Positions 1 to 64,000 of a DNA stretch of 64,000 nucleotides are shown here, piece by piece. The notes under the pieces were generated by a model that was not told where the DNA came from, made no database searches, and was given only the letters and a program-made list of their open reading frames with translations. The first letter of the stretch is position 1, and each line of letters starts with the position of its first letter. The stretch spans positions 62,001 through 126,000 of the forward strand of contig JAQMWT010000122.1 in the NCBI GenBank assembly GCA_029834535.1, read 5' to 3'. Origin of the DNA: Chrysophaeum taylorii (lineage: Eukaryota > Sar > Pelagophyceae > Pelagomonadales > Pelagomonadaceae). The position numbers were made by a program, and so were the translations under genes.

Positions 1-1
1 G

Positions 2-1024
2 CTCTTCGAGGCGACGGGCTTCGACGACGAGGAGGAGACCGAGTACCACTGGGAGAGAAGTGAGGGCGCGTGGGGTCTCGGCGTCGTCGCCAACGCTCCG
101 CTTCCCGCGACCGATCCGGTCGCGGCGCGACTGCTGTGGGGCAAGGCGCAGGAGGGGAACGGCGTCGCGGCGGCCGTCGAGTACGTCGCAAAGCTGTACG
201 GCGACGACGCGCGCGTGTGCGAGGCGGGCATGTGCGCGGCCGAGGCCCCGAGCCTCGCGGCGCTCAAGGAGGCGTGGGCGGTTGAGGATCCCTCGTTCTT
301 CGACGCGCTCGACAATAGCCCTCGCCGAGTCGCGACCTCGGTGCGGCTCGGCGCTTCGCCCGACGGCCTCGTCGTGCGCCGCGACGGTGCCGTCGAGGTC
401 CTCGAAATCAAGTCCGTGTGCCCCTTTGTCGCTCGCCGTTCCGGAAACGGACTGGTCCTTCGCGATCGCGGGCCCGCGACCGCGATTCGAGCGTGGCTCG
501 TGCCGCAGCTCATGCTAGGTATCTATTGCGCTGGGAGCAGGTGCGACGGCGCTATTCTCGCCTCGGTTTCCGCGACCAAGGGAGCGAATTTTTTTCAAGT
601 CCCGCGCGACGACGTATACATCCACAAAATGCTCCAAGTTCTCGACGACTTCGCCGCCGCCGCCCGGGAGGGGTCCCTCCTCGATTTCGACGCGGTCCCC
701 GGGTACGACGCCTTCGTCGACCACACGAGGCGCATCGCGGCGAGGGCGCGTCCTACGAGTCTCCCCGTCCTGCGTCGCCCTGAAGACACTTCCCCCGTCT
801 TCTTGGATCCAATTAACCTCCAGCCCCACCCTACGCCGCGAGCGCAGCACGCCACGAAGGCGCCGCACTCGTCTTCGAAACGTCGAAAGCAACGGACCCG
901 CCATCGCCGCGGCGATCAGCACACGCCGCCGTCTTCTCCTCCGCGAGGAGGACCCACGTCGTCGTCGTCGTCGTCGTCGTCGTCTAGTGGGGCCGCTGCT
1001 GCATCCTTGGTCGTCGAGTGGTAG
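2..1024 (+). CDS. YqaJ-type PD-(D/E)XK nuclease (5' partial)
   Basis: The frame is open from base 2, so the N-terminus lies outside the window. The visible 340 residues show the order typical of YqaJ/lambda-type alkaline exonucleases: WGKAQEGNG (Glu of the first motif), a conserved Gly in CEAGMC, then GASPDGLV (catalytic Asp) and EVLEIKS (the ExK pair). Proteins of this family degrade double-stranded DNA ends for recombination and occur in phages, giant viruses, transposons and some algal genomes. After about residue 265 the protein is low complexity: basic, then a poly-Ser run coded by a (GTC)n tract, ending VVEW. It converges on the EF-Tu gene. No intron is evident. Family assignment is fairly sure; the cellular role (host repair, organelle, or viral/mobile origin) is not known. 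Confidence 0.75.
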   Translation, partial: LFEATGFDDEEETEYHWERSEGAWGLGVVANAPLPATDPVAARLLWGKAQEGNGVAAAVEYVAKLYGDDARVCEAGMCAAEAPSLAALKEAWAVEDPSFFDALDNSPRRVATSVRLGASPDGLVVRRDGAVEVLEIKSVCPFVARRSGNGLVLRDRGPATAIRAWLVPQLMLGIYCAGSRCDGAILASVSATKGANFFQVPRDDVYIHKMLQVLDDFAAAAREGSLLDFDAVPGYDAFVDHTRRIAARARPTSLPVLRRPEDTSPVFLDPINLQPHPTPRAQHATKAPHSSSKRRKQRTRHRRGDQHTPPSSPPRGGPTSSSSSSSSSSGAAAASLVVEW

Positions 1025-1337
1025 TAGATCACGCCCCCCTTCTATCGTAGTAGAAAAAGCGCGCGTGGGGGCATCATCATCATCATCATCATCAGCGCGA
1101 GTCGTCGCGCGCGCGCAAGCTATAGTTAGCGGGATACAAAAAGAAGAAACTGGGCTGGGCGGCCTCATCTTATTTAGGTACGTGTCGAGAGAAGAAAGAG
1201 AGGGTGTGCTGCGCCCGAAGTGAAGTGGCACGCGCCACCGCATCGCACACGAGACGGCAGCATCCTTGCTCTCAGCTGGAAAACAAGCGACGTAGAGAGA
1301 GCGAGCTCGTCTCGTCCAAGGATAATAAAAGCCGGCG
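1025..1337. other. Intergenic, convergent 3' ends
   Basis: Space between two convergent genes. It holds a (CAT)n run at about 1072-1094 and otherwise unremarkable GC-rich sequence. I see no gene. Confidence 0.5.
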
Positions 1338-2227
1338 TTACTCGATGATTTTAGAGACGACGCCCGCTCCAACGGTCTTGCCGCCCTCGCGGAGTGCGAA
1401 TCGGAGGCCCTCCTGGATGGCGACGCCCGAAATGAGGTCGATGACAAGAGTAGCGTTATCGCCAGGCATAACCATTTCGACGCCCTCCGGGAGGATGACC
1501 GAGCCGGTGACCTAGTAGGAACAAGTCACGACGATGACAACACACATCTCTTACGTCGGCGGTTCGAATGAAGAACTGGGGTCTGTAATTTTGGAAAAAG
1601 GGCGTGTGTCGGCCGCCCTCCTCCTGCTTGAGGACGTAAACCTCGGCTTCAAACTTTTTCTTGACGGGAACGGTGCCCGGCGTCGCGAGGATCTGGCCGC
1701 GCTGGACGTCCTCGCGCTTCGTCCCGCGCAGGAGGACGCCCACGTTGTCGCCGGCCTCGCCGCGATCGAGGGCTTTCTTGAACATCTCGACGCCGGTGCA
1801 GATGGTCTTGGCGGGCGCGCCGTCCGCGAGACCAAGGATTTCGACTTCGTCCCCCGTCTTGATGATCCCCGCCTCGACGCGACCCGTCACCACGGTGCCG
1901 CGACCCGCGATCGAAAACGTGTCCTCGATGGGCATCAGGAAAGACTTGTCGACGTCGCGCGGCGGGAGCGCGATGTGGTCGTCCACGGCTCGCATCAGCT
2001 TGACGACGGCCTCCTTGCCGAGCTCGGGATTATCGTCGTTGATCGCGCACAGCGCCGAGCCCCGAATGATCGGGGTCTCCGCCCCCGGGAACTCGTAGAA
2101 CTCGAGGAGCTCCTGGATCTCCATCTCCACGAGCTCCAACAACTCCTCGTCGTCGACCGCGTCGCACTTGTTCAGAAAAACAACCAGCGAAGGGATACCG
2201 ACCTGCCGCGCCAACAAGATGTGCTCG

Positions 2228-2258
<31 letters not shown>

Positions 2259-2634
2259 ACACCACCAAGATCGCGCCGTCCATCTGCGCCGCGCCGGTGA
2301 TCATATTCTTCACGTAGTCCGCGTGACCGGGACAGTCTACGTGCGCGTAGTGCCGCGCCTCCGTCTCGTACTCGACGTGCGTGGCGCTGATAGTGATCTT
2401 GCGCGCGCGCTCCTCGGGCGACTTGTCGATCTCCTCGTACGACTTGAAGCTCCCTCCGCCGCGCTCAGACAACACCTTGGTGATAGCCGCCGTCAGCGTC
2501 GTCTTCCCGTGGTCTACGTGCCCTATCGTCCCGATGTTCAGATGCGGCTTGGACCGAACGAACGTCGACAATGACTGCCGCCCATGCCACACCGATCGGA
2601 CCCCGCGCACCCGGTGCGCGACGCCCTGCAGCAT
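1338..2634 (-). CDS. TUFM: Mitochondrial elongation factor Tu
   Basis: GTPase that delivers aminoacyl-tRNA to the mitochondrial ribosome. Two exons on the minus strand: 2634-1555 and 1511-1338, with a 43-nt GT-AG intron (1554-1512) in phase 0; 417 residues. The last exon restores the EF-Tu C-terminus ([10 protein letters not shown] to SKIIE, stop at 1340-1338), which the unspliced frame lacks. Visible motifs: P-loop GHVDHGKTT, switch region, DCPGH, NKCD and the SAL motif. The N-terminus carries about 30 residues rich in Arg/Ser/Val before [14 protein letters not shown], as expected for a mitochondrial presequence. The sequence around switch I (ARKITI) is of mitochondrial type rather than plastid type. 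The ATG at 2634 is the natural start. Confidence 0.95.
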
Positions 2635-2790
2635 AATTGCTCGACGGCCTCGCTCTCGTCCTACGTTTCTTTCTCAAACCCTTCTCCCCAGGTCCTGGTG
2701 GCCCTTCACTTCAATTTAAAACCCTTCCCCCACTTTTTTTCGAGTCGACCATAACCATTAAAAAAAAAAAAACCTTTTCAAACCTCTAAG

Positions 2791-2940
2791 GCTCATTCTA
2801 TTCAAAGATCACCGCTAGCCTGCCGCGAGTGCAAACTTCATTCTATTCAAAGATCTCCGCTAGCCTGCCGCGACTGAACTTCATTAGCCTGCCTGCCGCG
2901 AGTGAACTTCATTCTATCCTAAGATCTCCGCTAGCCTGCA
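2791..2940. repeat. Degenerate tandem repeat, about 43-bp unit
   Basis: Three to four imperfect copies of a unit beginning CTTCATTCTATTCAAAGATC and ending CTAGCCTGCCGCGAGTGAA. One copy lost its central part, leaving about 28 bp. Lies in the 5' flank of the EF-Tu gene. Confidence 0.85.
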
Positions 2941-3724
2941 GCTCGCCTGTCGAGTCTTCGTCGAAGTGTACGTAGATACTCATACACTGGGGGCGGCACT
3001 ACCACGCGCCGTAACGTCGTGCTTGTCGCCTCACTGGGCGCGTCGCACCACATGCTCCTTCGGCCTTGAAACTATGGTCGCGGCGCACTTTTCATCCTGA
3101 AAATTCGAAGTATGATCAGTGCAGGAATCGTGGGGTAAGTAGCCTGCTTTCCGGGAGCTATAATCTTGATTTATTTGGCGGTTCCCCTTTTTTCAAGTTC
3201 ACGCGGAGGTCATTTTTTTGCCGGGCGGCTTCGAATGGGGGATTCCGGGGCCGAAGCCCACCAATAAAGTGGAGGCGAAGCCCCCGAGGAAAAATATAAC
3301 TTGATATCGTACTTGAAAATCTTGATGAAATTGGGGTTTTGGAAATTACTTTTCTACCTCGATTCGAGCCTTCAAGTATCATGGCATCGCGGGATCAATT
3401 TCCGCCACAACTTCGGTGTTTTTGGCGAGGTTAGGCCAACGTTCTTCCGCAGCGCCGTGTCCTTGCGCGAGGGACGGCTTCTCCGGATTAGCCCACTTGC
3501 CCCACACTTCCCGGCTAAATACTAAGGCCTTTTTTCGTCACACCCGTCGAACAGCTGCGATCTCCCTCCCATGTGTAGGCGACTGGCTTCGGCCTGCGTG
3601 CACCATCGAGCGACTTCCACCTCCAATCATACTCACCAAAATAACGCGCCCGGTGCACACAACAAACCCATGGAGGGGATACCGACATGATACCTATTCC
3701 CCTCGCTCGACGATGCGATTCTTG

Positions 3725-3850
3725 TCATTTGCTGCGAGCGGGTCCTCCGCGCAATCGCATCTGCTTGAAATAGCAGGTGACTGGCCTTCATTTGCTACGG
3801 ACGGGTCCTCTGCGCTATCGCATTTGTTTGGAATGGCAGCGGATTGGCCT
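3725..3850. repeat. Two 63-bp direct repeats
   Basis: The blocks 3725-3787 and 3788-3850 are head-to-tail diverged copies of one 63-bp unit. Both begin TCATTTGCT and end GACTGGCCT or GATTGGCCT. The unit is a multiple of three, but no supported gene overlaps it. Confidence 0.8.
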
Positions 3851-4001
3851 GGATCCGTCTCTCCCCGTCGTTGCCTTGTTTTGTTTTCCTCTCCTCTTTA
3901 GATTTCTCACTGCGGCGCGCTTGGATTTCCGGGTGGCGCGTTCGTGAAGGCTTTGCCTACGAACAAAGTCCGATTCATTTCCTAGCCATTTGCTTCAGTC
4001 T

Positions 4002-4328
4002 GAACGCTCCCAGTAGGACGGGGTATGGCCGGGGGCGCAGAAGGTAAAGCTAACGACGTCTTGGTTGTCGGCCACATCGCTGTCTCCGCGTCGCATGGCG
4101 ACAAGTCTGATGATCACTCCCCGCCGACTCACCTTTCGGTGCCCCTCGTCTGCACACCCGGCGACTCTGGTCCCATGGCGACTAGCCTGATGATTACTCT
4201 CCGCCGTCTCGCCTTTCGGCCACCACCTTTCGGTGCCTCTCGTGTGCACCCGGTGACTCTGATCCCACGCGCCACGGAGCTGGGATTAGCCTACACCCCA
4301 CGCACTGGGCTGGCCATTAGTTAGTTAG

Positions 4329-4330
<2 letters not shown>
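4002..4330 (+). repeat. Dispersed repeat family A, copy 1
   Basis: Begins near GAACGCTCCCAGTAGGACGG and matches copies at 14762 and 41404 through the block GCGACAAG..TGATGATCACTC and the flanking CCGACTCACCTTTCGG. The central block is partly duplicated in this copy. The 3' end runs into TTAGTTAGTTAG and then (TTAT)n, a simple-sequence tail like those of SINEs. Confidence 0.75.
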
Positions 4331-4359
<29 letters not shown>

Positions 4360-4360
4360 C
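4329..4360. repeat. (TTAT)n microsatellite
   Basis: Eight or so TTTA units directly following the TTAG tail of the family A copy. Confidence 0.9.
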
Positions 4361-4885
4361 TTCAGCAGTGTTTTAGGGTGTTACAACTTGTATGACATCG
4401 TACTTTACCCGGTTGACGAGACTGTATAGTTGATGTCTAATGCAGGGCTGCACCTTGAACTCGAAATTAGGGTCAAATCAAAAACTTTGACCTTTCGACG
4501 TCACGGGGACTTTGGTCCACTCAAGGTCAAGTCTAACCTTGTTTACCGTTTGACAGCCTTGACGATGATCAAGTCAAGGTCAACATCACGAAAACGAAGA
4601 ATGCGGCTGGCAGAGGCCGGAAACGTCCCACACGCGCAGCTCGCGTCTTCCTCGCCTTCCCTCGTCTCTCGTACCTCCCTCCGCTTGCAGAAGCCGAAGA
4701 AAACATACTCTAAAAGAATGGTATTGTTGAGTAATGAGGGTTGGGGTGGTAAAGGAGTAAGAGATTATGACGACATCAGCATTACTCTCTTCCGAGAACA
4801 CATGATGCTTGGAGATGAGTGTGGTATTGCCGTACTTCTCTCTCGTGCCTATTCAGTAAACTCCCGATAAGTGCAGAGCTCCGGT

Positions 4886-4936
4886 GGAATGGAATGGAAT
4901 GGAATGGAATGGAATAGAATAGAATGGAATGGAATG
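4886..4936. repeat. (GGAAT)n microsatellite
   Basis: About ten pentanucleotide units with two GAATA interruptions. Confidence 0.9.
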
Positions 4937-5388
4937 TACGGCCTCGCGGCGAATTCCACATCCTCCGCAACCCCGCTGACATGCTCATCCAACACGAGAG
5001 ATGATGTACAAGCATCATCGGAGCCGCTTCCGCCATCTTGTCTGTCTAATAATCTGTCAAAAGCACATATCAATGAAGGGCAGGTAGATGTGTGCACGAA
5101 GTTCTTCTTCTTCGTTGACTCTGGAACGCATCCAAAGCTTTTTGCCACAACAATACATCAACGGACTTGGATTTCGACTCTTCCCCCTTTAATTCTCGAG
5201 CCCAAGTGAATCTTTCAACCAGAGAGAGATGAGATGATCTCATCTCCCACGACGAGGAGTGGGCGAGAGGGTTGGTGAAAAAGGCGGCGATTCGAAGCGC
5301 AAGAGCGGTGCGGGCCCCAGCGCGCGTTGCGCGCAAAATCACGTAATATACAGGCCGCGGAATCGAGTAATTGGAGCGCTTAGGAGAG

Positions 5389-6762
5389 ATGGCGCCGTCT
5401 TCTGACGAGTATTGGGCGGCGCGGCCGTGCTCACGACGGTGGAGCGCAAACCGTCGGCCCTGCGCGTGGTTTCGAGCCGGACACGATTGCAACGTGAGAT
5501 GGTCAGAGCTTGTCGCCCCGACGAATCATCTTGTTATGGGGGCAGCTTACCTCAATCTGTGCGTGGTCGCGACTTGTCTCGCGTATGCCCTCGCGCAACG
5601 GCCGCATCGCGGCTTCAAGGTCGCGCGGCGGCGAGGGCCGACGGCACACCAGCGAGCGGTGATGACGTGCCTGTGTGCCTTCGCATGCCAAGGCGTGGCG
5701 TACGCCGACGTCGACGACGGGCGGCTTCCGGTCGAGGCGCGCTCCGCGGTGCATTCGCTCATCCGATTTTTTTTCGAGCTCTCCTTGTTCGAGACGGGGT
5801 TCGCCTTCCGAGGGGCGTTGCACTGGCGAGACGACAGCCTCGTGAGCCGGATTGTTATCGGGAGCCTCGCGTTCGCTTGCCTCTCGACGGTCACCGCGTT
5901 AGAATTTTTGGGCGTTCCGGTAAGCGCGAGACCTGCGTGCACGCTTCGATGGGCGAGCCTTGCGCGCGTCATCGTCCCTCCGGCGATCGAGCTCTCCTTC
6001 TGCATCAAGACGCTCATGTATGCGATGGACGTACGACGCAATCTCCGCAAGCAGCTCGACCGGCAGACGCGGGTGGTCGCGAACGACGGCGGACTCAAGA
6101 TTACGTTGAGTGGTCTCGAGTCGAGCAAGGACGTTATCCGCGTGGTGGAGGCGCGGATTTTCGCGCTGTCCTTTTTTGCCGTCTTGATCTGCGTCGCCAT
6201 GTTTTGGGGGTTGTTCACCGTCGTGATCGCCGTAGCGACGCGCGTCGAGTTCGCCAAGTACGCGTGCGGGCAGCCCGCGTGTTCGCCGATTGAATACCTC
6301 AGCATCAATGTCAGCTGGATTTTTGGATACATGCTCGTTGATTGGCTCTGCGTCGTCTTCCTCGTCGTCCCCGCGTGTTTTGTGAATGCTGTGAATCGGT
6401 CGAGGTCGATGAGCATCAAAAGCTCCGTGTCCGAACGGATCTCCTGGGTCGCGACGCGCGTCGGCATTGTGTGGACCTCGGAATTCCCGCGTAGCAACTT
6501 GATGATGACGTCGACGACGACGACGACTACTTACGGGGAAACGATTCTCGAGGAAAGCCTGAGAAATATCAGCATAAACATCGACGACGACGACGGCCGC
6601 GACTCTCCTACTTTCGTAGATAGCTTGAGCCGGGATATAGTGATGAGACCCGCCGACGAAAACAAATCTGAGGAAGATGACGCGAAGTCGTGTATTTCAG
6701 CGGAGACGCCACCACCAACTGTGCTGGTCGTGAACCACCCACCCACCCAGCGTGAATTGTAA
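5389..6762 (+). CDS. Seven-transmembrane protein of unknown function
   Basis: 457 residues from the ATG at 5389; an upstream TTG in frame is not needed. Seven hydrophobic segments can be read: around VMGAAYLNLCVVATCLAYAL, TCLCAFACQGVAYA, LIRFFFELSLFETGFAF, IVIGSLAFACLSTVTAL, VIVPPAIELSFCIKTLM, FALSFFAVLICVAMFWGLFT and WIFGYMLVDWLCVVFLVV. They are followed by a hydrophilic Ser/Thr/Asp-rich cytosolic tail of about 110 residues. The arrangement resembles a 7-TM receptor-like protein, but I recognise no family motif and assign no function. The gene is intronless and is flanked by repeat-rich DNA upstream. Confidence 0.7.
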   Translation: MAPSSDEYWAARPCSRRWSANRRPCAWFRAGHDCNVRWSELVAPTNHLVMGAAYLNLCVVATCLAYALAQRPHRGFKVARRRGPTAHQRAVMTCLCAFACQGVAYADVDDGRLPVEARSAVHSLIRFFFELSLFETGFAFRGALHWRDDSLVSRIVIGSLAFACLSTVTALEFLGVPVSARPACTLRWASLARVIVPPAIELSFCIKTLMYAMDVRRNLRKQLDRQTRVVANDGGLKITLSGLESSKDVIRVVEARIFALSFFAVLICVAMFWGLFTVVIAVATRVEFAKYACGQPACSPIEYLSINVSWIFGYMLVDWLCVVFLVVPACFVNAVNRSRSMSIKSSVSERISWVATRVGIVWTSEFPRSNLMMTSTTTTTTYGETILEESLRNISINIDDDDGRDSPTFVDSLSRDIVMRPADENKSEEDDAKSCISAETPPPTVLVVNHPPTQREL

Positions 6763-6969
6763 AGCAAGCGTGCGTGATTGAACCCGCGGACGTACGCAGA
6801 GCCCGCGGGCGTAAGCGCATCGAAGAGAGCACGCGCGCAATACGCGTGTAGGACCACTGCCTTGGGGATAAATTGTAGGCGGCGGTGCGACGAGGTAGGT
6901 CTGCAGCACCCTCTCTCTCGATATATATATAACGCGGAAAATCAATCATCCGAGCGGTACACATCCGCA

Positions 6970-7743
6970 CTACGACGACGATCTCGCCAATATCGAGGCT
7001 AGCTTATCCGCCAAACCCGGCGGGATGGCAATGGGCTTGCCGGAGGTGGCGTCGACGCAGACACACGTTACCGTCGCGCGCGCGGAGACGAGGCCGGCGA
7101 CTCTAAGCTCGTGGTGAAAGACGACAAACCTGCCCCGGAGATTAAGGCGAGTGTGAAAGATGACGCGGTCCCCACGCTCGGTGGTTGGGACCGGAACATA
7201 GCGAAGTCTCTCGACGCGCGCGACGACCACGGTCACCCCTCCTTTCAAAACAGCCGCTAACTCGTCGGGTCCGCCTAAGAGAGTGGAGCGCGAGCGCTCG
7301 AATCCTCGGAGCGCGGCGTCCAACGAGAACGCATGGGTGCGCGCGTCGATGTCGTCGAAGCGCGCGACGTGGGGCAGCGTGAGCGTCGGCTCGTCGTCGA
7401 GACCGCCGAGATCCACGACCGGTGCTACTCCGGTTCGCGCAGAGATAAGGATTTCACCATCCTCGCGCACGATGGTTTGTTCGAAGACGTCGTCCTCGAT
7501 GGGTTGCGTCACGACAGCGCATGCGTCTCCCAGCACGGCGGCGCCCTTGAACTTCATGTCGTCCACCGACGTGAGCATCGTGTTTGGGATGGAGTCGTCG
7601 AGGCCGTATTGCAAGAATTTAAAGTAGTTGGCATAAAACGTAACGCGAAACGCGTCGGTTGACTCGATGAAGATGTTGATGGGCGTGCGCGCGGGCGCCG
7701 GCGCCTGAGAGAGCGCTGACGCACAGGTGACGAAGGCCCACAT
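6970..7743 (-). CDS. Double-hotdog (4HBT-like) acyl-CoA thioesterase
   Basis: 257 residues from the ATG at 7743; an in-frame GTG further upstream is less likely. The N-terminus MWAFVTCASALSQAPA looks like a signal peptide. Two hotdog-fold halves are suggested. The first runs from about ESTDAFRVTFYANYFKFLQY through FKGAAVLGDA. The second has RVERLRYVPVP, GDRVIFHTRL and VFHHELRVAG, followed by ARATVTCVCVDA and IPPGLADKL, the pattern of 4-hydroxybenzoyl-CoA thioesterase/YbgC relatives that hydrolyse acyl-CoA or acyl-ACP. Substrate cannot be told. With the leader it may act in the plastid or secretory system. It is tandem with the PhyH-SET gene on the same strand. Confidence 0.65.
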   Translation of the reverse strand: MWAFVTCASALSQAPAPARTPINIFIESTDAFRVTFYANYFKFLQYGLDDSIPNTMLTSVDDMKFKGAAVLGDACAVVTQPIEDDVFEQTIVREDGEILISARTGVAPVVDLGGLDDEPTLTLPHVARFDDIDARTHAFSLDAALRGFERSRSTLLGGPDELAAVLKGGVTVVVARVERLRYVPVPTTERGDRVIFHTRLNLRGRFVVFHHELRVAGLVSARATVTCVCVDATSGKPIAIPPGLADKLASILARSSS

Positions 7744-7898
7744 ATTCAATTTCGCGGTGGTAAGTGTGACGAGTGAGTCCCCGGCCTCCTCGTCGGGTAA
7801 GTTACGTAAATAAGGAGTGGCCACAGGGGGGGTTGGGAGCGAGCGACAACAACACACAATGCGGCGGCGGCCGCGAGAGGCTCCCCTCCTACTTCGAG

Positions 7899-7930
<32 letters not shown>

Positions 7931-8061
7931 TCATCGATCTAGGGCGGCGCTCATTTCGAAAAGCGAAGCTCGGTACAGCACAAACAACGACAACAACAAG
8001 TACTACACAGGCGCTTGAAGGTCCGCCATGCGCAGCGCCCGTGGCAAGAAAGAGCGCGCGA
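7744..8061. other. Short intergenic spacer with (ATG)n tract
   Basis: Spacer between two minus-strand genes. Contains a GATGAT microsatellite at about 7898-7930 and a CAACAACAA tract near 7980-8000. No gene seen. Confidence 0.5.
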
Positions 8062-9852
8062 TCACCACGTGTCCAAATCCCGCCACGCAACGAGGGCAGA
8101 GCCGTCTGTGCCGTCCTCGAGTGGTGACACGTCGTGGTCGTTGACGAAGCGGAGGAGCGCGGAGTGGGCCGAGCGGAGGCTGAACTTGGGGAACACCAGG
8201 TTCTTGGTCGCACGAGGCGGCGGCGGCGGCTCCGGTTGCGTTTGGTGCGTCGAGGGTTGACGTTGTCGAGGTTTAAGAGGGACGGGATCGAGGTCGAGGC
8301 CGCGCCAGTACGCGGCGCCGTAGTCGACGAGGACCTGTTCGCCCGGCGCAATAGTCCGCGTAGCGACGATAACGACGCGGAGGAGGCCGGCGAAGGTGCA
8401 CCGAAGTATTTCGGCGTTGGCATCGTCGTCGGAGGCGTGATTAACGAAGCGGGCGACGTTGCCGTAAGTCCTCGAGGAAATCTTGAGCGCGTCGCCGTTC
8501 AACGTCTGGGCGTAGTCCAAAGCATAGGCGTCGCGCGAGTCGTCGGGATGGACGAGGCCCGCGTACTCGGCAACGAGCGATCGCGCAGGAATGGATTCGA
8601 TCGCGAAGACGCCGAGGCCGCGGATCTCGGGCACGGGTTTCACCTCGAGCGCGGCGGTCGCGCGTCGCTTGAGGTCTGCGGCTAAGCCGAGGGCCTCAGC
8701 GGCCGGCGCGGGGGGGTGCGAGAGGAGATGGCGGTCGCGGAGGTCGGATTCGCGCAGGAAGCAGATGGTGTCGACGAAGGTGAAGCGTTCCCGGGCGGCG
8801 AGCAGCGCCGCGGCCGCCAGCCCGCGCTCGTCGGCGAACGCGAGGGTGGCCGTCTCTAGAGCGCGCTCCAGCGCCTTGTCGGCCGCGAGTTTCTTGTCCA
8901 GCGGTCCGGGACCTCCGGCGAGCGTCGCCTCCGAATAGGCTGCGCCCGTGGAGACGCAGCATATGAGGTCTGCGGGGTCTTCTTCGTCGCGCGAGACGCA
9001 CGCGACGACGCGAGTGAAGAGCGAGCGACGGGACGGAAAGTTGTACGCGTCGACGAACCACGGTCGCGCGGCCACGACGTAGTAGATGGGCCGCGGCGCC
9101 GAGGAGGTGTTGCGGCCGCCGCGATGGATACACCGATAGTCGCAGACGACGACGTCGCCGACCTCGAGGAGCGGCTCGGCGGCCGGCGCCGCGACGGGCT
9201 CGGCGTAGCGCGCGTCGTGCGCCGCGGCCGCGTGCGACCCCGGCAAGAACTGCGTCGGGCCGCACGACGGGTCTACGTCTACGAGTGGCACGAAGATAGT
9301 CACAGCGTGCGGCGGCAAGTCGCAAACGCCGGTCTCCGGAAAGAGGTTCTCGCCGTCCCTGTGCCATCGCTGCGCCGCGGCTCCGGGAAAGCTCGCGACG
9401 ACGCCGCGCGCGATGACGACGTGGTCGCCGCCGAGCGCCTCGGCCGCGACGCGCCGCGCGACCGCTTCGCACGCGTCGGCACACGGGAGCAGCTCGAGCT
9501 TGATGTCGAGCCGCCCCGGCCCGCGACCGCACGCCTCGGAAAACGCAAAGCTCTCGGGATCGCTCAGACGCGGTCTCTCCGGGTGCGAGTCAAGCGCCTC
9601 GATCACGCGTCGCATCGCGGGTTCGACGGCCCCCTTGAGCTTCGCGCCCGCCTCGCGTTCAAACGCCTTGCGCAGAACCACCACGCCGGCCAACCGAAGC
9701 AAACGCACGGCTTCCACTATTCGTTGCGTCGACGAACCCAACACCATGGACGCCTCGCAATCCACGTCGATGGCCCCATCCTCCACCAGCTGCGTGGGGC
9801 GGCTCGTTTTTGCTGTCCTATTGAGCCCCTTCTCCGAGACGAACGATGACAT
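8062..9852 (-). CDS. PhyH-type dioxygenase fused to a SET domain
   Basis: 596 residues, ATG at 9852. Residues about 40-280 form a phytanoyl-CoA dioxygenase-like Fe(II)/2-oxoglutarate domain: WHRDGE (His164, Asp166 metal ligands), CGPTQFLPGSH, and the distal His in CIHRGGRN (about 243) with a following Arg. Residues about 400-515 form a SET methyltransferase domain: RGLGVFAIESIPA near its start, RFVNHASDDDAN (equivalent of the NHxCxPN motif) and GEQVLVDYG with the catalytic-type Tyr. The tail is Pro/Gln rich. Members of the first family hydroxylate; SET enzymes methylate lysines. One polypeptide with both is unusual and suggests coupled modification of a protein or small molecule, but that is inference. 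Single exon; shares a 165-bp 5' region with the CFAP70-like gene. Confidence 0.85.
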   Translation of the reverse strand: MSSFVSEKGLNRTAKTSRPTQLVEDGAIDVDCEASMVLGSSTQRIVEAVRLLRLAGVVVLRKAFEREAGAKLKGAVEPAMRRVIEALDSHPERPRLSDPESFAFSEACGRGPGRLDIKLELLPCADACEAVARRVAAEALGGDHVVIARGVVASFPGAAAQRWHRDGENLFPETGVCDLPPHAVTIFVPLVDVDPSCGPTQFLPGSHAAAAHDARYAEPVAAPAAEPLLEVGDVVVCDYRCIHRGGRNTSSAPRPIYYVVAARPWFVDAYNFPSRRSLFTRVVACVSRDEEDPADLICCVSTGAAYSEATLAGGPGPLDKKLAADKALERALETATLAFADERGLAAAALLAARERFTFVDTICFLRESDLRDRHLLSHPPAPAAEALGLAADLKRRATAALEVKPVPEIRGLGVFAIESIPARSLVAEYAGLVHPDDSRDAYALDYAQTLNGDALKISSRTYGNVARFVNHASDDDANAEILRCTFAGLLRVVIVATRTIAPGEQVLVDYGAAYWRGLDLDPVPLKPRQRQPSTHQTQPEPPPPPRATKNLVFPKFSLRSAHSALLRFVNDHDVSPLEDGTDGSALVAWRDLDTW

Positions 9853-10017
9853 CAAGTTGCTCACGTTGCCCACGTTGCCCTTGCCTTCTTTGACTCTTGA
9901 GATTGGTGCTTGAACCTCAACGGTTCAATAGGTAGTAGAGACTACCTAAGGGAAGGGTAGACTTATTATTATTAGTGTACGTACTAATTAGCCCTAGGCG
10001 CTAAGCACATTCACATT
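9853..10017. promoter_or_regulatory. Probable bidirectional promoter
   Basis: Only 165 bp separate the start codons of the divergent PhyH-SET and CFAP70-like genes, so their core promoters must lie here or overlap the genes. AT-rich stretch TTATTATTATTAG at about 9963-9975. No specific factor site is claimed. Confidence 0.35.
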
Positions 10018-13000
10018 ATGGCAGCCGTGTTGCTCGAGGTCGGCGAGTGTGATGTGTGTTTCAAGCCCGGCGCTTTTTCTTCCTCCTCCGGAATCCTCTG
10101 GATAAAACTCTCACGCATCAACAACAACAACAACAACAACACGGATGACGAGTGCTCGCCGTGGAGCGAGGCTTTTGGAGGCGCCCAAGCGGATGACACC
10201 GACAATGAAAAGAATAGGGTCTCGAGAAACTTAGAGCGGGAAGATCGCTTCGACTGGGACGTGGCACGATTTGGTGCGGAATTGGAGACCTTGAACGATG
10301 CGAGCGTGACCTCGTTGCTGCGGACGTCTGCCAAGATCGAGCTCTGGCTCGCCAAGGGTGCCGAGCCGAGCGACGCGAACGACATACGACTCGGCGCGGC
10401 GTGTCTGCCTCTAGTTGGTATCTTGCGCTGTTCGCGAACGTTGAGCGTGGCCTCGACACTGCAGCTGTGCGAAGAACTCGACGAAGAGCTCCTCGCGAAG
10501 GCCGCGACGATTCACCTGCGGTTGAGGGCCGACAACGCTCTCGCCGACTTCCTTCTTGGCGGCGCCCTTTTGCGTGTTACGACCTCGCAGATTCGTCAAG
10601 CTCCGAAAGAATGGTGGGCCGCCCCCGAAGACAGAGTGGAACCCGAAAATTCGCGGCTCGACTTCCACGTGGAGTTGGCGATAGCGCGCAGGAAAGATGC
10701 CGCGGACGATGACGGACTCCTCTTGCCTCCGGGCGACAGTGTGGGGTGCATCTGTTTGAGCGACGGAAGTTACTGTAATGAGAGCGTGTCGTGGCGCGCG
10801 AACGATGCAACTGCATTTGTTTTCATCTCGGCCCGGACACTCGCGGCGCTTGCGCGATGTCCGTGCGACTGGGTGCTCGTAGCGTCGATGAAGACGAGCG
10901 ACACGCGGATGCTGTTCGGGGCTGCGTTGGACATCTCTGCACTTTTTGAGCAAGAGCAGCGCGATGGACGGTTGGCTGCCGACCTCGCTGCACCAATCGG
11001 TGTCACAGCCCACGGCCACACCGCCAGTGCCTCGTTGACGCACTCCGGAGACGGCGTGGACCGAGAACGCACGCTGCGCGAGGCGCTCGAGGCCGCGGGC
11101 ACCGTTGTGCACGTGACTGTGGCGATTGAATCGCATGCCCCGGTAGGCCGCGAGCCCGTCGCTGGAACTTGGGACGGCATGATACCTCACCAAAAATTGC
11201 TAAAGGGCCTGACGATGGCTGACATCGTACCTGCGAGGCGAAAGCTCCGCGTCAAGGTCCCGCGCGATGTCGTCGGAGAGCTGCGCACGGAGATTGCTGA
11301 GATTGTCGAGACATTAGGAAAAGCCTACGACACATCCTCTAAAGCTGGTGAGTTTGATGGCATGGACAGCGAACAGCGCCAACGCTGGCTCCGGAGGCGC
11401 CTCTCAGATGAGCCGACGATGCACAACTTTCGCATCAACTTGACATCTCGAGTCCACCGTGTCATTCGCGCCCGCTACAGGGCGCAACCCACCACCCAAG
11501 ATGAGGAACTCAAGCTGCTCGGAGATTGCTTCACCTTCCTCCTCGACATGACGAACGATTTCTTACCAAAACAACACCAAGAACAATGGGCGACGACTGA
11601 GAAGGACGATCCCGCCGTCGCCAAAATCCGAGCCAAGCAAGAGTCGCTTTTGACGCTCGCTCTCGACGCTGAGGCCAACGGGAACTGGTCTCTGGCTGGG
11701 CGGGAGCACAAGCAGCGGCTCTCTTTGATCATCACGCAGAAGGAAGACGTGAAGCAAGATGCGGTGCTGGCGAGCATCGCAGCGACGACGTGGCTAGACT
11801 TCGCGGAATTCGCGCTGCGGGCGTTTGGCGACAAGGCCGGCCGTCTAGCGATTGGCCGCTGTCTCGAGCTTGCGCTTCAAGCCATCTACGAGGCATTCGC
11901 GCTAGAGCCAGAGGCGGGGCGCGTCGTCGAGCGAAATACTTCAGTGACAACAGTGCCTTTTACCTCAGACGAGCGAAGGCTTTGCGCCGCCGAGGCAAAA
12001 AAACTCCACGCGGCAGTGCTGCTCGAGCATGGGCGTATCGATGACGCACTATCGGCGCTCAGCGCCGTGCTCTATCGCCAGCTCCCGAGTGATGTCGCTG
12101 AACGACTTGATGGCGAAGACGACCTGCTCGCGCGCTTGCGTCTTGAACCATCGGGCATCTACTTGTCCGAGGCGTCACCCCTCACATCCGCTTTTTACTG
12201 CGTTCTATTCGACGCCCGCGGCGAAGGCAAGGCCGCTCACGCCGCAATTGTTTCTGCTGCGACCAAGTTCGTGTCAGAGGCGCCGGTTGTCCAGATGTAC
12301 GCCGCGTTGGCCGTCATGCTCACGATAACCGAGTATTTTCTCGACTATTCGTTGAAGAGCGCCGCGACCCGTGCCTTGGAGATCGCAAAACGGGCCGAAG
12401 ACACCGCCCGCGCGCGATGCGTGCTCCACTCGCGCCCCGAGGCGCCGCCGGATCTTAAGAGTCTCAACCTCCGCATCCACGCGAGCCTGCAGCTCTTGGC
12501 GGGTGACGTCAACAAGGCGACCACCCTCGCCGCAGCGGCCTGCGATGAGCACGAATCAGTCCGCGCACTGACAATCTACGGCGACGCGTTGCACGCCCAA
12601 GGTCGTCTCGCCGACGCTGCCGAACCCTACGCCAAGGCAATCGCCCTCCATGCTGACCGGGCACCGCTCAAGCTACGAGTCCGCCATGCGCAATGTTTGC
12701 TACAAACTGGGCAAAACGAGGACGCAAAAATGGCGTGCCTCCAAGGGGCCGAGGAGTGGCAGACCAGCTCACTGTGGCTCGGTGCGGGAATCGCACAGCT
12801 ACGTCTTGGCGAACACTCTGCGGCCGACAAGTCACTGCGACTCGCCACCATAAGGAGCGCGCGAGCACCGCTCCCCCATAGCTATCTGGCCCTGCTCCAC
12901 CTCGTCTCCGAGGGGGCACAGCAGAGCGAAGCCTACTCGTCTCTGGTCCTCGATCTCGCGATGCGTCTTGGTCTCGAAGATGCCTCGCTCCTGCGCGAAC

Positions 13001-13269
13001 TAGGCAACACGTACTACCAACTTGAACGGTATGCGATGGCGGAGTCTCTTTTCCGTCGTGCCGCAGCTAATGAGACAGGCAAGAGCGCACGAGCGCACGC
13101 GCGAAAGCGACTTGCTGACGTCTTACAGGCGCAGAACGAAACCGAGGCCGCAATCGCCGAATATCAGCAGGCTCTAGACGCGTCAACGAATGCCGAAGAA
13201 CGCGACGAAATCGCAGGCAGTCTCAAGAAACTCCTGGTGGCGCTCGGTCGAAGTTCGGCGGAGATCTGA
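10018..13269 (+). CDS. CFAP70: CFAP70-like TPR protein of the axoneme
   Basis: 1083 residues in one exon. The N-terminal 390 residues resemble the C2/beta-rich region of cilia- and flagella-associated protein 70. A linker follows with the conserved-looking segment from MADIVPARRKLRVKVP through RVHRVIRARYR and FTFLLDMTNDFL, then LALDAEANGNWSLAGREHKQRL and WLDFAEFALRAF, the same order as in vertebrate CFAP70 (TTC18). The C-terminal half is a chain of TPR-like helices, for example LTIYGDALHAQGRLADAAEP, RELGNTYYQLERYAMAESLF and AIAEYQQALDAS. CFAP70 belongs to the central apparatus of motile cilia; its length is close to the usual 1,100. A poly-Asn run near residue 36 comes from (AAC)n. Another large TPR protein cannot be excluded. 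Confidence 0.6.
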   Translation: MAAVLLEVGECDVCFKPGAFSSSSGILWIKLSRINNNNNNNTDDECSPWSEAFGGAQADDTDNEKNRVSRNLEREDRFDWDVARFGAELETLNDASVTSLLRTSAKIELWLAKGAEPSDANDIRLGAACLPLVGILRCSRTLSVASTLQLCEELDEELLAKAATIHLRLRADNALADFLLGGALLRVTTSQIRQAPKEWWAAPEDRVEPENSRLDFHVELAIARRKDAADDDGLLLPPGDSVGCICLSDGSYCNESVSWRANDATAFVFISARTLAALARCPCDWVLVASMKTSDTRMLFGAALDISALFEQEQRDGRLAADLAAPIGVTAHGHTASASLTHSGDGVDRERTLREALEAAGTVVHVTVAIESHAPVGREPVAGTWDGMIPHQKLLKGLTMADIVPARRKLRVKVPRDVVGELRTEIAEIVETLGKAYDTSSKAGEFDGMDSEQRQRWLRRRLSDEPTMHNFRINLTSRVHRVIRARYRAQPTTQDEELKLLGDCFTFLLDMTNDFLPKQHQEQWATTEKDDPAVAKIRAKQESLLTLALDAEANGNWSLAGREHKQRLSLIITQKEDVKQDAVLASIAATTWLDFAEFALRAFGDKAGRLAIGRCLELALQAIYEAFALEPEAGRVVERNTSVTTVPFTSDERRLCAAEAKKLHAAVLLEHGRIDDALSALSAVLYRQLPSDVAERLDGEDDLLARLRLEPSGIYLSEASPLTSAFYCVLFDARGEGKAAHAAIVSAATKFVSEAPVVQMYAALAVMLTITEYFLDYSLKSAATRALEIAKRAEDTARARCVLHSRPEAPPDLKSLNLRIHASLQLLAGDVNKATTLAAAACDEHESVRALTIYGDALHAQGRLADAAEPYAKAIALHADRAPLKLRVRHAQCLLQTGQNEDAKMACLQGAEEWQTSSLWLGAGIAQLRLGEHSAADKSLRLATIRSARAPLPHSYLALLHLVSEGAQQSEAYSSLVLDLAMRLGLEDASLLRELGNTYYQLERYAMAESLFRRAAANETGKSARAHARKRLADVLQAQNETEAAIAEYQQALDASTNAEERDEIAGSLKKLLVALGRSSAEI

Positions 13270-14574
13270 TGCCCTACCACTCCCGCGACATCAACACGAC
13301 GAAGGCGCGTCTGGGGTGTACCCAAGCAACGCGTCTGTACTTTGGTGCAAGCCCAGCTGTGTTTTGTAGTAGAGAGGGCTGTTGCTACACGACAATACCA
13401 CAAGCGGCAGTAGACACTCCTTTCACTCGATGCGCTGCCCCATTAACAAAAAAAAACGGGCGCCGTTGACTGTGTCGCAGTGCGCTAGGGCCTATTTACG
13501 CCCCTGTAGCCTCTTCTGGGCCGAATGGCTGGCGAGATTGTCATATTAGCAGTGCTAACGGCTTGCCCGAGGGCCAGGCTAGAACGCTACTGCGGGGTGA
13601 GGGGAGGGCGCTTCTTCAAGCGCGGCAGGCCTGTGCAACTTGCCACCTGGCGTGCCTGGTTCGAACAATGTGGATGCGAAATATTCAGCTCGGTCCCGCT
13701 AGCCACTCACGCACATTTGAGGAGCTTTCGCTCCTTCAATTCAGCCAGAAGACAACCAAGGGGTGAAGTTCACACTCCAGCTCCATAGAGCCGAAGTAAA
13801 GCCTTACGGCGACAGCGCTGTACACTCCGACAACACCAATTAAGCGCGACTACTCCGTAATACGGGCCACCGAGCTCGAATTTCGACAGGCGCTGAATCG
13901 AACCTGGACTCTTCTTCCGACCCCCTCCCCCACACACGTATAGATCGCTTGTGGCTGCCAGCTATTGCGGGAGCCGATATCATACTGGTATACATAACAC
14001 CTTTGCGCCTCGTTTTATGAGCGCGGGGTTAACTTCGCCGCTTGCACGCGAGGGTGGGAGCGAGATTCCCACTTTTTTTTTCGCGAGGCAGTAGCGCAGA
14101 ACTTTCCGATTTCTTAATATATAGTAGGTCTTCAGGTTTGCTATTACGCGGGTTCAAGCGCGACTCCAGGCGCCGGCAGGAAAACTTCCCCCGAGTATCG
14201 AATACTACAAGTCGTCCCTCGGTTCTAAGCGTCGCCACTAGGATAGAACTTCGGGCTCAGCGCCCTCACTCGTGCCGCCCTTTGTACATGCCTTATCGCC
14301 CTGCCCTGTCTGAGCTCGGCCAACCGTCGGCGAAAAGCGCCGGAATGAGTAATACCCTAGGTGGTAGTTTTCTTTGAGCTCACAATTACATCGAGGCCGC
14401 GGTCAACATCAAAACCAAATAAACCTATATCCCAATCTCCCCATTATAGCAGTCGCTTCTCACATTCCCTGCTCCTGTCCCTATGAAGTCGCCTTTTATT
14501 AACCTCCGCCAAGCCTCCACCCTTTGACTTTAATCCTTTCCCAACCCACTCAGCCATTACAGTCCGATGAAAAA
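13270..14574. other. Gene-poor intergenic region
   Basis: No gene recognised. Short open frames carry no domain. The stretch from about 13,560 to 13,770 and that from 14,040 to 14,380 look like degenerate mobile-element sequence but match nothing I can name. Confidence 0.4.
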
Positions 14575-14745
14575 TCCCTGGGCGGGGCCCATCCTTTCTT
14601 CGCTTGCCCCGCGGCTCGTCGATGACCTCGACTAGGCCTCGGGATACCTCCGCCTTCCAGGCATCCCCCACGTCCCCACACAAACTCAAAAAACTGAACA
14701 CCCCGACACCCTCCACGCACCTCCGCCCTCACTTTCGCACAATCT
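14575..14745 (+). repeat. Dispersed repeat family B, copy 1
   Basis: Shares GGGCGGGGCCCATCCT, CTTCGC(T/C)TGCCCC, CGGCTCG(T/G)CGATGACC and CACCTCCGCC-type blocks with copies at 25545, 40144 (minus), 48551 and 62800. It directly precedes a family A copy. Confidence 0.7.
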
Positions 14746-14761
14746 CCCCTTTTCGCAATCG

Positions 14762-14906
14762 ACAGTTTCATCAAACCTGTTCGCCTCCCGGGCGGGCCGG
14801 TTGGCAGCCGGAACGTTCGCAGTGGGACGGGGTATGGCTGGAGGGCGCAGACGGAACGGTATCGACGAGTTGGTTGTCAGTCTCATCGCGGTCCCCGCGT
14901 CGCATG
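14762..14906 (+). repeat. Dispersed repeat family A, copy 2 (left part, split by LTR element)
   Basis: Runs from about GACAGTTTCATC into GGTTGGCAGCCGGAACGTTC and ends at CGTCGCATG, where the retrotransposon is inserted. The same family A copy resumes at 25379. Comparison with copy 41404 shows the split falls inside CGTCGCA(T/C)GG.GACAAG. Confidence 0.85.
14902..14906. repeat. Target site duplication (left), GCATG
   Basis: Five bases GCATG directly before the left LTR, repeated directly after the right LTR. A 5-bp duplication is usual for Ty3/Gypsy integrases. Confidence 0.9.
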
Positions 14907-15242
14907 TGTGGCGTAAGGAGAATTTTAGGGGCTACCTGGCGTGCCTTCGAATCCTGGCTCGCCGATCGCGTCCGTGCCCTTGGTGGGATCACTGGACGAG
15001 GATGGCCGTTCTCCCGCCACGCGACCACAAACAACTCCTGCGCCTGGTCCTCTCAACTTGAGGATCGGCTGTTGCTTTATGATCAAAGATAATCGAAATC
15101 AGAAATCAGGGTGACACATGTCACGGAAAAGGAAGATGATGTCATAGAAAACTCTGACATCATCGGAACGGAGTAGGGTGCCCCTGAAAAGGGGGGGCCC
15201 TAGAAGAGGGGTAAGCCTTTGGAGGCGGGAGTTGCCGCCACA
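14907..15242 (-). repeat. 3' LTR of the retrotransposon
   Basis: 336 bp, TGTGGCGTAAGG at its left and GTTGCCGCCACA at its right on the plus strand. Identical by eye to 25043-25378. Contains an inverted TGACA..TGTCA pair near its middle and GGGGGGGCCC near one end. Confidence 0.95.
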
Positions 15243-15254
15243 GGACTCCCCTGG
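15243..15254 (-). other. Putative polypurine tract
   Basis: Minus-strand CCAGGGGAGTCC abuts the 3' LTR. The AGGGGAG core is in the position where plus-strand priming occurs in LTR elements. Short and imperfect. Confidence 0.45.
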
Positions 15255-15282
15255 TAAGAATTCGAGCTGCCCCGGCGAGGTG

Positions 15283-18200
15283 CTAGCGCGAGGAGCGCGG
15301 CTTCGCCTTACGAGCATCTCGTGAACGAATCTTCTGGTAAACGCGGGTGATGATCGGTTCAGGAACTCGACCACTGCGTAAAGTAAACTTGGGGACCAAC
15401 ACGTCAATCTCGTGCGGAGCGAAATCCGTGACACAAGGAGTTGTGTTGGAGGAAATTCGGGACTTGTCGGTGAAACTTCGACCTTCAACGTCCTTGAATT
15501 CGGGCTTGAGCTTGCGGTGCGAAAGGTGAGAGGTCGGCTTGAAATAAGCGACATCATCGTTCGGACCCAAATCGGAATAGAAATGTAGAGCGACACGATC
15601 ATTTTGGTAATCGTAAGGCTCGTAAACTTCAGCAACATAAATCTTCTTGCGCCAATCAGAGCGCTTCCGGTCAGGAATCCGGAAAACAACAAACTTACCG
15701 TGCTGATAATCATCACGGAAGGTTTCTTCGGGTTTGCGGATGGTTTGATCAACGATCGGAGGTACCATCACCGGCGTGATCTGACTTACATGAACACGTC
15801 GTTCTTCGGGCGGAGAGTCGAGAGACTCAATCCTATAGGTGACCGGGGAGAGGCGTTCCTTGATAATAAACGGCCCTCGCCATTCCGGTCGAAGTTTGTT
15901 CTGAAGGAAAGGGATGTAGAGCAAAACGTGCGATCCTTCCTTGTATTCAACATCAACATGATCAGCATTGTAAGCCAATCGCTGTTTCTTCAAAGCTTTA
16001 TCACGAGCCTCGCGGACGATCTTTGTATAATATTTCAATCGTTCGCGAGTCTCGGCGACTGCATCAGAGCGAGTCTTCGGCAATAATCGTGTATCAAAAT
16101 CCATGAGCGTGTAGTCAGTCGGTAGCATCGGCTGACGGTTCAGGCGCAGCATAAAGGGAGAAATCTGCGTGCCTGGAATAAACTTGCGGTTGTAGCAAAA
16201 CGCAATATAATGAGCAAAGTCAGGCCAATCCGTGATGTTCCGGCCTTGAAGGCAAGCACGGAGGAAGGCCTTGATAAATCGGTTGACACGCTCAGCCGGG
16301 TTCGACTGGGCATGATAAGGAATCGTAGTTTGGTATCGTGTGTTAAAGAGATGGCAGAACTCGCGCATCAACTTGTTCACGAACTCTTTACCGTTGTCGG
16401 TACGAATCATCTGGGGCAAGTAGCCCTTGAGGAGGATGTTAATGACAAAAGACTCGAGGACAGACTCAGCAGTCTTATCATTCAAAACATCCAGAATCAA
16501 GAAATGCGAGAACGGATCAAAAAATACTAGAAGATACGTCTCGGGACCAGCGCTGGGCAAGGGTCCAAATAAATCCATGCAAAGAACAGCCCCATTACCA
16601 TCGTAGACGGGCTGCTGCAAGAGTCCAGCTCGTTTCGGCTCAGGCGTACGAGCTTTCTGACAAACTAAGCATTCAGCCATGAAGACTCCAACTTCGTTCG
16701 ACATGTGGGGCCACCAAAATCGTTCTTGGATGGCCTGGACGGTACTGTGACGTCCCATATGACCACCGTTAACCGGAGTGTCATGATAGAGTCGAATAAT
16801 GCGTTTGCGCAACGTAGCAGGTGCAACAATCATCGGGTGCAAATCAGCAGAAATGCGGTAAAGAACATCTTTAACGACTTCGAATCGTTCGTTCGCTCGG
16901 GAACGTCGTGGCGTCTGACCTTGGGCCATTCGGTAGCGAATATCCTCGCACGTAGCATCAGATTCTTGCTCACGTGCGATCTCCGCGAGCGTCATATTAT
17001 CGGGTATCTTATTGATATAATCTTTGTAAGCGGCTGCGTCCTTGAAGATCTGTGGCTCATCACGCACACGGTTCTTCCGACGTTGTCTCGTAGCGTGAGA
17101 CGTAGCCAATTTCATCGGATCCTTTTCAGGGTCTTCGTCTCCGTCTTCCGGCAGTTCGGTCGTGATAAACGACATTATGAAGTGGCAGCCAGAGACGGGA
17201 ACTCCTCGGTCATCAACAGGTCGGGGAAGCTCTTGGAACACTAAATACGCGTGGTTCAAAGGTTCTCCAAACTCGTCAGTCTCGATGACATGATCAATCG
17301 GGTCGCGGGAGAGACAGTCAGGGATACTCATTCCCGGTGACTTTCCCGGCTTATAACCAAGTTCAGGGTCAAAATTGGCGAGGCGCATCGCCCAACGAGC
17401 AAGCTGCCCAGACGAGTGCGTCGCCTTACGTAAAAACGTCAAATTTCGGTGATCGGTCTCCAAAACAGTCCGGTGCCCTTCAATGTAGGCTCGAAAGTGC
17501 TCTAGAGAAAGTATAACTGCCAGCAGCTCTAGCCGACGGGGCTCATAATTTCGCATCTCCTTCGGCACAGCTCGGCTCCAGTATTCAATTACTCGTTCTT
17601 CTCGAGTCACTCTTCCGGCATCGTCCTTGACTTCGACGATCTGGAAGAGATATGCTCCAAGTCCATCCTTGGAAGCATCGGATCGGATCTGAAAAGGCAG
17701 ATCATAATCGGCGTGGTAGACTCCTCGGGAATCAACCATAGCTTCAATAATCGTATCCCAAGCTTTCTGACACTCGGGCGTCCACTCGAACTTTACACCT
17801 TCGAGGCATAATCGTCTTAACGGTTCCACAATCTTCGAGTAGCCCTTCACATATCGCCGGCAGTAATTACTCATGCCGATGAAAGAGCGTATCTGGGTCT
17901 TCGGGGAAGTATTCGGTAAAGTACCTGGAATCGGCATCTTCTGCAGTGCTTCCAGCGTCTTTGGATTCGGCTTCAAGCCTTCTGGGGTAGAAATGTGTCC
18001 CAGAAATTCTATATCATCTTTGAGAAGGTGGAACTTCGCGGTTCGACCGCTGTACCCTCTCTGTGCCAAATGACACATCACTTCGATCAAAACTTGTAAA
18101 TGACGATGAAGATCGTCGGATCCCATCATAATATCGTCAACAAACGCAACCAAGTCTTGATACATCCATTTCGAAAGGTCGCTCGCCATTTGCTTGCAGA

Positions 18201-18900
18201 AAAGAGCTCCGGCTGTCTTCACACCTAGAGGTAATCGCAAGAAACTGTGAGCGCCAAGTGGGCTAACCATCGTGACAGCGTCCTGCGCTGCCGGATCTAG
18301 ACGAAGGTTGTGGTATCCCCACCTAATATCAATGCATGTCCGCCATCGTCTCATCGCGAGAAAGGCTAAAGCATCATCTTGTCGAATGTTTGGCCAACTG
18401 TCATTGACCAATTGATCGTTGAGCTGACGTAAGTCAACTGCAGCACGGAACGCGTTGGACGTTCCAATCTCAGCTCCTTTCTTTGGAAGCATCAACACAG
18501 GAAAGCCCCAAGGTGAGTTGGCCGGACGAATGACTCCATCCCGGCACCACTCGCTGATCTGCTTGCGGAGACAATCGAGCTTCGCAGGCGTCAATCGGTA
18601 GGGCGTCATCTTAATCGGTCGCGGATTCGCGTCTTTGAATCGTAGAGACACAGGAGGCGAGTCCACAGGTCTCATAATCGGGTCGAAAAAGGCCCAAGAA
18701 TATTGCACACAATGACGGAGCATCAGTTTCGCCTCGTCATCTAAGTGCGGATTGTCAGGAATTCCCAACTCCTGCACAACCTTGTCAACTTCTTCCTTCG
18801 TAGGAATTTTAACTTTCATCGCTTCGTTGTCCTTGACATGCTCAGGAGTCTGCGGCAGTGGTGCACCCTCGGCATCGCGCGGCGCATCTTTCCATGGCAC
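15283..18900 (-). CDS. Pol: reverse transcriptase, RNase H and integrase
   Basis: About 1,205 residues; the frame is open about 30 codons beyond 18900 with no ATG, so it is probably expressed by fusion to upstream products. RT: FRAAVDLRQLND, LPLGVKTAGALF and the FVDD active site (about 253-256). RNase H: IRSDASKDGLGAYLF (Asp about 408) and TDHRNLTFL. Integrase: zinc-binding HH-CC (H..GGHMGRH to CLVCQ, about 706-748), catalytic Asp in CMDLFGP (about 775), Asp in RTDNGKEF (about 834) and Glu in PAERVNRF (about 870), then a GPY/F-type module (WRGPF, about 1015). The C-terminal 150 residues contain VVFRIP..YVAEVYEPYDY..VALHFYSD, like a chromo/Tudor-type targeting module. All catalytic residues are present and the frame is intact, as expected for a young copy. 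Confidence 0.95.
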   Translation of the reverse strand: MPWKDAPRDAEGAPLPQTPEHVKDNEAMKVKIPTKEEVDKVVQELGIPDNPHLDDEAKLMLRHCVQYSWAFFDPIMRPVDSPPVSLRFKDANPRPIKMTPYRLTPAKLDCLRKQISEWCRDGVIRPANSPWGFPVLMLPKKGAEIGTSNAFRAAVDLRQLNDQLVNDSWPNIRQDDALAFLAMRRWRTCIDIRWGYHNLRLDPAAQDAVTMVSPLGAHSFLRLPLGVKTAGALFCKQMASDLSKWMYQDLVAFVDDIMMGSDDLHRHLQVLIEVMCHLAQRGYSGRTAKFHLLKDDIEFLGHISTPEGLKPNPKTLEALQKMPIPGTLPNTSPKTQIRSFIGMSNYCRRYVKGYSKIVEPLRRLCLEGVKFEWTPECQKAWDTIIEAMVDSRGVYHADYDLPFQIRSDASKDGLGAYLFQIVEVKDDAGRVTREERVIEYWSRAVPKEMRNYEPRRLELLAVILSLEHFRAYIEGHRTVLETDHRNLTFLRKATHSSGQLARWAMRLANFDPELGYKPGKSPGMSIPDCLSRDPIDHVIETDEFGEPLNHAYLVFQELPRPVDDRGVPVSGCHFIMSFITTELPEDGDEDPEKDPMKLATSHATRQRRKNRVRDEPQIFKDAAAYKDYINKIPDNMTLAEIAREQESDATCEDIRYRMAQGQTPRRSRANERFEVVKDVLYRISADLHPMIVAPATLRKRIIRLYHDTPVNGGHMGRHSTVQAIQERFWWPHMSNEVGVFMAECLVCQKARTPEPKRAGLLQQPVYDGNGAVLCMDLFGPLPSAGPETYLLVFFDPFSHFLILDVLNDKTAESVLESFVINILLKGYLPQMIRTDNGKEFVNKLMREFCHLFNTRYQTTIPYHAQSNPAERVNRFIKAFLRACLQGRNITDWPDFAHYIAFCYNRKFIPGTQISPFMLRLNRQPMLPTDYTLMDFDTRLLPKTRSDAVAETRERLKYYTKIVREARDKALKKQRLAYNADHVDVEYKEGSHVLLYIPFLQNKLRPEWRGPFIIKERLSPVTYRIESLDSPPEERRVHVSQITPVMVPPIVDQTIRKPEETFRDDYQHGKFVVFRIPDRKRSDWRKKIYVAEVYEPYDYQNDRVALHFYSDLGPNDDVAYFKPTSHLSHRKLKPEFKDVEGRSFTDKSRISSNTTPCVTDFAPHEIDVLVPKFTLRSGRVPEPIITRVYQKIRSRDARKAKPRSSR

Positions 18901-19166
18901 ATCGAACTTTTCTCGTATTTTAGTTTCACTTCCGGGTGGCTTTTGTTGATCCTCTCGCCTTTGACACGAACACTCGGCTCGCTCTTAATCTTCGGTTCCC
19001 GATCTCGCTCAGGATCTGGCGGAACGTCTAAATTTGGTTGGTTGTCGGGGGGGCCCAGCAGAAGAAGCATGAGACGTCCCCGGCTCATCTGTTGCAGGCG
19101 GAATCAACGGTACCTCTGGAGGTTTCCATTTGGTGTGATCTTGAAGATCATCAGTCGACACCCATC
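18901..19166 (-). other. Linker between methyltransferase and Pol with frame changes
   Basis: Coding-like sequence in changing frames. After the stop at 19169-19167 the next open frame reads KHAHVIRWVSTDDLQDHTKW and on through a Pro/Ser-rich stretch. At a run of seven C (minus strand, near 19,050) the sense continues in a second frame (NQPNLDVPPDPERDREPK). At an AAAA run near 18,945 it passes to the Pol frame. A chain of small indels, or real recoding, would explain this. Confidence 0.55.
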
Positions 19167-20364
19167 TTATGACGTGCGCGTGTTTAACAGCGGAACTTGT
19201 ACGTGACGAAGGGTGGTTTCATCAATTTGTAAATAATAATCAAACGGTCGGTCTGCAGGACTCAACGCTGACGGCAAAGCTTCGCCGCTCAGGTGAAATT
19301 CCTTGGTCACAGAGTTGTGCAGATCGAGCATTAATAAGGCCATCGTGTCAGGTGGCACGACGGACGCTAAATGTTTCAACGAGGTCGTCCTGGAGAAGCC
19401 GGCCCACTCAAAATCAGGGGGCATCGTCAGCAACTCCGACGTCATTTCCAGATTCAGAGATCTGTAATCGGAACGGTGCGGTCCTACGCGAAGCGGGACA
19501 CGCGTAACAGTATAAGCTGCGTCTGTCGCGGCTCGTGATGATCCTAAATTGTTCATCTGAAGTAAATGTCGTTCGTCGGCGTAGCCAAGTGCGGCGGCGA
19601 ACTTTTGCTGCATATTCTTGCAAGTCTTGGGAACTGCGCGCAAATGGAGCGGATGGCTGGAAACCAACAATCGCACGCGACAGCTCATCAAACTGGGAGT
19701 TATGTCGTAAAAATTGACGACGTATACGTACGGGTGCAAACGTGCAACGTAAGAAATAATCGAAGCCTCCTGCTCTATCAACCACATGAAGAAACCAGCC
19801 ATCTTGCATAATTTCATCGTCCAGTGGGTAGCGGTGACTCCCTTCCCAACATCTCTGGAAGTCAAGTTGCACAGAGCGGAGTGTACGCAGGGTGGCGACG
19901 CGACACACATCGACGACGACCATTCCGCGTAGGGTAAATAAGATTCGATCAACCGTAAGGTTGTAACATAGCGACCACACAGTGTGTGCACCACAGGAAT
20001 ATTCGGAAAGTTCTTGTGGTGGATCTGGTTGGCGGTGTCCGACGCATCGAGTGCTAGCACGACTCGAAACGACGTCCCACGTTTCGTTGGCTCGTTGGAG
20101 ACCTAAAGTACTGCCTCCGGCTCCACTGAACAGCATCACCACCTTGCGATAAGTGATTGGAAGCCATTGAACCTTTTCATATCGGCGGCGGATCTCCGCT
20201 TCGGTGATCTCGCGGCATTTCTTTTCATCTTTTTCTGACCTTCGAGCGAAATCGTCGCTGCCTTCAGGTCGTTTGAGGGTGGACTTGTCCGTCATAGCGG
20301 TCGTAGCGTCCTTCTGCACCGTGCTCAGCAGCATCGGCGGGGGAGATTCGTCGCATCGCGTCAA
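19167..20364 (-). CDS. C5-cytosine DNA methyltransferase domain of the retrotransposon (two frames)
   Basis: Transfers a methyl group from SAM to cytosine C5 in DNA. Motif I, LFSGAGGSTLGL (20133 to about 20098), lies in one minus frame (20364-19414). About 11 codons later, at a TTT near 20,070, the homologous sequence continues in the +1 frame (20060-19167): VLALDASDTANQIHHKNFPN (motif II/III), VASPPCVHSALCN with catalytic Cys codon at 19889-19887 (motif IV), WLIEQEASI (motif VI region, ENV-like), NFYDITPSLMSCRVRLLVSS (motif VIII-like) and LLTMPPDFEW with VVPPDTMALLML (motifs IX/X). About 310 residues, a normal catalytic-domain size. The N-terminal part overlaps the end of the protease frame by about 50 nt. 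The motif order is canonical, so the family call is firm; activity of this copy is doubtful because of the frame break. The upstream frame start is a TTG, so it is probably translated as part of a polyprotein. Confidence 0.8.
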
Positions 20365-22358
20365 ATGACTAGCGACAGAAACGGTGAAAGAAGGTTCCCC
20401 TTGTCGTATCCTTCTTCACATTCTTTCGTAAGTTCGTTGATCGTAGAGACGTTCAACTCATCTTCGTACCTAACGATATCACCAATCGCAAGGGCTTCGC
20501 CTTGAGTGACGATCGTCGGCACTTCTTCCGTGGCAGTAACTGCCACCCGAGCAGCGGACCGGTCGCGCTCTTCGCAAGAAGAACACATTCCTTCGACAAC
20601 TCCCAACTGCTCGTTCTCAGCAAACGTAGCGACGAAAACCTGTCCTTTTTCCATAGGCTTCGACAAAATAACCGGTAGATTGTACGTTCGACCGGGCTCG
20701 ATTTGAATCGTGCGCGCGGCATAAGCGATTACTTCGCGCGCGTCTTCTCCCGGAGCTGGGGAGAATTTGGTCGTAGCATGTCCCCGCGTAGCCATGGCTA
20801 CCGTACGTTCCGGCGGCGGGCTTCGGAGATCTTTAATCGTGCTCAAACGAGCATAAACTCGAGTCTTGACCAGGTCGAGACTCTGCCGAAAGGCATCGTG
20901 TTGATGATTGTAAATCGGTACGGTTATCGGATTCCGATCGTAAATAGACCGAAAGGTCACGATTGGTGCATCGACTCGTTCATCCTTAACTTTAATCTTC
21001 TTGCGCCCGTAGACGACTTGGGTTCGACAAAAACAGATCCGATCATGGGGAAAATCCACGATGGCTCCTAAAACTCGTATATCGCGCCCTCCCAACAGGA
21101 ACAGATAATTCGTATCGGCTACAATAGCAACAATGGGAGCGGCAAAGTCATCGGCGAAAGCGACCCGAAGGGCGATCCAACGATGGATCGTCGTCGTATT
21201 CAATCCTGATCCGTACAGCTTGCGCTTAATCGGAAGTTCGCCTTCATCGAAAATCAACTGATCTTTGGTCAACTTTTTGACCATTTCTCGGCAAATATAA
21301 GAAACATCTGCCATTCCATCGACACCAATGGTCGTCGAGAATTTCGGTCCGTCACGATTCCTGTAGATGTGACAGGCTATAAACGTTAAAGTACCCGTAT
21401 CTAAACAACTGAGGGTAATCAAATCATCTTCGATCGTCTTGCCATCTCGCGGCGTCAACGAAGTGTGAGCACATCGGGCTCTGAATCGCTCATCTCCGGG
21501 GTTGGGCATCGATACCGCGGCTTGAGCTTTCGTATTATCTGTTGTTGGCGTCTTCGCCATAACGCTCGCGGCAGCCTCTTTATCTGGCGGCTTCCGCTCT
21601 TCCTCCAAGACAATCTCAGAGGGAATCAGTGCTGGTAGGGGATCCTGGTCTTCGTAGTTCACGGAAGCAAAGGACCCCTCCCATAAATCATTCATTTCGT
21701 CTTTCCAGAATGCATCTGTAAATTCATTCGTCGCCTGCTGATCCTCATCAGCATCGGCGATCGGTTCCGTGTCAGCTGCGGCTTTGAGTCTGCAGCTGCG
21801 CGGTTGTTCTGGTGGCTTCTTTAGCAAGAAATTCCGAGCTTTCGTCCACCAATCCTGCAGGTTCCACGTCGGCTCGTCTTCGTCCCGCTTGAGAACGCTG
21901 CTTATCTTCTTCATAAATCTATCCTTTTCTTCCGGCGGCGTATCCGTGTCTCGATCCGTAGTAATCGAAACCGTTTCGGGATCCGCAGGAAAAGATGGCG
22001 TCGTCCCCGACGTCAACTCTGTCGTAAAATCGTCGTCTGCAATACTCGCGCTGGTCATCGTCTCGTCAGTCGAATGCGCGCACGAGCTATCACTGCAGAA
22101 ATTCATGTCTGGCTCACAGCCAGTTCGGTCGCCAGCGGTCGTCTCTGGAGGGTCCAAAGATAAGCCGATGGCATCGAGGGCTTCCTCATCAAAAATAAAC
22201 GGTGGGTCGTCCAGGGACGACTCGTCAAATAACGTTAACGCACACTGGTTCACAAGTGTAGGCTTCTTCATCTTCCGAATCTGAATCGCCTTTCCAGTAT
22301 CGTGTAGCTTCAAGTTCCTCGCTCGAATCTTCGAGCTCATCGCTCGACATCTGCTCAT
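20361..22358 (-). CDS. Retropepsin-like protease ORF
   Basis: About 665 codons, open upstream into the end of gag. The first 280 residues are acidic and low complexity. A retroviral-type aspartic protease follows: TFIACHIY (first strand), then TTIGVDGMADVSYIC in place of the usual IDSGAxxxFI, and LFLLGGRDIRVLGAIVDF, equivalent to the ILGxDxL flap-side motif. The catalytic Asp is there, but the Ser/Thr-Gly after it is replaced by Gly-Met, which is odd. A second strand-rich region (RTYNLPVILSKPM..GQVFVATFAEN) follows. Ends TGA at 20363-20361. Frame relative to gag is +1; relative to the methyltransferase start it is -1. Confidence 0.7.
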   Translation of the reverse strand: MSRCRAMSSKIRARNLKLHDTGKAIQIRKMKKPTLVNQCALTLFDESSLDDPPFIFDEEALDAIGLSLDPPETTAGDRTGCEPDMNFCSDSSCAHSTDETMTSASIADDDFTTELTSGTTPSFPADPETVSITTDRDTDTPPEEKDRFMKKISSVLKRDEDEPTWNLQDWWTKARNFLLKKPPEQPRSCRLKAAADTEPIADADEDQQATNEFTDAFWKDEMNDLWEGSFASVNYEDQDPLPALIPSEIVLEEERKPPDKEAAASVMAKTPTTDNTKAQAAVSMPNPGDERFRARCAHTSLTPRDGKTIEDDLITLSCLDTGTLTFIACHIYRNRDGPKFSTTIGVDGMADVSYICREMVKKLTKDQLIFDEGELPIKRKLYGSGLNTTTIHRWIALRVAFADDFAAPIVAIVADTNYLFLLGGRDIRVLGAIVDFPHDRICFCRTQVVYGRKKIKVKDERVDAPIVTFRSIYDRNPITVPIYNHQHDAFRQSLDLVKTRVYARLSTIKDLRSPPPERTVAMATRGHATTKFSPAPGEDAREVIAYAARTIQIEPGRTYNLPVILSKPMEKGQVFVATFAENEQLGVVEGMCSSCEERDRSAARVAVTATEEVPTIVTQGEALAIGDIVRYEDELNVSTINELTKECEEGYDKGNLLSPFLSLVI

Positions 22359-24639
22359 AAATCTGTGCCAAAGACCGACGATTGGTCAGCACGTCGTTGG
22401 GTGGCTCGTCCATCGGTGGGCGAGCAAGATCTTCGAATGCGGCCGCGGCAAGGGCGTCGGCTGCGTCGTCGGTGCGGGTGTCCGTGTTCGGGTACACCGT
22501 CACTCCTAATGGTAACTGTTGACCGCAAGGGGTCGTAAATGTGAACGTTGCAGACGACTGTCCCGAGTCTTCTCGGTAACGACCATCGTCCGAATCTCGA
22601 TCGCGAGATCTTCGTCGCCGGCGGCGGCGTGAATGTCGGCTGGAGCTCCTGCTATCTTTCCGTCGGCGCTGGCACGAGCTACTACGGCTCTTGTCGTGGC
22701 GTCGGGGGCTCCTGCTATCTCGACGGCCTGTTCGTGTCGAAGACGATCGGCCGCGTCTATCTGTTAAGTGCTGCACGGTACTCATAACCGTGGTTAGCTG
22801 CGTGCTCATATCATTGAGTCTGCTCTGAATATCGTGAGCAGCGCTCGAACCGAAGGTGGCATTAGAACTACCGTCGTCACGCGAATGATTATCTTTCCTT
22901 TGTCGGCTCTCCCATCGTCCTCGCGAAATGGGCTTTCTGCCGTCTTTGATGTATTGGCACATCGCTACATAGTAGTCGTCGGGCTCGCGGTTGCAAATGA
23001 CGCGGTTCCCGTGTTCGTCTTTGTCGTGGGTCGCTAAGAAAAACCCACAGTCCTCGCACGTCCTCTCGAACCACTTTTTTGGATTCTCTTCGAGGCGTAA
23101 GGCTTCATATTTCGTCGTTTTCTCTTTCGTTCCCGAGACGAGAGCTCGTCCTCCGCGTCCAGGCGGCGGCTTCTGCGGTTTCCCGCTCGAGGGGTTCATC
23201 GAGTTTCGGCTGGTCTTCTCCGCCATTGCTGTTGCGAAGTCGTTTTCGAGCCGCGTAATCAGCGACAACGTAGACGTAAACGTCTTATACGTCATCGGGT
23301 GTCCGCTGCGCATCGTTCGCACGCGGGATTTCAATTCGCTGGACTCCAGTCCACGTATCAAGTAAGAGATGATCTCCACGTCGTTGAGATCTCGGTTGGC
23401 CACGGAACAGTATGCCATGGCTTCTTGCTGAAATTTAATGCAATATGTATGCACGTGACGTTCTCCCGAGCGTTTCGGAACGGTCGCTTGGGTCGTGCAT
23501 TGTAACTTTCGTAATGATTCCTCTGCCGTCACCGGCAGCGGACAACTCTCTCGGAAATATTTCAAAATCTTGAGGCAATACTTCTCGTTCAATCGTCGTA
23601 TCCGTCGTACCACGGAACCGTACTCCTCATCGTCGATATCCCGACATAAATAGAAAGACGCTGGGTGATCGAGGTCTTTACACAGGTCTTCATATTTCTT
23701 TAAGTGTTCTCGAAAAATCGGTGCGACCGTGTCGCGTAGGGTCGCGGGAAGCAGATATCGGAATTTCTCCAAGCTGAAATGGTCTTCGGCTAATGTACGC
23801 ATCACCGCACCCGCATCTAAATCGAACTGGTCCTGATCGCGTCCATCGAGAACCAGTTTAAAAGTTTCGGTTTTTAATCCAGAGGTTGATCGCCGCTCCT
23901 TGTTGCGATCGTGTTTAGCTAACGCGCTCGCGAGTCGATCCGTAAAACCCATCAAGAACTCCTGGGTGTCGATCTTTCCGGTTCCGCGCGTCTCCTCCTT
24001 TTCTTCGTCATCATCGTCTTCATAGCGCGGCTTTCTAGCTTTCGCGCGTGATCGTGTAGTCGGCGGCTCTTCCTCAGCTCGGGACTCCGGGCTGCTCGCT
24101 CGCCTTGATCGACTCGGCGTACGTAACTCGTCTCTTTCACGGGTCAACGAGCTTATTCGTTCCTGGAAGGCGTCCGTTCGAGCGTTGGCCCGGCGCAGTT
24201 GCTCTTTTAATTCTTCGTTCTCCTTCCGTTGTAGCCGTTCTTTTCGTTCGTTCTCTTCCCCTATTTGTTTTAAAAGTCGTTCTTGCGCGCGTTCGTTCTC
24301 TTCGCGTAATGCCCGCAAGTGAGCCTCGTAGAACTCATTCATTGTCGTTGCATCCGGGGGTTCTGCACGCGTTGACGGAGCTGTCGATCGTCCTCCCGCC
24401 GGTCTCTCCGTGGGCTTGCCGTCGTTGTAGTTTAGCTCTTCTTCCTCGTCAACTTCTGTATCGTGCTCTTCTTCATCGTCATCATTATCATCATCATCAT
24501 TCCGCTCGTTCGTCTCATCCTGACGGCTTGGCGGTTCTTCATATCGTAGCTGCTCGACGGCAGCATCATCGTCTTCCATATCGGCTCTGGCTCGTTCTAA
24601 TCGGCCGAGATCAGAGCGGGTCCAAAATGATTGAGTCAT
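22225..24639 (-). CDS. Gag-like structural protein
   Basis: 804 residues, ATG at 24639. Acidic N-terminus (Asp/Glu runs), a coiled coil at about 110-175, basic linker, a retrotrans_gag-like helical core at about 270-470 (FYLCRDIDDEEYGSVVRRI; CIKFQQEAMAYC; EIISYLIRGLESSELKSRV), then CEDCGFF..HDKDEHGNRVIC, a Cys/His cluster unlike the usual CCHC knuckle. An Arg/Ser-rich block (about 640-700) could bind RNA. This matches the plan of Ty3/Gypsy Gag with an enlarged N-terminus. The stop TGA at 22227-22225 is inside the protease frame. Confidence 0.8.
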   Translation of the reverse strand: MTQSFWTRSDLGRLERARADMEDDDAAVEQLRYEEPPSRQDETNERNDDDDNDDDEEEHDTEVDEEEELNYNDGKPTERPAGGRSTAPSTRAEPPDATTMNEFYEAHLRALREENERAQERLLKQIGEENERKERLQRKENEELKEQLRRANARTDAFQERISSLTRERDELRTPSRSRRASSPESRAEEEPPTTRSRAKARKPRYEDDDDEEKEETRGTGKIDTQEFLMGFTDRLASALAKHDRNKERRSTSGLKTETFKLVLDGRDQDQFDLDAGAVMRTLAEDHFSLEKFRYLLPATLRDTVAPIFREHLKKYEDLCKDLDHPASFYLCRDIDDEEYGSVVRRIRRLNEKYCLKILKYFRESCPLPVTAEESLRKLQCTTQATVPKRSGERHVHTYCIKFQQEAMAYCSVANRDLNDVEIISYLIRGLESSELKSRVRTMRSGHPMTYKTFTSTLSLITRLENDFATAMAEKTSRNSMNPSSGKPQKPPPGRGGRALVSGTKEKTTKYEALRLEENPKKWFERTCEDCGFFLATHDKDEHGNRVICNREPDDYYVAMCQYIKDGRKPISRGRWESRQRKDNHSRDDGSSNATFGSSAAHDIQSRLNDMSTQLTTVMSTVQHLTDRRGRSSSTRTGRRDSRSPRRHDKSRSSSCQRRRKDSRSSSRHSRRRRRRRSRDRDSDDGRYREDSGQSSATFTFTTPCGQQLPLGVTVYPNTDTRTDDAADALAAAAFEDLARPPMDEPPNDVLTNRRSLAQIYEQMSSDELEDSSEELEATRYWKGDSDSEDEEAYTCEPVCVNVI

Positions 24640-25022
24640 CGTCGTTCTCGTGCTCCTTCGGCTCCGGAACTTCTAATCGTCCACGACACGCGTAATATCG
24701 TCGTTGCGTGCGTCTTCCACCGACAAATCTATCCGTACGGTGGGCGGCAGAACTCGTCTCTGCCCGGCAAACAATGCCTTATCCGTGAGTTGCGATCTCA
24801 CTCCGCTCGCCTGCGGCAGCGGTACCCGGTTGCGCGTCGGTTAGCACCAAATCGCGCGTCGTCACTTCCGACGACTAACGTATCCGGCCGGGAACTTTCC
24901 CACGGCAATGGTCCTTCTGGAATTCCTTGTCGGCGCGCTTGATCAGGGCGCGCACGGCTTGTCCGGACCGTGTAGAGAATGCAAGATGCACTAGTTCGTT
25001 GCGACCGATATAGTCGCTCGAA

Positions 25023-25040
25023 TCTCGTATTCCTCCACCA
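25023..25040 (-). other. Candidate primer binding site
   Basis: Two bases inside the 5' LTR the minus strand reads TGGTGGAGGAATACGAGA, starting with TGG (complement of the tRNA CCA end). Bases beyond continue TTCGAGCG, resembling the complement of a tRNA T-loop. Which tRNA is used cannot be told here. Confidence 0.5.
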
Positions 25041-25042
25041 CC

Positions 25043-25378
25043 TGTGGCGTAAGGAGAATTTTAGGGGCTACCTGGCGTGCCTTCGAATCCTGGCTCGCCG
25101 ATCGCGTCCGTGCCCTTGGTGGGATCACTGGACGAGGATGGCCGTTCTCCCGCCACGCGACCACAAACAACTCCTGCGCCTGGTCCTCTCAACTTGAGGA
25201 TCGGCTGTTGCTTTATGATCAAAGATAATCGAAATCAGAAATCAGGGTGACACATGTCACGGAAAAGGAAGATGATGTCATAGAAAACTCTGACATCATC
25301 GGAACGGAGTAGGGTGCCCCTGAAAAGGGGGGGCCCTAGAAGAGGGGTAAGCCTTTGGAGGCGGGAGTTGCCGCCACA
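25043..25378 (-). repeat. 5' LTR of the retrotransposon
   Basis: 336 bp, no difference found by eye from 14907-15242. Should carry the promoter for the minus-strand transcript. Confidence 0.95.
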
Positions 25379-25383
25379 GCATG
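25379..25383. repeat. Target site duplication (right), GCATG
   Basis: Second copy of the 5-bp duplication, directly after the ACA end of the right LTR. Confidence 0.9.
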
Positions 25384-25522
25384 GAGACAAGCCGGATGAT
25401 CACTCTCCGCCGACTCACCTGTCGGCGCTCCTCGTCTACAGACCCCCGCGATTCTGGACCCGTTCCTGTCGGTCCAGCCTGGCTCCCGTGCTCTGGAGAG
25501 GTCTGAAGTTACTTAGTTAGTT
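25384..25522 (+). repeat. Dispersed repeat family A, copy 2 (right part)
   Basis: Continuation of the family A copy interrupted at 14906: GAGACAAGCCGGATGATCAC through CCTGTCGGTCCAGCCTGG to the 3' end CTGAAGTTACTTAGTTAG. Confidence 0.85.
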
Positions 25523-25544
25523 TGTCAATTAAAAGTCCTTGCGT

Positions 25545-25740
25545 ACGACTTACGGGCGGGGCCCGTCCTCTCTTCGCCTGCCCCGCGGCTCGGCCATGAC
25601 CCCCGCCTTTCAGGCAGCCCTCACGGCTTAACCCCGGTCGCCTGAACGGGACACCCCCATCCACCTTCCTGGCACATCCCTCATGTCTCCACACAACGCA
25701 CAAAAGCCCTCAAGCCCCTGCGCGCACACCCCCCCTCTGC
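25545..25740 (+). repeat. Dispersed repeat family B, copy 2
   Basis: Contains CTTACGGGCGGGGCCCGTCC, CTTCGCCTGCCCCGCGGCTC and a CA-rich 3' part. Lies between the family A 3' end and the PH-WW gene. Confidence 0.7.
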
Positions 25741-25849
25741 GCCGTCGACCTTTAACAACCCTAGCACCCACACAAGCACCCCCCCCCCTCTTAGCATTTG
25801 ACCTTTAAAAACCCTTGCCTACGGCGTATCCTTTTTGATCCCTATCCGG

Positions 25850-26851
25850 ATGGATCGCGATTATGTTGTGTGCTCGGGGTACCTGCACAAGAAAGGCGGA
25901 GGATCCTCAATCCTGGGACGACGTAGTTGGCGACGGCGATTTTTCGAATTGTGGCCGGAAACGGTGGCGCCTGAGCAACAGAATGTGAGCTTGGGTCCCG
26001 CTCTCATGTACTATAAGCGGCACGGCGTCCCGTCGCAGCCTCCCTTGGGCTCAATCCTGCTTGATGGCTACGATAAAGTGTCGTGGTACGAGCGAAAGGA
26101 GCATCCAAACCAATTTTTTTTCGAGCTTGTCCACGAGGTCCGGCGCCCTCGGACGTTTTGGGCGCACACTTCGGAGGAGCGACAGCAATGGACTGAGGCG
26201 ATCACCGCCGCGGTAAAATATCATGGAGAATCTGTCACCGAGGACCAACGCCTCGCCATTCAACACGCTTTGAGCACGGATGACGAGGAGCTGCCCGAGC
26301 CACCGCAGTGCTCATTACACAGTTTCCCGCCCTCTGTCCCAGAGGATAATGAAGAAGAAGAGGAAGAAAAAGGCGACTGGCCTAAGGAACGACCCGCAAT
26401 CTCGCTAGATGTCGCAAAGATCTCCAGGAAGATGCAGAAGCAAAGGAACCGCGTCCACACCCGCGAGTATCGCAATCGGGCTCGTGCGCTCCAAAATGCC
26501 AAATGTTCTCAAGACACATCGGAGATGAGTCCCGTCCACGACCGCGCGCCCTTCGTTAAGGGGCGAAATCTCAATACGCATCACACTCCAAAAAATGCGA
26601 TGTCTCTTGCGGATCAGCCTGCTGTGCGGGCAGACATAACCTCAGACACTCCGGTGAAAGGGAGGCTCAAATCTGTCGATGGAAGCACGACTTTATACCC
26701 CACGACAAGAGATTCCTGGTATTCTTCTGCCGATCCGCACTCGGGACATCCTTTTTACGTCAACGTGCACACTGGCATGTCTAGCTGGACGCTCCCGTCT
26801 GCCGAAACGAAAACGGGAGACACCTCCATATGGCACACGAGGCCCAGTTAA
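25850..26851 (+). CDS. PH and WW domain protein
   Basis: 333 residues from the ATG at 25850 (a TTG five codons upstream is rejected). Residues about 5-130 form a PH domain: VCSGYLHKKGG, WRRRFFEL, YYKRHG, PLGSILLDGYDKV, FFFELVHEVRRPRTFWAHT and the C-terminal helix Trp in EERQQWTEAITAA. A charged linker with an acidic run (EEEEEEKGDW) and a basic segment follows. Near the C-terminus, DSWYSSADPHSGHPFYVNVHT with GMSSWTLP fits a WW domain, with two Trp and the YVN core. PH domains bind phosphoinositides; WW domains bind proline motifs. Role is probably that of a membrane-associated adaptor. Single exon; the promoter region overlaps a family B repeat. Confidence 0.8.
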   Translation: MDRDYVVCSGYLHKKGGGSSILGRRSWRRRFFELWPETVAPEQQNVSLGPALMYYKRHGVPSQPPLGSILLDGYDKVSWYERKEHPNQFFFELVHEVRRPRTFWAHTSEERQQWTEAITAAVKYHGESVTEDQRLAIQHALSTDDEELPEPPQCSLHSFPPSVPEDNEEEEEEKGDWPKERPAISLDVAKISRKMQKQRNRVHTREYRNRARALQNAKCSQDTSEMSPVHDRAPFVKGRNLNTHHTPKNAMSLADQPAVRADITSDTPVKGRLKSVDGSTTLYPTTRDSWYSSADPHSGHPFYVNVHTGMSSWTLPSAETKTGDTSIWHTRPS

Positions 26852-27164
26852 ATCCGTGTTTTAGAACCAATCTCCCCTAGCGGCTGTCGAGGTGAATCTG
26901 AAATAGCGTCACATTCCCATCGTCGTTGGATCTGCGTTCATTAACTGGTCTTAGAAAGTTCATTAGGCCGCCGACTGCCTCATGACCATACTGCTGACTG
27001 GTAATCAGGACAAGTAGGTGGCGCCTCGAGACACCAACGTGTGTGTGTCGTAACATCAGCTTCGATACGGTGGCGCCGATAACTAACTTCGTGTCTATTC
27101 CAGCCTTTTTGCGATCCATCATTCTGGCTCTGGGGCGAAGAGTTGCCTGCCGTGATAATAACTA

Positions 27165-27500
27165 ACTTCAGACCTCTCCCGAGCATGCGAGCCATGCCGG
27201 ACCGGCAGGAGCCGGTACGGAATCACGGAGGAAAAGCACGCAGTTGGGGCAGAGGCGAGGGACGAGGACGGGCTTGTTGATGGTGGACCGCCACTGCGCG
27301 CGGTCTTGTGCGAGGTCGTGCAAAAGCGTCGCAGGCCGCGGACGTGTTGGTCCACGAACAATCGACCTGTCCGTCGCGTTCTGCCCAACCGAGCGAACCC
27401 CATCCCAGCGCGGACTTTCCGGGTGCTAACCGGCCAGCCCGGGAGGCGAGCAGGCACCGTCTCACTCCGGGACGGCCGGGCCGCCGCAGGGAGCCATGAT
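27165..27500 (-). repeat. Dispersed repeat family A, alternative middle, copy 3
   Basis: On the minus strand it starts GCTCCCTGCGGCGGC, passes CTCGCCTCCCGGGCTGGCCG and AGTCCGCGCTGGGATGGGG (shared with family A 5' part), has a middle block (CAGGTCGATTGTTCGTGG, ACCGCGCGCAGTGG) absent from copies 1, 2 and 6, and ends CATGCTCGGGAGAGGTCTG AAGTTAGTT. Copies at 34560, 50010 and 62998 share this middle. Confidence 0.85.
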
Positions 27501-27989
27501 AATAAAGAAGCAGCTATTCCCCCGAGACTTTTTGTCTCGTTAGGTGAAACTGAACTCCGGACGGCACTACAATTTTTCATACTCTTCAGCGCTATCATCG
27601 CCGTCCGCCTCTAGCCCATAAACTGCCATTCGGCTAATGTACATTGACACCATCAGAGCTGTCAACAGCCTCGTAGTCGCCGTCGCTGAACGCCCCCTAC
27701 CCACCCACTTCGCCGCTGTGTAAAAGAGCACAATTACCGACGCACCTCGAGACCCGCACACACAACCTGCTAACTGGAATCAGATAAAAAGCCCCCTAGA
27801 CGCGCATACAGCGAAATATGATGATCGAACCGAACTCGAAAGCAGTCTCCGATTTCGCGATTCCCCTGCATTCATTTAATTATGTAATGATTATTCTGGT
27901 TCGCAATTCCCGGGCTCAAAGCGCCAGAATGGATGAACGCAAAGGGAAAGGATTGAAGCTAGAATACAAAGAAAGGCAGTAGAAGTAGG

Positions 27990-28902
27990 AAGAACGGAGT
28001 AGGGCAAGAAGGAGTGACGCAAGGAGCTCTAGAAGAGGTCAAGGGAAAAGGAAATAATAAGGGGGAGTAGCGGCAGGCATGGTTATGAAGAAAGGTACGA
28101 TAAGACGACGGTAAAAGACGGTCGCAGCATGATGCCAGACCTCCCAAACAGGCCTCCAAAATTAGGTCCGGGCGAGGCGGCCAAATGTTGCGAGGACACA
28201 AGGTAACCAGGCGTCATCAGCATCTACGTCACACGTAACAAGGATGTCAATAAGCTCCGCCGGCAAACGACCGCGCACGAAGTCATAAGCAGCGTCGGTG
28301 CCATATGCAACGGGAAGGTCGCGGTCGTAAATCAAGAGTAAAGAAGTTTAGGAATCAGAGAGACGCGACTTCAACCAGTCTTGTAAAGTCATCCTTGCGA
28401 GGACGAGAGGATGGAGCAACAGAGTAGAATTATAACTCTGTCTCGCCTTCGAGAGAGGATGGGGAAGCGACTTGGAAGAACCTGGGCGGAGACAACAACG
28501 ACACCTTTGATCAGGGACAACAAATCCGCAGGCAGCAGCGCGCTGTCGGGTGGTTCATTGCGCCATGAGGAACTCAAAATGCATGGCACGCGTCATGAAT
28601 CACTTGCACGGCTCGACAAAAGATGTCCGGAAGAGCACAGTGAGAGGATCGACATCCGCAAGCGCATATGCACGAAGGCGCGCATTTTCCAAGCCGCGTC
28701 GGCAAAGTGGATCAAACCCCTTCAAACAGACCGCACAGCTGGAAAGTGACAAACCAACGTCAGTCATGGGCCAAATGCGTGCAAGGAGGTTCATCTGCAC
28801 CCGCTCCACACTGGCAACTCGCCGCAAGGCTATCAGAAAGATGTCGTGGAGACTCGACAATGGTGAACTGGGGAGAAGATTTGCGGCGTTCCAGATGGCC
28901 AC
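27990..28902 (-). pseudogene. Possible decayed protein-coding sequence
   Basis: Minus-strand fragments in different frames read like protein: IFLIALRRVASVERVQMN with ENARLRAYALADVDPLTVLF (28,850-28,600), DSALLPADLLSLIKG (about 28,540) and AYDFVRGRLPAELIDILVTC with DADDAWLPCVLATFGRLA (about 28,290-28,170). No family recognised. Stops and frame changes separate them, so this is either a decayed gene or exons whose introns I cannot place. Confidence 0.3.
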
Positions 28903-29144
28903 GCACCCGCTTGATTTATTTACAGTTGTTGCTTCGGTTTCAAGTAGGTTTTATGTACGCCAACATAGACAAAGACGCTCAAGCTCTACGAAAGCCTTCC
29001 TATCTTCACGGGCGCGGCGGGCGGAGAACGCAACTGAACTTGGTGCAAAACCACCGTGACTGCGTGTGCATAGGTTCAAAAATAGGGTAAACGTTACGGT
29101 GACGAGGTCTGTAGGTCCGGGACGCGAGTAGACGAGCTGTGTCC

Positions 29145-30182
29145 ATGTCGCACGATCGAGATGAGGACGGCGTCGAGTTGCTCGGGAGTGGCCGGGACGA
29201 AACGGAGCCTTCGCCTGATGAGGCGCTCGGGTTGGTGTATGCCGGGCTTTCTGGTATTTTGTTCAGCGTGGTGTCGGTACTCTTGAAGGTGAGCGCGTGG
29301 AGGGTCGACGTCCTCCAAGTGAGCTGGTTGAGCGCGTTGGCGCGTATCTGCGTGGCTACGGGTGGCCTGCCGCGCAAACACCGCGCGTTGTTGGTGGTGC
29401 GATGCGCGTGCGCTTGGTTGGGCTCAATCGCAGCCACGTTCGCCGTCTCTGCACTTGACCTCGGCTCAGCCACGTCGATCCTTAGCACGAGCGGCGCCTG
29501 GGCTCCCGTGGGTGGTCTGTTAGTTGGGGAGAGACTCACCGCGGCCGATGTCGCGGTGATCGTGCTCTCGGCGCTCGGCATCGCCTGCGTCGTGCGTGGT
29601 CCCGTCGTCTCTCAGCGGGCGATGCACCACCTCTACGATTGGGCACCCTATGCGGCAGCCATCGGGGCGAGCCTTTGTTCTGCCGCCGTCGGATTCGCGA
29701 GCCGGGCCCTCGCGCGCCGCGGGATACGCGACTGTGGGCGCGCGACGGCGCTATTTGGCGTCGTGTTCTCGCCGCTCGCAATACTCTTCACGGACGAACC
29801 CGTCCGCAAGCTCCGTGGACCACAGCCCTGGATATCGACTCCCGCCCTCGCCGCGTGCGTCGGCGCGGGCCTCTGCGAGGTTGCCGCCCACCGTTGTGGC
29901 GCCCGCGCGAAGGCCCCCGTGGCACCCGCGGTCGTGCGAGCGCTCAACATCGTTGCCGCGTTCGCCTGGCAAGAGGTGCTGCTCTTCGATGATTTTCCGA
30001 CCCCGGCGCCGGACACCCGCGCGATGCTCGGTGCTGTCCTCGTCATTGCCGGCATTCTCGGCGGCTCCGTCGCTAAGCACCGCCGCATGGGCCGCCGCCA
30101 CCGCCGGTCAACTTCCTGGGTGAAGTCTGGTTCGGAAAGTCACTCGGGGGGCTCTCCCGGTGATTATCCAGGGGAAGCGTAG
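29145..30182 (+). CDS. DMT/EamA-type membrane transporter
   Basis: 345 residues from the ATG at 29145. About ten hydrophobic segments in two halves, as in the drug/metabolite transporter superfamily: ALGLVYAGLSGILFSVVSVL with a following Lys, LGSIAATFAVSALDLGSATS, GAWAPVGGLLVGERLTAADV (first EamA repeat end, the conserved ExLt pattern), then VIVLSALGIACVV, and a second half from WAPYAAAIGASLCSAAVGF to AMLGAVLVIAGILGGSVA. The loop ALDLGSATSILSTSGAW..GERLT is the most family-like part. Substrate (nucleotide sugar, metabolite or other) is unknown. A hydrophilic Ser/Gly-rich C-tail follows. Single exon. Confidence 0.7.
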   Translation: MSHDRDEDGVELLGSGRDETEPSPDEALGLVYAGLSGILFSVVSVLLKVSAWRVDVLQVSWLSALARICVATGGLPRKHRALLVVRCACAWLGSIAATFAVSALDLGSATSILSTSGAWAPVGGLLVGERLTAADVAVIVLSALGIACVVRGPVVSQRAMHHLYDWAPYAAAIGASLCSAAVGFASRALARRGIRDCGRATALFGVVFSPLAILFTDEPVRKLRGPQPWISTPALAACVGAGLCEVAAHRCGARAKAPVAPAVVRALNIVAAFAWQEVLLFDDFPTPAPDTRAMLGAVLVIAGILGGSVAKHRRMGRRHRRSTSWVKSGSESHSGGSPGDYPGEA

Positions 30183-30428
30183 ATACTGTACTTCGCTCTA
30201 TTAGTAGCGTAGGCTGCTGGAAACGCCGCTCCTCTCGTAGAATTCCCCAGCCACCGAGTTTGCTTGAGAATGTAGCGCCGTCGGAGAAGCGGGTTGCCTC
30301 CAGGGGGAATCCAAAAATGAAATCTGCAGATATCCAATGTGCCTCGCTTGGCGCTTCGATGGAATGGCCAAGTACCTGGTGGTCGTCCCTACTACGATCA
30401 TCGATTTGGTGGTCGTCGTCAACGCTGT

Positions 30429-30480
<52 letters not shown>

Positions 30481-31478
30481 AATTAGTGCCCGTAGACGGA
30501 TCTCTTCGCGGGCGCGTTCTGACGGCCGGCATGAAGCGGTTCGTCGACGAGTCCGGTCGTCGACGAGTCTGCAAGCAGCACGTTTACGGCACCAGCGCTA
30601 TGGCGAAAGGACTTTCTTCAACGGATGCCCCGACATTGCTGGAGGCAGAGGACTTCGAAACGACGGCAGCGATGGGTTTAACCGTGCTGCGTGTCGGCAG
30701 GATGTGGTTGCGTAGCGCCGAGCGCACATAATTTGGACGAGATCGAGGAGATCGCCGACAGCGCGGCCGAGTTTGGGATTAAAGCGCCGCTCGACATGCA
30801 CCAGGAATCGTGCGGGGAAGGTCCTCGTCGCATCGTCTTGGTGCCAAAGATCAATCGGAACATGTGAACTGCAATAAACCAGGCACCATGGATCTTCAAG
30901 GAGTATAACAACCTATTCATCGTGGTGGGGATTTTTTGGGTTCAGCGACGTTGACGAGGTTGCAACCGCCAGTAAGAAAGAACGAAGGACGTCGTCGAGG
31001 CCTTCTTCTCTCAATTGGTGCCACTTTCCGAACCAACATTCATCATCGTAAGAGACGTCATAGAGTCTGGCGATTCAACCTGCCGCCGGCCTGGACGTCG
31101 TATTCGCCGACTTGGCACCATCAAGCCACCGCGGGCCAAGGAAGATCAAGAATCTTGTCTCGATGCTGCAGCTCGATGCTTTCGTTTGAAGCCTGGAGCG
31201 TTTTGAAAGTTGTTGTTGTTGTTGTTGTTGCTGTTATTTAAAATTCTCGCCAAATGACAAAACACCGACTCTCTCTCAACGGACGGACTTGTGGTACCTT
31301 AACCGTTGATCGAGAATTTTGTGGCAAAAACGACCTTCACCACCACCACCACCCCCGTTGAAACAAAATGCCGCAACGGACTCAAAATATCGTTAATGTC
31401 GAGAAGCGATTGGCTCAAATTGTCTCACATCAGCAGCAAAGCGGCGTCGAGTTGTTTGCAGCGTAGCGCCCGGTCTAC
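30183..31478. other. Intergenic region, no intact gene
   Basis: Contains a (TCG)n microsatellite (30428-30479) and (TTG)n at about 31209-31233. Short plus-strand stretches read like protein (LDEIEEIADSAAEFGIKAPL near 30,735; FIIVRDVIESGDSTC near 31,035) but are bounded by stops. They may be debris of a mobile element or gene. Confidence 0.4.
30428..30479. repeat. (TCG)n microsatellite
   Basis: About 17 trinucleotide units. Confidence 0.9.
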
Positions 31479-33014
31479 ATGGGACCACCAGAGGAGGAAA
31501 GTAGGGACGGTCAACTGGACGCTGCGCTGTTGAGCACCCCCAACGAAACCGCGGCGACCCCGTCGACGACGCTGCTCGTGTTGTTCGGGTTCTCCGCGAC
31601 GGTGTTCGGGAGTTCGGCGTGCGCGCTCGTCCACGGTCTCAAGGGCCTCGATGACGACCGATCGTGGTATAGGCGGCAGCTGGTCGTCATCGGCGTCGCC
31701 CACGCCGTTAGCCTCGCACTCGGCGCCTCGAGCTTCGGCATGCTCTTGCCGCAAGCGAAGCGCGCTCTCAAGGGCGTGTCGGGCCGCGCTCAAGGCGTCG
31801 AGCATCGATGGGACACCGTCAAGTTCACGTTGACCGTGGTCGTCGCATTCAGCCATTTGGGCCTGGACTTCGTGGACTACGCGTGGTTCCAAGCGTACTT
31901 CACTTTCAAAGAGTTTTGGCTCATGCAGACGTATTTTTTCATCTCGGGGTACCTCTCCACGCCCGAGCCGACCCGGAAGCGGTTTCAGGCGATCTGGCGG
32001 AGTCTCGTCGGGGCATACGTCGTCAACCAAACTCTCTATTTTCTAATTCTCAAGCTCATGTTCGCCCACGGATGGAAGACCACGCGGTTACCCCACACGA
32101 CGGTCTACGGCGAATCATACACGCGGTCCGGCATGAAGCACCAAAATTTTTTGATCGAGTTCTGGCATCCGCAAGGTCCGTTGTGGTATCTCCCGAATCT
32201 CGTCTGCGCGCGGCTTGTCGCGCCGTTGTGGATGGAGCTCCGGCGGCCGCTCTTTTGGGCCGTCGTTTTGCAAGTATTGATACTCTCGCTCAAGACCTCG
32301 GACTTCTCCGGCTTGGCGTTTATGTCCATCGATACTTTTTTTTCTATGTGTTTGCCGTTCTACGTTTTGGGCGTCTTGGGGCGCCGACACAGCCGCATCC
32401 TTAACGCCGTGCTCGACTGGCCGGGGACGTGGTGGGCCTCGCTCGCGTCTTTCATCACATTCCTTGGATTGAGCTACGCGAGCGTCGCGTACCATCTCGG
32501 TAAAAAAAGCTGGGGTTACGGCATACAATCGAAATTGTTCGAAAACCTCGACGACGCCTTCGACGCCACCCGCTCGTGGTTTAGCGCCAATACGGGAAGG
32601 CTCACCTACGCGTTCCAGGATGTATTGGATGCGAAAAATTCAAAACTTCACAAATACCTCACCTTTGCGTGGTATATCGTGGTCGGCGGCAACGTTGTCC
32701 GAGTCGCTCTGATGTTCTCTGCTGTGCGTCTCTTCTCGCGCGCGACCGCCGTCGTGTTTCCTCTCTTCGGGACGCTCGGAATCGACATCACCGGCATGGG
32801 CAAGCGCTCCATATCGAACTATCTCATGCACTGGTACATCTATCTCTTGCTCAATTTGACCTTCCTCCAAACTGACCAGCATTATGGTGCCTGGAAGATC
32901 ATCTTCCTCGTCGTACTCACCTTCCTCCAGTCCATGTTCTGGATGTCCAAGCCCGTCTACGACATCGTTCGCCCTATCTTCCTCGCCCCGCCGATGGACC
33001 GCCTCTTGTTGTAA
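31479..33014 (+). CDS. Acyltransferase-3 family membrane protein
   Basis: 511 residues, ATG at 31479, single exon. Ten or more membrane segments. The core resembles OafA/fucose-4-O-acetylase-type acyltransferases: KFTLTVVVAFSHLGLD near the first core helix with the conserved His, then MQTYFFISGYLS, GPLWYLPNLVCARL with the Trp-Tyr-Leu motif before a helix, SMCLPFYVLGVLG, and ISNYLMHWYIYL with a conserved His near the C-terminus. Such enzymes move acetyl or other acyl groups across membranes onto sugars or lipids. The N-terminal 90 residues form an extra two-helix region. Substrate unknown. A 33-bp direct repeat begins ten bases after the stop. Confidence 0.75.
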   Translation: MGPPEEESRDGQLDAALLSTPNETAATPSTTLLVLFGFSATVFGSSACALVHGLKGLDDDRSWYRRQLVVIGVAHAVSLALGASSFGMLLPQAKRALKGVSGRAQGVEHRWDTVKFTLTVVVAFSHLGLDFVDYAWFQAYFTFKEFWLMQTYFFISGYLSTPEPTRKRFQAIWRSLVGAYVVNQTLYFLILKLMFAHGWKTTRLPHTTVYGESYTRSGMKHQNFLIEFWHPQGPLWYLPNLVCARLVAPLWMELRRPLFWAVVLQVLILSLKTSDFSGLAFMSIDTFFSMCLPFYVLGVLGRRHSRILNAVLDWPGTWWASLASFITFLGLSYASVAYHLGKKSWGYGIQSKLFENLDDAFDATRSWFSANTGRLTYAFQDVLDAKNSKLHKYLTFAWYIVVGGNVVRVALMFSAVRLFSRATAVVFPLFGTLGIDITGMGKRSISNYLMHWYIYLLLNLTFLQTDQHYGAWKIIFLVVLTFLQSMFWMSKPVYDIVRPIFLAPPMDRLLL

Positions 33015-33024
33015 CTCTCGTTCT

Positions 33025-33082
33025 CCTGGTTTACCGAAAGAAACCATCTTAGGAGTTCCTGGTTTACCGAAAGAAACCATCC
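33025..33082. repeat. 33-bp tandem duplication
   Basis: TCCTGGTTTACCGAAAGAAA followed by CCATC occurs at 33025-33049 and again at 33058-33082. Located in the 3' flank of the acyltransferase gene. Confidence 0.95.
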
Positions 33083-33587
33083 TAAGATCCCGAATACATG
33101 GTATTAGAATAACGCTGCGACGAGGCGCGCAGGCAAGTAGGTGGTGCGCGCCTTCCTTCCTTCCTTCCTTCCTTCCTTCCTTCTGACCAGCGACGCCTGC
33201 TGCCGATGTTTGTTTCGGGGACTATCGACACACCTCGGCGATTTAGCCATTGTACAATCTCTCCTGCGACCATAGATAGATGTCCGCTACAACATCGCAC
33301 TCTGACACACCACGTCGTTGCTCCTGCAGCCTCCTTTGTCCGCCTGTTCCTCCGCCGACCGTGCTGTTTTTTTTTTTCCGAGACGCTCTTCCCGCTTCTT
33401 TAGCTTTCGGCACCTTTACCCCTCCATTCTTTTCTCCTAAGTTTGCCCTTTTCACATCTTCCGTTTTATAATAATATTGAGTAATAATATTCGTCGCAGG
33501 ACGACGGCCTCACACTTTCCGTTTCTCATGGTTCACCGTTTGCTCCCCACTTCTAGCTTTCTTGCTTCTTTTTTCACACACGGTGGT

Positions 33588-33725
<138 letters not shown>

Positions 33726-34559
33726 GCGGCATTTATTTGTCAACCCATAACGGTTAACCGCACAGGCAGGTGACTACGTACATGTTCACCCAGACACGAC
33801 CACTTGACGTTGAAACGAATCCACAAAATTGATGCGCAGTTCGAAACGTTCGAAAGCGATAGTACGTAGATAGGCTTGCTTGCTCCAGAGCTCTTGGTCT
33901 ATGAGGCAGCGCGTGCTTCCAAAGTCACCCGAACGGCGTGAGCCACCCACAAAGTGACTCGTCGACAAGCTTGCGATTGAAACCGGCAACGTCAAGATAT
34001 TCGAGTACGGGGACAACTGAACCCCATCCAAGTACCACACATCCGTAGTAAAAATGAACAACTGGGACTAAAAAAACAGACCTGACCTCTGAGTAATCAA
34101 CGCCAGAGCGCCGGGTGGCGCCAGTGGCGCAATTATCTTTTATTATGGCAAGCAGTTCCTAGGAGAGGAAGATAGGATCATCTCTAGAGGGGACGAGAGG
34201 AAGAACCGAAGTAGGAGAAGAGGGTTTTCGGAACTTTGTTCGGAGGCATTGCCGTCACGAACACCGCCGCTACCCCCCATCGAGTGCGGGGCATCGATTT
34301 GCTTTGGCAGGTTTAGAGTCAACCGTGAAAACGAAACCATGACTACTGGGCTTCGGCCGCAGTGCTCGTGCGCATCTGTAATGATGCCCGAAAAGAACGC
34401 CAAGTAGATCCCCCCCATTGCGTTCGCAGCCCTCGTACGTAACCAAGAGTAGAATATGGCAAAGGCGACTGCTGACGCTGATTCTCGTTTTGGCGGTAAG
34501 TTACCCCGCACAAAAATTTTCACCCCTCATACTACTTTGGACAGCGCTAGCTAACTAAA

Positions 34560-34966
34560 GAACTAACTTCAGACCTCTCCCGAGCATGGGAGCCAGGCCG
34601 GACCGGCAGGAGCAGGTCCTGTATCACGGAGGAAAATCACACAGTTGGGGTGGAGGCGAGGGACGAGTACTTGTTGATGGCGGACAACCACTGCGCGCGG
34701 TCTTGTGCGAGGTCGTGCCACGAGTTGAAGGGGGTGTCGAAGACGTCCGCCGCCGCAAAGATGCGAACAACTCCTCCTTCTTCTCGTCGCGTCGCAGGCC
34801 GCGGACGTTTTGGTCCACGAACAATCGACCTGTCCATCGCGTTCTGCCCAACCGAGCGAACCCCATCCCAGCGCAGAATTTCCGGGTGCTAACAGGCCAG
34901 TCCGGGAGGGCGAGCAGGCACCGTCTCACCCCGGGACGGTCGGGGCCGCCGCAGGGAGCAAGCGTA
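34560..34966 (-). repeat. Dispersed repeat family A, alternative middle, copy 4
   Basis: Starts (minus 3' end) AACTAACTTCAGACCTCTCC and ends GGGGCCGCCGCAGGGAGC. Longer than the 27165 copy by about 65 bp in the middle (CCACGAGTTGAAGGGGGTGT and following). Confidence 0.85.
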
Positions 34967-36190
34967 ACCAAGAGTTAAGAAAAGTCATATTTGCATGTCA
35001 CCTTCCTATCAGAAGAGTATCTCCGTTCTTGCTCCGTCCCCCCCCCTCCTCACCTCCAATCCAGCTTATATCTCTCAGACTAAGTGATGGAAGCAGTCAG
35101 CGTCCAGGGCACCCATGTGGTCGGGTGTTCATAAGCTTCGCGTCACGTTTGGGAGGGTGAGGTTATGTGTTTCTCGTCGCTCGCGCACAATGTTGGAAGC
35201 GAAGTTTCGGCTTGAATTTTCGTGCATCCAACAATTAGAAAGTAAGTCTTACCGAAATGTCCTTTTTTCCCGGAATTCGTACCGGATAAATTTGACGGGA
35301 AATATGGAAATCGTGATGTCACGTGTGACGACTAGCCTTGGAGTGTACACCAACCCCAAGAAAACTAGAAGCAGAAAGCGAAAAAGAGCTGTGTCATGTT
35401 ATTCGCGCGGGCGGGGGGTGCGGTGGGCACTCGCGCCACCCGGGAGCTTTGTCTCGAGCACACAATGGTGACGATCCTTCTCTGCGCCACGCTTGCGTCT
35501 TCGACCCGCAAGCCGAGCGCACGAGGTGACTTCAGAATAGCGCGATCACTCCGATTGAGGCTACGTTGCACAGTTTGAGGTTCTTAGAGGGTTTTTCATC
35601 CGCTACGTTCGGCGTTGGCTTTCGTTTCATCGTGTGCTCGCTCTCTCCGCTTTCCCTTTATATTCGTGAACTCCATCTTTACCTCGGAAACAAAGGATGT
35701 CGATGAAAAAAAAGGTCGTTCCTCTCGACGACACGACGCGGAGAAACCACCGACTTCTCCAGTGACGGACGGGCGGGCGGGCGGGCGGGCGGGCGGGCCT
35801 TCAGGGTGATCTCTGAGTACGAATGTCTGGCTCCTTCGCGAAGAGGCATACAAAACAGGATGGGTTCTCTTCCTTTCCCTTCCCGTACCTTCCCTTTCCT
35901 TCCCTACCAGGTGCCTTTCTTTTTTTTTTCCCAACAAGCACGTACATACCTGAGATACATACTTAAATAGGAATCGTAGTTGCGGTGAGAAGCAGCAAGG
36001 GGGGAAGCGTAGTACAACGCCAGTTTGTATACCCCCAAAAAGTACCCAAAGGCTCGCACCTCGAGACACTGGACACGACACTGAAACAGCCGTGCTGTGA
36101 GCGTGTGGTTATCTCCGTCTTGTTCGCGGTCGGTTCGTCCGTTTTTCGGCCGCCGTGAAGGAGGCCTCCCGTGGTCCTGCCCGGGAGACC

Positions 36191-36687
36191 ATGTCGGTCG
36201 AGGCGTACTTCGAGGACGCGGATAATAGCGCAGAATGGGACGACGAGATGAAGGGCCGGGAGAGCCAGGACGGGAAGGACGGTAAGTGGGAGGACGAGGT
36301 CAAGGGCAAGGAGGACAAGGCCTTGCTGAACCTCATCACCCAGACGGCCAAAAAGTCGAGCTACAACAACTCGAGACGGCACGGCCTCAGCGCTCTCGAC
36401 CCCGACGCCGAATTTGGCGGCAGCGTCGGCGGCGGCGGCAGCTCCTCCAAAAAGTAGGTCTTGTCTCTAGATGTGTGTGGTCGTTCCGTTCTTTCCCCGA
36501 CGACGTTGATGATTGTGATCGTCGCAGGGATCGCGACGTAGGGTTCGGCGTCGAAAGAGCAAAACGCGCGCGTCTTCTTTACGAGAGCGCGCAGGTCGAT
36601 GTCCAACGAAAAAAGAAAGGCGGCGGCGGGTTCGTCTGCTGCGGCGGCGCTGCGGGTGCGCCAGAAGTGCTTCCATCTTATGATTAA
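36191..36687 (+). CDS. Small hydrophilic protein, spliced, unknown function
   Basis: Two exons, 36191-36453 and 36528-36687, joined across a 74-nt GT-AG intron (GTAGGT..GTCGCAG); 140 residues. Without splicing the frame stops at 36457 immediately after the donor, and the second exon continues in frame to TAA with Cys-Cys and poly-Gly segments, which supports the model. Composition is charged: DDEMKGRESQDGKDGKWEDE, then ALLNLITQTAKKSSYNNSRR, GGGGSSSK and finally GFVCCGGAAGAPEVLPSYD. No domain is recognised. It lies 161 bp upstream of the kinase gene on the same strand; an alternative in which these exons are the 5' exons of the kinase cannot be excluded. Confidence 0.6.
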
Positions 36688-36848
36688 AGTGCGCGCGTGC
36701 GTTTGTATGAGACGTCGCTGCAGACGTGGACAACGGTCAAGCGTCGTCGTCGTCGAGAAGAGGAGCTAAGAGCGACAGGCTCGTGCTGTGAGTAGCCTTA
36801 AAAGAAACGAATCCCTCGTGTCGTCGTCGTGTTTGTTGTTTATACCGT

Positions 36849-38108
36849 ATGTATGTGCACGGTCGTTTTAGGCGAGACCCGACGTCGAAAGTGTCGTACA
36901 ACATCGAGCACCTCATCGGCGAGGGGGGGTTCAGCAAGGTGCTGCTGGTCCGGGCTAAGTCGGGCCACATAGAGTTGTCGGCGGCGAACGAGGCGTCGGG
37001 GGGAAACCACGCGTCGTTGGTGGGGTCTCTCGATCAGGGCGCGACGGAGAATGGCAAGGTGTACGCGGCGAAAATAATCCCAAAGTCGCACCTGAAGAGC
37101 GCGGGCGAGTCGTTCATCAAGGCGACCATGCTCGAGCGGAATATCCTGGGGAAGTTTCACCACCCGTTCTTGCTCAAGCTGTACCACGCGTTCCAGGAAC
37201 GAGATCGGCTCATTCTGGTGATCGACTACTGTCCGGGGGGATCGCTGCACACGCACGTGAACATCTCGCTCCGCGAGAAGGGATCGGGTTTCGACGAGGA
37301 GCGCGCGGCGTTCTACGTGGCCGAGATAGCTCTGGCGATCGCGCATCTCCATAAGCACGGGATCGTCCACCGCGATTTGAAGTTAGAAAACGTGCTCATG
37401 TATCGGTCGGGCCACTGCGCTGTCTCGGACTTTGGTGCCTCGAAGCGCATCAAGCCGATGGACCCCGAGCAGTGCTCGGCCGGAAAGACGCGAGGACACG
37501 CGCCCACGGCGCCGACCGACTCGAGCTGCGACGCGGGCGACACGGGCGGCGAAGTCGCGCCGATCGTGACGCATACGAAATCAATCGTCGGGACGCCGGC
37601 CTACATGGCACCCGAGATGCTGTTGACGCAGCCCTACGACTTCTCGGTCGACTGGTGGGCTCTCGGGGTCGTCCTCTTCACGATGCTCAAGGGTCGCCTA
37701 CCGTTCGACGCGCCCGAGGAGGAGAAGATGCTGTGGCGAATCGTCAAGTCCAAGCCACGGTACGACCCGAACTGGTCCCAACCCCTCCTCGACGTGCTCC
37801 GGGCGCTCCTCCAGAAGCGACCCACCACGCGTCTCTCGTCGCTTCGCGCGCTCTCGAGACACGAGCTCTATCGCGATACGGACTGGCGCGCGCTCGAGCA
37901 TCTCGAAATCAAACCCCCCTACGTCCCATCGTTCGACACCGACAATGACACCAAGTACCTCCCAAAACGCATCGCCGAAACCACGCTCCCGACCATGTCC
38001 CTCGACTATAAAAAAGGCGACTCGATGAAGAAGCTCTTCAGAAAATTCTCGCACCGCGGCTCCTTCGACGCGTCCTTCGGGCGCCTCTACGCGCAAGATA
38101 CCTCCTAA
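36849..38108 (+). CDS. AGC-like Ser/Thr protein kinase
   Basis: 419 residues from the ATG at 36849. Gly loop IGEGGFSKV (about 23-31), a 35-residue insert, then VYAAKII with catalytic Lys75, HRDLKLENVL (Asp176), DFGAS (Asp195), a long activation segment of about 50 residues ending SIVGTPAYMAPEML, and DWWALGVVLFTMLKGRLPF. The DFG-to-APE spacing is longer than in PKA because of an insert rich in Ala/Thr/Asp. Subdomain XI Arg is in KRPTTRLSS. The tail PPYVPSFDTDNDTKYL resembles the AGC C-tail start (PPYVP), which supports PKA/PKG/S6K-type relatives; no clear hydrophobic FxxF motif follows. Phosphorylates Ser/Thr of unknown substrates. The first seven residues may be non-coding if an acceptor at TTTTAG (about 36876) is used. 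Confidence 0.85.
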   Translation: MYVHGRFRRDPTSKVSYNIEHLIGEGGFSKVLLVRAKSGHIELSAANEASGGNHASLVGSLDQGATENGKVYAAKIIPKSHLKSAGESFIKATMLERNILGKFHHPFLLKLYHAFQERDRLILVIDYCPGGSLHTHVNISLREKGSGFDEERAAFYVAEIALAIAHLHKHGIVHRDLKLENVLMYRSGHCAVSDFGASKRIKPMDPEQCSAGKTRGHAPTAPTDSSCDAGDTGGEVAPIVTHTKSIVGTPAYMAPEMLLTQPYDFSVDWWALGVVLFTMLKGRLPFDAPEEEKMLWRIVKSKPRYDPNWSQPLLDVLRALLQKRPTTRLSSLRALSRHELYRDTDWRALEHLEIKPPYVPSFDTDNDTKYLPKRIAETTLPTMSLDYKKGDSMKKLFRKFSHRGSFDASFGRLYAQDTS

Positions 38109-39022
38109 AATGAAAAATGGACGACCACCACCACCACCACCACCACCACCATCGAGGCGGAAGGAAAACAAAAACATAAAAAAACCCTTTGTCGTCGTCG
38201 CAGTCGCGTGCAAACGACCACCACTGTTCGAACGAACGATCGAACGATCGATCTTCTTCCGCGTTGTTGTTCGCACCCACCAGAGCCGCGACCACCGTCG
38301 TGTCGTCCTCTTCTTATTCTCATCATCAAAGGCCGGCCCTACGAATACGTCTGTCCAGGCCATTTTCACCTCCACTCAAGTTGTTGTTGTCGTTGTCTCC
38401 GGCAAGCCTCGAGACGGTCCCCGAATCCTACTAGAGGAATTGGACGCGACCGCGACGCTCGGTTGGTTACCACAAAATCTATCTCGCTCGTTCGGTCCGC
38501 CTCCTCTCCGTCAATCGCGAGCACCCTTCGTGTGTGACCTCCGCCCTCTCCTCGCTTTGATTTTGCTCATTGCCCTTGGTCTGTTTGCGCGACATCAAAA
38601 GAACAACGCACCGCTTCTTCTCCAAGTCACTTTATAAGCGGCGTGCTTCTTCGTCGTCGTTCTCCTCCTAATATTATGGCCACCACTGGATAGATCACAC
38701 CGAACGGCATTCCTCGCGCGCTTCAAGGCCACGCCGCCTCCTCACAGGTGCTCCGGCATCACCCTCGAGGGTCGTCGTGCGGGCCAGTACTCCAACGTTC
38801 TGGGCCCCTCCCCGAGCGCACATGTCTAACATGCACTTCCGAGCCGGCGCGCTCTACCGAGGAGCTAGTAGGATCGCACATAAGAGTCGGAACTCGTCGT
38901 GTGCATTGGGGTGGAGCGCGGCAGCGAGCCCGAGACCCGAGGTGAGGTGAGGTTATGTATGTTCCCCCACCACTCCCACAAGAGGAGCCCCCGTCTTATA
39001 GTGTGTGCCCACCTCGGCGAAG
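38109..39022. other. Intergenic, no gene seen
   Basis: Opens with a (CCA)n tract at about 38125-38152 just after the kinase stop. The rest is GC-rich unique sequence. Open frames on both strands give low-complexity products only. Confidence 0.5.
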
Positions 39023-39936
39023 ATGATGATGTTGATGATGCCACGGCGGCATGTGCTCCTTTGCTCCGTGCTGATGGTAACGGGCGTCGCGTTGCGCCAC
39101 GGATCCGGGCCGCTCCTCACTCGTGCGTCGTCGACGACGGGCCGACGACGACAGCAAGGTACGTCCGCAGAGAGAGGACCTGTGAAAAACAAATGGAGTC
39201 GCTCGCTCGCCTCAGGCGCATCGCGGGGAATCGTGATGATGCCGCAGAACGTGCCGCAGGTACGACTTTCTCTACCCCCCACCCCCCCCCCAAGACTGCT
39301 GCCTGGCAGGTGCCTTATCAGCCGCCTGGCACCGACCAGCACATGTTCGTGGACATTTACCAAAGACTGTACCGGGACCGCATCCTGCTCGTTGGAAATT
39401 TCCTTGACGAGGAACAATGCAACACCCTCGTCGCAGTCTTGCTGTACCTCAAGTACGAAAACCCCAACAAGCCCATCTCGATCTACATGAACGTTCCCGG
39501 GGCGCTTATGAAGCCGTGCTTGGCCGTCTACGACACGATCCAGCAGCTCTCGTGTCCGGTCAGCACCATCAACCTCGGCCTCTGCACGGGCATGTCCGCC
39601 TTCCTCTGCAGCGCGGGCACCAAGGGCATGCGCTATTCCCTCCCCAACGCGCGCTTCCTCATGCAGCGAACCGGGCTCGACGATCCGTACCAGGGCACCG
39701 CCGCCGACATTGGGTTGGTTGTCAAGGAGAACCTCCGCGACAATGACCGAGTCGAGAAGGCCCTCGCCCAAATGACAGGCCAGTCCATCGAGACAATCAA
39801 GCGTGACATGCAGCGGGACTTTTATCTTTCGGCTTACGAGGCGGTCCAGTACGGCCTCATTGACAAGGTCCTCATCCCGCAGACCGGGGGATTCAACAAG
39901 CCGGAGAAGGGGTTGAACTCCATCGAGTTCGCCTGA
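39023..39936 (+). CDS. ClpP-like non-catalytic subunit (ClpR type), plastid-targeted
   Basis: Two exons, 39023-39259 and 39310-39936, separated by a 50-nt intron (GTACG..TGGCAG, phase 0); 287 residues. The longer unspliced frame from 38899 lacks a sensible start, whereas exon 1 gives MMMLMMPRRHVLLCSVLMVT, a signal-peptide-like start followed by a Ser/Arg-rich transit-like stretch, as in secondary plastids. The mature part has the Clp fold: VPYQPPG, DRILLVGNFLDEEQCN, ISIYMNVPG, LCTGMSAFLCSAGTKGMRY, LPNARFLMQRTG. In catalytic ClpP the Ser of GxAxSMG and the His of IMIHQP are present. Here those places are Gly (CTGMS) and Gln (LMQRT), so it is probably an inactive ClpR-type ring subunit of the plastid Clp protease. 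An alternative acceptor at AAG (39294) would add five residues in frame. Confidence 0.85.
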
Positions 39937-40143
39937 AGAAGACGAAGAAGGAGAAGAAGAAGAAGAAGAAGAAGACATCATGCCGTGTCGGCCTTGGTCG
40001 CGCCTTGGTCGCTGAGACCCCCTCGCACGACGGACCGAAAAGCAACAATCCTAACTACTTATCGACAGATGTTTGTCTGTCTGTCTGTCTGTTTGTTTGT
40101 CTTTAAGTGTCGACTGCTAAGAGGGGTGTGTGTGTGGGGCATG

Positions 40144-40322
40144 AAGGATGTGGGTGGGTTTGCGGGGTGTGAGGGATGTGCCTGACGGGCGGAGATAAGT
40201 ACGCGGGACCTAGTCGGGGTCATCGCCGAGGCGTGGGGCAGGCGAAGAGAGGACGGGCCCCGCCCGTAGGTCGTACGCATGCTGCCGCCGGACGTATGTG
40301 CGACGAAGGGTGACGTCCTGCT
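40144..40322 (-). repeat. Dispersed repeat family B, copy 3
   Basis: The reverse strand matches the 48551 copy over about 180 bp, including CGTCGCACATACGTCCGGCG and GGGCGGGGCCCGTCCTCTC. It lies directly upstream of the helicase remnant. Confidence 0.9.
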
Positions 40323-40515
40323 GGGATCGGGCGGCCTGGGTGGGGTTCCCCGAGGCGGCGACATGGGTGAGGGCGGTGAGGGCAAAGCGAGCCCGGCCTA
40401 ATGCGTTGGCGATCCCCCACTCACGGTAGATGCGGCGAGTTTGGGCCGCTTTTGCCTCCGTGAAGTTTGTCCCCCGATTTAGGGTAAGGATAAGGTAGGC
40501 CCGCGAGGCACGGAT

Positions 40516-41075
40516 TGATCCTCCAAGCCGTCTACGGCGACCTCGCAGACTATTTCCACGACCCGCGGCGGCTCTTTCAGCGCGCCATTCTCACGCCCCG
40601 TCGAAACGATGTTGTCGATGCTGACAACGCGCGCGTGACCGCGGCCTTTTTCCAGGAGACGAGGCGTCGGAGTTCTTTTCGGCCGAATAGGTTGGGTCGG
40701 AAGACGACGCCTCGCTCTTTACAGTCGAGTTTTCAACTCCCTGACAGCCAACGGCATGCTGACTTTGATCGCGAGCTTAAAGTCTTCGCAACCTCGACCC
40801 GTCGCACGGCCACTGCAACGGTACCAGATACATGATTGATCGTGTCGTTGTCACCGAGGCTCCTCCAACCTGTATCCCTTAAGGCCCGCCTACGCCAAAC
40901 GATCAACAAGAGCCAGGGCCAGACGCCCCGCGAGGTCCGCGTCCTCTTGTCCACAAGCCCGTCTTCTGACACGTCCAGCTCTACGTGGCTCTCTGTCGAT
41001 CGGCAACCCCGAGAATATGCTCTTCTGAGTCGACGACTCCACCCTACCTCACACGTGCTCCGCAATACCGATAAG
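40516..41075 (+). pseudogene. Remnant of a PIF1-type helicase, probably Helitron
   Basis: Fragments of the C-terminal helicase region of Helitron/PIF1 proteins occur in order but in changing frames: LADYFHDPRRLFQRAILTPR and NDVVDADN (40,540-40,640), LDPSHGHCNGTRYMIDRVVV (40,793-40,855; the family has NL..GLCNGTR), TINKSQGQT (about 40,899-40,925, the diagnostic motif), then VQLYVAL and GNPENML (40,975-41,020). Several frameshifts and stops show it is dead. Order and spacing fit Helitron helicases better than a cellular PIF1 gene, but the Rep part is not visible. Confidence 0.75.
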
Positions 41076-41104
41076 CCCCTTCCCGGCGTCTACACGCGCA
41101 CTGT

Positions 41105-41250
41105 AGGTGAACTTACTGGGACCAGGTGAACTTTCTGGGGTTTGAGATTGGGACTAGGTGAATATAGTGACCAGGTGAACTTACTGAGACCAGGTGAACT
41201 TACTGGGGGTTTTAGAGTAAACTCAAAGGTTAGCGGCGTGTGCGGATCAA
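41105..41250. repeat. GTGAACTTACTGGG tandem array with AAACTCAAAGGTTAGC tail
   Basis: Four or more units of GGTGAACTTACTGGGACCA and variants, ending in GGGTTTTAGAGTAAACTCAA. The same tail occurs at 63650-63690, and further units at 41845-41990, on the other side of a family A copy. Confidence 0.75.
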
Positions 41251-41403
41251 AGCAGCTTAGATTGGCGGTGGGAAATGTCAGTGTGTGTGTGAGGACCAAT
41301 TAACGGAACTCTACTTTCTGTTCGAACGAGCATGTATGCTCGAAACGGAAACACAAAATCTGCGTTTTGTAAAGCCGATTCATTTCAAAACGCTTCACTC
41401 GAG

Positions 41404-41645
41404 GTTGGCAGCCGGAACGTTCGCAGTGGGACGGGGTATGGCCGGGGGGCGCAGACGGAAGGTTATCGACGAGTTGGTTGTCAGTCACATCGCGGTCTCC
41501 TCGTCGCACGGCGACAAGCTTGATGATCACTCTCCGCCGACCCACCTTTCGGCGCCCCTCGTCTACAGGCCCGTGATTCCGGACTGGCTCCTGTCGGTCC
41601 GGCCTGGCTCCCATGCTCGGGAGAGGGCTGAAGTTAGTTAGTTAG
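41404..41645 (+). repeat. Dispersed repeat family A, copy 5 (uninterrupted)
   Basis: Begins GGTTGGCAGCCGGAACGTTC and ends GGCTGAAGTTAGTTAGTTAG. This intact copy shows what the copy split by the LTR element looked like before insertion. Confidence 0.85.
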
Positions 41646-41844
41646 TCACTCGAGGCCTACTTTCTGTTCTTTGCTAAATGTATGAGCCAAAAGCATTAAT
41701 GTTTATAAAATGTTTTGTTCTTGCTATCTACGGCGACCCTTGGAGTATCGAAGAGACCGTAGAAGTTTGAGCGAGAATCTGGGTTCGTTGCTGTACGTAC
41801 GTCTCGGCGGGGGTGAGAGCGACGAGCTCAAAGGAGAGTGGGTG

Positions 41845-41990
41845 TGGGTTTACGCCGAACTTACTGGGGTTAGAGATTGGGTTTACGCCGAATTTGCTGG
41901 GGTTAGAGATTGGACTAGGTGAACTTGACAGAAACAGGTGAACTTTTTGCTGGGGTTAGAGATTGGGACTAGGTGAACTTACTGGCCTGC
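41845..41990. repeat. Tandem array, TTACTGGGGTTAGAGATTGG units
   Basis: Alternating units GGTTTACGCCGAACTTACTG and GGGACTAGGTGAACTTACTG, related to the array at 41105. Lies in the 5' flank of the carboxypeptidase gene. Confidence 0.8.
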
Positions 41991-42067
41991 ACTTGTTATA
42001 TATAGATAAACAAACCGCTTAGCCCTAACAACGGCAAGAAGAAGCAGAAGATGAGTTTGTCGCGTCG

Positions 42068-44995
42068 ATGAGCGGCGTGTACCGCGTGGGGCGCAACGGC
42101 GCGACCGTCCGGGGTGCGGCGTCTCTGAGTTCGGCCAAGCTCGGGCGGCTTAGGCCGCGGTCGCGCGTTCGGATCGGGCGCGTGGCAACGACCGTCGACG
42201 GTGTCGAGCGCGGGGAGGTGTGGTCAGCGAGTGAAGAGGAAGCGCTAGCGGGGAAAGTGGTGGGCGGGTGGGTGTCTTTGTGGGTGCTGTCGCGCGATGG
42301 GGCTCGGGCCGAGGCCCCGACCGTGGTGGGGTGTGCGGGGCCGTGGTTCGAGGCGGCGCCGGGCGTCGCGGGCGAGGGCACGGGGCTGGTCGCCGAGTGC
42401 GGCGGGTTCGAGTTCCGGTCTGACTTTTGCTCCGGGAACTTGCGCGCTGTGCGCGTCGCGGGCGACGGGGTGTTCGAGGTGCGCGCGGGCCGCGACTGCG
42501 AGGGCGAGGCGTGGGCGTCGCGGCACTGCGCGTGGTTTTACTTTAGCGTTGCCCGTCTCGACCCGAACGCCCGAGCGCGGCGGCTACGATGTCTGAGCCC
42601 GAGCCGGCAGGGCGCCCTGTATCGGCACGGATACCGGCCGGTATACCGTTACCGCGAGGGGCGCGATGGCGAGCTCCTGAGCGGGGACGCCGGCTGGACG
42701 CGGCTCGACGCGTCGCTCTTCGCGTACCGCGAGGTCGAGCTCGGAACACAAGACGTCGAGCGCGAGGACGTCGACACGCCGACCGAGGAGCAGCCTAGTT
42801 TCGAAGATCCCTACCTGGATGACGACGATGAATTTGTGTTGGAGGACGACGACGAATTTGATCTCGAAGAGGAGGAGGAGGAGGAGGAGGAGGAGGAGGA
42901 GGAGGATTTCGAGTTGGTCGACGACGACGACGACGAGGAGTTCTACGAGTGTCGAGAGGAGGAGGGGAATGAGGTGCGGATCGTGGTGGGGACAGAGGAG
43001 GTCGTCGTGTCGTTGGAGGACGACGACAAAGTGATGAAAGGTGGTGGTGGTGGTGGTGGTGGTGGTGGTGGAAAGACGACGACGACGAAGAAGAGGACGA
43101 AGAAGCCCGCGGGGAAGAAGGCGAGTAGGAAGAAGAACGGCATTCTTCTTCTCGAAAAGAAGAAGAAGAAGAAGAAGAAGAGAAAGAATAAGAAGAAAAA
43201 GACCAAGAAGATGTCGAGCAAGAAAAAGGGCGCCAATAGGAATTGCGAGCTGTTCACCGAGCTGACGTGGGATTTCGAGTTTGACGATCGAGTCGTGGAG
43301 TTCGCGTTTTGCTACCCGTACTCGTTCGCAGACCTCGACGCGAAGCTGTCGGCGCTCGAGCGCGAGTACGGCGCTCATCCCACTATCCTGTTCAAGCGCG
43401 AGCGCCTCACAACCAGCCTCGACGGACGGCCGATCGACCTCGTCACCATAACGCGACGCACGCCCGAGCGCGGGGTCGACGAACCCAGCCTCGACGGCGC
43501 GTTCTTTGGTTCGGACGGCGCGCTTCTCGGACGGGCCGCGGCGACGGGCGACAAGGTCGCGGCCGGCGGCGTCAGCTGGACGATCGAGAACGACACCAAT
43601 TCGGCCGGCGAGTCGGACGACGAGATCGACGAGGAGAAGGCCCGACCCCGCGCCGCGACCTTCCGGATCACGCCCGACCGCCTCCCCGAGGCTGCCGTCG
43701 AGCTCGGGGCCTGGGTGGGGGACTCGGCCCGCGAGATCGTAGTCTCGGCGAGAGTTCATCCGGGCGAATCGCCGTCCTCCTTCGTGCTAGAGGGCCTCCT
43801 TGAGCTCTTGCTGCGCGACGAGGACGCGACCGCCGACGCTCTCCGGCGCCTCTACGTCTGGCGCCTCGTACCCATGCTCAATCCCGACGGCGTGAGCCGC
43901 GGCCACTTTCGCCGCGACGCCCGCGGCGACGATCTCAACCGACACTACTGGCCCGCCCTCGATGGCACAGCGCATCCCGCCCAAGCAGCGCTGGTCGCGC
44001 TCGTCGCGGCCTCCGGACCGCGCCTCGCGGCCGTCTTCGACCTCCACGCGCACGCGACCAAGCGTGGCTGCTTTGTGTTCGGCAACTGTGGCGCGACCCC
44101 GCCGCACCGCGTCGAGACCCAACTCTTCGCCGCCCTCATGGCTGCCCGCTCCCGCTACTTTGAATTCGAAGGCTGCGACTTCTCGAGACGAAAGGAGGCC
44201 ACCGTCCCGGGCTCGGCCCGCGTCGCCCTCCGCAGACACGGCTTCTGCGACGACGACGACAAGGACCCCGCCGCCGCCGTCCTCAAGCGCCTCCGGCGTC
44301 ATCATCCCGACGACGACGAGGAATACTGGCTCACGCCACGGGCCTACACCCTCGAGTGTAACTACAACCAGGGCCACGCTGTTGATCTCGCCTACGACGA
44401 TCAGCCGCCTCACTCGCGCCGCGCCCGCCTCGCCGCCGACGTCATCACCGCCGCCAAGCTCCGCGACCCCTACACGCCCGATGCGTGGCGCGATGTCGGC
44501 CGCGCCCTCGGCCTAGTCATGCTTGACCTCGCCCCCCCTCGTCTCCGCGCCATTCCCTGGGACGACTTTGTTTTCGCCGACGTCCTCCACTGGCTCTCTG
44601 AGCGCCATCGCGCCGCCCGAATGGCCTCTCAATCTGCCTCGACCAGTGCACCCACGGCCAAGGCCTCCTCCTCCTCCTCCTCCTCCTCCTCCTGCAAGCG
44701 CCGTGCCACCAAACCACCTTCACCCCCAACCAACGGGGGCCGCACTAACGTGGCGCTCTCCGAGCCCGACAACGACGAGGACGAAGACGAGGACGAGTCC
44801 CCCACTCCTCTGTGCGCTGGACTCGATGGTCTTAGTGGCAGCGACGACGCGCTTGCCGTCCAAGTTGCCGCCGCCGCCGCCGCCGCCGCGCTGAACATGC
44901 ACGAACTCGACGATCAGGAGTGGCTCGAGCTCGAGCAGCTCGGCCTTCTCCAACCCAAGGACTCTCGTCAAACTTCATGCCGCACATCCGACTGA
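42068..44995 (+). CDS. Cytosolic carboxypeptidase (M14B, CCP/AGBL type)
   Basis: 975 residues, one exon. Residues about 5-75 look like an SH3-type domain. The beta-rich CCP N-domain starts at about 118 (FEFRSDFCSGNL, WFYFSV, YRHGYRPVY) and is split by about 150 residues of Asp/Glu, poly-Gly and Lys-rich sequence (residues 238-395) before resuming at ELTWDFEFDDRVVEFAFCYP. The M14 catalytic part has HPGES (zinc ligands His564 and Glu567), NPDGVSRGHFRRDARGDDLN, DLHAHATK (zinc ligand about His660) and TLECNYNQG (catalytic-type Glu763). Enzymes of this group trim glutamate or glycine side chains or C-termini of tubulin in cilia and cytoplasm. The C-tail is Ser/Asp-rich. Fits with the flagellar CFAP70-like gene in this window. 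Confidence 0.9.
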   Translation: MSGVYRVGRNGATVRGAASLSSAKLGRLRPRSRVRIGRVATTVDGVERGEVWSASEEEALAGKVVGGWVSLWVLSRDGARAEAPTVVGCAGPWFEAAPGVAGEGTGLVAECGGFEFRSDFCSGNLRAVRVAGDGVFEVRAGRDCEGEAWASRHCAWFYFSVARLDPNARARRLRCLSPSRQGALYRHGYRPVYRYREGRDGELLSGDAGWTRLDASLFAYREVELGTQDVEREDVDTPTEEQPSFEDPYLDDDDEFVLEDDDEFDLEEEEEEEEEEEEEDFELVDDDDDEEFYECREEEGNEVRIVVGTEEVVVSLEDDDKVMKGGGGGGGGGGGKTTTTKKRTKKPAGKKASRKKNGILLLEKKKKKKKKRKNKKKKTKKMSSKKKGANRNCELFTELTWDFEFDDRVVEFAFCYPYSFADLDAKLSALEREYGAHPTILFKRERLTTSLDGRPIDLVTITRRTPERGVDEPSLDGAFFGSDGALLGRAAATGDKVAAGGVSWTIENDTNSAGESDDEIDEEKARPRAATFRITPDRLPEAAVELGAWVGDSAREIVVSARVHPGESPSSFVLEGLLELLLRDEDATADALRRLYVWRLVPMLNPDGVSRGHFRRDARGDDLNRHYWPALDGTAHPAQAALVALVAASGPRLAAVFDLHAHATKRGCFVFGNCGATPPHRVETQLFAALMAARSRYFEFEGCDFSRRKEATVPGSARVALRRHGFCDDDDKDPAAAVLKRLRRHHPDDDEEYWLTPRAYTLECNYNQGHAVDLAYDDQPPHSRRARLAADVITAAKLRDPYTPDAWRDVGRALGLVMLDLAPPRLRAIPWDDFVFADVLHWLSERHRAARMASQSASTSAPTAKASSSSSSSSSCKRRATKPPSPPTNGGRTNVALSEPDNDEDEDEDESPTPLCAGLDGLSGSDDALAVQVAAAAAAAALNMHELDDQEWLELEQLGLLQPKDSRQTSCRTSD

Positions 44996-45796
44996 TAGAA
45001 GATGTTCGTTCATTCATTCCGCCGCTTTTTGTTCCCCCCCCCCCCTCTTTAATTAGGGGGCTCTAGCCATTCTTATAGTTAGAATAGGACGAAGCAAGAG
45101 AGCAAGAGAGGCACTACACTACACCTATGTGGGCGACAGGAAAGTCTATAATGAGACGGCGAAGACGTCGGGGTGGGGGGAAGAAGAAGGGAAGGACGGA
45201 CGGACATCAGGGGATAAGAGATAAATAATAATGCAAGGAAGGTAAAAGAGAAAAAAGACAGGAAGAAGTTAGGGAGGCAAAATAAGGGGAGGGGCATATA
45301 TATATTGTTCAGTCGTCCCCATCGCGCTTGCTGGCCACGGGCCTGCTCCTCTAAGTGCGCGTTCGTCGGGACATCCCTTCGAATACATTTATTTCTTTCT
45401 TTCGAGGTTGCTGAGGATGTGCGCCGAGGAGCCACATGGCAAGGAGGGCACGTGTGCGTCCGCGCTAAATGGTGATGTTGAGTGTGAGGAAAAGGCGCTT
45501 CGCTGTTGCATCGTTTGTATCAGCAGCAACAGTGCGAGCGCCCATGCTACGTCGCCTATCAGGATCAGATGCGCGCTGCGCTATGAGAAGGGCGAGGTCG
45601 AGCTGGACGTTGCGACATCAGAATGTACCAGCGTTTTGTGCCCACCTGTATGCATGCTTTGATTGGCACCCACCACACGGCCCAAATAATATGTGTGTAA
45701 TAATGTAGTCCCCGCGTTTAAAATTAAATAGCGTTTTGTAGGCAGTCAGTCAGCATAGAACATTAGAATGATTGGGCCTCGAGCGCGAGAATAAGA
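44996..45796. other. Intergenic, no gene seen
   Basis: Begins with a C-run and a purine-rich stretch (45,080-45,290). A Cys-rich 80-residue frame at 45417-45662 has no recognisable domain and is not called. Confidence 0.45.
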
Positions 45797-47230
45797 ATGG
45801 GTGAGCTCGGGCTCCACGCCGCGTCTCTCGCGGGTTTGGAGGAGCGCGTGCGATACTTGGTCGAGGAGGGAATAGCGGACGTGAACGAGGTTGACAGGTT
45901 CGACTCGACACCTCTTTACTACGCTGTGTACGGCGGGCACCCGAGCGTTGTGCGGATTCTTCTGGAAAACGGCGCGAGGTGCGACCCCGACACTTTTGTG
46001 GGGGAGCGGTGCTACTACGGCGCTCTGAACGACTCGATTCGGTCGCTGCTCACGGAGCACAACGCGACCGACTTTAGCGTCCGCGCGAAGCATCCTTTCG
46101 CAAAATTTCTGGGCGCGCTCGCCAAGGCGGAGCGCTTCCACGACATTCGGTTCGCGTTCGGCGGCGAGGAGCCGCTTTTTTCGGCTCCGCGCGTGATCCT
46201 GGGGGCGCGGTGCGAGGTGCTCAGGTCGCGGCTCGAGACGACGTGGGCGCGCAAGGACGTGGTCTCTCTGTCGACGAGAAAGGCCTCGGCCGTCGCGAGT
46301 CGGGCAATCCTCAGGTACGTGTGCACCGGGCGCCTCGTCGTCGCGACAGAGCATGCCGCGGACGCACTGCGCGTCGCGCGCACGCTCCGACTTGATTCGC
46401 TCGCGCGCTCGCTCGAGCGAACTAGCGGCGGAAGGGGAACGGTCGTTTACGAGGACGACTTCTCCTTCCTCCGCGAGTCCATGGAGCCCCTCGCGGCCTG
46501 CGTCTCGACGCCTCTTGGCGACCCAAGACCCGAGTCGCCCGTTTCGGCCTTGGCCGCGGCCCTCTCGGACGCGACGATCGCTTGTTCCGACGGCGAGCTC
46601 CGCGTGCCGTCGGTCTTCCTGCGCTTCCGCTCGGACGTCGTCGACGCCGCCTTCGCCACCAGCTTTAGCGAAGCTCTCGACCACAGGCTCGTCCTCAGCG
46701 ACCTCTCGTGCCGCGCCGCGAGCGCCATCGTGCGCTGGTGCTGCTGCGGTACGTGCGCGACTAACCTCAGACGAGACGCTGCCCTCGCCGCGGACGTCCT
46801 CGCCGCGGCCCACCGCTTCCTAATGCCCTCGGAGCTCCTCTCGGCCGCGGCGGGCGCCATGGCGGAAGCCCTCCTTTCCTTGAGCGGGAACGATGCGACG
46901 GCCGCTCTCTCCGCGCTTCCCTACGCGGATCTCGTCGGCGACCGCGCCGACCGCCTCTACGACGCCGTTTGCAAAGTCTGCGCCGCTGACCTCCGCACCG
47001 CCGTCACCCTCGATGCCTTCGAGCGCGCGGTCGCCGACTCCGCCAACTCCATCCACCACCGCCAGGCCACCGACTCCATCCCCTTTGTCGACGACGTTCG
47101 CGTCGCACTCCGCGCCTTGTACAACCCCTTCGAAGACGATCCCCTAGACGGTTCCCCGGGCGCGATAGAGGAGGCCGCCCGCCTCACGCTTCTCGACCGT
47201 CTTCTCGACAGGCTCGGCTTCGAAGCCTAG
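45797..47230 (+). CDS. ABTB1: Ankyrin and double BTB/POZ protein, ABTB1 orthologue
   Basis: 477 residues, ATG at 45797, single exon. Two ankyrin repeats at 3-65 (DSTPLYYAVYGGHPSVVRIL), then the signature NGARCDPDTFVGERCYYGAL, which closely follows vertebrate ABTB1/BPOZ. Two BTB domains: about 105-200 (HDIRFAFGGEEPLFSAPRVI, ILRYVCTGRLVV) and about 265-350 (ATIACSDGELRVPSVFLRFR, RFLMPSELLSAAAG). The C-terminus RQATDSIPFVDDVRVALRAL and DRLLDRLGFEA again matches the family. Such proteins act as substrate adaptors for cullin-3 ubiquitin ligases, and ABTB1 has been linked to eEF1A turnover. Codon use is like its neighbours. Confidence 0.9.
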   Translation: MGELGLHAASLAGLEERVRYLVEEGIADVNEVDRFDSTPLYYAVYGGHPSVVRILLENGARCDPDTFVGERCYYGALNDSIRSLLTEHNATDFSVRAKHPFAKFLGALAKAERFHDIRFAFGGEEPLFSAPRVILGARCEVLRSRLETTWARKDVVSLSTRKASAVASRAILRYVCTGRLVVATEHAADALRVARTLRLDSLARSLERTSGGRGTVVYEDDFSFLRESMEPLAACVSTPLGDPRPESPVSALAAALSDATIACSDGELRVPSVFLRFRSDVVDAAFATSFSEALDHRLVLSDLSCRAASAIVRWCCCGTCATNLRRDAALAADVLAAAHRFLMPSELLSAAAGAMAEALLSLSGNDATAALSALPYADLVGDRADRLYDAVCKVCAADLRTAVTLDAFERAVADSANSIHHRQATDSIPFVDDVRVALRALYNPFEDDPLDGSPGAIEEAARLTLLDRLLDRLGFEA

Positions 47231-47841
47231 CTTTCTTTTCGAACTACTATAGATCTATATCGTGCTTTTTCGGTCCTGGAGATAAGAAGTATCCTCCTCG
47301 AAACTACACCCAAGTCCCATCCTCTCGCTCGTGGTGCCTTATCTTGTTGTTGTTGGAAATATATATGCGTCTTTTTCCCGTTTTTTACCTTTTTTTGAAC
47401 ACCCTATGCGCGCCGAGCGGGATCGCTCTCCCGCCTTGGACCGCGCGGGCGGCGGTCTTGACCAGAGTGTCGTCTCCCCGGGTGCTAGCGGCGACAACGA
47501 CGGTCGTGCGGCCCTGCCTCTTAATTAAGTCCCGAGGTTCCTTTCTCTCCTCCTCGACCATCAAGTCCACACTCTTCTTCCCAGTGCCTGCTTCAAGTTC
47601 TTCGCTCTTCTCACCATACGCTTCTCTCTGCGTTTCCGCCTCTCCCTGCCTTCTTCTTCCGTTTGCTTTAAATTTTTTTGCTTTTTTCCATCGCCGTTCT
47701 CTGCGGTCGTCTTTGGTCTTCTCTCCTTTTCGTGTTTCTCTTGCTTTGAGCGAGCATCCATTCTGGCTCTTTGGGCCCGGAGTGAGTTGCTATCCATAAT
47801 ACAAGCACATTTAAGATTCGACTATGACTCATATTCATTCA

Positions 47842-47888
47842 AGGTCATGTTCCGCAGGCTCATAGTATGAGCCTGCGGAACATGACCT
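47842..47888. repeat. Perfect 23-bp inverted repeat (hairpin)
   Basis: Arms 47842-47864 and 47866-47888 are exact reverse complements around a single G; the left arm begins AGGTCATGTTCCGCAGGCTC. Pairing resumes outside (ATTC with GAAT) after one unpaired A. Not adjacent to a stop codon of any called gene. Confidence 0.95.
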
Positions 47889-48550
47889 GAATTCTCAGGA
47901 GCTTTTTCTGTCAAAGTCAATGTTGGACCATCTAGGGGGGTCGTCAAACACGCGTCGAATTCGGCGCGAAGCCACCTTAGACGCGTCCCGGGCAGCCATT
48001 TAGAGCACGTACTAAAAAATATGATGTCGCAATCGGGCGTCAAGCAGGTTGCGAGCTACGCACGCCATGGCCCATATCGGGAGCCCGTCGGTTGCCATTG
48101 GCTCCCCGACGCGCAGTTTTGGCCCTCCCGAGCCACAAAATTCAGGGCGTGTCGAGGCGAGTCGAGGCGAGTCGAGTCGAGGCGAGTCGCGAAGACGGTG
48201 ATTTCGACTAGTTTATGTACTAGCCAGACCTCGCCACAGAGTCGTTGACGTCAGGCATTGTCTGGAGGGCGAGTGCGGGTCGGCCTGGAGGCACTTGCAC
48301 CTTCACGCAACCCCCCAGGCTACCCTCTCGGCGACCCTATCGAAATCCAGGTCGAAATCGGCGGGTTTATCGGTGAGAAAATCCGCAGACTCAACCCCGG
48401 TTTATGGGGCTGATTTTGTACTGCGAGCTCTATGACGAGCTAATATGAACGCTGGTTGGTTCGTTTCGCTAGTCACACGTCGGCACCAGCCAATGAGAGG
48501 CCAGAATAGCTCGTCACACGTCAGCATTTTGCGGTGTGCTGCTCAAGACT

Positions 48551-48733
48551 GCAGGACGTCGCCCTTCGTCGCACATACGTCCGGCGGCAGCATGCGTACG
48601 ACCTACGGGCGGGGCCCGTCCTCTCTTCGCCTGTCCCACGACTCGGCGATGACCCCGAATAGGCCCCGCATACCTATCTACGCCCGTCGGGCACATCCCT
48701 CCTAGGCCACAAAACCACACACATCCTTCACAC
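48551..48733 (+). repeat. Dispersed repeat family B, copy 4
   Basis: Begins GCAGGACGTCGCCCTTCGTC and continues through GGGCGGGGCCCGTCCTCTC to a CACACACATCC-type 3' end. Best match is the inverted copy at 40144-40322. Confidence 0.9.
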
Positions 48734-49128
48734 ACCAGTCTTAGCAGTCGACCTGAAAGAGTTTACGACGAGCAAGCAACATCGACCGACAACTGACCGA
48801 ACGATGCCTCGGGGGAGGGACCTTAAGCAGCGAAAGCGCCGTACCAACGAAGAGATTGAACGCGACCATAGCGTGCTGAGGAGCAGCGGGTAGCTGAAGC
48901 AAAGGCGACGCTGCAGAGGCTCGAAGGGCCTTCTTCCAGCCGCGACTAGCCGCGAGGAAAGGAGCCAAGTCCGTCAAGGACAACAGTGGAGTGCGTGACG
49001 AGGAGGACGACGTACACAATGAGGTGATGTCCGAAGAAGAGCCGGTCAGGCCAACTCCTGGAAGTATCGACCCGATTGACCTATACGGCGCGCGACCGAC
49101 GCGAGCGATGTGAATCCAAGTAATTTAT

Positions 49129-49464
49129 TTGTGTGGACTCGGCGCCTTCGACCTGCAAGAGTACAGGGCTCCGGCGTCGGGGTTTGTACCGACAGCACTC
49201 GATCGCGAAGGCGTCATCCCGGGCGAGCTCCTGCGCGGATGGACAATCATGCCTCGTTCAGCTGACGGCGGTCGCTCTTGGCGCCAAGGAACTGTTCTCG
49301 GTCCTGCAGAAGCCGACACGACGCTCTGTTCGGTGCGAATGGGCGACGACTCGGTAGTCGACCTCTTGTTAGCCCCGTCGCACTACGGGGATGGGCTTGG
49401 CGTCGCGGCTTCGGAACCGCCCCTTGGTTTCGGATCGTACGCCGTGCGGATTTCGCCGATGTGA
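49129..49464 (+). other. Coding-like fragment of unknown origin
   Basis: The frame GAFDLQEYRAPASGFVPT to YAVRISPM is compositionally protein-like, and upstream sequence in other frames (about 48,800-49,110) reads similarly (RDLKQRKRRTNEEIERD; NEVMSEEEPVRPTPGSIDPI). Broken by stops and frame changes, so it is probably mobile-element debris. No family recognised. Confidence 0.3.
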
Positions 49465-50009
49465 TGCGCAGTGTTATTGAGGAGCAAATGACGGAATGCG
49501 GACGCAGAACGAGGTGTGCGACGGGCACTGCGGCTACCGCGGTAGCACGCGGCGGGTTCTCCTGAAGCGCGGTATTTGCGTCGACTCAATCACTGCCACG
49601 CAGTTGTGCGACAGCATCGTGAGAGATCACTTCGCACAGCCATTCTGTACGTTTCGCGACTGAAGCACCGTCGGCCTCTGCGTCTTCGGCAGGAGCGGGC
49701 CTGGGGAAGGAACTTGGGTGGCCATTCGACGACGACGCCGCGGCAGCCCAGTCAGCAGCGGAGATCACAAGATCGACTCCGCAGTTCGGCGGGGACCCGG
49801 AGGTCGACGGTCCTCGCCGACGCCGTCGATCGATCCCCCGATCGATTCGCGGTAGGCTGGTGATGAGAAAGTTTGTGGAGCGTCGAGGCAACATCCACCG
49901 TCCCGCCCTCCCGCTTCAAACGGCGGCGTGCGATCTCGGAGACGCCTCGCAGTCGCGCAAGCACCCAGGCGATCGTCTTGGGCTGGCCAGTCACGGCAGC
50001 TGGCCGAAA

Positions 50010-50340
50010 CTAACATCAGACCTCTCCCGAGCATGGGAGCCAGGCCGGACCGGCAGGAGCCGGTACGGAATCACAGAGGAAAATCACGCAGAGTTGGGGC
50101 AGAGGCGAGGGACGAGGATGATGGTGGACCGCCACTGCGCGCGGTCTTGTGCGAGGTCATGCAAGAGCGTCGCAGGCCGCAGACGTGCTGCTCCACGAAC
50201 AATCGACCTGTCCGTCGCGTTCTGCCCAACTGAGCGAACCCCATCCCAGCGCGGACTTTCCGGGTGCTAACCGGCCAGCCCGGGAGGCGAGCAGGCACCG
50301 TCTCACTCCGGGACGGCCGGGGCCGCCGCAGGGAGCGAGA
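50010..50340 (-). repeat. Dispersed repeat family A, alternative middle, copy 6
   Basis: Runs from AACATCAGACCTCTCCCGAG to GGGGCCGCCGCAGGGAGC and is very close to the 27165 copy, including the shared middle block. Confidence 0.9.
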
Positions 50341-51890
50341 GTAGTGTTAGGCGCCGTCCTCCATCGCAACCATGCTGTAAACGATCGCAGGTGGCTGTAC
50401 GGCGAGACATGGGAGAATGGCTCAAGGAGCTGGCTCGACGGCGAAAGGACGACGGAGTGTCACTGCTGGATAAACAAGGAAGCGTGTGATGTCTGGAGCG
50501 TATAGAAGTTCGCTGCGAAGGAAGGACTGAAGGAACCCGAACTGTGTCTAAACAACGGACAACATCGTGCGTCCCGTGCTCCTCGCCGACCGCTTCGACG
50601 GAGACCTACCCAAAAAATATTGTAAGAGTGAATGTGCGGGACGCTCAAGCGCAGCACGTCAAAATTGGCCAGCAGACGCGCTGTGGCCTCTCGTCGTTTT
50701 TATTCAGGGCCGCGAGCTCAACGGTGAAAAGTCTTCTGCGTACGTTCTACGGGGCGACAACGATGACACTACGAGTCTAGCGTCTTCTTGTTCTTCGGCC
50801 AGGTCATTGGTGCCGCACAAAATCTCGAGCTTGCTATGGAGCGTGGTGGTCTCATGCAAAACCGTTAGCGGGTTGTATAAAATTTTCTCCAGCATTTTAT
50901 TAAGCACCCTCTCGGACTTCGAGCTCGCGATCGCGCACGTGGTCAACGCCGGTGCCCAGAATGTGGTGCAACCTCGATGGTTGGCAGGCACGTTCGATGT
51001 TCAGGTCGGAACCCCCAAGCTCTCGAAGGGAGGGGGACACTAGCACCTCGCCTGTTCAAAGCTGCCTGCGGTGGCGCTAGTAAGGTTGTAGAGGGAAAGC
51101 TTGCGTCAAGTCGAGGCCAGCCAGCATCAAGGAATTTAGATCACACACGCCTTGCAAACGCACGGGTCCCGGTTCGAGACTCACCACATTCAACCAAAGC
51201 AAAGTTTGGGCTTATTGCAGGGACTCCGAGTGCAGCGGAGCTTGGACGCATAACTAAAATACAAGTCACGTCAAATCGAATCATTACGAACGCAATAAAT
51301 GAAGAAAGAAATAGCGGTCGATCGAGCAAAACCCGGGCCCCGTTGGGAGCATATCGCACCTGATCGAGCAAAGCCCGTGCCCTCGTTGGGATTAGTCAGG
51401 TTCCACCGCTGCCTGAATTTTTTTAATTGCACCAAACGGAGCTCGACCCGAAGCCATCCAAGGAGACTCATGGTAAGAAACCCGAAGCCGAAAATAAGAA
51501 TGGGTCGAGTCGTTACCGAGGACAGACAACTTCAGTCATTGTCATTGGCGTCGGGACCTTTTGGTGATATACCGCCGACCGCGAACCTCCACTTCACCAT
51601 ATTCGGCGTCTCATACGCGGTTACGAACCGGAGAGCAAAATCGTGTCTAAGTAAACCACGCCGCGCAAACTATATGGCAAACGCCAAAGTAGAAAACCGA
51701 GGCACATGCATCGTACAAAAGAAGCGTAACTGTGCACTCCGAGTACGAATGAGAAGAGTGCACTGGAGAGCGAACTATTATTGGACAACTAACTCCCGGT
51801 CACAGCGGGAATCACCACACAGCAAAGAAAACAAGAACAAAGTTTAGAATACAAACACTATGTGCATGATGGCGTCGGCGAAGACGAGGA

Positions 51891-52844
51891 TCACAATTTC
51901 CCGTAAGGTTGCCATGTGTCGCAGAAGGACACATTGTGGGCGTATACGAAATCGGTCTTGAACATGGTATCGGGCCTCGCCCAGGACATAGTGCCCATGG
52001 CCTTGAAGAGGTCCTTGGCGCTCAGGAGGACGTCGGTGCCCCCGAAGGCTGGAGTCGAAGGAGAGCCTGCATTGTCCTTGATGCGGAAGGAAATTTCGGC
52101 AAGGACTGGCTCTGGCTCGGTCGACGCCGCGTACCAGAGCGTGAGCGAGAAATCAGCCTTCCTCTTTGCCTCGCCCAATTTGACCTTGGCACCTTCGTAG
52201 ACGCGCTCGAGGAGGACAAGATCGCCAACGACAGCCAGCGCCTCAGTCTCGTCGAGTCCGTCGAAGGCGCCAAGGCCTGGATAGACTTCGAGGAGGTCCC
52301 CCACGACAGACACGTTCTTGGTGGTGATCATGGTCGTGCCATGGTCGTACAGCACGCGCCAGTCATGGAGGACGTCCTCCTCAAACTTTGTCTTGCCCTT
52401 GGCACCGAGTTTGGTGTAGGCTGTAATGAGTCGGTCGGGCGAACGGCACTTTAGGTTGCTCTTCCCCCCCCTCTCTCTGTAGATGAGCGACCTTGCCCGC
52501 AGGACGCACGAGCGGGGCGTGTCGACGTACTGGACCGTGCGCTCCTTGCTGAGAGCCAAACTACCCTTGGCGCTCCGTCCGAGCGCGCCGACGAGCGCGT
52601 CAAGGTCCGTCCAGAATCGAGACACGGCGTCTTCGGTGTTAAATGCGCTAGCGTTCAGCAAAAGCTTGTACTCACGCGACTCTACTCTCTTCACTTCGGC
52701 GTCGCACTTCGACACGAGGAGTGCCTCCTGATTCGAAATTTTCTCTCTCAAAACCGCGACGCACAACAGGGCGATGCTGACAGCGCCGCAGACGAACAGT
52801 GCGGATATCAAACTTCGCTCAGTCGGTCTTCGTGGTGGTGACAT
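51891..52844 (-). CDS. Membrane-anchored CYTH-like protein (tentative)
   Basis: 317 residues, ATG at 52844. One hydrophobic segment at about 12-33 (SLISALFVCGAVSIALLCVA) gives a type II or signal-anchor topology. The rest resembles a CYTH/triphosphate-tunnel fold: ESREYKLLLN early (E-x-K-like start), YVDTPRSCVLRARSLIYRER, NLKCRSPDR, KTKFEEDV, then alternating strands such as LLERVYEGAKVKLGEAKRK and FSLTLWYAAS, and EPVLAEISFRIKD. CYTH enzymes act on organic triphosphates or polyphosphate. Homology is judged from pattern only; I am not sure. Stop TGA at 51893-51891. Confidence 0.5.
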   Translation of the reverse strand: MSPPRRPTERSLISALFVCGAVSIALLCVAVLREKISNQEALLVSKCDAEVKRVESREYKLLLNASAFNTEDAVSRFWTDLDALVGALGRSAKGSLALSKERTVQYVDTPRSCVLRARSLIYRERGGKSNLKCRSPDRLITAYTKLGAKGKTKFEEDVLHDWRVLYDHGTTMITTKNVSVVGDLLEVYPGLGAFDGLDETEALAVVGDLVLLERVYEGAKVKLGEAKRKADFSLTLWYAASTEPEPVLAEISFRIKDNAGSPSTPAFGGTDVLLSAKDLFKAMGTMSWARPDTMFKTDFVYAHNVSFCDTWQPYGKL

Positions 52845-53664
52845 AATTAGCCGCTCCGCCCGAACTTAGGCGAAGACTTGACCAACGTCCCAGTTTTCCG
52901 AGTGCCGAGACTGCTTAGTTCTGAGTTGCAAGCTGTGTGGTGCTCACAATTACAATCTTTTTGGCGCCGTATCTTCGCATCATGTTCCGGGAGCCGACGA
53001 CCGGTGCCGAAACCTCGGTCTCCGGCCTTTTCTACAGTCGTCGTGCTGTATGTACAGCAGGTCCTCCATTCTGGCTCCCCAAGGTCTTTCTCCTTGGGCC
53101 CTCGCCTCTGAAATCTCTTTTCTCGTTTCTCCTTCGCTCTGGTTCTCTGCACTGGATGAATGCGTCCTGATACGACCAAAACACTCCGCGCCGCCGAGGA
53201 CCGACGTTAAAACAAATACAGAAGGAGCTAAACGTTCCAGGACTACTAGTAGAGGACGTCCAGACGCACGTACTATAATGTTCCTGGACTACTAGTAGAA
53301 TTAGTAATGAATGGCAACCGTGTTCACGGCATCAATCTTCCACACGAATATGTTGCTCGGGTTTCTCGCGCGGACGCTGGGAAGTTGGTAAATCAAAGGA
53401 AAGGAGCGATTGATCGAGACGAAAATTTAGTGGGAAACAACGTGGTGCTTTCGGGCCAGGAGGCTGCGCGGTGAAGGTTGGTAGGACACGGAGCGGGTGT
53501 GCTTGGAAGGGCAAGGGACTTCGCCCGAGACGTCTCTAGTGGCCGACCGACTGACCGACCGATCGGCATCGAGATGATGATGTCGTCGAGGGCGTCGGTC
53601 TTTCGCGTACGGCGACTTCGTCGCGCTACGCGCATTCATCTCCCTCTACTACAACAGAACGAGG
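52845..53664. other. Intergenic, no gene seen
   Basis: Contains two copies of a GTTCC(A/T)GGACTACTAGTAGA motif (about 53232-53252 and 53280-53300). Otherwise unremarkable. Confidence 0.5.
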
Positions 53665-53957
53665 CTATGAAATCACGCACGTCGACACGCGCGTTTTCTT
53701 GACTTGGGGTTCCAAGTTGTGCGGTGATTCAGGCCCTGAACTCTTAACTTGGTCGTCGCGTCGCGGGTTGCCTCGTTCGGCGAAAAGGGTTCGTTTTGAT
53801 GCCGTGTTGTCGTCGAAGTCCGAAAATTGTGTCGTCGGAGGGCCGGCGGTCCTCTCATCAACAGGACAAAAGACGGTCTCGGCCGACTGGGAGTGGACGA
53901 TCCGCCCACTCGGTCGTTCCGGCGGCACATCGGCGGCAGCTAGACCTGCGTCGGCTA

Positions 53958-53990
<33 letters not shown>

Positions 53991-55372
53991 CCTCGTCGTC
54001 GAGCCACGTGCGGCCGGCGGCCGCGAGGCGGCGCCGTCGTGAGTTCGCCACGTCGGGCGCGCAGTTCTGCACCCCGACGTAGTAGCAGACCTCGCCGTTC
54101 TTGTGCCGGAGAGGTGTGAGGAGGAAGTTGTTAATGAATGTTTCGCCGCTCTTCTTGTAGTTGAGCAACGAGACGCGCACGCTCGACGTCGTCGCGAGGG
54201 CCCGGCGGATCAGGTTTACTTGTTCGCTCGAGGTGCCCGGTCCCTGGAGGAAGCGGCAGTTGCGTCCGAGCACGTCCTCGGGGTCGTAACCTGTCTCGCG
54301 CGCGAACGCCGGGCTCACGGCGACGATCGCAGCGTCGGGATCGTGCACGTCGCTGATGAGAAAGCTTGACTTGTGCGCGCACAGTTGCGCGACGAGTCGT
54401 TTGTCGTCGTCGAACATGTCGTTGACGACCGTCGACGCAAAATTTTGGTCGCACGTCTCGAGCTCGAGCTTGAGTCTACCCGGGGTCGTCTCGAGAGCGC
54501 GGGCCGGCAACGACGTCGGCGCGTCGGCGCTCGCCCGCGGCTCGTCTCTGGTCGCCGTCGCCGATGCGTCCTCCTCCTCCTGCGCATCACCGGCGACCGC
54601 CGTAGCGAAGGTGCTCAAGAGCGCCGCGGCGCCTCCCTGGACGGAGTTTATCGCCGGGCTGTTCAACAGAGCCTCCTCGGCGGCCCACCCGACGACCGTG
54701 TCGACGATTTTGCGCCAATTGGGCTGCTGGCTCGGGACAACGTAGTCGAGGGGGGTGTAGCCGTGCTTGTCCTCGGAAAGCATGAGTTCCAGGAGGCCAT
54801 TCTTTCCCGTCGCCTCGCGCAGAATGTCGACCATTTTCTCCATAGCCTCGAGCACGGCCGCGGGGGGCGGTTTAGCCGTCCAAAAAACGTCGTGCAGCAC
54901 GTTCTTGCCCGAGTCGCAGCACACCATAGGGTTCGCCCCCGACTTGAGCAAAAGCGAGACGACGCTGAGTCCACCCCCTTTGCTCGTCCCCGACAACGCG
55001 CGCCGGCACACCTTCATCAACACAGTCTCGCCGTTGGCGTTTTGCGCGTTGGCCACCCGCGACGACTTCTCGCCGACGACGCGCGACCGCACTTCCTCCA
55101 TCGAACCCTCGTAGAACACCGAAAGCAGCTCCTTGTCGTACATCTGGGGGAGCTCGTCCTCGGTCCGATATTTGAGCGCCACGCACGCCACCTGTGGCGA
55201 TCGTCGTCGCGACGACGCGAAACGCGACTCTCACCGGCGAGCGCGGATTGTTGAACGCAATGGGGTCGATCTTGATGCCTCGGCCCGTGAGCTGCTGGAT
55301 GAAGTACTCCTTGGGGCTCGTCATCTTTGTGGCGATCGGTAAATCCGTACTGTCGACCGCCTCGGTGCCCAT
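53665..55372 (-). CDS. Ankyrin-LOV photoreceptor-like protein
   Basis: Two exons, 55372-55235 and 55191-53665, with a 43-nt intron (GTGAGAGT..CCACAG, phase 0); 554 residues. The exon 1 start MGTEAVDSTDLPIATKMTSP is the first ATG of that frame segment after low-complexity upstream sequence. Ankyrin-type repeats lie at about 95-200 (NGETVLMKVCRRA, VSLLLKSGANPM, HGYTPLDYVV). A LOV domain lies at about 310-420: SSFLISDVHDPDAAIVAVSP, the flavin-binding GRNCRFLQGPGT with photoactive Cys358, LLNYKKSGETFINNFLLTPL and YYVGVQ with the conserved Gln. All residues needed for blue-light flavin-cysteinyl adduct formation appear present. The C-tail has an Asp run and is otherwise disordered. No bZIP, so this is not an aureochrome. 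Output is probably through protein interaction by the ankyrin part. Confidence 0.85.
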
Positions 55373-56204
55373 CTCTTCTAACTCGATTCTTCTTCGAGCG
55401 CCAGGGGGGCAACAACAACAACAACAACAATGATCTGTGCAACCAAAAGGATAGCGCAGACAATGGCCACGAGGGTCTCGGGGGAACTGCGATGGGTCTC
55501 GCGAACAACTCCGATCCGCTCGATCAAAGAAAGGCTTCAAATCGAAGCAGCCATCAACTTGCTCACGTAGATTGTCCCATAAAACTACGTCACCCGAGCT
55601 AACTGATTTTTTTTTTTCCCCTTCTTGAAGCTTCACATTTAAGTACGCAACAAACGGCAGAAGAATGTGGGACAAGAAGCGAAACAGCCGGACACACGTG
55701 GTCACACTTCAGCAGGACACTTCAGCAGGACTTGCTTGTGGCCGGCCCCAACTAGAAACGCTGACCCATGGGAACATTGTTTGTGCGTAAATATTGTGCT
55801 TAGAGGTGGAGGTTGTTCCGATTGCCAGCAGCGACCGCACTCGAGAGCCCTCTATGGCCTCGCCGGCGCTCACGTTGCGGATGCAATGACTCTCGAGATG
55901 CCTGCTGTTCCTCACCCGTTCGTTTTCTTTGCGACGAAAGAAGCTTCTTCCAAAGGACCTGGCAGGAGGTAGGTAATTTATAACCCATCATCGCGTCAAG
56001 TGTACGAAAATACGTTCTGCCCGCGTGCAGTAGTAAAGTGAATAAAATTTTTTCAAAAAAAAAATGAAAAAGTATTTCGATCTTGGTGACGCTAACCACG
56101 CCGCGTGTCGAGCGAAGATCCTTCGTTGGGGGAAGGAAGGAAGTGAGTGAGTGACCTCTGGTTGAGCAACAAGGCGTGTGTCGCCCCGGACAGACAAGTA
56201 GTAA
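55373..56204. other. Divergent intergenic region
   Basis: Lies between ANK-LOV (-) and ISN1 (+), so it should hold both promoters. Has (CAA)n at about 55411-55430, a poly-T run near 55,608 and a poly-A run near 56,054. No gene. Confidence 0.45.
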
Positions 56205-57584
56205 ATGGCGTTCTCGTCGCGACGGAGGAACTACATGCTCGTATCGCACCGACGCGATCAGTTCATCGAGTACATAAAGGGGCTGCTCCACCACTCGTTC
56301 GTGCTGGACGCCTTGAGGGAAACCGGGACGAACTCGTGGAAGCACGTGGAGGAGCTGATCGAGGAGCACCGCATGTGCAACGATGGGTCGTCTCGGTTGG
56401 CGCAGGCGGTGCCGACGATCGGGCAGTTCTTCACGCCGCTCCCGCTGGCGGCGACGTGGCAAGCTTTTGACTCAAGGCATTGCGTCTCGAAACGCGTTTT
56501 CGTACAGCCTTCGTTCAACGAGATCCGTTGGATTTTGAACGAGGCACAAGTGCGAGCCTTCGAGATGAAGACGAGCGAGGGTTCGAACCGCTCGAGCCTC
56601 GAGTTCGTTTCCTTCGACGGAGATTGCACCTTGTATTCGGACGGTAAGAACTTCAACGACCCGGTCCTCGCGCACCAGATTCTGAGGCTTCTCGAAGCGG
56701 GCGTCCGCGTCGCGCTCGTCACCGCGGCGGGCTATGGCTACGATGCCGCCAGATACGAGCGCCGCCTCGACGGCTTGCTCCGAGTGCTCGGCGTCGCCGA
56801 CGCTTCTCCTCAAACCCTCCGCCGTTTCTTCGTCGTCGGTGGTGAGAGCAACTACCTGCTCCAGCTCGACAAGAGGCCCGGCTCGCACCACAACGGCACG
56901 GTCAGCCTCGTCCCGCGGAGTGACGTCTGGGACGAGCTCGCAATCGTCCACTTCCCCGATTCCGACGTCGAGACGCTCCTCGACGTCGCCGAGGCCTCTA
57001 TTCGACAGGCAATCTTCGACTTCAATCTCGACGGCGCGCGTGTCATCCGCAAGCCCCGTGCCATCGGCCTCGTCCCGACAACGGCGCGTCGCGAGCAGCT
57101 CGACGAGACCGTATTGCGCGTCCAGAACGCGCTCCGCGACGTCCCGACCAATATCCCCTATTGCGCGTTCAACGGCGGTAATGATGTCTGGGTCGACGTT
57201 GGCAACAAAAAGGTCGGTGTCTCGGGCCTCCAGCAGCTATTTGACCTCAAGCCGCCGAACTGCCTCCACATCGGTACGTTCCTCTTCGCTTGTCGTACCG
57301 GCTCTCGTGTACTCTCCTTCTTCCTCTCAGGCGACCAGTTCCTCAACACCGGCAACGACTACGCCGCGCGCGGATGCGCCCCGTGCGCCTGGATCACAGG
57401 CCCCGCCGAAACCAGGCAGATCCTTCGCTTCATCCTCGATGTGGTCAACCCTGACGCCCCACCCATACCGGACAATCCGTGGATGCCGCCCTCGCCGACG
57501 AGACCCCCCCCCGTACCAACTTTCCCCCCAAACGAGAGCTCCCTCCCCACCACTTTACCCCCCACGTCGACACCAGGACACTAA
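56205..57584 (+). CDS. ISN1: IMP-specific 5'-nucleotidase
   Basis: Converts IMP to inosine in purine metabolism. Two exons, 56205-57274 and 57332-57584; 440 residues. The 57-nt intron (GTACGT..CTCTCAG) is a multiple of three with no stop, so unspliced mRNA would still read through; splicing joins CLHIG to DQFLNTGNDYAARG, the conserved family sequence. Other motifs: N-terminal RRRNYMLVSHRRDQFIEYIK, the HAD-type FDGDCTLYSDG, VALVTAAGYGYDAARYERRL with RLDGLL, FFVVGGESNYLL, YCAFNGGNDVWVDVGNK and WITGPAETRQIL. The C-terminal 45 residues are Pro-rich and extra to the domain. Confidence 0.92.
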   Translation: MAFSSRRRNYMLVSHRRDQFIEYIKGLLHHSFVLDALRETGTNSWKHVEELIEEHRMCNDGSSRLAQAVPTIGQFFTPLPLAATWQAFDSRHCVSKRVFVQPSFNEIRWILNEAQVRAFEMKTSEGSNRSSLEFVSFDGDCTLYSDGKNFNDPVLAHQILRLLEAGVRVALVTAAGYGYDAARYERRLDGLLRVLGVADASPQTLRRFFVVGGESNYLLQLDKRPGSHHNGTVSLVPRSDVWDELAIVHFPDSDVETLLDVAEASIRQAIFDFNLDGARVIRKPRAIGLVPTTARREQLDETVLRVQNALRDVPTNIPYCAFNGGNDVWVDVGNKKVGVSGLQQLFDLKPPNCLHIGTFLFACRTGSRVLSFFLSGDQFLNTGNDYAARGCAPCAWITGPAETRQILRFILDVVNPDAPPIPDNPWMPPSPTRPPPVPTFPPNESSLPTTLPPTSTPGH

Positions 57585-57695
57585 CCACTTGTTGTTTCAA
57601 TTCAACAAAAAACCCTTATTAATTTTCACGGCCTGTTTTGGTGAGAGGGACGATTGGCGTCGTCGAAACAACAACCATCAAAGACAACAACGACG

Positions 57696-59205
57696 ATGCG
57701 ATACCTGGATTTGTTCACCAAGGTCCCCGGGGATCTGACCGAGGCGTCGCTCGCCGGCGGGGCGTGCTCCGTCGTGGCGCTCGTCTTGATGGGCGTGATG
57801 ATGTTCGTCGAGGTGAGGCAAGCCGCCAGACTTCCTGCAAAAGAGTATGATAGGTGGTCACGTTCGCGTCGCGGTCGCCGATCGTGACGAAGATCGACGT
57901 GGACTTACATAGCGGGACGCAGCTGCGGATCAACTTCAACCTGAGCTTTCCGCACCTCCACTGCGACTTCGCGTCGATCGACGTATGGGACAAAATAGGA
58001 CGCAACCAGCTCAACCTGTCGCGCAACATCGAGAAGTGGCAGCTCGACGAGGACGGGACGCGCCGGATGTATCAGGGCCGAAATCGCCGCGACTACGACA
58101 TCGAGCACGACCTCCATCATCCGCCTCTCCACGAGCTCCACGCCGACGGCGTGCACGTCGAGACCGTCGGCGCTTCCGACTGGGCGCACTTTAGTGAGGA
58201 GAACGAGTTTTCCTTCGTCAACTTCTACGCGCCCTGGTGCTCCTTTTGCCAGCACCTCCACTCGACGTGGGAGGCGCTCGCCGAGGAGATCGAACGGCGC
58301 GAGCTTCCGGTCGCGGTCGCCTCCGTCGACTGCGTGGCCAACGGCGACTTTTGCCACGACATGTATGTCCAGGCGTTTCCGACCCTGCGGTTCTACCACC
58401 ACGGCGACCAGGTCAACCAGGGCGAGTACAGATTCGACCGCACGGTCGAGAGCCTTCTCGAATTTGTCAACAAAAAACTCGATTCCGAGGCCGTCTACAA
58501 GCAGTATCCCGAGGCTCGCATCGCGCACAAGCAAAACTGGAACGCAGACCACCCGGGCTGCCTCGTTTCGGGCTATGTCATGGTCAACCGTGTCCCGGGC
58601 AACTTCCACATCCAGGCGCATTCGCGCCACCACAGCCTTAATACCTTTCGGACCAACCTCTCCCACACTGTACACCACCTCTCGTTCGGCGTCCCGCTCA
58701 ACGACTGGCAGAAACGACGCCTCGATGGTCTCGACATCAAATACCATCTCACCAGTGAGTTCCTTTTGTGGCTGTATTGCTGCTGCTGCTCTGACCACCC
58801 TTTATATCTTGATGATAGACCCGATCGACTCGCGCGAGTACCTCCACGGCGACTTTCACCACGCGTACCACCACTACATCCACGTTGTCCCGACCAAATA
58901 CAGAATCGGCACCTTTTGGCGCGAGAAATTCCACACCTACCAGATGGTGCACGCCGACCACCTCGCTTTCTACGAGGTCCGTCCTCCCTCGCTCTTTGCT
59001 CCCTCACGTCTCTTTTTTGCAGTACTGGGAGCCACCCGAAGCGAGATTCGCGTTCGACCTCTCGCCGATGGCCGTCGTCGTCGACCGCGTTCAAAAGAAG
59101 TGGTACGACTTCATCACCGGCCTGCTCGCCATTCTCGGCGGCACCTTCGCAGTCGCGAGGCTGCTCAACGACGCTTTTTCGCTTGTCTCTCGCGGGTCGT
59201 CCTGA
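57696..59205 (+). CDS. ERGIC-type protein with thioredoxin domain (PDI-C, PDIL5-3/5-4 type)
   Basis: Four exons: 57696-57812, 57854-58754, 58819-58976 and 59023-59205, with introns of 41, 64 and 46 nt, all GT-AG; 452 residues. N-terminal ERGIC_N: YLDLFTKVPGDLTEASLAGG, first membrane span VALVLMGVMMFV, RINFNLSFPHLHCDFASIDV. Thioredoxin domain with FVNFYAPWCSFCQH (Cys168 and Cys171) and AFPTLRFYHHG. C-terminal ERV/COPII-type domain: GCLVSGYVMVNRVPGNFHIQ, SHTVHHLSFG, FHTYQMVH, and the final span FITGLLAILGGTFAVARLL. The plan matches plant PDIL5-3/5-4 proteins, which cycle between ER and Golgi and may assist disulphide formation or cargo sorting. Confidence 0.92.
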
Positions 59206-59375
59206 CAACCCTCCCCCTTCTTAGCGGTCGACCTTCGACCGTCGACCTCGTAAAGAAAAGGCTCGTCTCTCGCGAGTCTTCCGTCAGTCAGCCTCCCTTC
59301 GAGAGGGCTAGTGTTTCAACCAAAGGATGGTCGAAGCTGCAGTATAGGGTCCGTCTCAACCCTCGCAGCAGCAGG

Positions 59376-60434
59376 ATGATGGCCGTCGCAGAGGAGGAGT
59401 TGGACTCGCGTCCGTTCTGCGGATGCTACCTGCTCCGGTCGCTGGACACGAAGCATCCCATGTCGACGTACATTGGGTTCACGGTACACCCTCTCCGGCG
59501 GATCCGGCAGCACAACGGCGAGATCTCGGGCGGGGCCTGGAAAACAAAAGGCAAGCGGCCCTGGGCCTTCGCCGCGCTCGTGCACGGCTTTGGGAGCCAG
59601 GCGGAGGCTCTGCAGTTCGAGTGGGCTTGGCAGCACCCGACGCGCAGCAAGGCGGTGAAGCAAGCGGCAGACCTCCTCGGGAAGTCGACCAAGGGCCGCC
59701 GATCGGGCTGGCGCTCCCAGTTTGATATCCTGGCGACGATGCTCACCGTCGACAAGTGGACGGCGCTTCGCGTCCGCGTTCCCGACCCCGATTCTACGCC
59801 CGTCCCCGAGGTACTCGAGCCCGTCGTCACGCTCGGAAGCGTCGAATCCTGGCAGCCGGCGTTCTTGGCTGCCGATCCCCGCAATGCGGTCGACGAGATC
59901 TCCGCGCTCGAGGACGACGAACGAGAAGACGGCGCCTTCCACCACGATTTCTGCTGCTCGGTCTGCGGGGGCGAGGACGCTTCCAACACCTACGAGACCT
60001 GCACGACCTGCGGCGCAAACGCGCACGCCGCGTGCCTCGTTCTGGCAGACGGGGATGCAGCGCAATGTCCAATCTGCGGTTGCGCGATTCAGGTGTCGGG
60101 TACCGTGCGAGGAAACGACCGACCAGCTGCTGCTGACGTGATTGATCTCACCACCCCGCTATCGTCGCGGCAGCACCCGCCAAGCGATGACGACGATGTA
60201 GACGACGATGTAGACGACGATATCGCCACTGTCGATCTCTGCACGCCCTCGCCTGTCCACCTCCCCGAAACGACCACGCCCCTCGTCCTCTCGGTCGAGC
60301 GCCGCAATATCGCGTTCACCGTCTCCCCCGCAGACGAATATTCCGTCGTCGATCTCACGAGATCGGTCACGCCGAGAAGTCGAGCTTGGCCGTCGCATCC
60401 CGAGTTCTCGCCATTATCATCACCGGCCTTGTGA
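59376..60434 (+). CDS. SLX1: Structure-specific endonuclease subunit SLX1
   Basis: 352 residues; the first ATG pair is at 59376 and 59379. GIY-YIG nuclease domain at about 12-95: FCGCYLLRSLDTKHPMSTYI with GFTVHPLRRIRQHNGEISGGA, WAFAALVHGFGSQAEALQFE (metal-ligand Glu) and WAWQHP. C-terminal RING/PHD-like zinc finger at about 188-232: CCSVCGG, CTTCGANAHAACL, CPICGC. With SLX4, SLX1 cuts Holliday junctions and 5' flaps in nuclear DNA repair. The Asp-rich and Ser/Pro tail (about 245-352) is extra; short VIDLTTP and VVDLTRS repeats resemble SUMO-interacting motifs (inference). Single exon, 170 bp downstream of the PDI gene. Confidence 0.95.
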   Translation: MMAVAEEELDSRPFCGCYLLRSLDTKHPMSTYIGFTVHPLRRIRQHNGEISGGAWKTKGKRPWAFAALVHGFGSQAEALQFEWAWQHPTRSKAVKQAADLLGKSTKGRRSGWRSQFDILATMLTVDKWTALRVRVPDPDSTPVPEVLEPVVTLGSVESWQPAFLAADPRNAVDEISALEDDEREDGAFHHDFCCSVCGGEDASNTYETCTTCGANAHAACLVLADGDAAQCPICGCAIQVSGTVRGNDRPAAADVIDLTTPLSSRQHPPSDDDDVDDDVDDDIATVDLCTPSPVHLPETTTPLVLSVERRNIAFTVSPADEYSVVDLTRSVTPRSRAWPSHPEFSPLSSPAL

Positions 60435-61054
60435 AGTGAGGCATCCTGTGTTAATAATACAAGGAGGCGCTGCGGCTCCCATCTCCGGGATAACCACATT
60501 ATTATGCACGGTCGAGCCATGACACGAAAGGGAAGGATACACGGAAATGTCCCGGTTCTCTCTATTGTTGTGTGGCCAAAGCGCGGCCTTGGTGGCACGT
60601 GTGCGAAGAAGGAACTATCATATCAGCGACTGCCGTAGAAATAGGCAGCAGGGCTATAATAGAAAGCGCACGTTTTTTACAGAGTAATGCAAAAAAATGT
60701 CCATTAAGCTAGCAAGAGCACGGACACTCATCAACGTCACGGGGAAATGGTCGACAAAAGAAAGTGGGCGATGTGGTGTCTCAACAAGAGTAGTATAAGT
60801 GCACGTTGAGACACCGGCACGCGGGAGGTGAGGGGATCTTGAACGCGAAGAGACTGTGTTGAATCCAGCGGCTAAAAGGGATTGCGGGCCAGCCAGCCGC
60901 AGTATGAAGATGGTGATTGGAGGTGCAACGGACAAGGACAGGAGTGGGAGGCGACGAGGTTGATCGGTGGCGATGGTGGGGCGTTCGGGGTGACAACACA
61001 TTCGGTGAAATCCACAACCGTTTGCCGCCTTTTGAAAATCAGGGAGGTGTGCAT
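60435..61054. other. Intergenic, no gene seen
   Basis: Convergent 3' region of SLX1 and the small secreted protein gene. No domain-bearing frame. Confidence 0.45.
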
Positions 61055-61273
61055 TTAATAGGAGTATGAGTAGGACATTTGAAGGCGGCGGCCCTCGTTT
61101 TCTTCGTTCTGCAGACGGCGCGGATTGTAGCCACGGAGGAACTTGTCGGCCTTCTCGAGCTCAGAGTCGAGGACATTGAACATCTCCCTTTCTTCGATGT
61201 CCTTGATTTCGTAGGGCGCGGCGGCGAAGGCGGCTCCGACAAAGAAGAGCAACGCGTACAAGAAACGAGCCAT
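61055..61273 (-). CDS. Small secreted protein, unknown function
   Basis: 72 residues from the ATG at 61273; further in-frame upstream codons have only weak starts. Clear signal peptide MARFLYALLFFVGAAFAAAP with likely cleavage at AFA-AAP. The mature part is about 54 residues: acidic (YEIKDIEEREMFNVLDSELE), then KADKFLRGYNPRRL, NEENEGRRL and an ending rich in Ser-Tyr (SYSYSY). No cysteine in the mature part. No family recognised. RGYNPRRLQ and EGRRLQ resemble paired-basic sites, so proteolytic processing is possible (inference). Confidence 0.6.
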   Translation of the reverse strand: MARFLYALLFFVGAAFAAAPYEIKDIEEREMFNVLDSELEKADKFLRGYNPRRLQNEENEGRRLQMSYSYSY

Positions 61274-61689
61274 TGTAACTGCTGTCCTTCTCAGATAGAA
61301 CTGACGACGTTGGTGGATCCTCCAAATTTTGGGTGGGGTGCAAGTCCACTTCTGCGGTTCAAGCAACAGAAGAATCCTATTGTATCAGGTCGTACACAAC
61401 TCTTTAAAGGCCAAAGAATAGTTCTCTGCCCGAGAGCGTGGTACTTCAATGTGTAAACGTCACCAGTTATGGAAACGCACTACGAATCACGAATTCTTTA
61501 ATTCAATTGACGTCATCGTTCCTCGAAGATACTTTAAGAAGTGCACCCACGGTCATATGGGACAAAATTTTTGTAAACGAGAAAAAACACGTAACATTCG
61601 GGACATTCTTGTGGATTAAGGGTCTCGCGCCGCGCACGTCCCTCGCAAGCACTCGAAGTCGCCCGACCCCGCAATAGAGTTGAACTTTA

Positions 61690-62690
61690 ATTTGGGCGTG
61701 CTCGATGAACTTATAGAAGGCGACGTCGACATTCAATCGTTGAGGAACGCGGGCGACTAACAGAGTGGCGGCGCGCTCGATGGCGCCGAGGTCGTCGAAC
61801 CCGATCCACACGGCCAGAGCGCGCTCTCGTAGCCGGAGACGGTCGTCGACAGCTGCCGGAGACGGCGCAGCGTGAGTGCCATCTCCGTCGCCATCGCTTT
61901 TCCCCAGCCGCCGTTGCGGTGCGGACGGAATGTCGATCGATAACGGCGCAGCTCGGCGCTCACAGATCGATACGTCGCCGGTCGAACGGGAGAGCGCGAC
62001 ATCGTTGTCGTCGTCCTCCTCCTCTTCCTCCTCGATGATCTCGACATCGAACGTTTTGAGCACGCGCATGGCGCAAGCGGCAGCGTCGACTGCGAGCGAT
62101 CGGTCGAGCTCCTTGCCCCTCGACGGAGAGATCGGCCAATGTCCGCGCTCCTTTTCCCGATGGTCGAGCGCTTGGAGAAGCATCTGACACACATGTCGTG
62201 GGCGGCTTCCAGATAGTCAACGGAGCGCTCGAGGCCTTGGATCTCGAACCAAATCATGCGTCGATGCAGCTGCTCGGGGCGGCACCCAAATGCTCGTCCA
62301 GCCAGGCCGTAAGGCCTGCGATCTCCTGCTCGAAGGCGTCGATCTCTCCCTTGAGAGCGTTGAGATCACGTCCCTGTTTTTTCTTGATCCCGACCTATTG
62401 CCGCTCAGCTCGGCCATCTGCGCTCGCACCGCCTCCATCTTGGCTTCCCGGATCTCGATCTTCCGAGTCAGCGCCCGACGTAGAGGATCGCACTCAACCT
62501 CCTTCTGCGCCTCCATCGCGAAGCACGCTGCGAGTCGCCCGGACGCGTGCCTGTCAATGTCGCTCCCCAATTTCCTCGATGTCGCGTCATCGCCCGTGTC
62601 CCCGAAGGCATGGCGATACCGCGCTCGAAGGTCGTGAAGTTCCACTTTCTTGCCGGCGACCTGCGCTTTCGAATCCACCGCAGAGCACAT
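61690..62690 (-). pseudogene. Decayed coiled-coil protein gene
   Basis: Minus-strand sequence stays protein-like through three frame changes: VELHDLRARYRHAFGDTGDD to KIEIREAKMEAVRAQMAELS (62,640-62,405), KKQGRDLNALKGEIDAFEQE with IAGLTAWLDEHLG (62,385-62,290), RRMIWFEIQGLERSVDYLEA (62,260-62,200), then QMLLQALDHREKERGHWPIS to an acidic run (62,185-62,000) and NVDVAFYKFIEHAQIKVQLY (about 61,735-61,680). Helical heptad character suggests coiled coils. A 35-nt intron could explain the first change but not all. Either a recent pseudogene or a gene with several indels. No family named. Confidence 0.45.
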
Positions 62691-62799
62691 AGAGACGCCG
62701 CGCCCGATGGGCTGGTGGCTATCCTTCGTCGTCTGGGAGAATCACTGTCGCAGTAACGCACCAAAATCCCAGAACCCTCTTCGCCGAGCCGCAGCTGCA

Positions 62800-62965
62800 C
62801 TGCGGCTCGGCGATGGCCCCCGACTAGGCCTCGAGATACCTCCACCTTCTAGGCTCCCCTCACCTCTCCGCGCAACCCCACAAGCCCCTGATCGCAGAGC
62901 GTGCCCCTCTTCGCACCCCCCCACACCCCACATGCACGCAGACACGTAGCAGGCGACCTCTGATG
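62800..62965 (+). repeat. Dispersed repeat family B, copy 5
   Basis: CTGCGGCTCGGCGATGGCCC through CTAGGCCTCGAGATACCTCC to a CCCCACAC-rich end. Closest to the 14575 copy. Confidence 0.75.
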
Positions 62966-62997
62966 AATGACCCTACGTTAAGGCTGCCCAGCTGACT

Positions 62998-63190
62998 AAC
63001 TAACTAACTTCGGACCTCTCCAGGGCATGGGAGCCAGGCTGGGCTGGCAGGAGCCGGTCCAGGATCACAGAGCAAAATCACACAGTTGGGGTAGAGGCGA
63101 GGGATGAAACGGCGTTGATGGCGGACCGCCACTGCGCGCGCGGTCTTGTGCGAGGTCGTGCCACGAATTGAAGGGGATGCCCAGCTGAGC
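62998..63190 (-). repeat. Dispersed repeat family A, alternative middle, copy 7 (partial)
   Basis: Starts CTAACTAACTAACTTCGGAC (the complement of the TTAG tail) and continues to CACGAATTGAAGGGGATGC. The 5' module is missing. Confidence 0.8.
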
Positions 63191-63392
63191 GCGCGGAAAT
63201 TCAGGGGCGAGGGGTGCGGACGCCACGTGGTTTTTATTTTCGCAAATGACGCGTCTTGGGCCGCTCTACACGCAGCTGAATCGCGAGACATCTAGACTCG
63301 AGTAGACCGTCGAACAGACGTCTGTGAGGCCCCTATGCTACCGCAACACTGGCGGCAGCGCCGAAGGCGATCTGGGACCTTGTTTTGCTTAG

Positions 63393-63644
63393 GCCAGTCT
63401 ACTCGACGCCAAGGCCGTTGCCAAACTCAAGGGCAAGGACGTCACAAAGATCACGGTCCGCGAGATCACCTCAATCCTCGGCGGCTACTTCGGCGCGCCC
63501 GAGCGCAAGGGCGACAAAGTGGCCCACGTCAAGGCCCAGCGGGACGCCGTCGGGGCCAAACCTGACGCCCTCAACGCGGCCCAGTTGGCCACCGCTTGCG
63601 TCGGCACGCTCGACTCTAACGCTTTTAATGGTCGACTGCTCTAA
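63393..63644 (+). other. Exon-like coding fragment, unknown
   Basis: After a polypyrimidine stretch ending TTGCTTAG the frame is open for 83 codons: LLDAKAVAKLKGKDVTKITV, REITSILGGYFGAPERKGDK, VAHVKAQRDAVGAKPDALNA and TACVGTLDSNAFNGRLL, then TAA. It has no start codon, so it is a terminal exon of something lost or distant, or a fragment carried by a repeat: the sequence right after the stop (GGGTTTAGGAGTAAACTCAA) is shared with 41206-41250. Lys/Ala-rich; no family recognised. Confidence 0.4.
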
Positions 63645-64000
63645 GGGGTTTAGGAGTAAACTCAAAGGTTAGCTCTAAGGTGTGGGTGGCTGCGGATAAG
63701 TGTGGAGGCCCTAAGCTTCAATCCGTGCGAAACCTTTCTCGTGAACACGCATCACTGGTTCGAATCTCGTGATTTGAAGTGAACACGTCGCCTTTCCTTT
63801 CGTTGCGATCGTGAGTTTTTGAGCCCACGCCGCATCGTGTCGCCCAGTGACCGAGACGTGGAAGGAACCCGACATAGTTCCCTTCGTTATCCATCCTACG
63901 GCCATAAAAGCCTCCACCGGATCCGTGAAAGTTTCCCGCAATTAGCTTTCTTTGGAACGGAGTATAGCATAAGATTTGCACCGCCGTGCAGTGTGTATCG
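63645..64000. other. Repeat-like 3' edge of the window
   Basis: 63650-63690 repeats the AGTAAACTCAAAGGTTAGC segment of 41206-41250. The remainder shows no gene. CTGGTTCGAATCTCGTG at about 63757 resembles a tRNA T-arm, but no tRNA fold is completed. Confidence 0.4.

Follow-up and report, generated by a model that had tools for sequence, protein, structure and literature searches.

Cytosine methylation is usually a weapon of the host against its transposons. The locus described here raised the question of whether a transposon carries such an enzyme itself. The window, which is the whole stretch of 64,000 nucleotides that was analysed, held a Ty3/Gypsy LTR retrotransposon coding on the minus strand. 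A sequence-only reading had placed cytosine-C5 methyltransferase (MTase) motifs in it, between the protease and the reverse transcriptase (RT). We examined the element in the window and its relatives in the genome (70.8 Mb in 697 contigs), where all copy counts are lower bounds.

The element was bounded by two LTRs that were identical over 336 bp, with the ends TGTGGCG...CGCCACA, and GCATG stood at both outer sides (Table 1). The MTase was located well inside these repeats, as had been claimed. The insertion appeared to be recent because both LTRs were identical. The repeats were two direct terminal LTRs and not a DIRS-like arrangement. Pfam found RVT_1 (2.7e-12), RT_RNaseH (1.1e-25), Integrase_H2C2 (1.1e-17) and rve (5.2e-12) in the RT frame, without a tyrosine recombinase match, and the top PDB match of this frame was Ty3 Gag-Pol (E 3.1e-69). 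The order of RT, RNase H and integrase in one frame was that of Ty3/Gypsy. The gag-like frame gave no significant match in a Pfam scan. Retropepsin-like motifs were read by eye in the 674-aa frame as VDGMADVSYI (within 21326-21294) and LLGGRDIRVLGA (21098-21063), and the DGMAD and LLG-R-x-LGAI parts of this protease-like block were kept in family C, a second Ty3 family described below. Pfam found no protease upstream of the RT in the window frame or in the scanned sibling. On the protease side, the claimed position stood by eye.

Several features were observed around the coding region. The RT lay in its own frame (1,233 aa) in the window copy and in some siblings (junction at window 18984-19167), and in others it was read through from upstream; recoding and damage cannot be told apart here. 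A sibling on contig C5 had LTRs that were 98.5% alike and a single 3,063-aa frame, which covered everything from a gag-like block to the end of the integrase, the MTase included. Its gag region (L064:2857-4107) gave no DNA alignment to window 22551-24011, and the flanks were 94-98% alike. Subfamilies may have swapped their gag regions. Open frames for a TPR-repeat protein and a PH-WW protein flanked the insertion (window 9988-13269 and 25802-26851). Dispersed repeats of 110-200 nt, 68-97% alike, were seen at window 27157-27480, 34558-34943, 50005-50321 and 62999-63111, some of them inverted near 41,571-41,646.

Table 1. Features of the retrotransposon and its MTase domain, in window positions
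Feature	Position	Strand	Remark
5' LTR (element orientation)	25043..25378	-	336 bp, TG...CA ends, identical to 14907-15242
3' LTR	14907..15242	-	336 bp
Target-site duplication GCATG	25379..25383	.	direct reading; twin at 14902-14906
Target-site duplication GCATG	14902..14906	.	twin of 25379..25383; 5 bp
Primer-binding-site-like stretch	25018..25040	-	by eye: 2 nt inside 5' LTR, begins TGG, resembles tRNA 3'-end complement
Gag-like open frame, 815 aa	22225..24672	-	by position alone
Open frame, 674 aa, retropepsin-like motifs	20361..22385	-	motifs by eye
RT, RNase H, integrase (H2C2, rve), 1233 aa	15283..18984	-	Pfam and PDB
MTase domain part 1, motif I	20080..20289	-	frame 20415-19414; joined in one frame with the remainder in siblings
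MTase domain part 2, motifs II, IV, VI, VIII, IX, X	19173..20078	-	frame 20102-19167
LFSGAGGSTLGL	20133-20098	-	MTase motif
VVLALDASD	20063-20037	-	MTase motif
KNFPNIP	20015-19995	-	MTase motif
ASPPC	19901-19887	-	MTase motif
WLIEQEAS	19784-19761	-	MTase motif
MSCRVRLL	19688-19665	-	MTase motif
RSLNLEMTSELLTMPPDF	19463-19410	-	MTase motif
HLASVVPPDTM	19373-19341	-	MTase motif

All of the MTase motifs that had been named were present in the window copy, in canonical order on the strand of the element. The frame shifted near 20,080 relative to siblings such as L041, which held the domain in one frame, and the window copy was therefore broken. Profile searches divided the claim of a C5-MTase. Both window frames matched no Pfam family. 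However, PF00145 (curated cut-off 22 bits) was found in an intact sibling from family A, the family of the window element, at 25.0 bits, and in family C (L062) at 40.5 bits (E 3e-10). When the same family A sibling was scanned as a longer piece ending inside the domain, the score was 17.5 bits, under the cut-off. The PHROG DNA-methyltransferase profile gave E 7.8e-7 for family A and 2.8e-12 for the 80% subfamily of family C. With NCBIfam dcm, A and C scored 18.2 and 22.2 bits against a cut-off of 100.65, and family B, a Ty1/copia family described below, was also far under; this cut-off was missed also by the host protein L001 (53.9 bits), which we take to be DNMT2-like from its SPPCQPHTR motif. 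The strongest single-sequence stretches were motifs I-II in A and, in C, a stretch starting from motifs I-II.

Profile-to-profile comparison was performed with hhalign. The A/C profile consisted of nine aligned A/C domains, picked as open frames, and the comparison set of eight other C5-MTases comprised six plasmid-borne bacterial enzymes, a phage enzyme and the host DNMT2-like protein. Eight MTase regions were retrieved, and L076 was omitted from the alignment. The probability was about 98.5% over 255 columns, spanning motifs I-X at 23% identity. Motif I, the PPC of motif IV, the R-x-R of motif VIII and motifs IX-X were all placed. In the controls, 30 column shuffles gave at most 0.9%, compared with 98.4% for the real profile, and the reversed profile gave 0.0%. 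The portion after motif IV alone aligned to motifs IX-X (E 5.8e-5, probability 65.7%). Two deviations from the consensus were found. Motif X was without GN (S for N), and motif VI read E-Q-E for E-N-V. The claimed ENV-like site was thus not ENV in its letters, but hhalign set E-Q-E on it. The nucleophile C136 of motif IV, E174 of motif VI, and R206 and R208 of motif VIII were invariant in 9/9 A/C rows. Outside these rows, the motif read SPLC in L067, with the Cys retained, and SPPY in the broken L073. The longer MTase frame of the window, folded alone, gave pLDDT 31 and pTM 0.18.

The domain was not confined to the window copy. Using the longer MTase frame of the window as the query, at least 127 matches including the window itself were obtained (127 scored of 989 candidates), which were 78-100% identical. 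Forty-one of the 127 listed were in an open frame of at least 1,000 aa, 36 of these without a stop inside the match, and the longest listed sibling frame was 3,067 aa. The sequence-only reading would have been given up for a domain limited to one copy, but the domain was scored in 126 further places. Queries of 91 aa were also used for each domain; 150 segments were scored for the MTase, from 628 candidates, and 150 for the RT, from 733. An MTase was located upstream on the same strand in 107 of the 150 RT segments listed, at a median gap of 442 nt. The 450-nt bin held 102 of them, and the domain was at the same place in sibling copies. Ten further listed RT segments had an MTase in other match lists and 33 had one in none. 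Two of these 33 were read (C24 and C311; L087 and L088), and both carried the MTase, so that no MTase-free sibling was seen among the 150 listed RT segments with two of the 33 candidates read. From the other side, 43 of the 150 listed MTase segments were without an RT segment among the 150 listed, and RT sequence was found in 39 of the 39 A/C loci tested, of which L060 was rearranged.

The C24 and C311 copies had a common frameshift at the same place in the MTase, inside the query segment. Broken versions may have been copied, since two copies share this frameshift, or slippage, recoding or assembly error may tend to occur at this site. Taken together, the segment is established, as far as sequence comparison goes, as a divergent cytosine-C5 methyltransferase domain and a regular part of the Ty3/Gypsy Pol, between a protease-like block and the RT. 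That the C5-MTase fold is a fixed domain of this Pol is nearly certain.

Family C (L062, L069-L072) was a second Ty3 family with the MTase in the same place, and at least 130 matches were found (122 scored of 914 candidates). Its identity to family A was 56-61% in the RT and 37-38% in the MTase. Family C itself had a subfamily at 80% and a relative at 61%, of which the latter (C95:63235) was broken. The MTase was probably present before the A/C split, because both families carry the domain in the same place.

Selection on the domain was estimated from dN/dS. Between subfamilies, the MTase values were 0.058 (A to A79) and 0.063 (C to C80), which are rough because dS between subfamilies was 1.6-2.1, near saturation. 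Within families, the values were 0.18 (A), 0.12 (A79) and 0.16 (C); the requirement for open frames lowers these, and the between-subfamily values are less exposed to it. A single C80-C80 pair gave 0.63 on about six differences (2 synonymous, 4 other). The RT gave 0.019 (A to A79) and 0.11 within A. The MTase was under constraint, weaker than that of the RT (0.058 vs 0.019). These values were obtained from 26 of 30 rows for the MTase of A (L031, L055, L058 and L059 were dropped since their frame did not cover the block), 3 of 4 for A79 (L067 was dropped by the motif pattern), 3 for C and 2 for C80 (the broken L073 was dropped). For the RT, 19 of 39 loci were used, open and ungapped only. Purifying selection on the MTase is strong between subfamilies.

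A domain that had lost catalysis and was kept for nucleic-acid binding or structure, in packaging or integration, was considered at this point. The off-consensus motifs VI and X, the low identity to known enzymes (23% in the profile alignment) and the broken domain common to two copies would agree with it. However, C136, E174, R206 and R208 were invariant across 37% identity, and dN/dS between subfamilies was low. We consider such a loss unlikely. The domain has very probably been selected as an active enzyme.

The origin of the A/C enzyme was searched for in proteins, viral contigs and structures. In a protein database of about 5.8 billion proteins, no match was scored for the A domain alone (5,243 candidates) or for the A polyprotein region (5,315), and the A+C alignment gave no match up to E 10 (7,998 candidates). 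The viral contigs gave no match for A/C, for B or for the host DNMT2-like protein. The protein search relies on shared five-residue words and the viral scan on short conserved peptides, and distant kin may be missed by both. Among phage records, two weak MTase matches to family C were found (E 0.007 and 0.9). The top PDB matches of family A were tRNA (C38) methyltransferase / DNMT2 (E 0.045 and 0.05), limited to motifs I-II and not significant. Family C had no PDB match at E up to 1. The A+C profile had a bacterial cytosine-specific MTase as its top PDB match, also not significant (E 0.16), and Dnmt3 chains were absent among its 4 matches at E up to 10. The A/C capture is likely to be independent of the published retrotransposon MTases, because no homologue was found and no Dnmt3 chain was among the PDB matches.

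A second LTR superfamily gave a comparable result. Family B (L061:4097-9952; G000:C96:59000-68990) had a Ty1/copia-type polyprotein in a 1,952-aa frame, and at least 78 matches were found in the genome (68 scored of 798 candidates). The order was a retropepsin motif read by eye, PF00145, integrase and copia-type RT, which is that of Ty1/copia. Pfam gave PF00145 at E 2.4e-08 (scanned as a piece), a weak integrase at E 0.0061 and RVT_2 at E 1.6e-38, and found no protease in family B. The ENV motif was intact, and hhalign against the eight other C5-MTases gave 95% over 139 columns. Against the A/C profile, the probability was 0.1%, without detectable likeness. In a tree of 15 rows, which contained no Dnmt3 rows, A+C and B were each supported at 100/100 and kept apart. 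The forks placing A+C and B among host and bacterial enzymes were left open, and A/C was not joined with the host DNMT2-like protein. The simplest reading of these comparisons is that the A/C and B MTases are two separate captures; one capture with very fast divergence is not excluded. Two further features of family B were observed. About 300 aa between motifs VIII and IX were unassigned (L061:4868-6817, about residues 230-520 of the 650-aa piece), and they may represent a target-recognition domain or a further enzyme. A 217-nt sequence was found twice in direct tandem, 100% identical, immediately before the copia gag-like frame (L061:1957-2390), perhaps a duplicated LTR or leader.

We also looked for a trace of methylation in the copies of the element. 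Dense heritable CG methylation is expected to raise C-to-T change at CG. Among 27 of 30 copies, C-to-T singletons were counted at 47 of 17,671 site-copies in CG, 25 of 9,423 in CHG and 67 of 25,845 in CHH, corresponding to 266, 265 and 259 per 100,000. L050, L058 and L060 had been dropped from this set (118, 282 and 601 singletons); when they were restored, CG was still not raised (563 vs 541, 681 and 652 in CA, CC and CT). The CpG observed/expected ratio was 1.33 in the element and 1.27 in the remainder of the window. Dense lasting CG methylation was not seen among these copies, because C-to-T change was not raised at CG and CpG was not depleted. This result speaks against heavy, lasting, mutagenic CG methylation. 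It leaves room for transient marking of cDNA, for other contexts or for good repair, since a lack of deamination does not show that methylation is lacking.

Based on the above results, we propose that the Ty3/Gypsy Pol has a regular C5-MTase domain which marks the element's own cDNA, and we give this whole explanation a probability of about 0.6. The MTase would be made and packaged as part of Gag-Pol, and it would then be freed or stay joined to the RT. It would methylate the cDNA of the element, or DNA beside the integration complex, before or during integration, and the methylated context need not be CG. The new copy might then resemble 'self' DNA, or gain a shield from nucleases or deaminases. 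The place of the MTase in Pol beside the RT fits action on cDNA, as is argued for SymbioDIRS-Dnmt3 in the available sections of PMC5890265. Action on the element's own cDNA, taken by itself, is the likeliest role, held tentatively at slightly less than an even chance.

An RNA C5-methyltransferase in the manner of DNMT2, with the genomic RNA or the tRNA primer of the element as its target instead of DNA, would explain why the DNA was without a CG footprint. The closest single-sequence PDB matches of family A, weak as they were, belonged to such enzymes, and an RNA role is raised for SymbioLINE in the sections of PMC5890265 at hand. However, those matches covered motifs I-II only and were not significant, the A+C profile was closest to a bacterial cytosine-specific enzyme, also without significance, and the tree did not join A/C with L001, though its deep forks were open. 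This alternative was judged improbable, to the same degree as a loss of catalysis.

The enzymes of the host itself were examined for a further possibility. PF00145 had 124 places in the genome, and the 30 examined were 28 of family B and 2 of host type. Besides the DNMT2-like protein, a DNMT5-like protein was found (L002 with L082, G000:C621) in one 2,086-aa frame (MTase E 7.9e-18, SNF2 E 9.4e-14). DNMT1 or DNMT3 was not seen among the 30 of 124 places, in an exon-by-exon search that can miss intron-rich genes. DNMT5 has been found in pelagophytes, diatoms and haptophytes among others, according to the portion of PMC9998398 consulted. If the element enzyme had taken over maintenance methylation of the host, this short list of host-type C5-MTases, without DNMT1 and DNMT3, would be understandable. 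However, the DNMT5-like protein is present, DNMT5 in Cryptococcus is described as a maintenance-only enzyme in the accessible text of PMC9246332, and intron-rich host genes may have been missed by the search. Such a takeover is very improbable. The split and Pfam-negative window frames might have suggested that a fragment of a host MTase had landed by chance in a single copy. The siblings refuted this reading, with 126 other places at a fixed distance from the RT and the domain present in both apparently RT-only places that were read, and it has practically no chance of being correct.

The sequence-only reading had also taken the host for an ochrophyte-like alga. Chlorophyll-binding matches numbered 80 in the genome. 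Of two antenna proteins compared against PDB chains, one very closely resembled fucoxanthin chlorophyll a/c-binding proteins (E 2.8e-67), and the other matched LHCI chains of 9vfj first and several FCP-type chains after them. An ochrophyte-like host is plausible because fucoxanthin-type antenna proteins are present, but other fucoxanthin algae fit too and it is not proven.

Captures of this kind have been reported for dinoflagellates and charophytes; De Mendoza et al. describe C5-MTases in LINE and DIRS elements of Symbiodinium and in Gypsy elements of Klebsormidium in the sections seen of PMC5890265. The same sections state that SymbioDIRS-Dnmt3 methylates CG in yeast and propose self-marking of cDNA. 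KnitGypsy-Dnmt3 of Klebsormidium nitens, as presented there, shares several features: it is an LTR Gypsy element, its Pol frame includes a C5-MTase, its copies are intronless and the domain is under purifying selection (Ka/Ks <0.2 there). In contrast, its MTase is Dnmt3-related and its repeats are arranged as in DIRS, whereas the elements here have canonical LTRs, a 5-bp duplication and an MTase without a found homologue or a Dnmt3 PDB match. SymbioDIRS-Dnmt3 and SymbioLINE-Dnmt are alike in that hundreds of retrotransposon C5-MTases occur in one algal genome, in more than one element class. They differ in that DIRS, with a tyrosine recombinase, and LINE are the carriers in the passages seen of PMC5890265, and Ty3/Gypsy and Ty1/copia elements with an rve integrase are the carriers here. 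A 2025 paper mentions, in the part available, DNMT3s embedded in LTR Copia and DIRS structures (PMC12344493); it refers to the 2018 streptophyte/dinoflagellate report, whose available sections name Gypsy, DIRS and LINE. Given this mention, the carriage of an MTase by a copia element may in itself not be entirely novel. The Sola1 transposon of Ectocarpus is alike in that a DNA methyltransferase is carried by a transposon of a brown alga. However, it is a transposase element with ParB-like and N4C/N6A MTase domains, with the gene on the opposite strand and an MTase of another class, by the accessible portion of PMC12477816. In the mostly open-access literature, none of the other papers listed appeared from titles and abstract starts to describe this MTase-bearing Ty3 family.

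The retrotransposon-borne C5-MTase is therefore already known as a kind. What is new here is the host lineage, a very divergent enzyme, elements with canonical LTRs and the copia case. To the known carriers, Ty3 and Ty1/copia elements with canonical LTRs are added from an alga with fucoxanthin-type antennae. More such captures may be unannotated, because this MTase is so divergent that Pfam misses the window copy. In this genome, the transposons themselves carry the enzyme domain, under selection, and at least two acquisitions, of different enzymes, seem to have occurred. More than 100 element-borne MTases were present for each host C5-MTase that was recognised in this analysis. Two LTR superfamilies, each with a captured MTase of unrecognisable source, might even be the working supply of de novo methylation of the genome: the elements would mark their cDNA and its neighbourhood, and the host, whose only recognised maintenance enzyme is DNMT5-like, would then keep the marks. 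We regard this joint reading as doubtful, somewhat more so than an RNA target. The finding also opens the question of whether the MTases of the elements contribute methylation to a genome whose one recognised maintainer is DNMT5-like.
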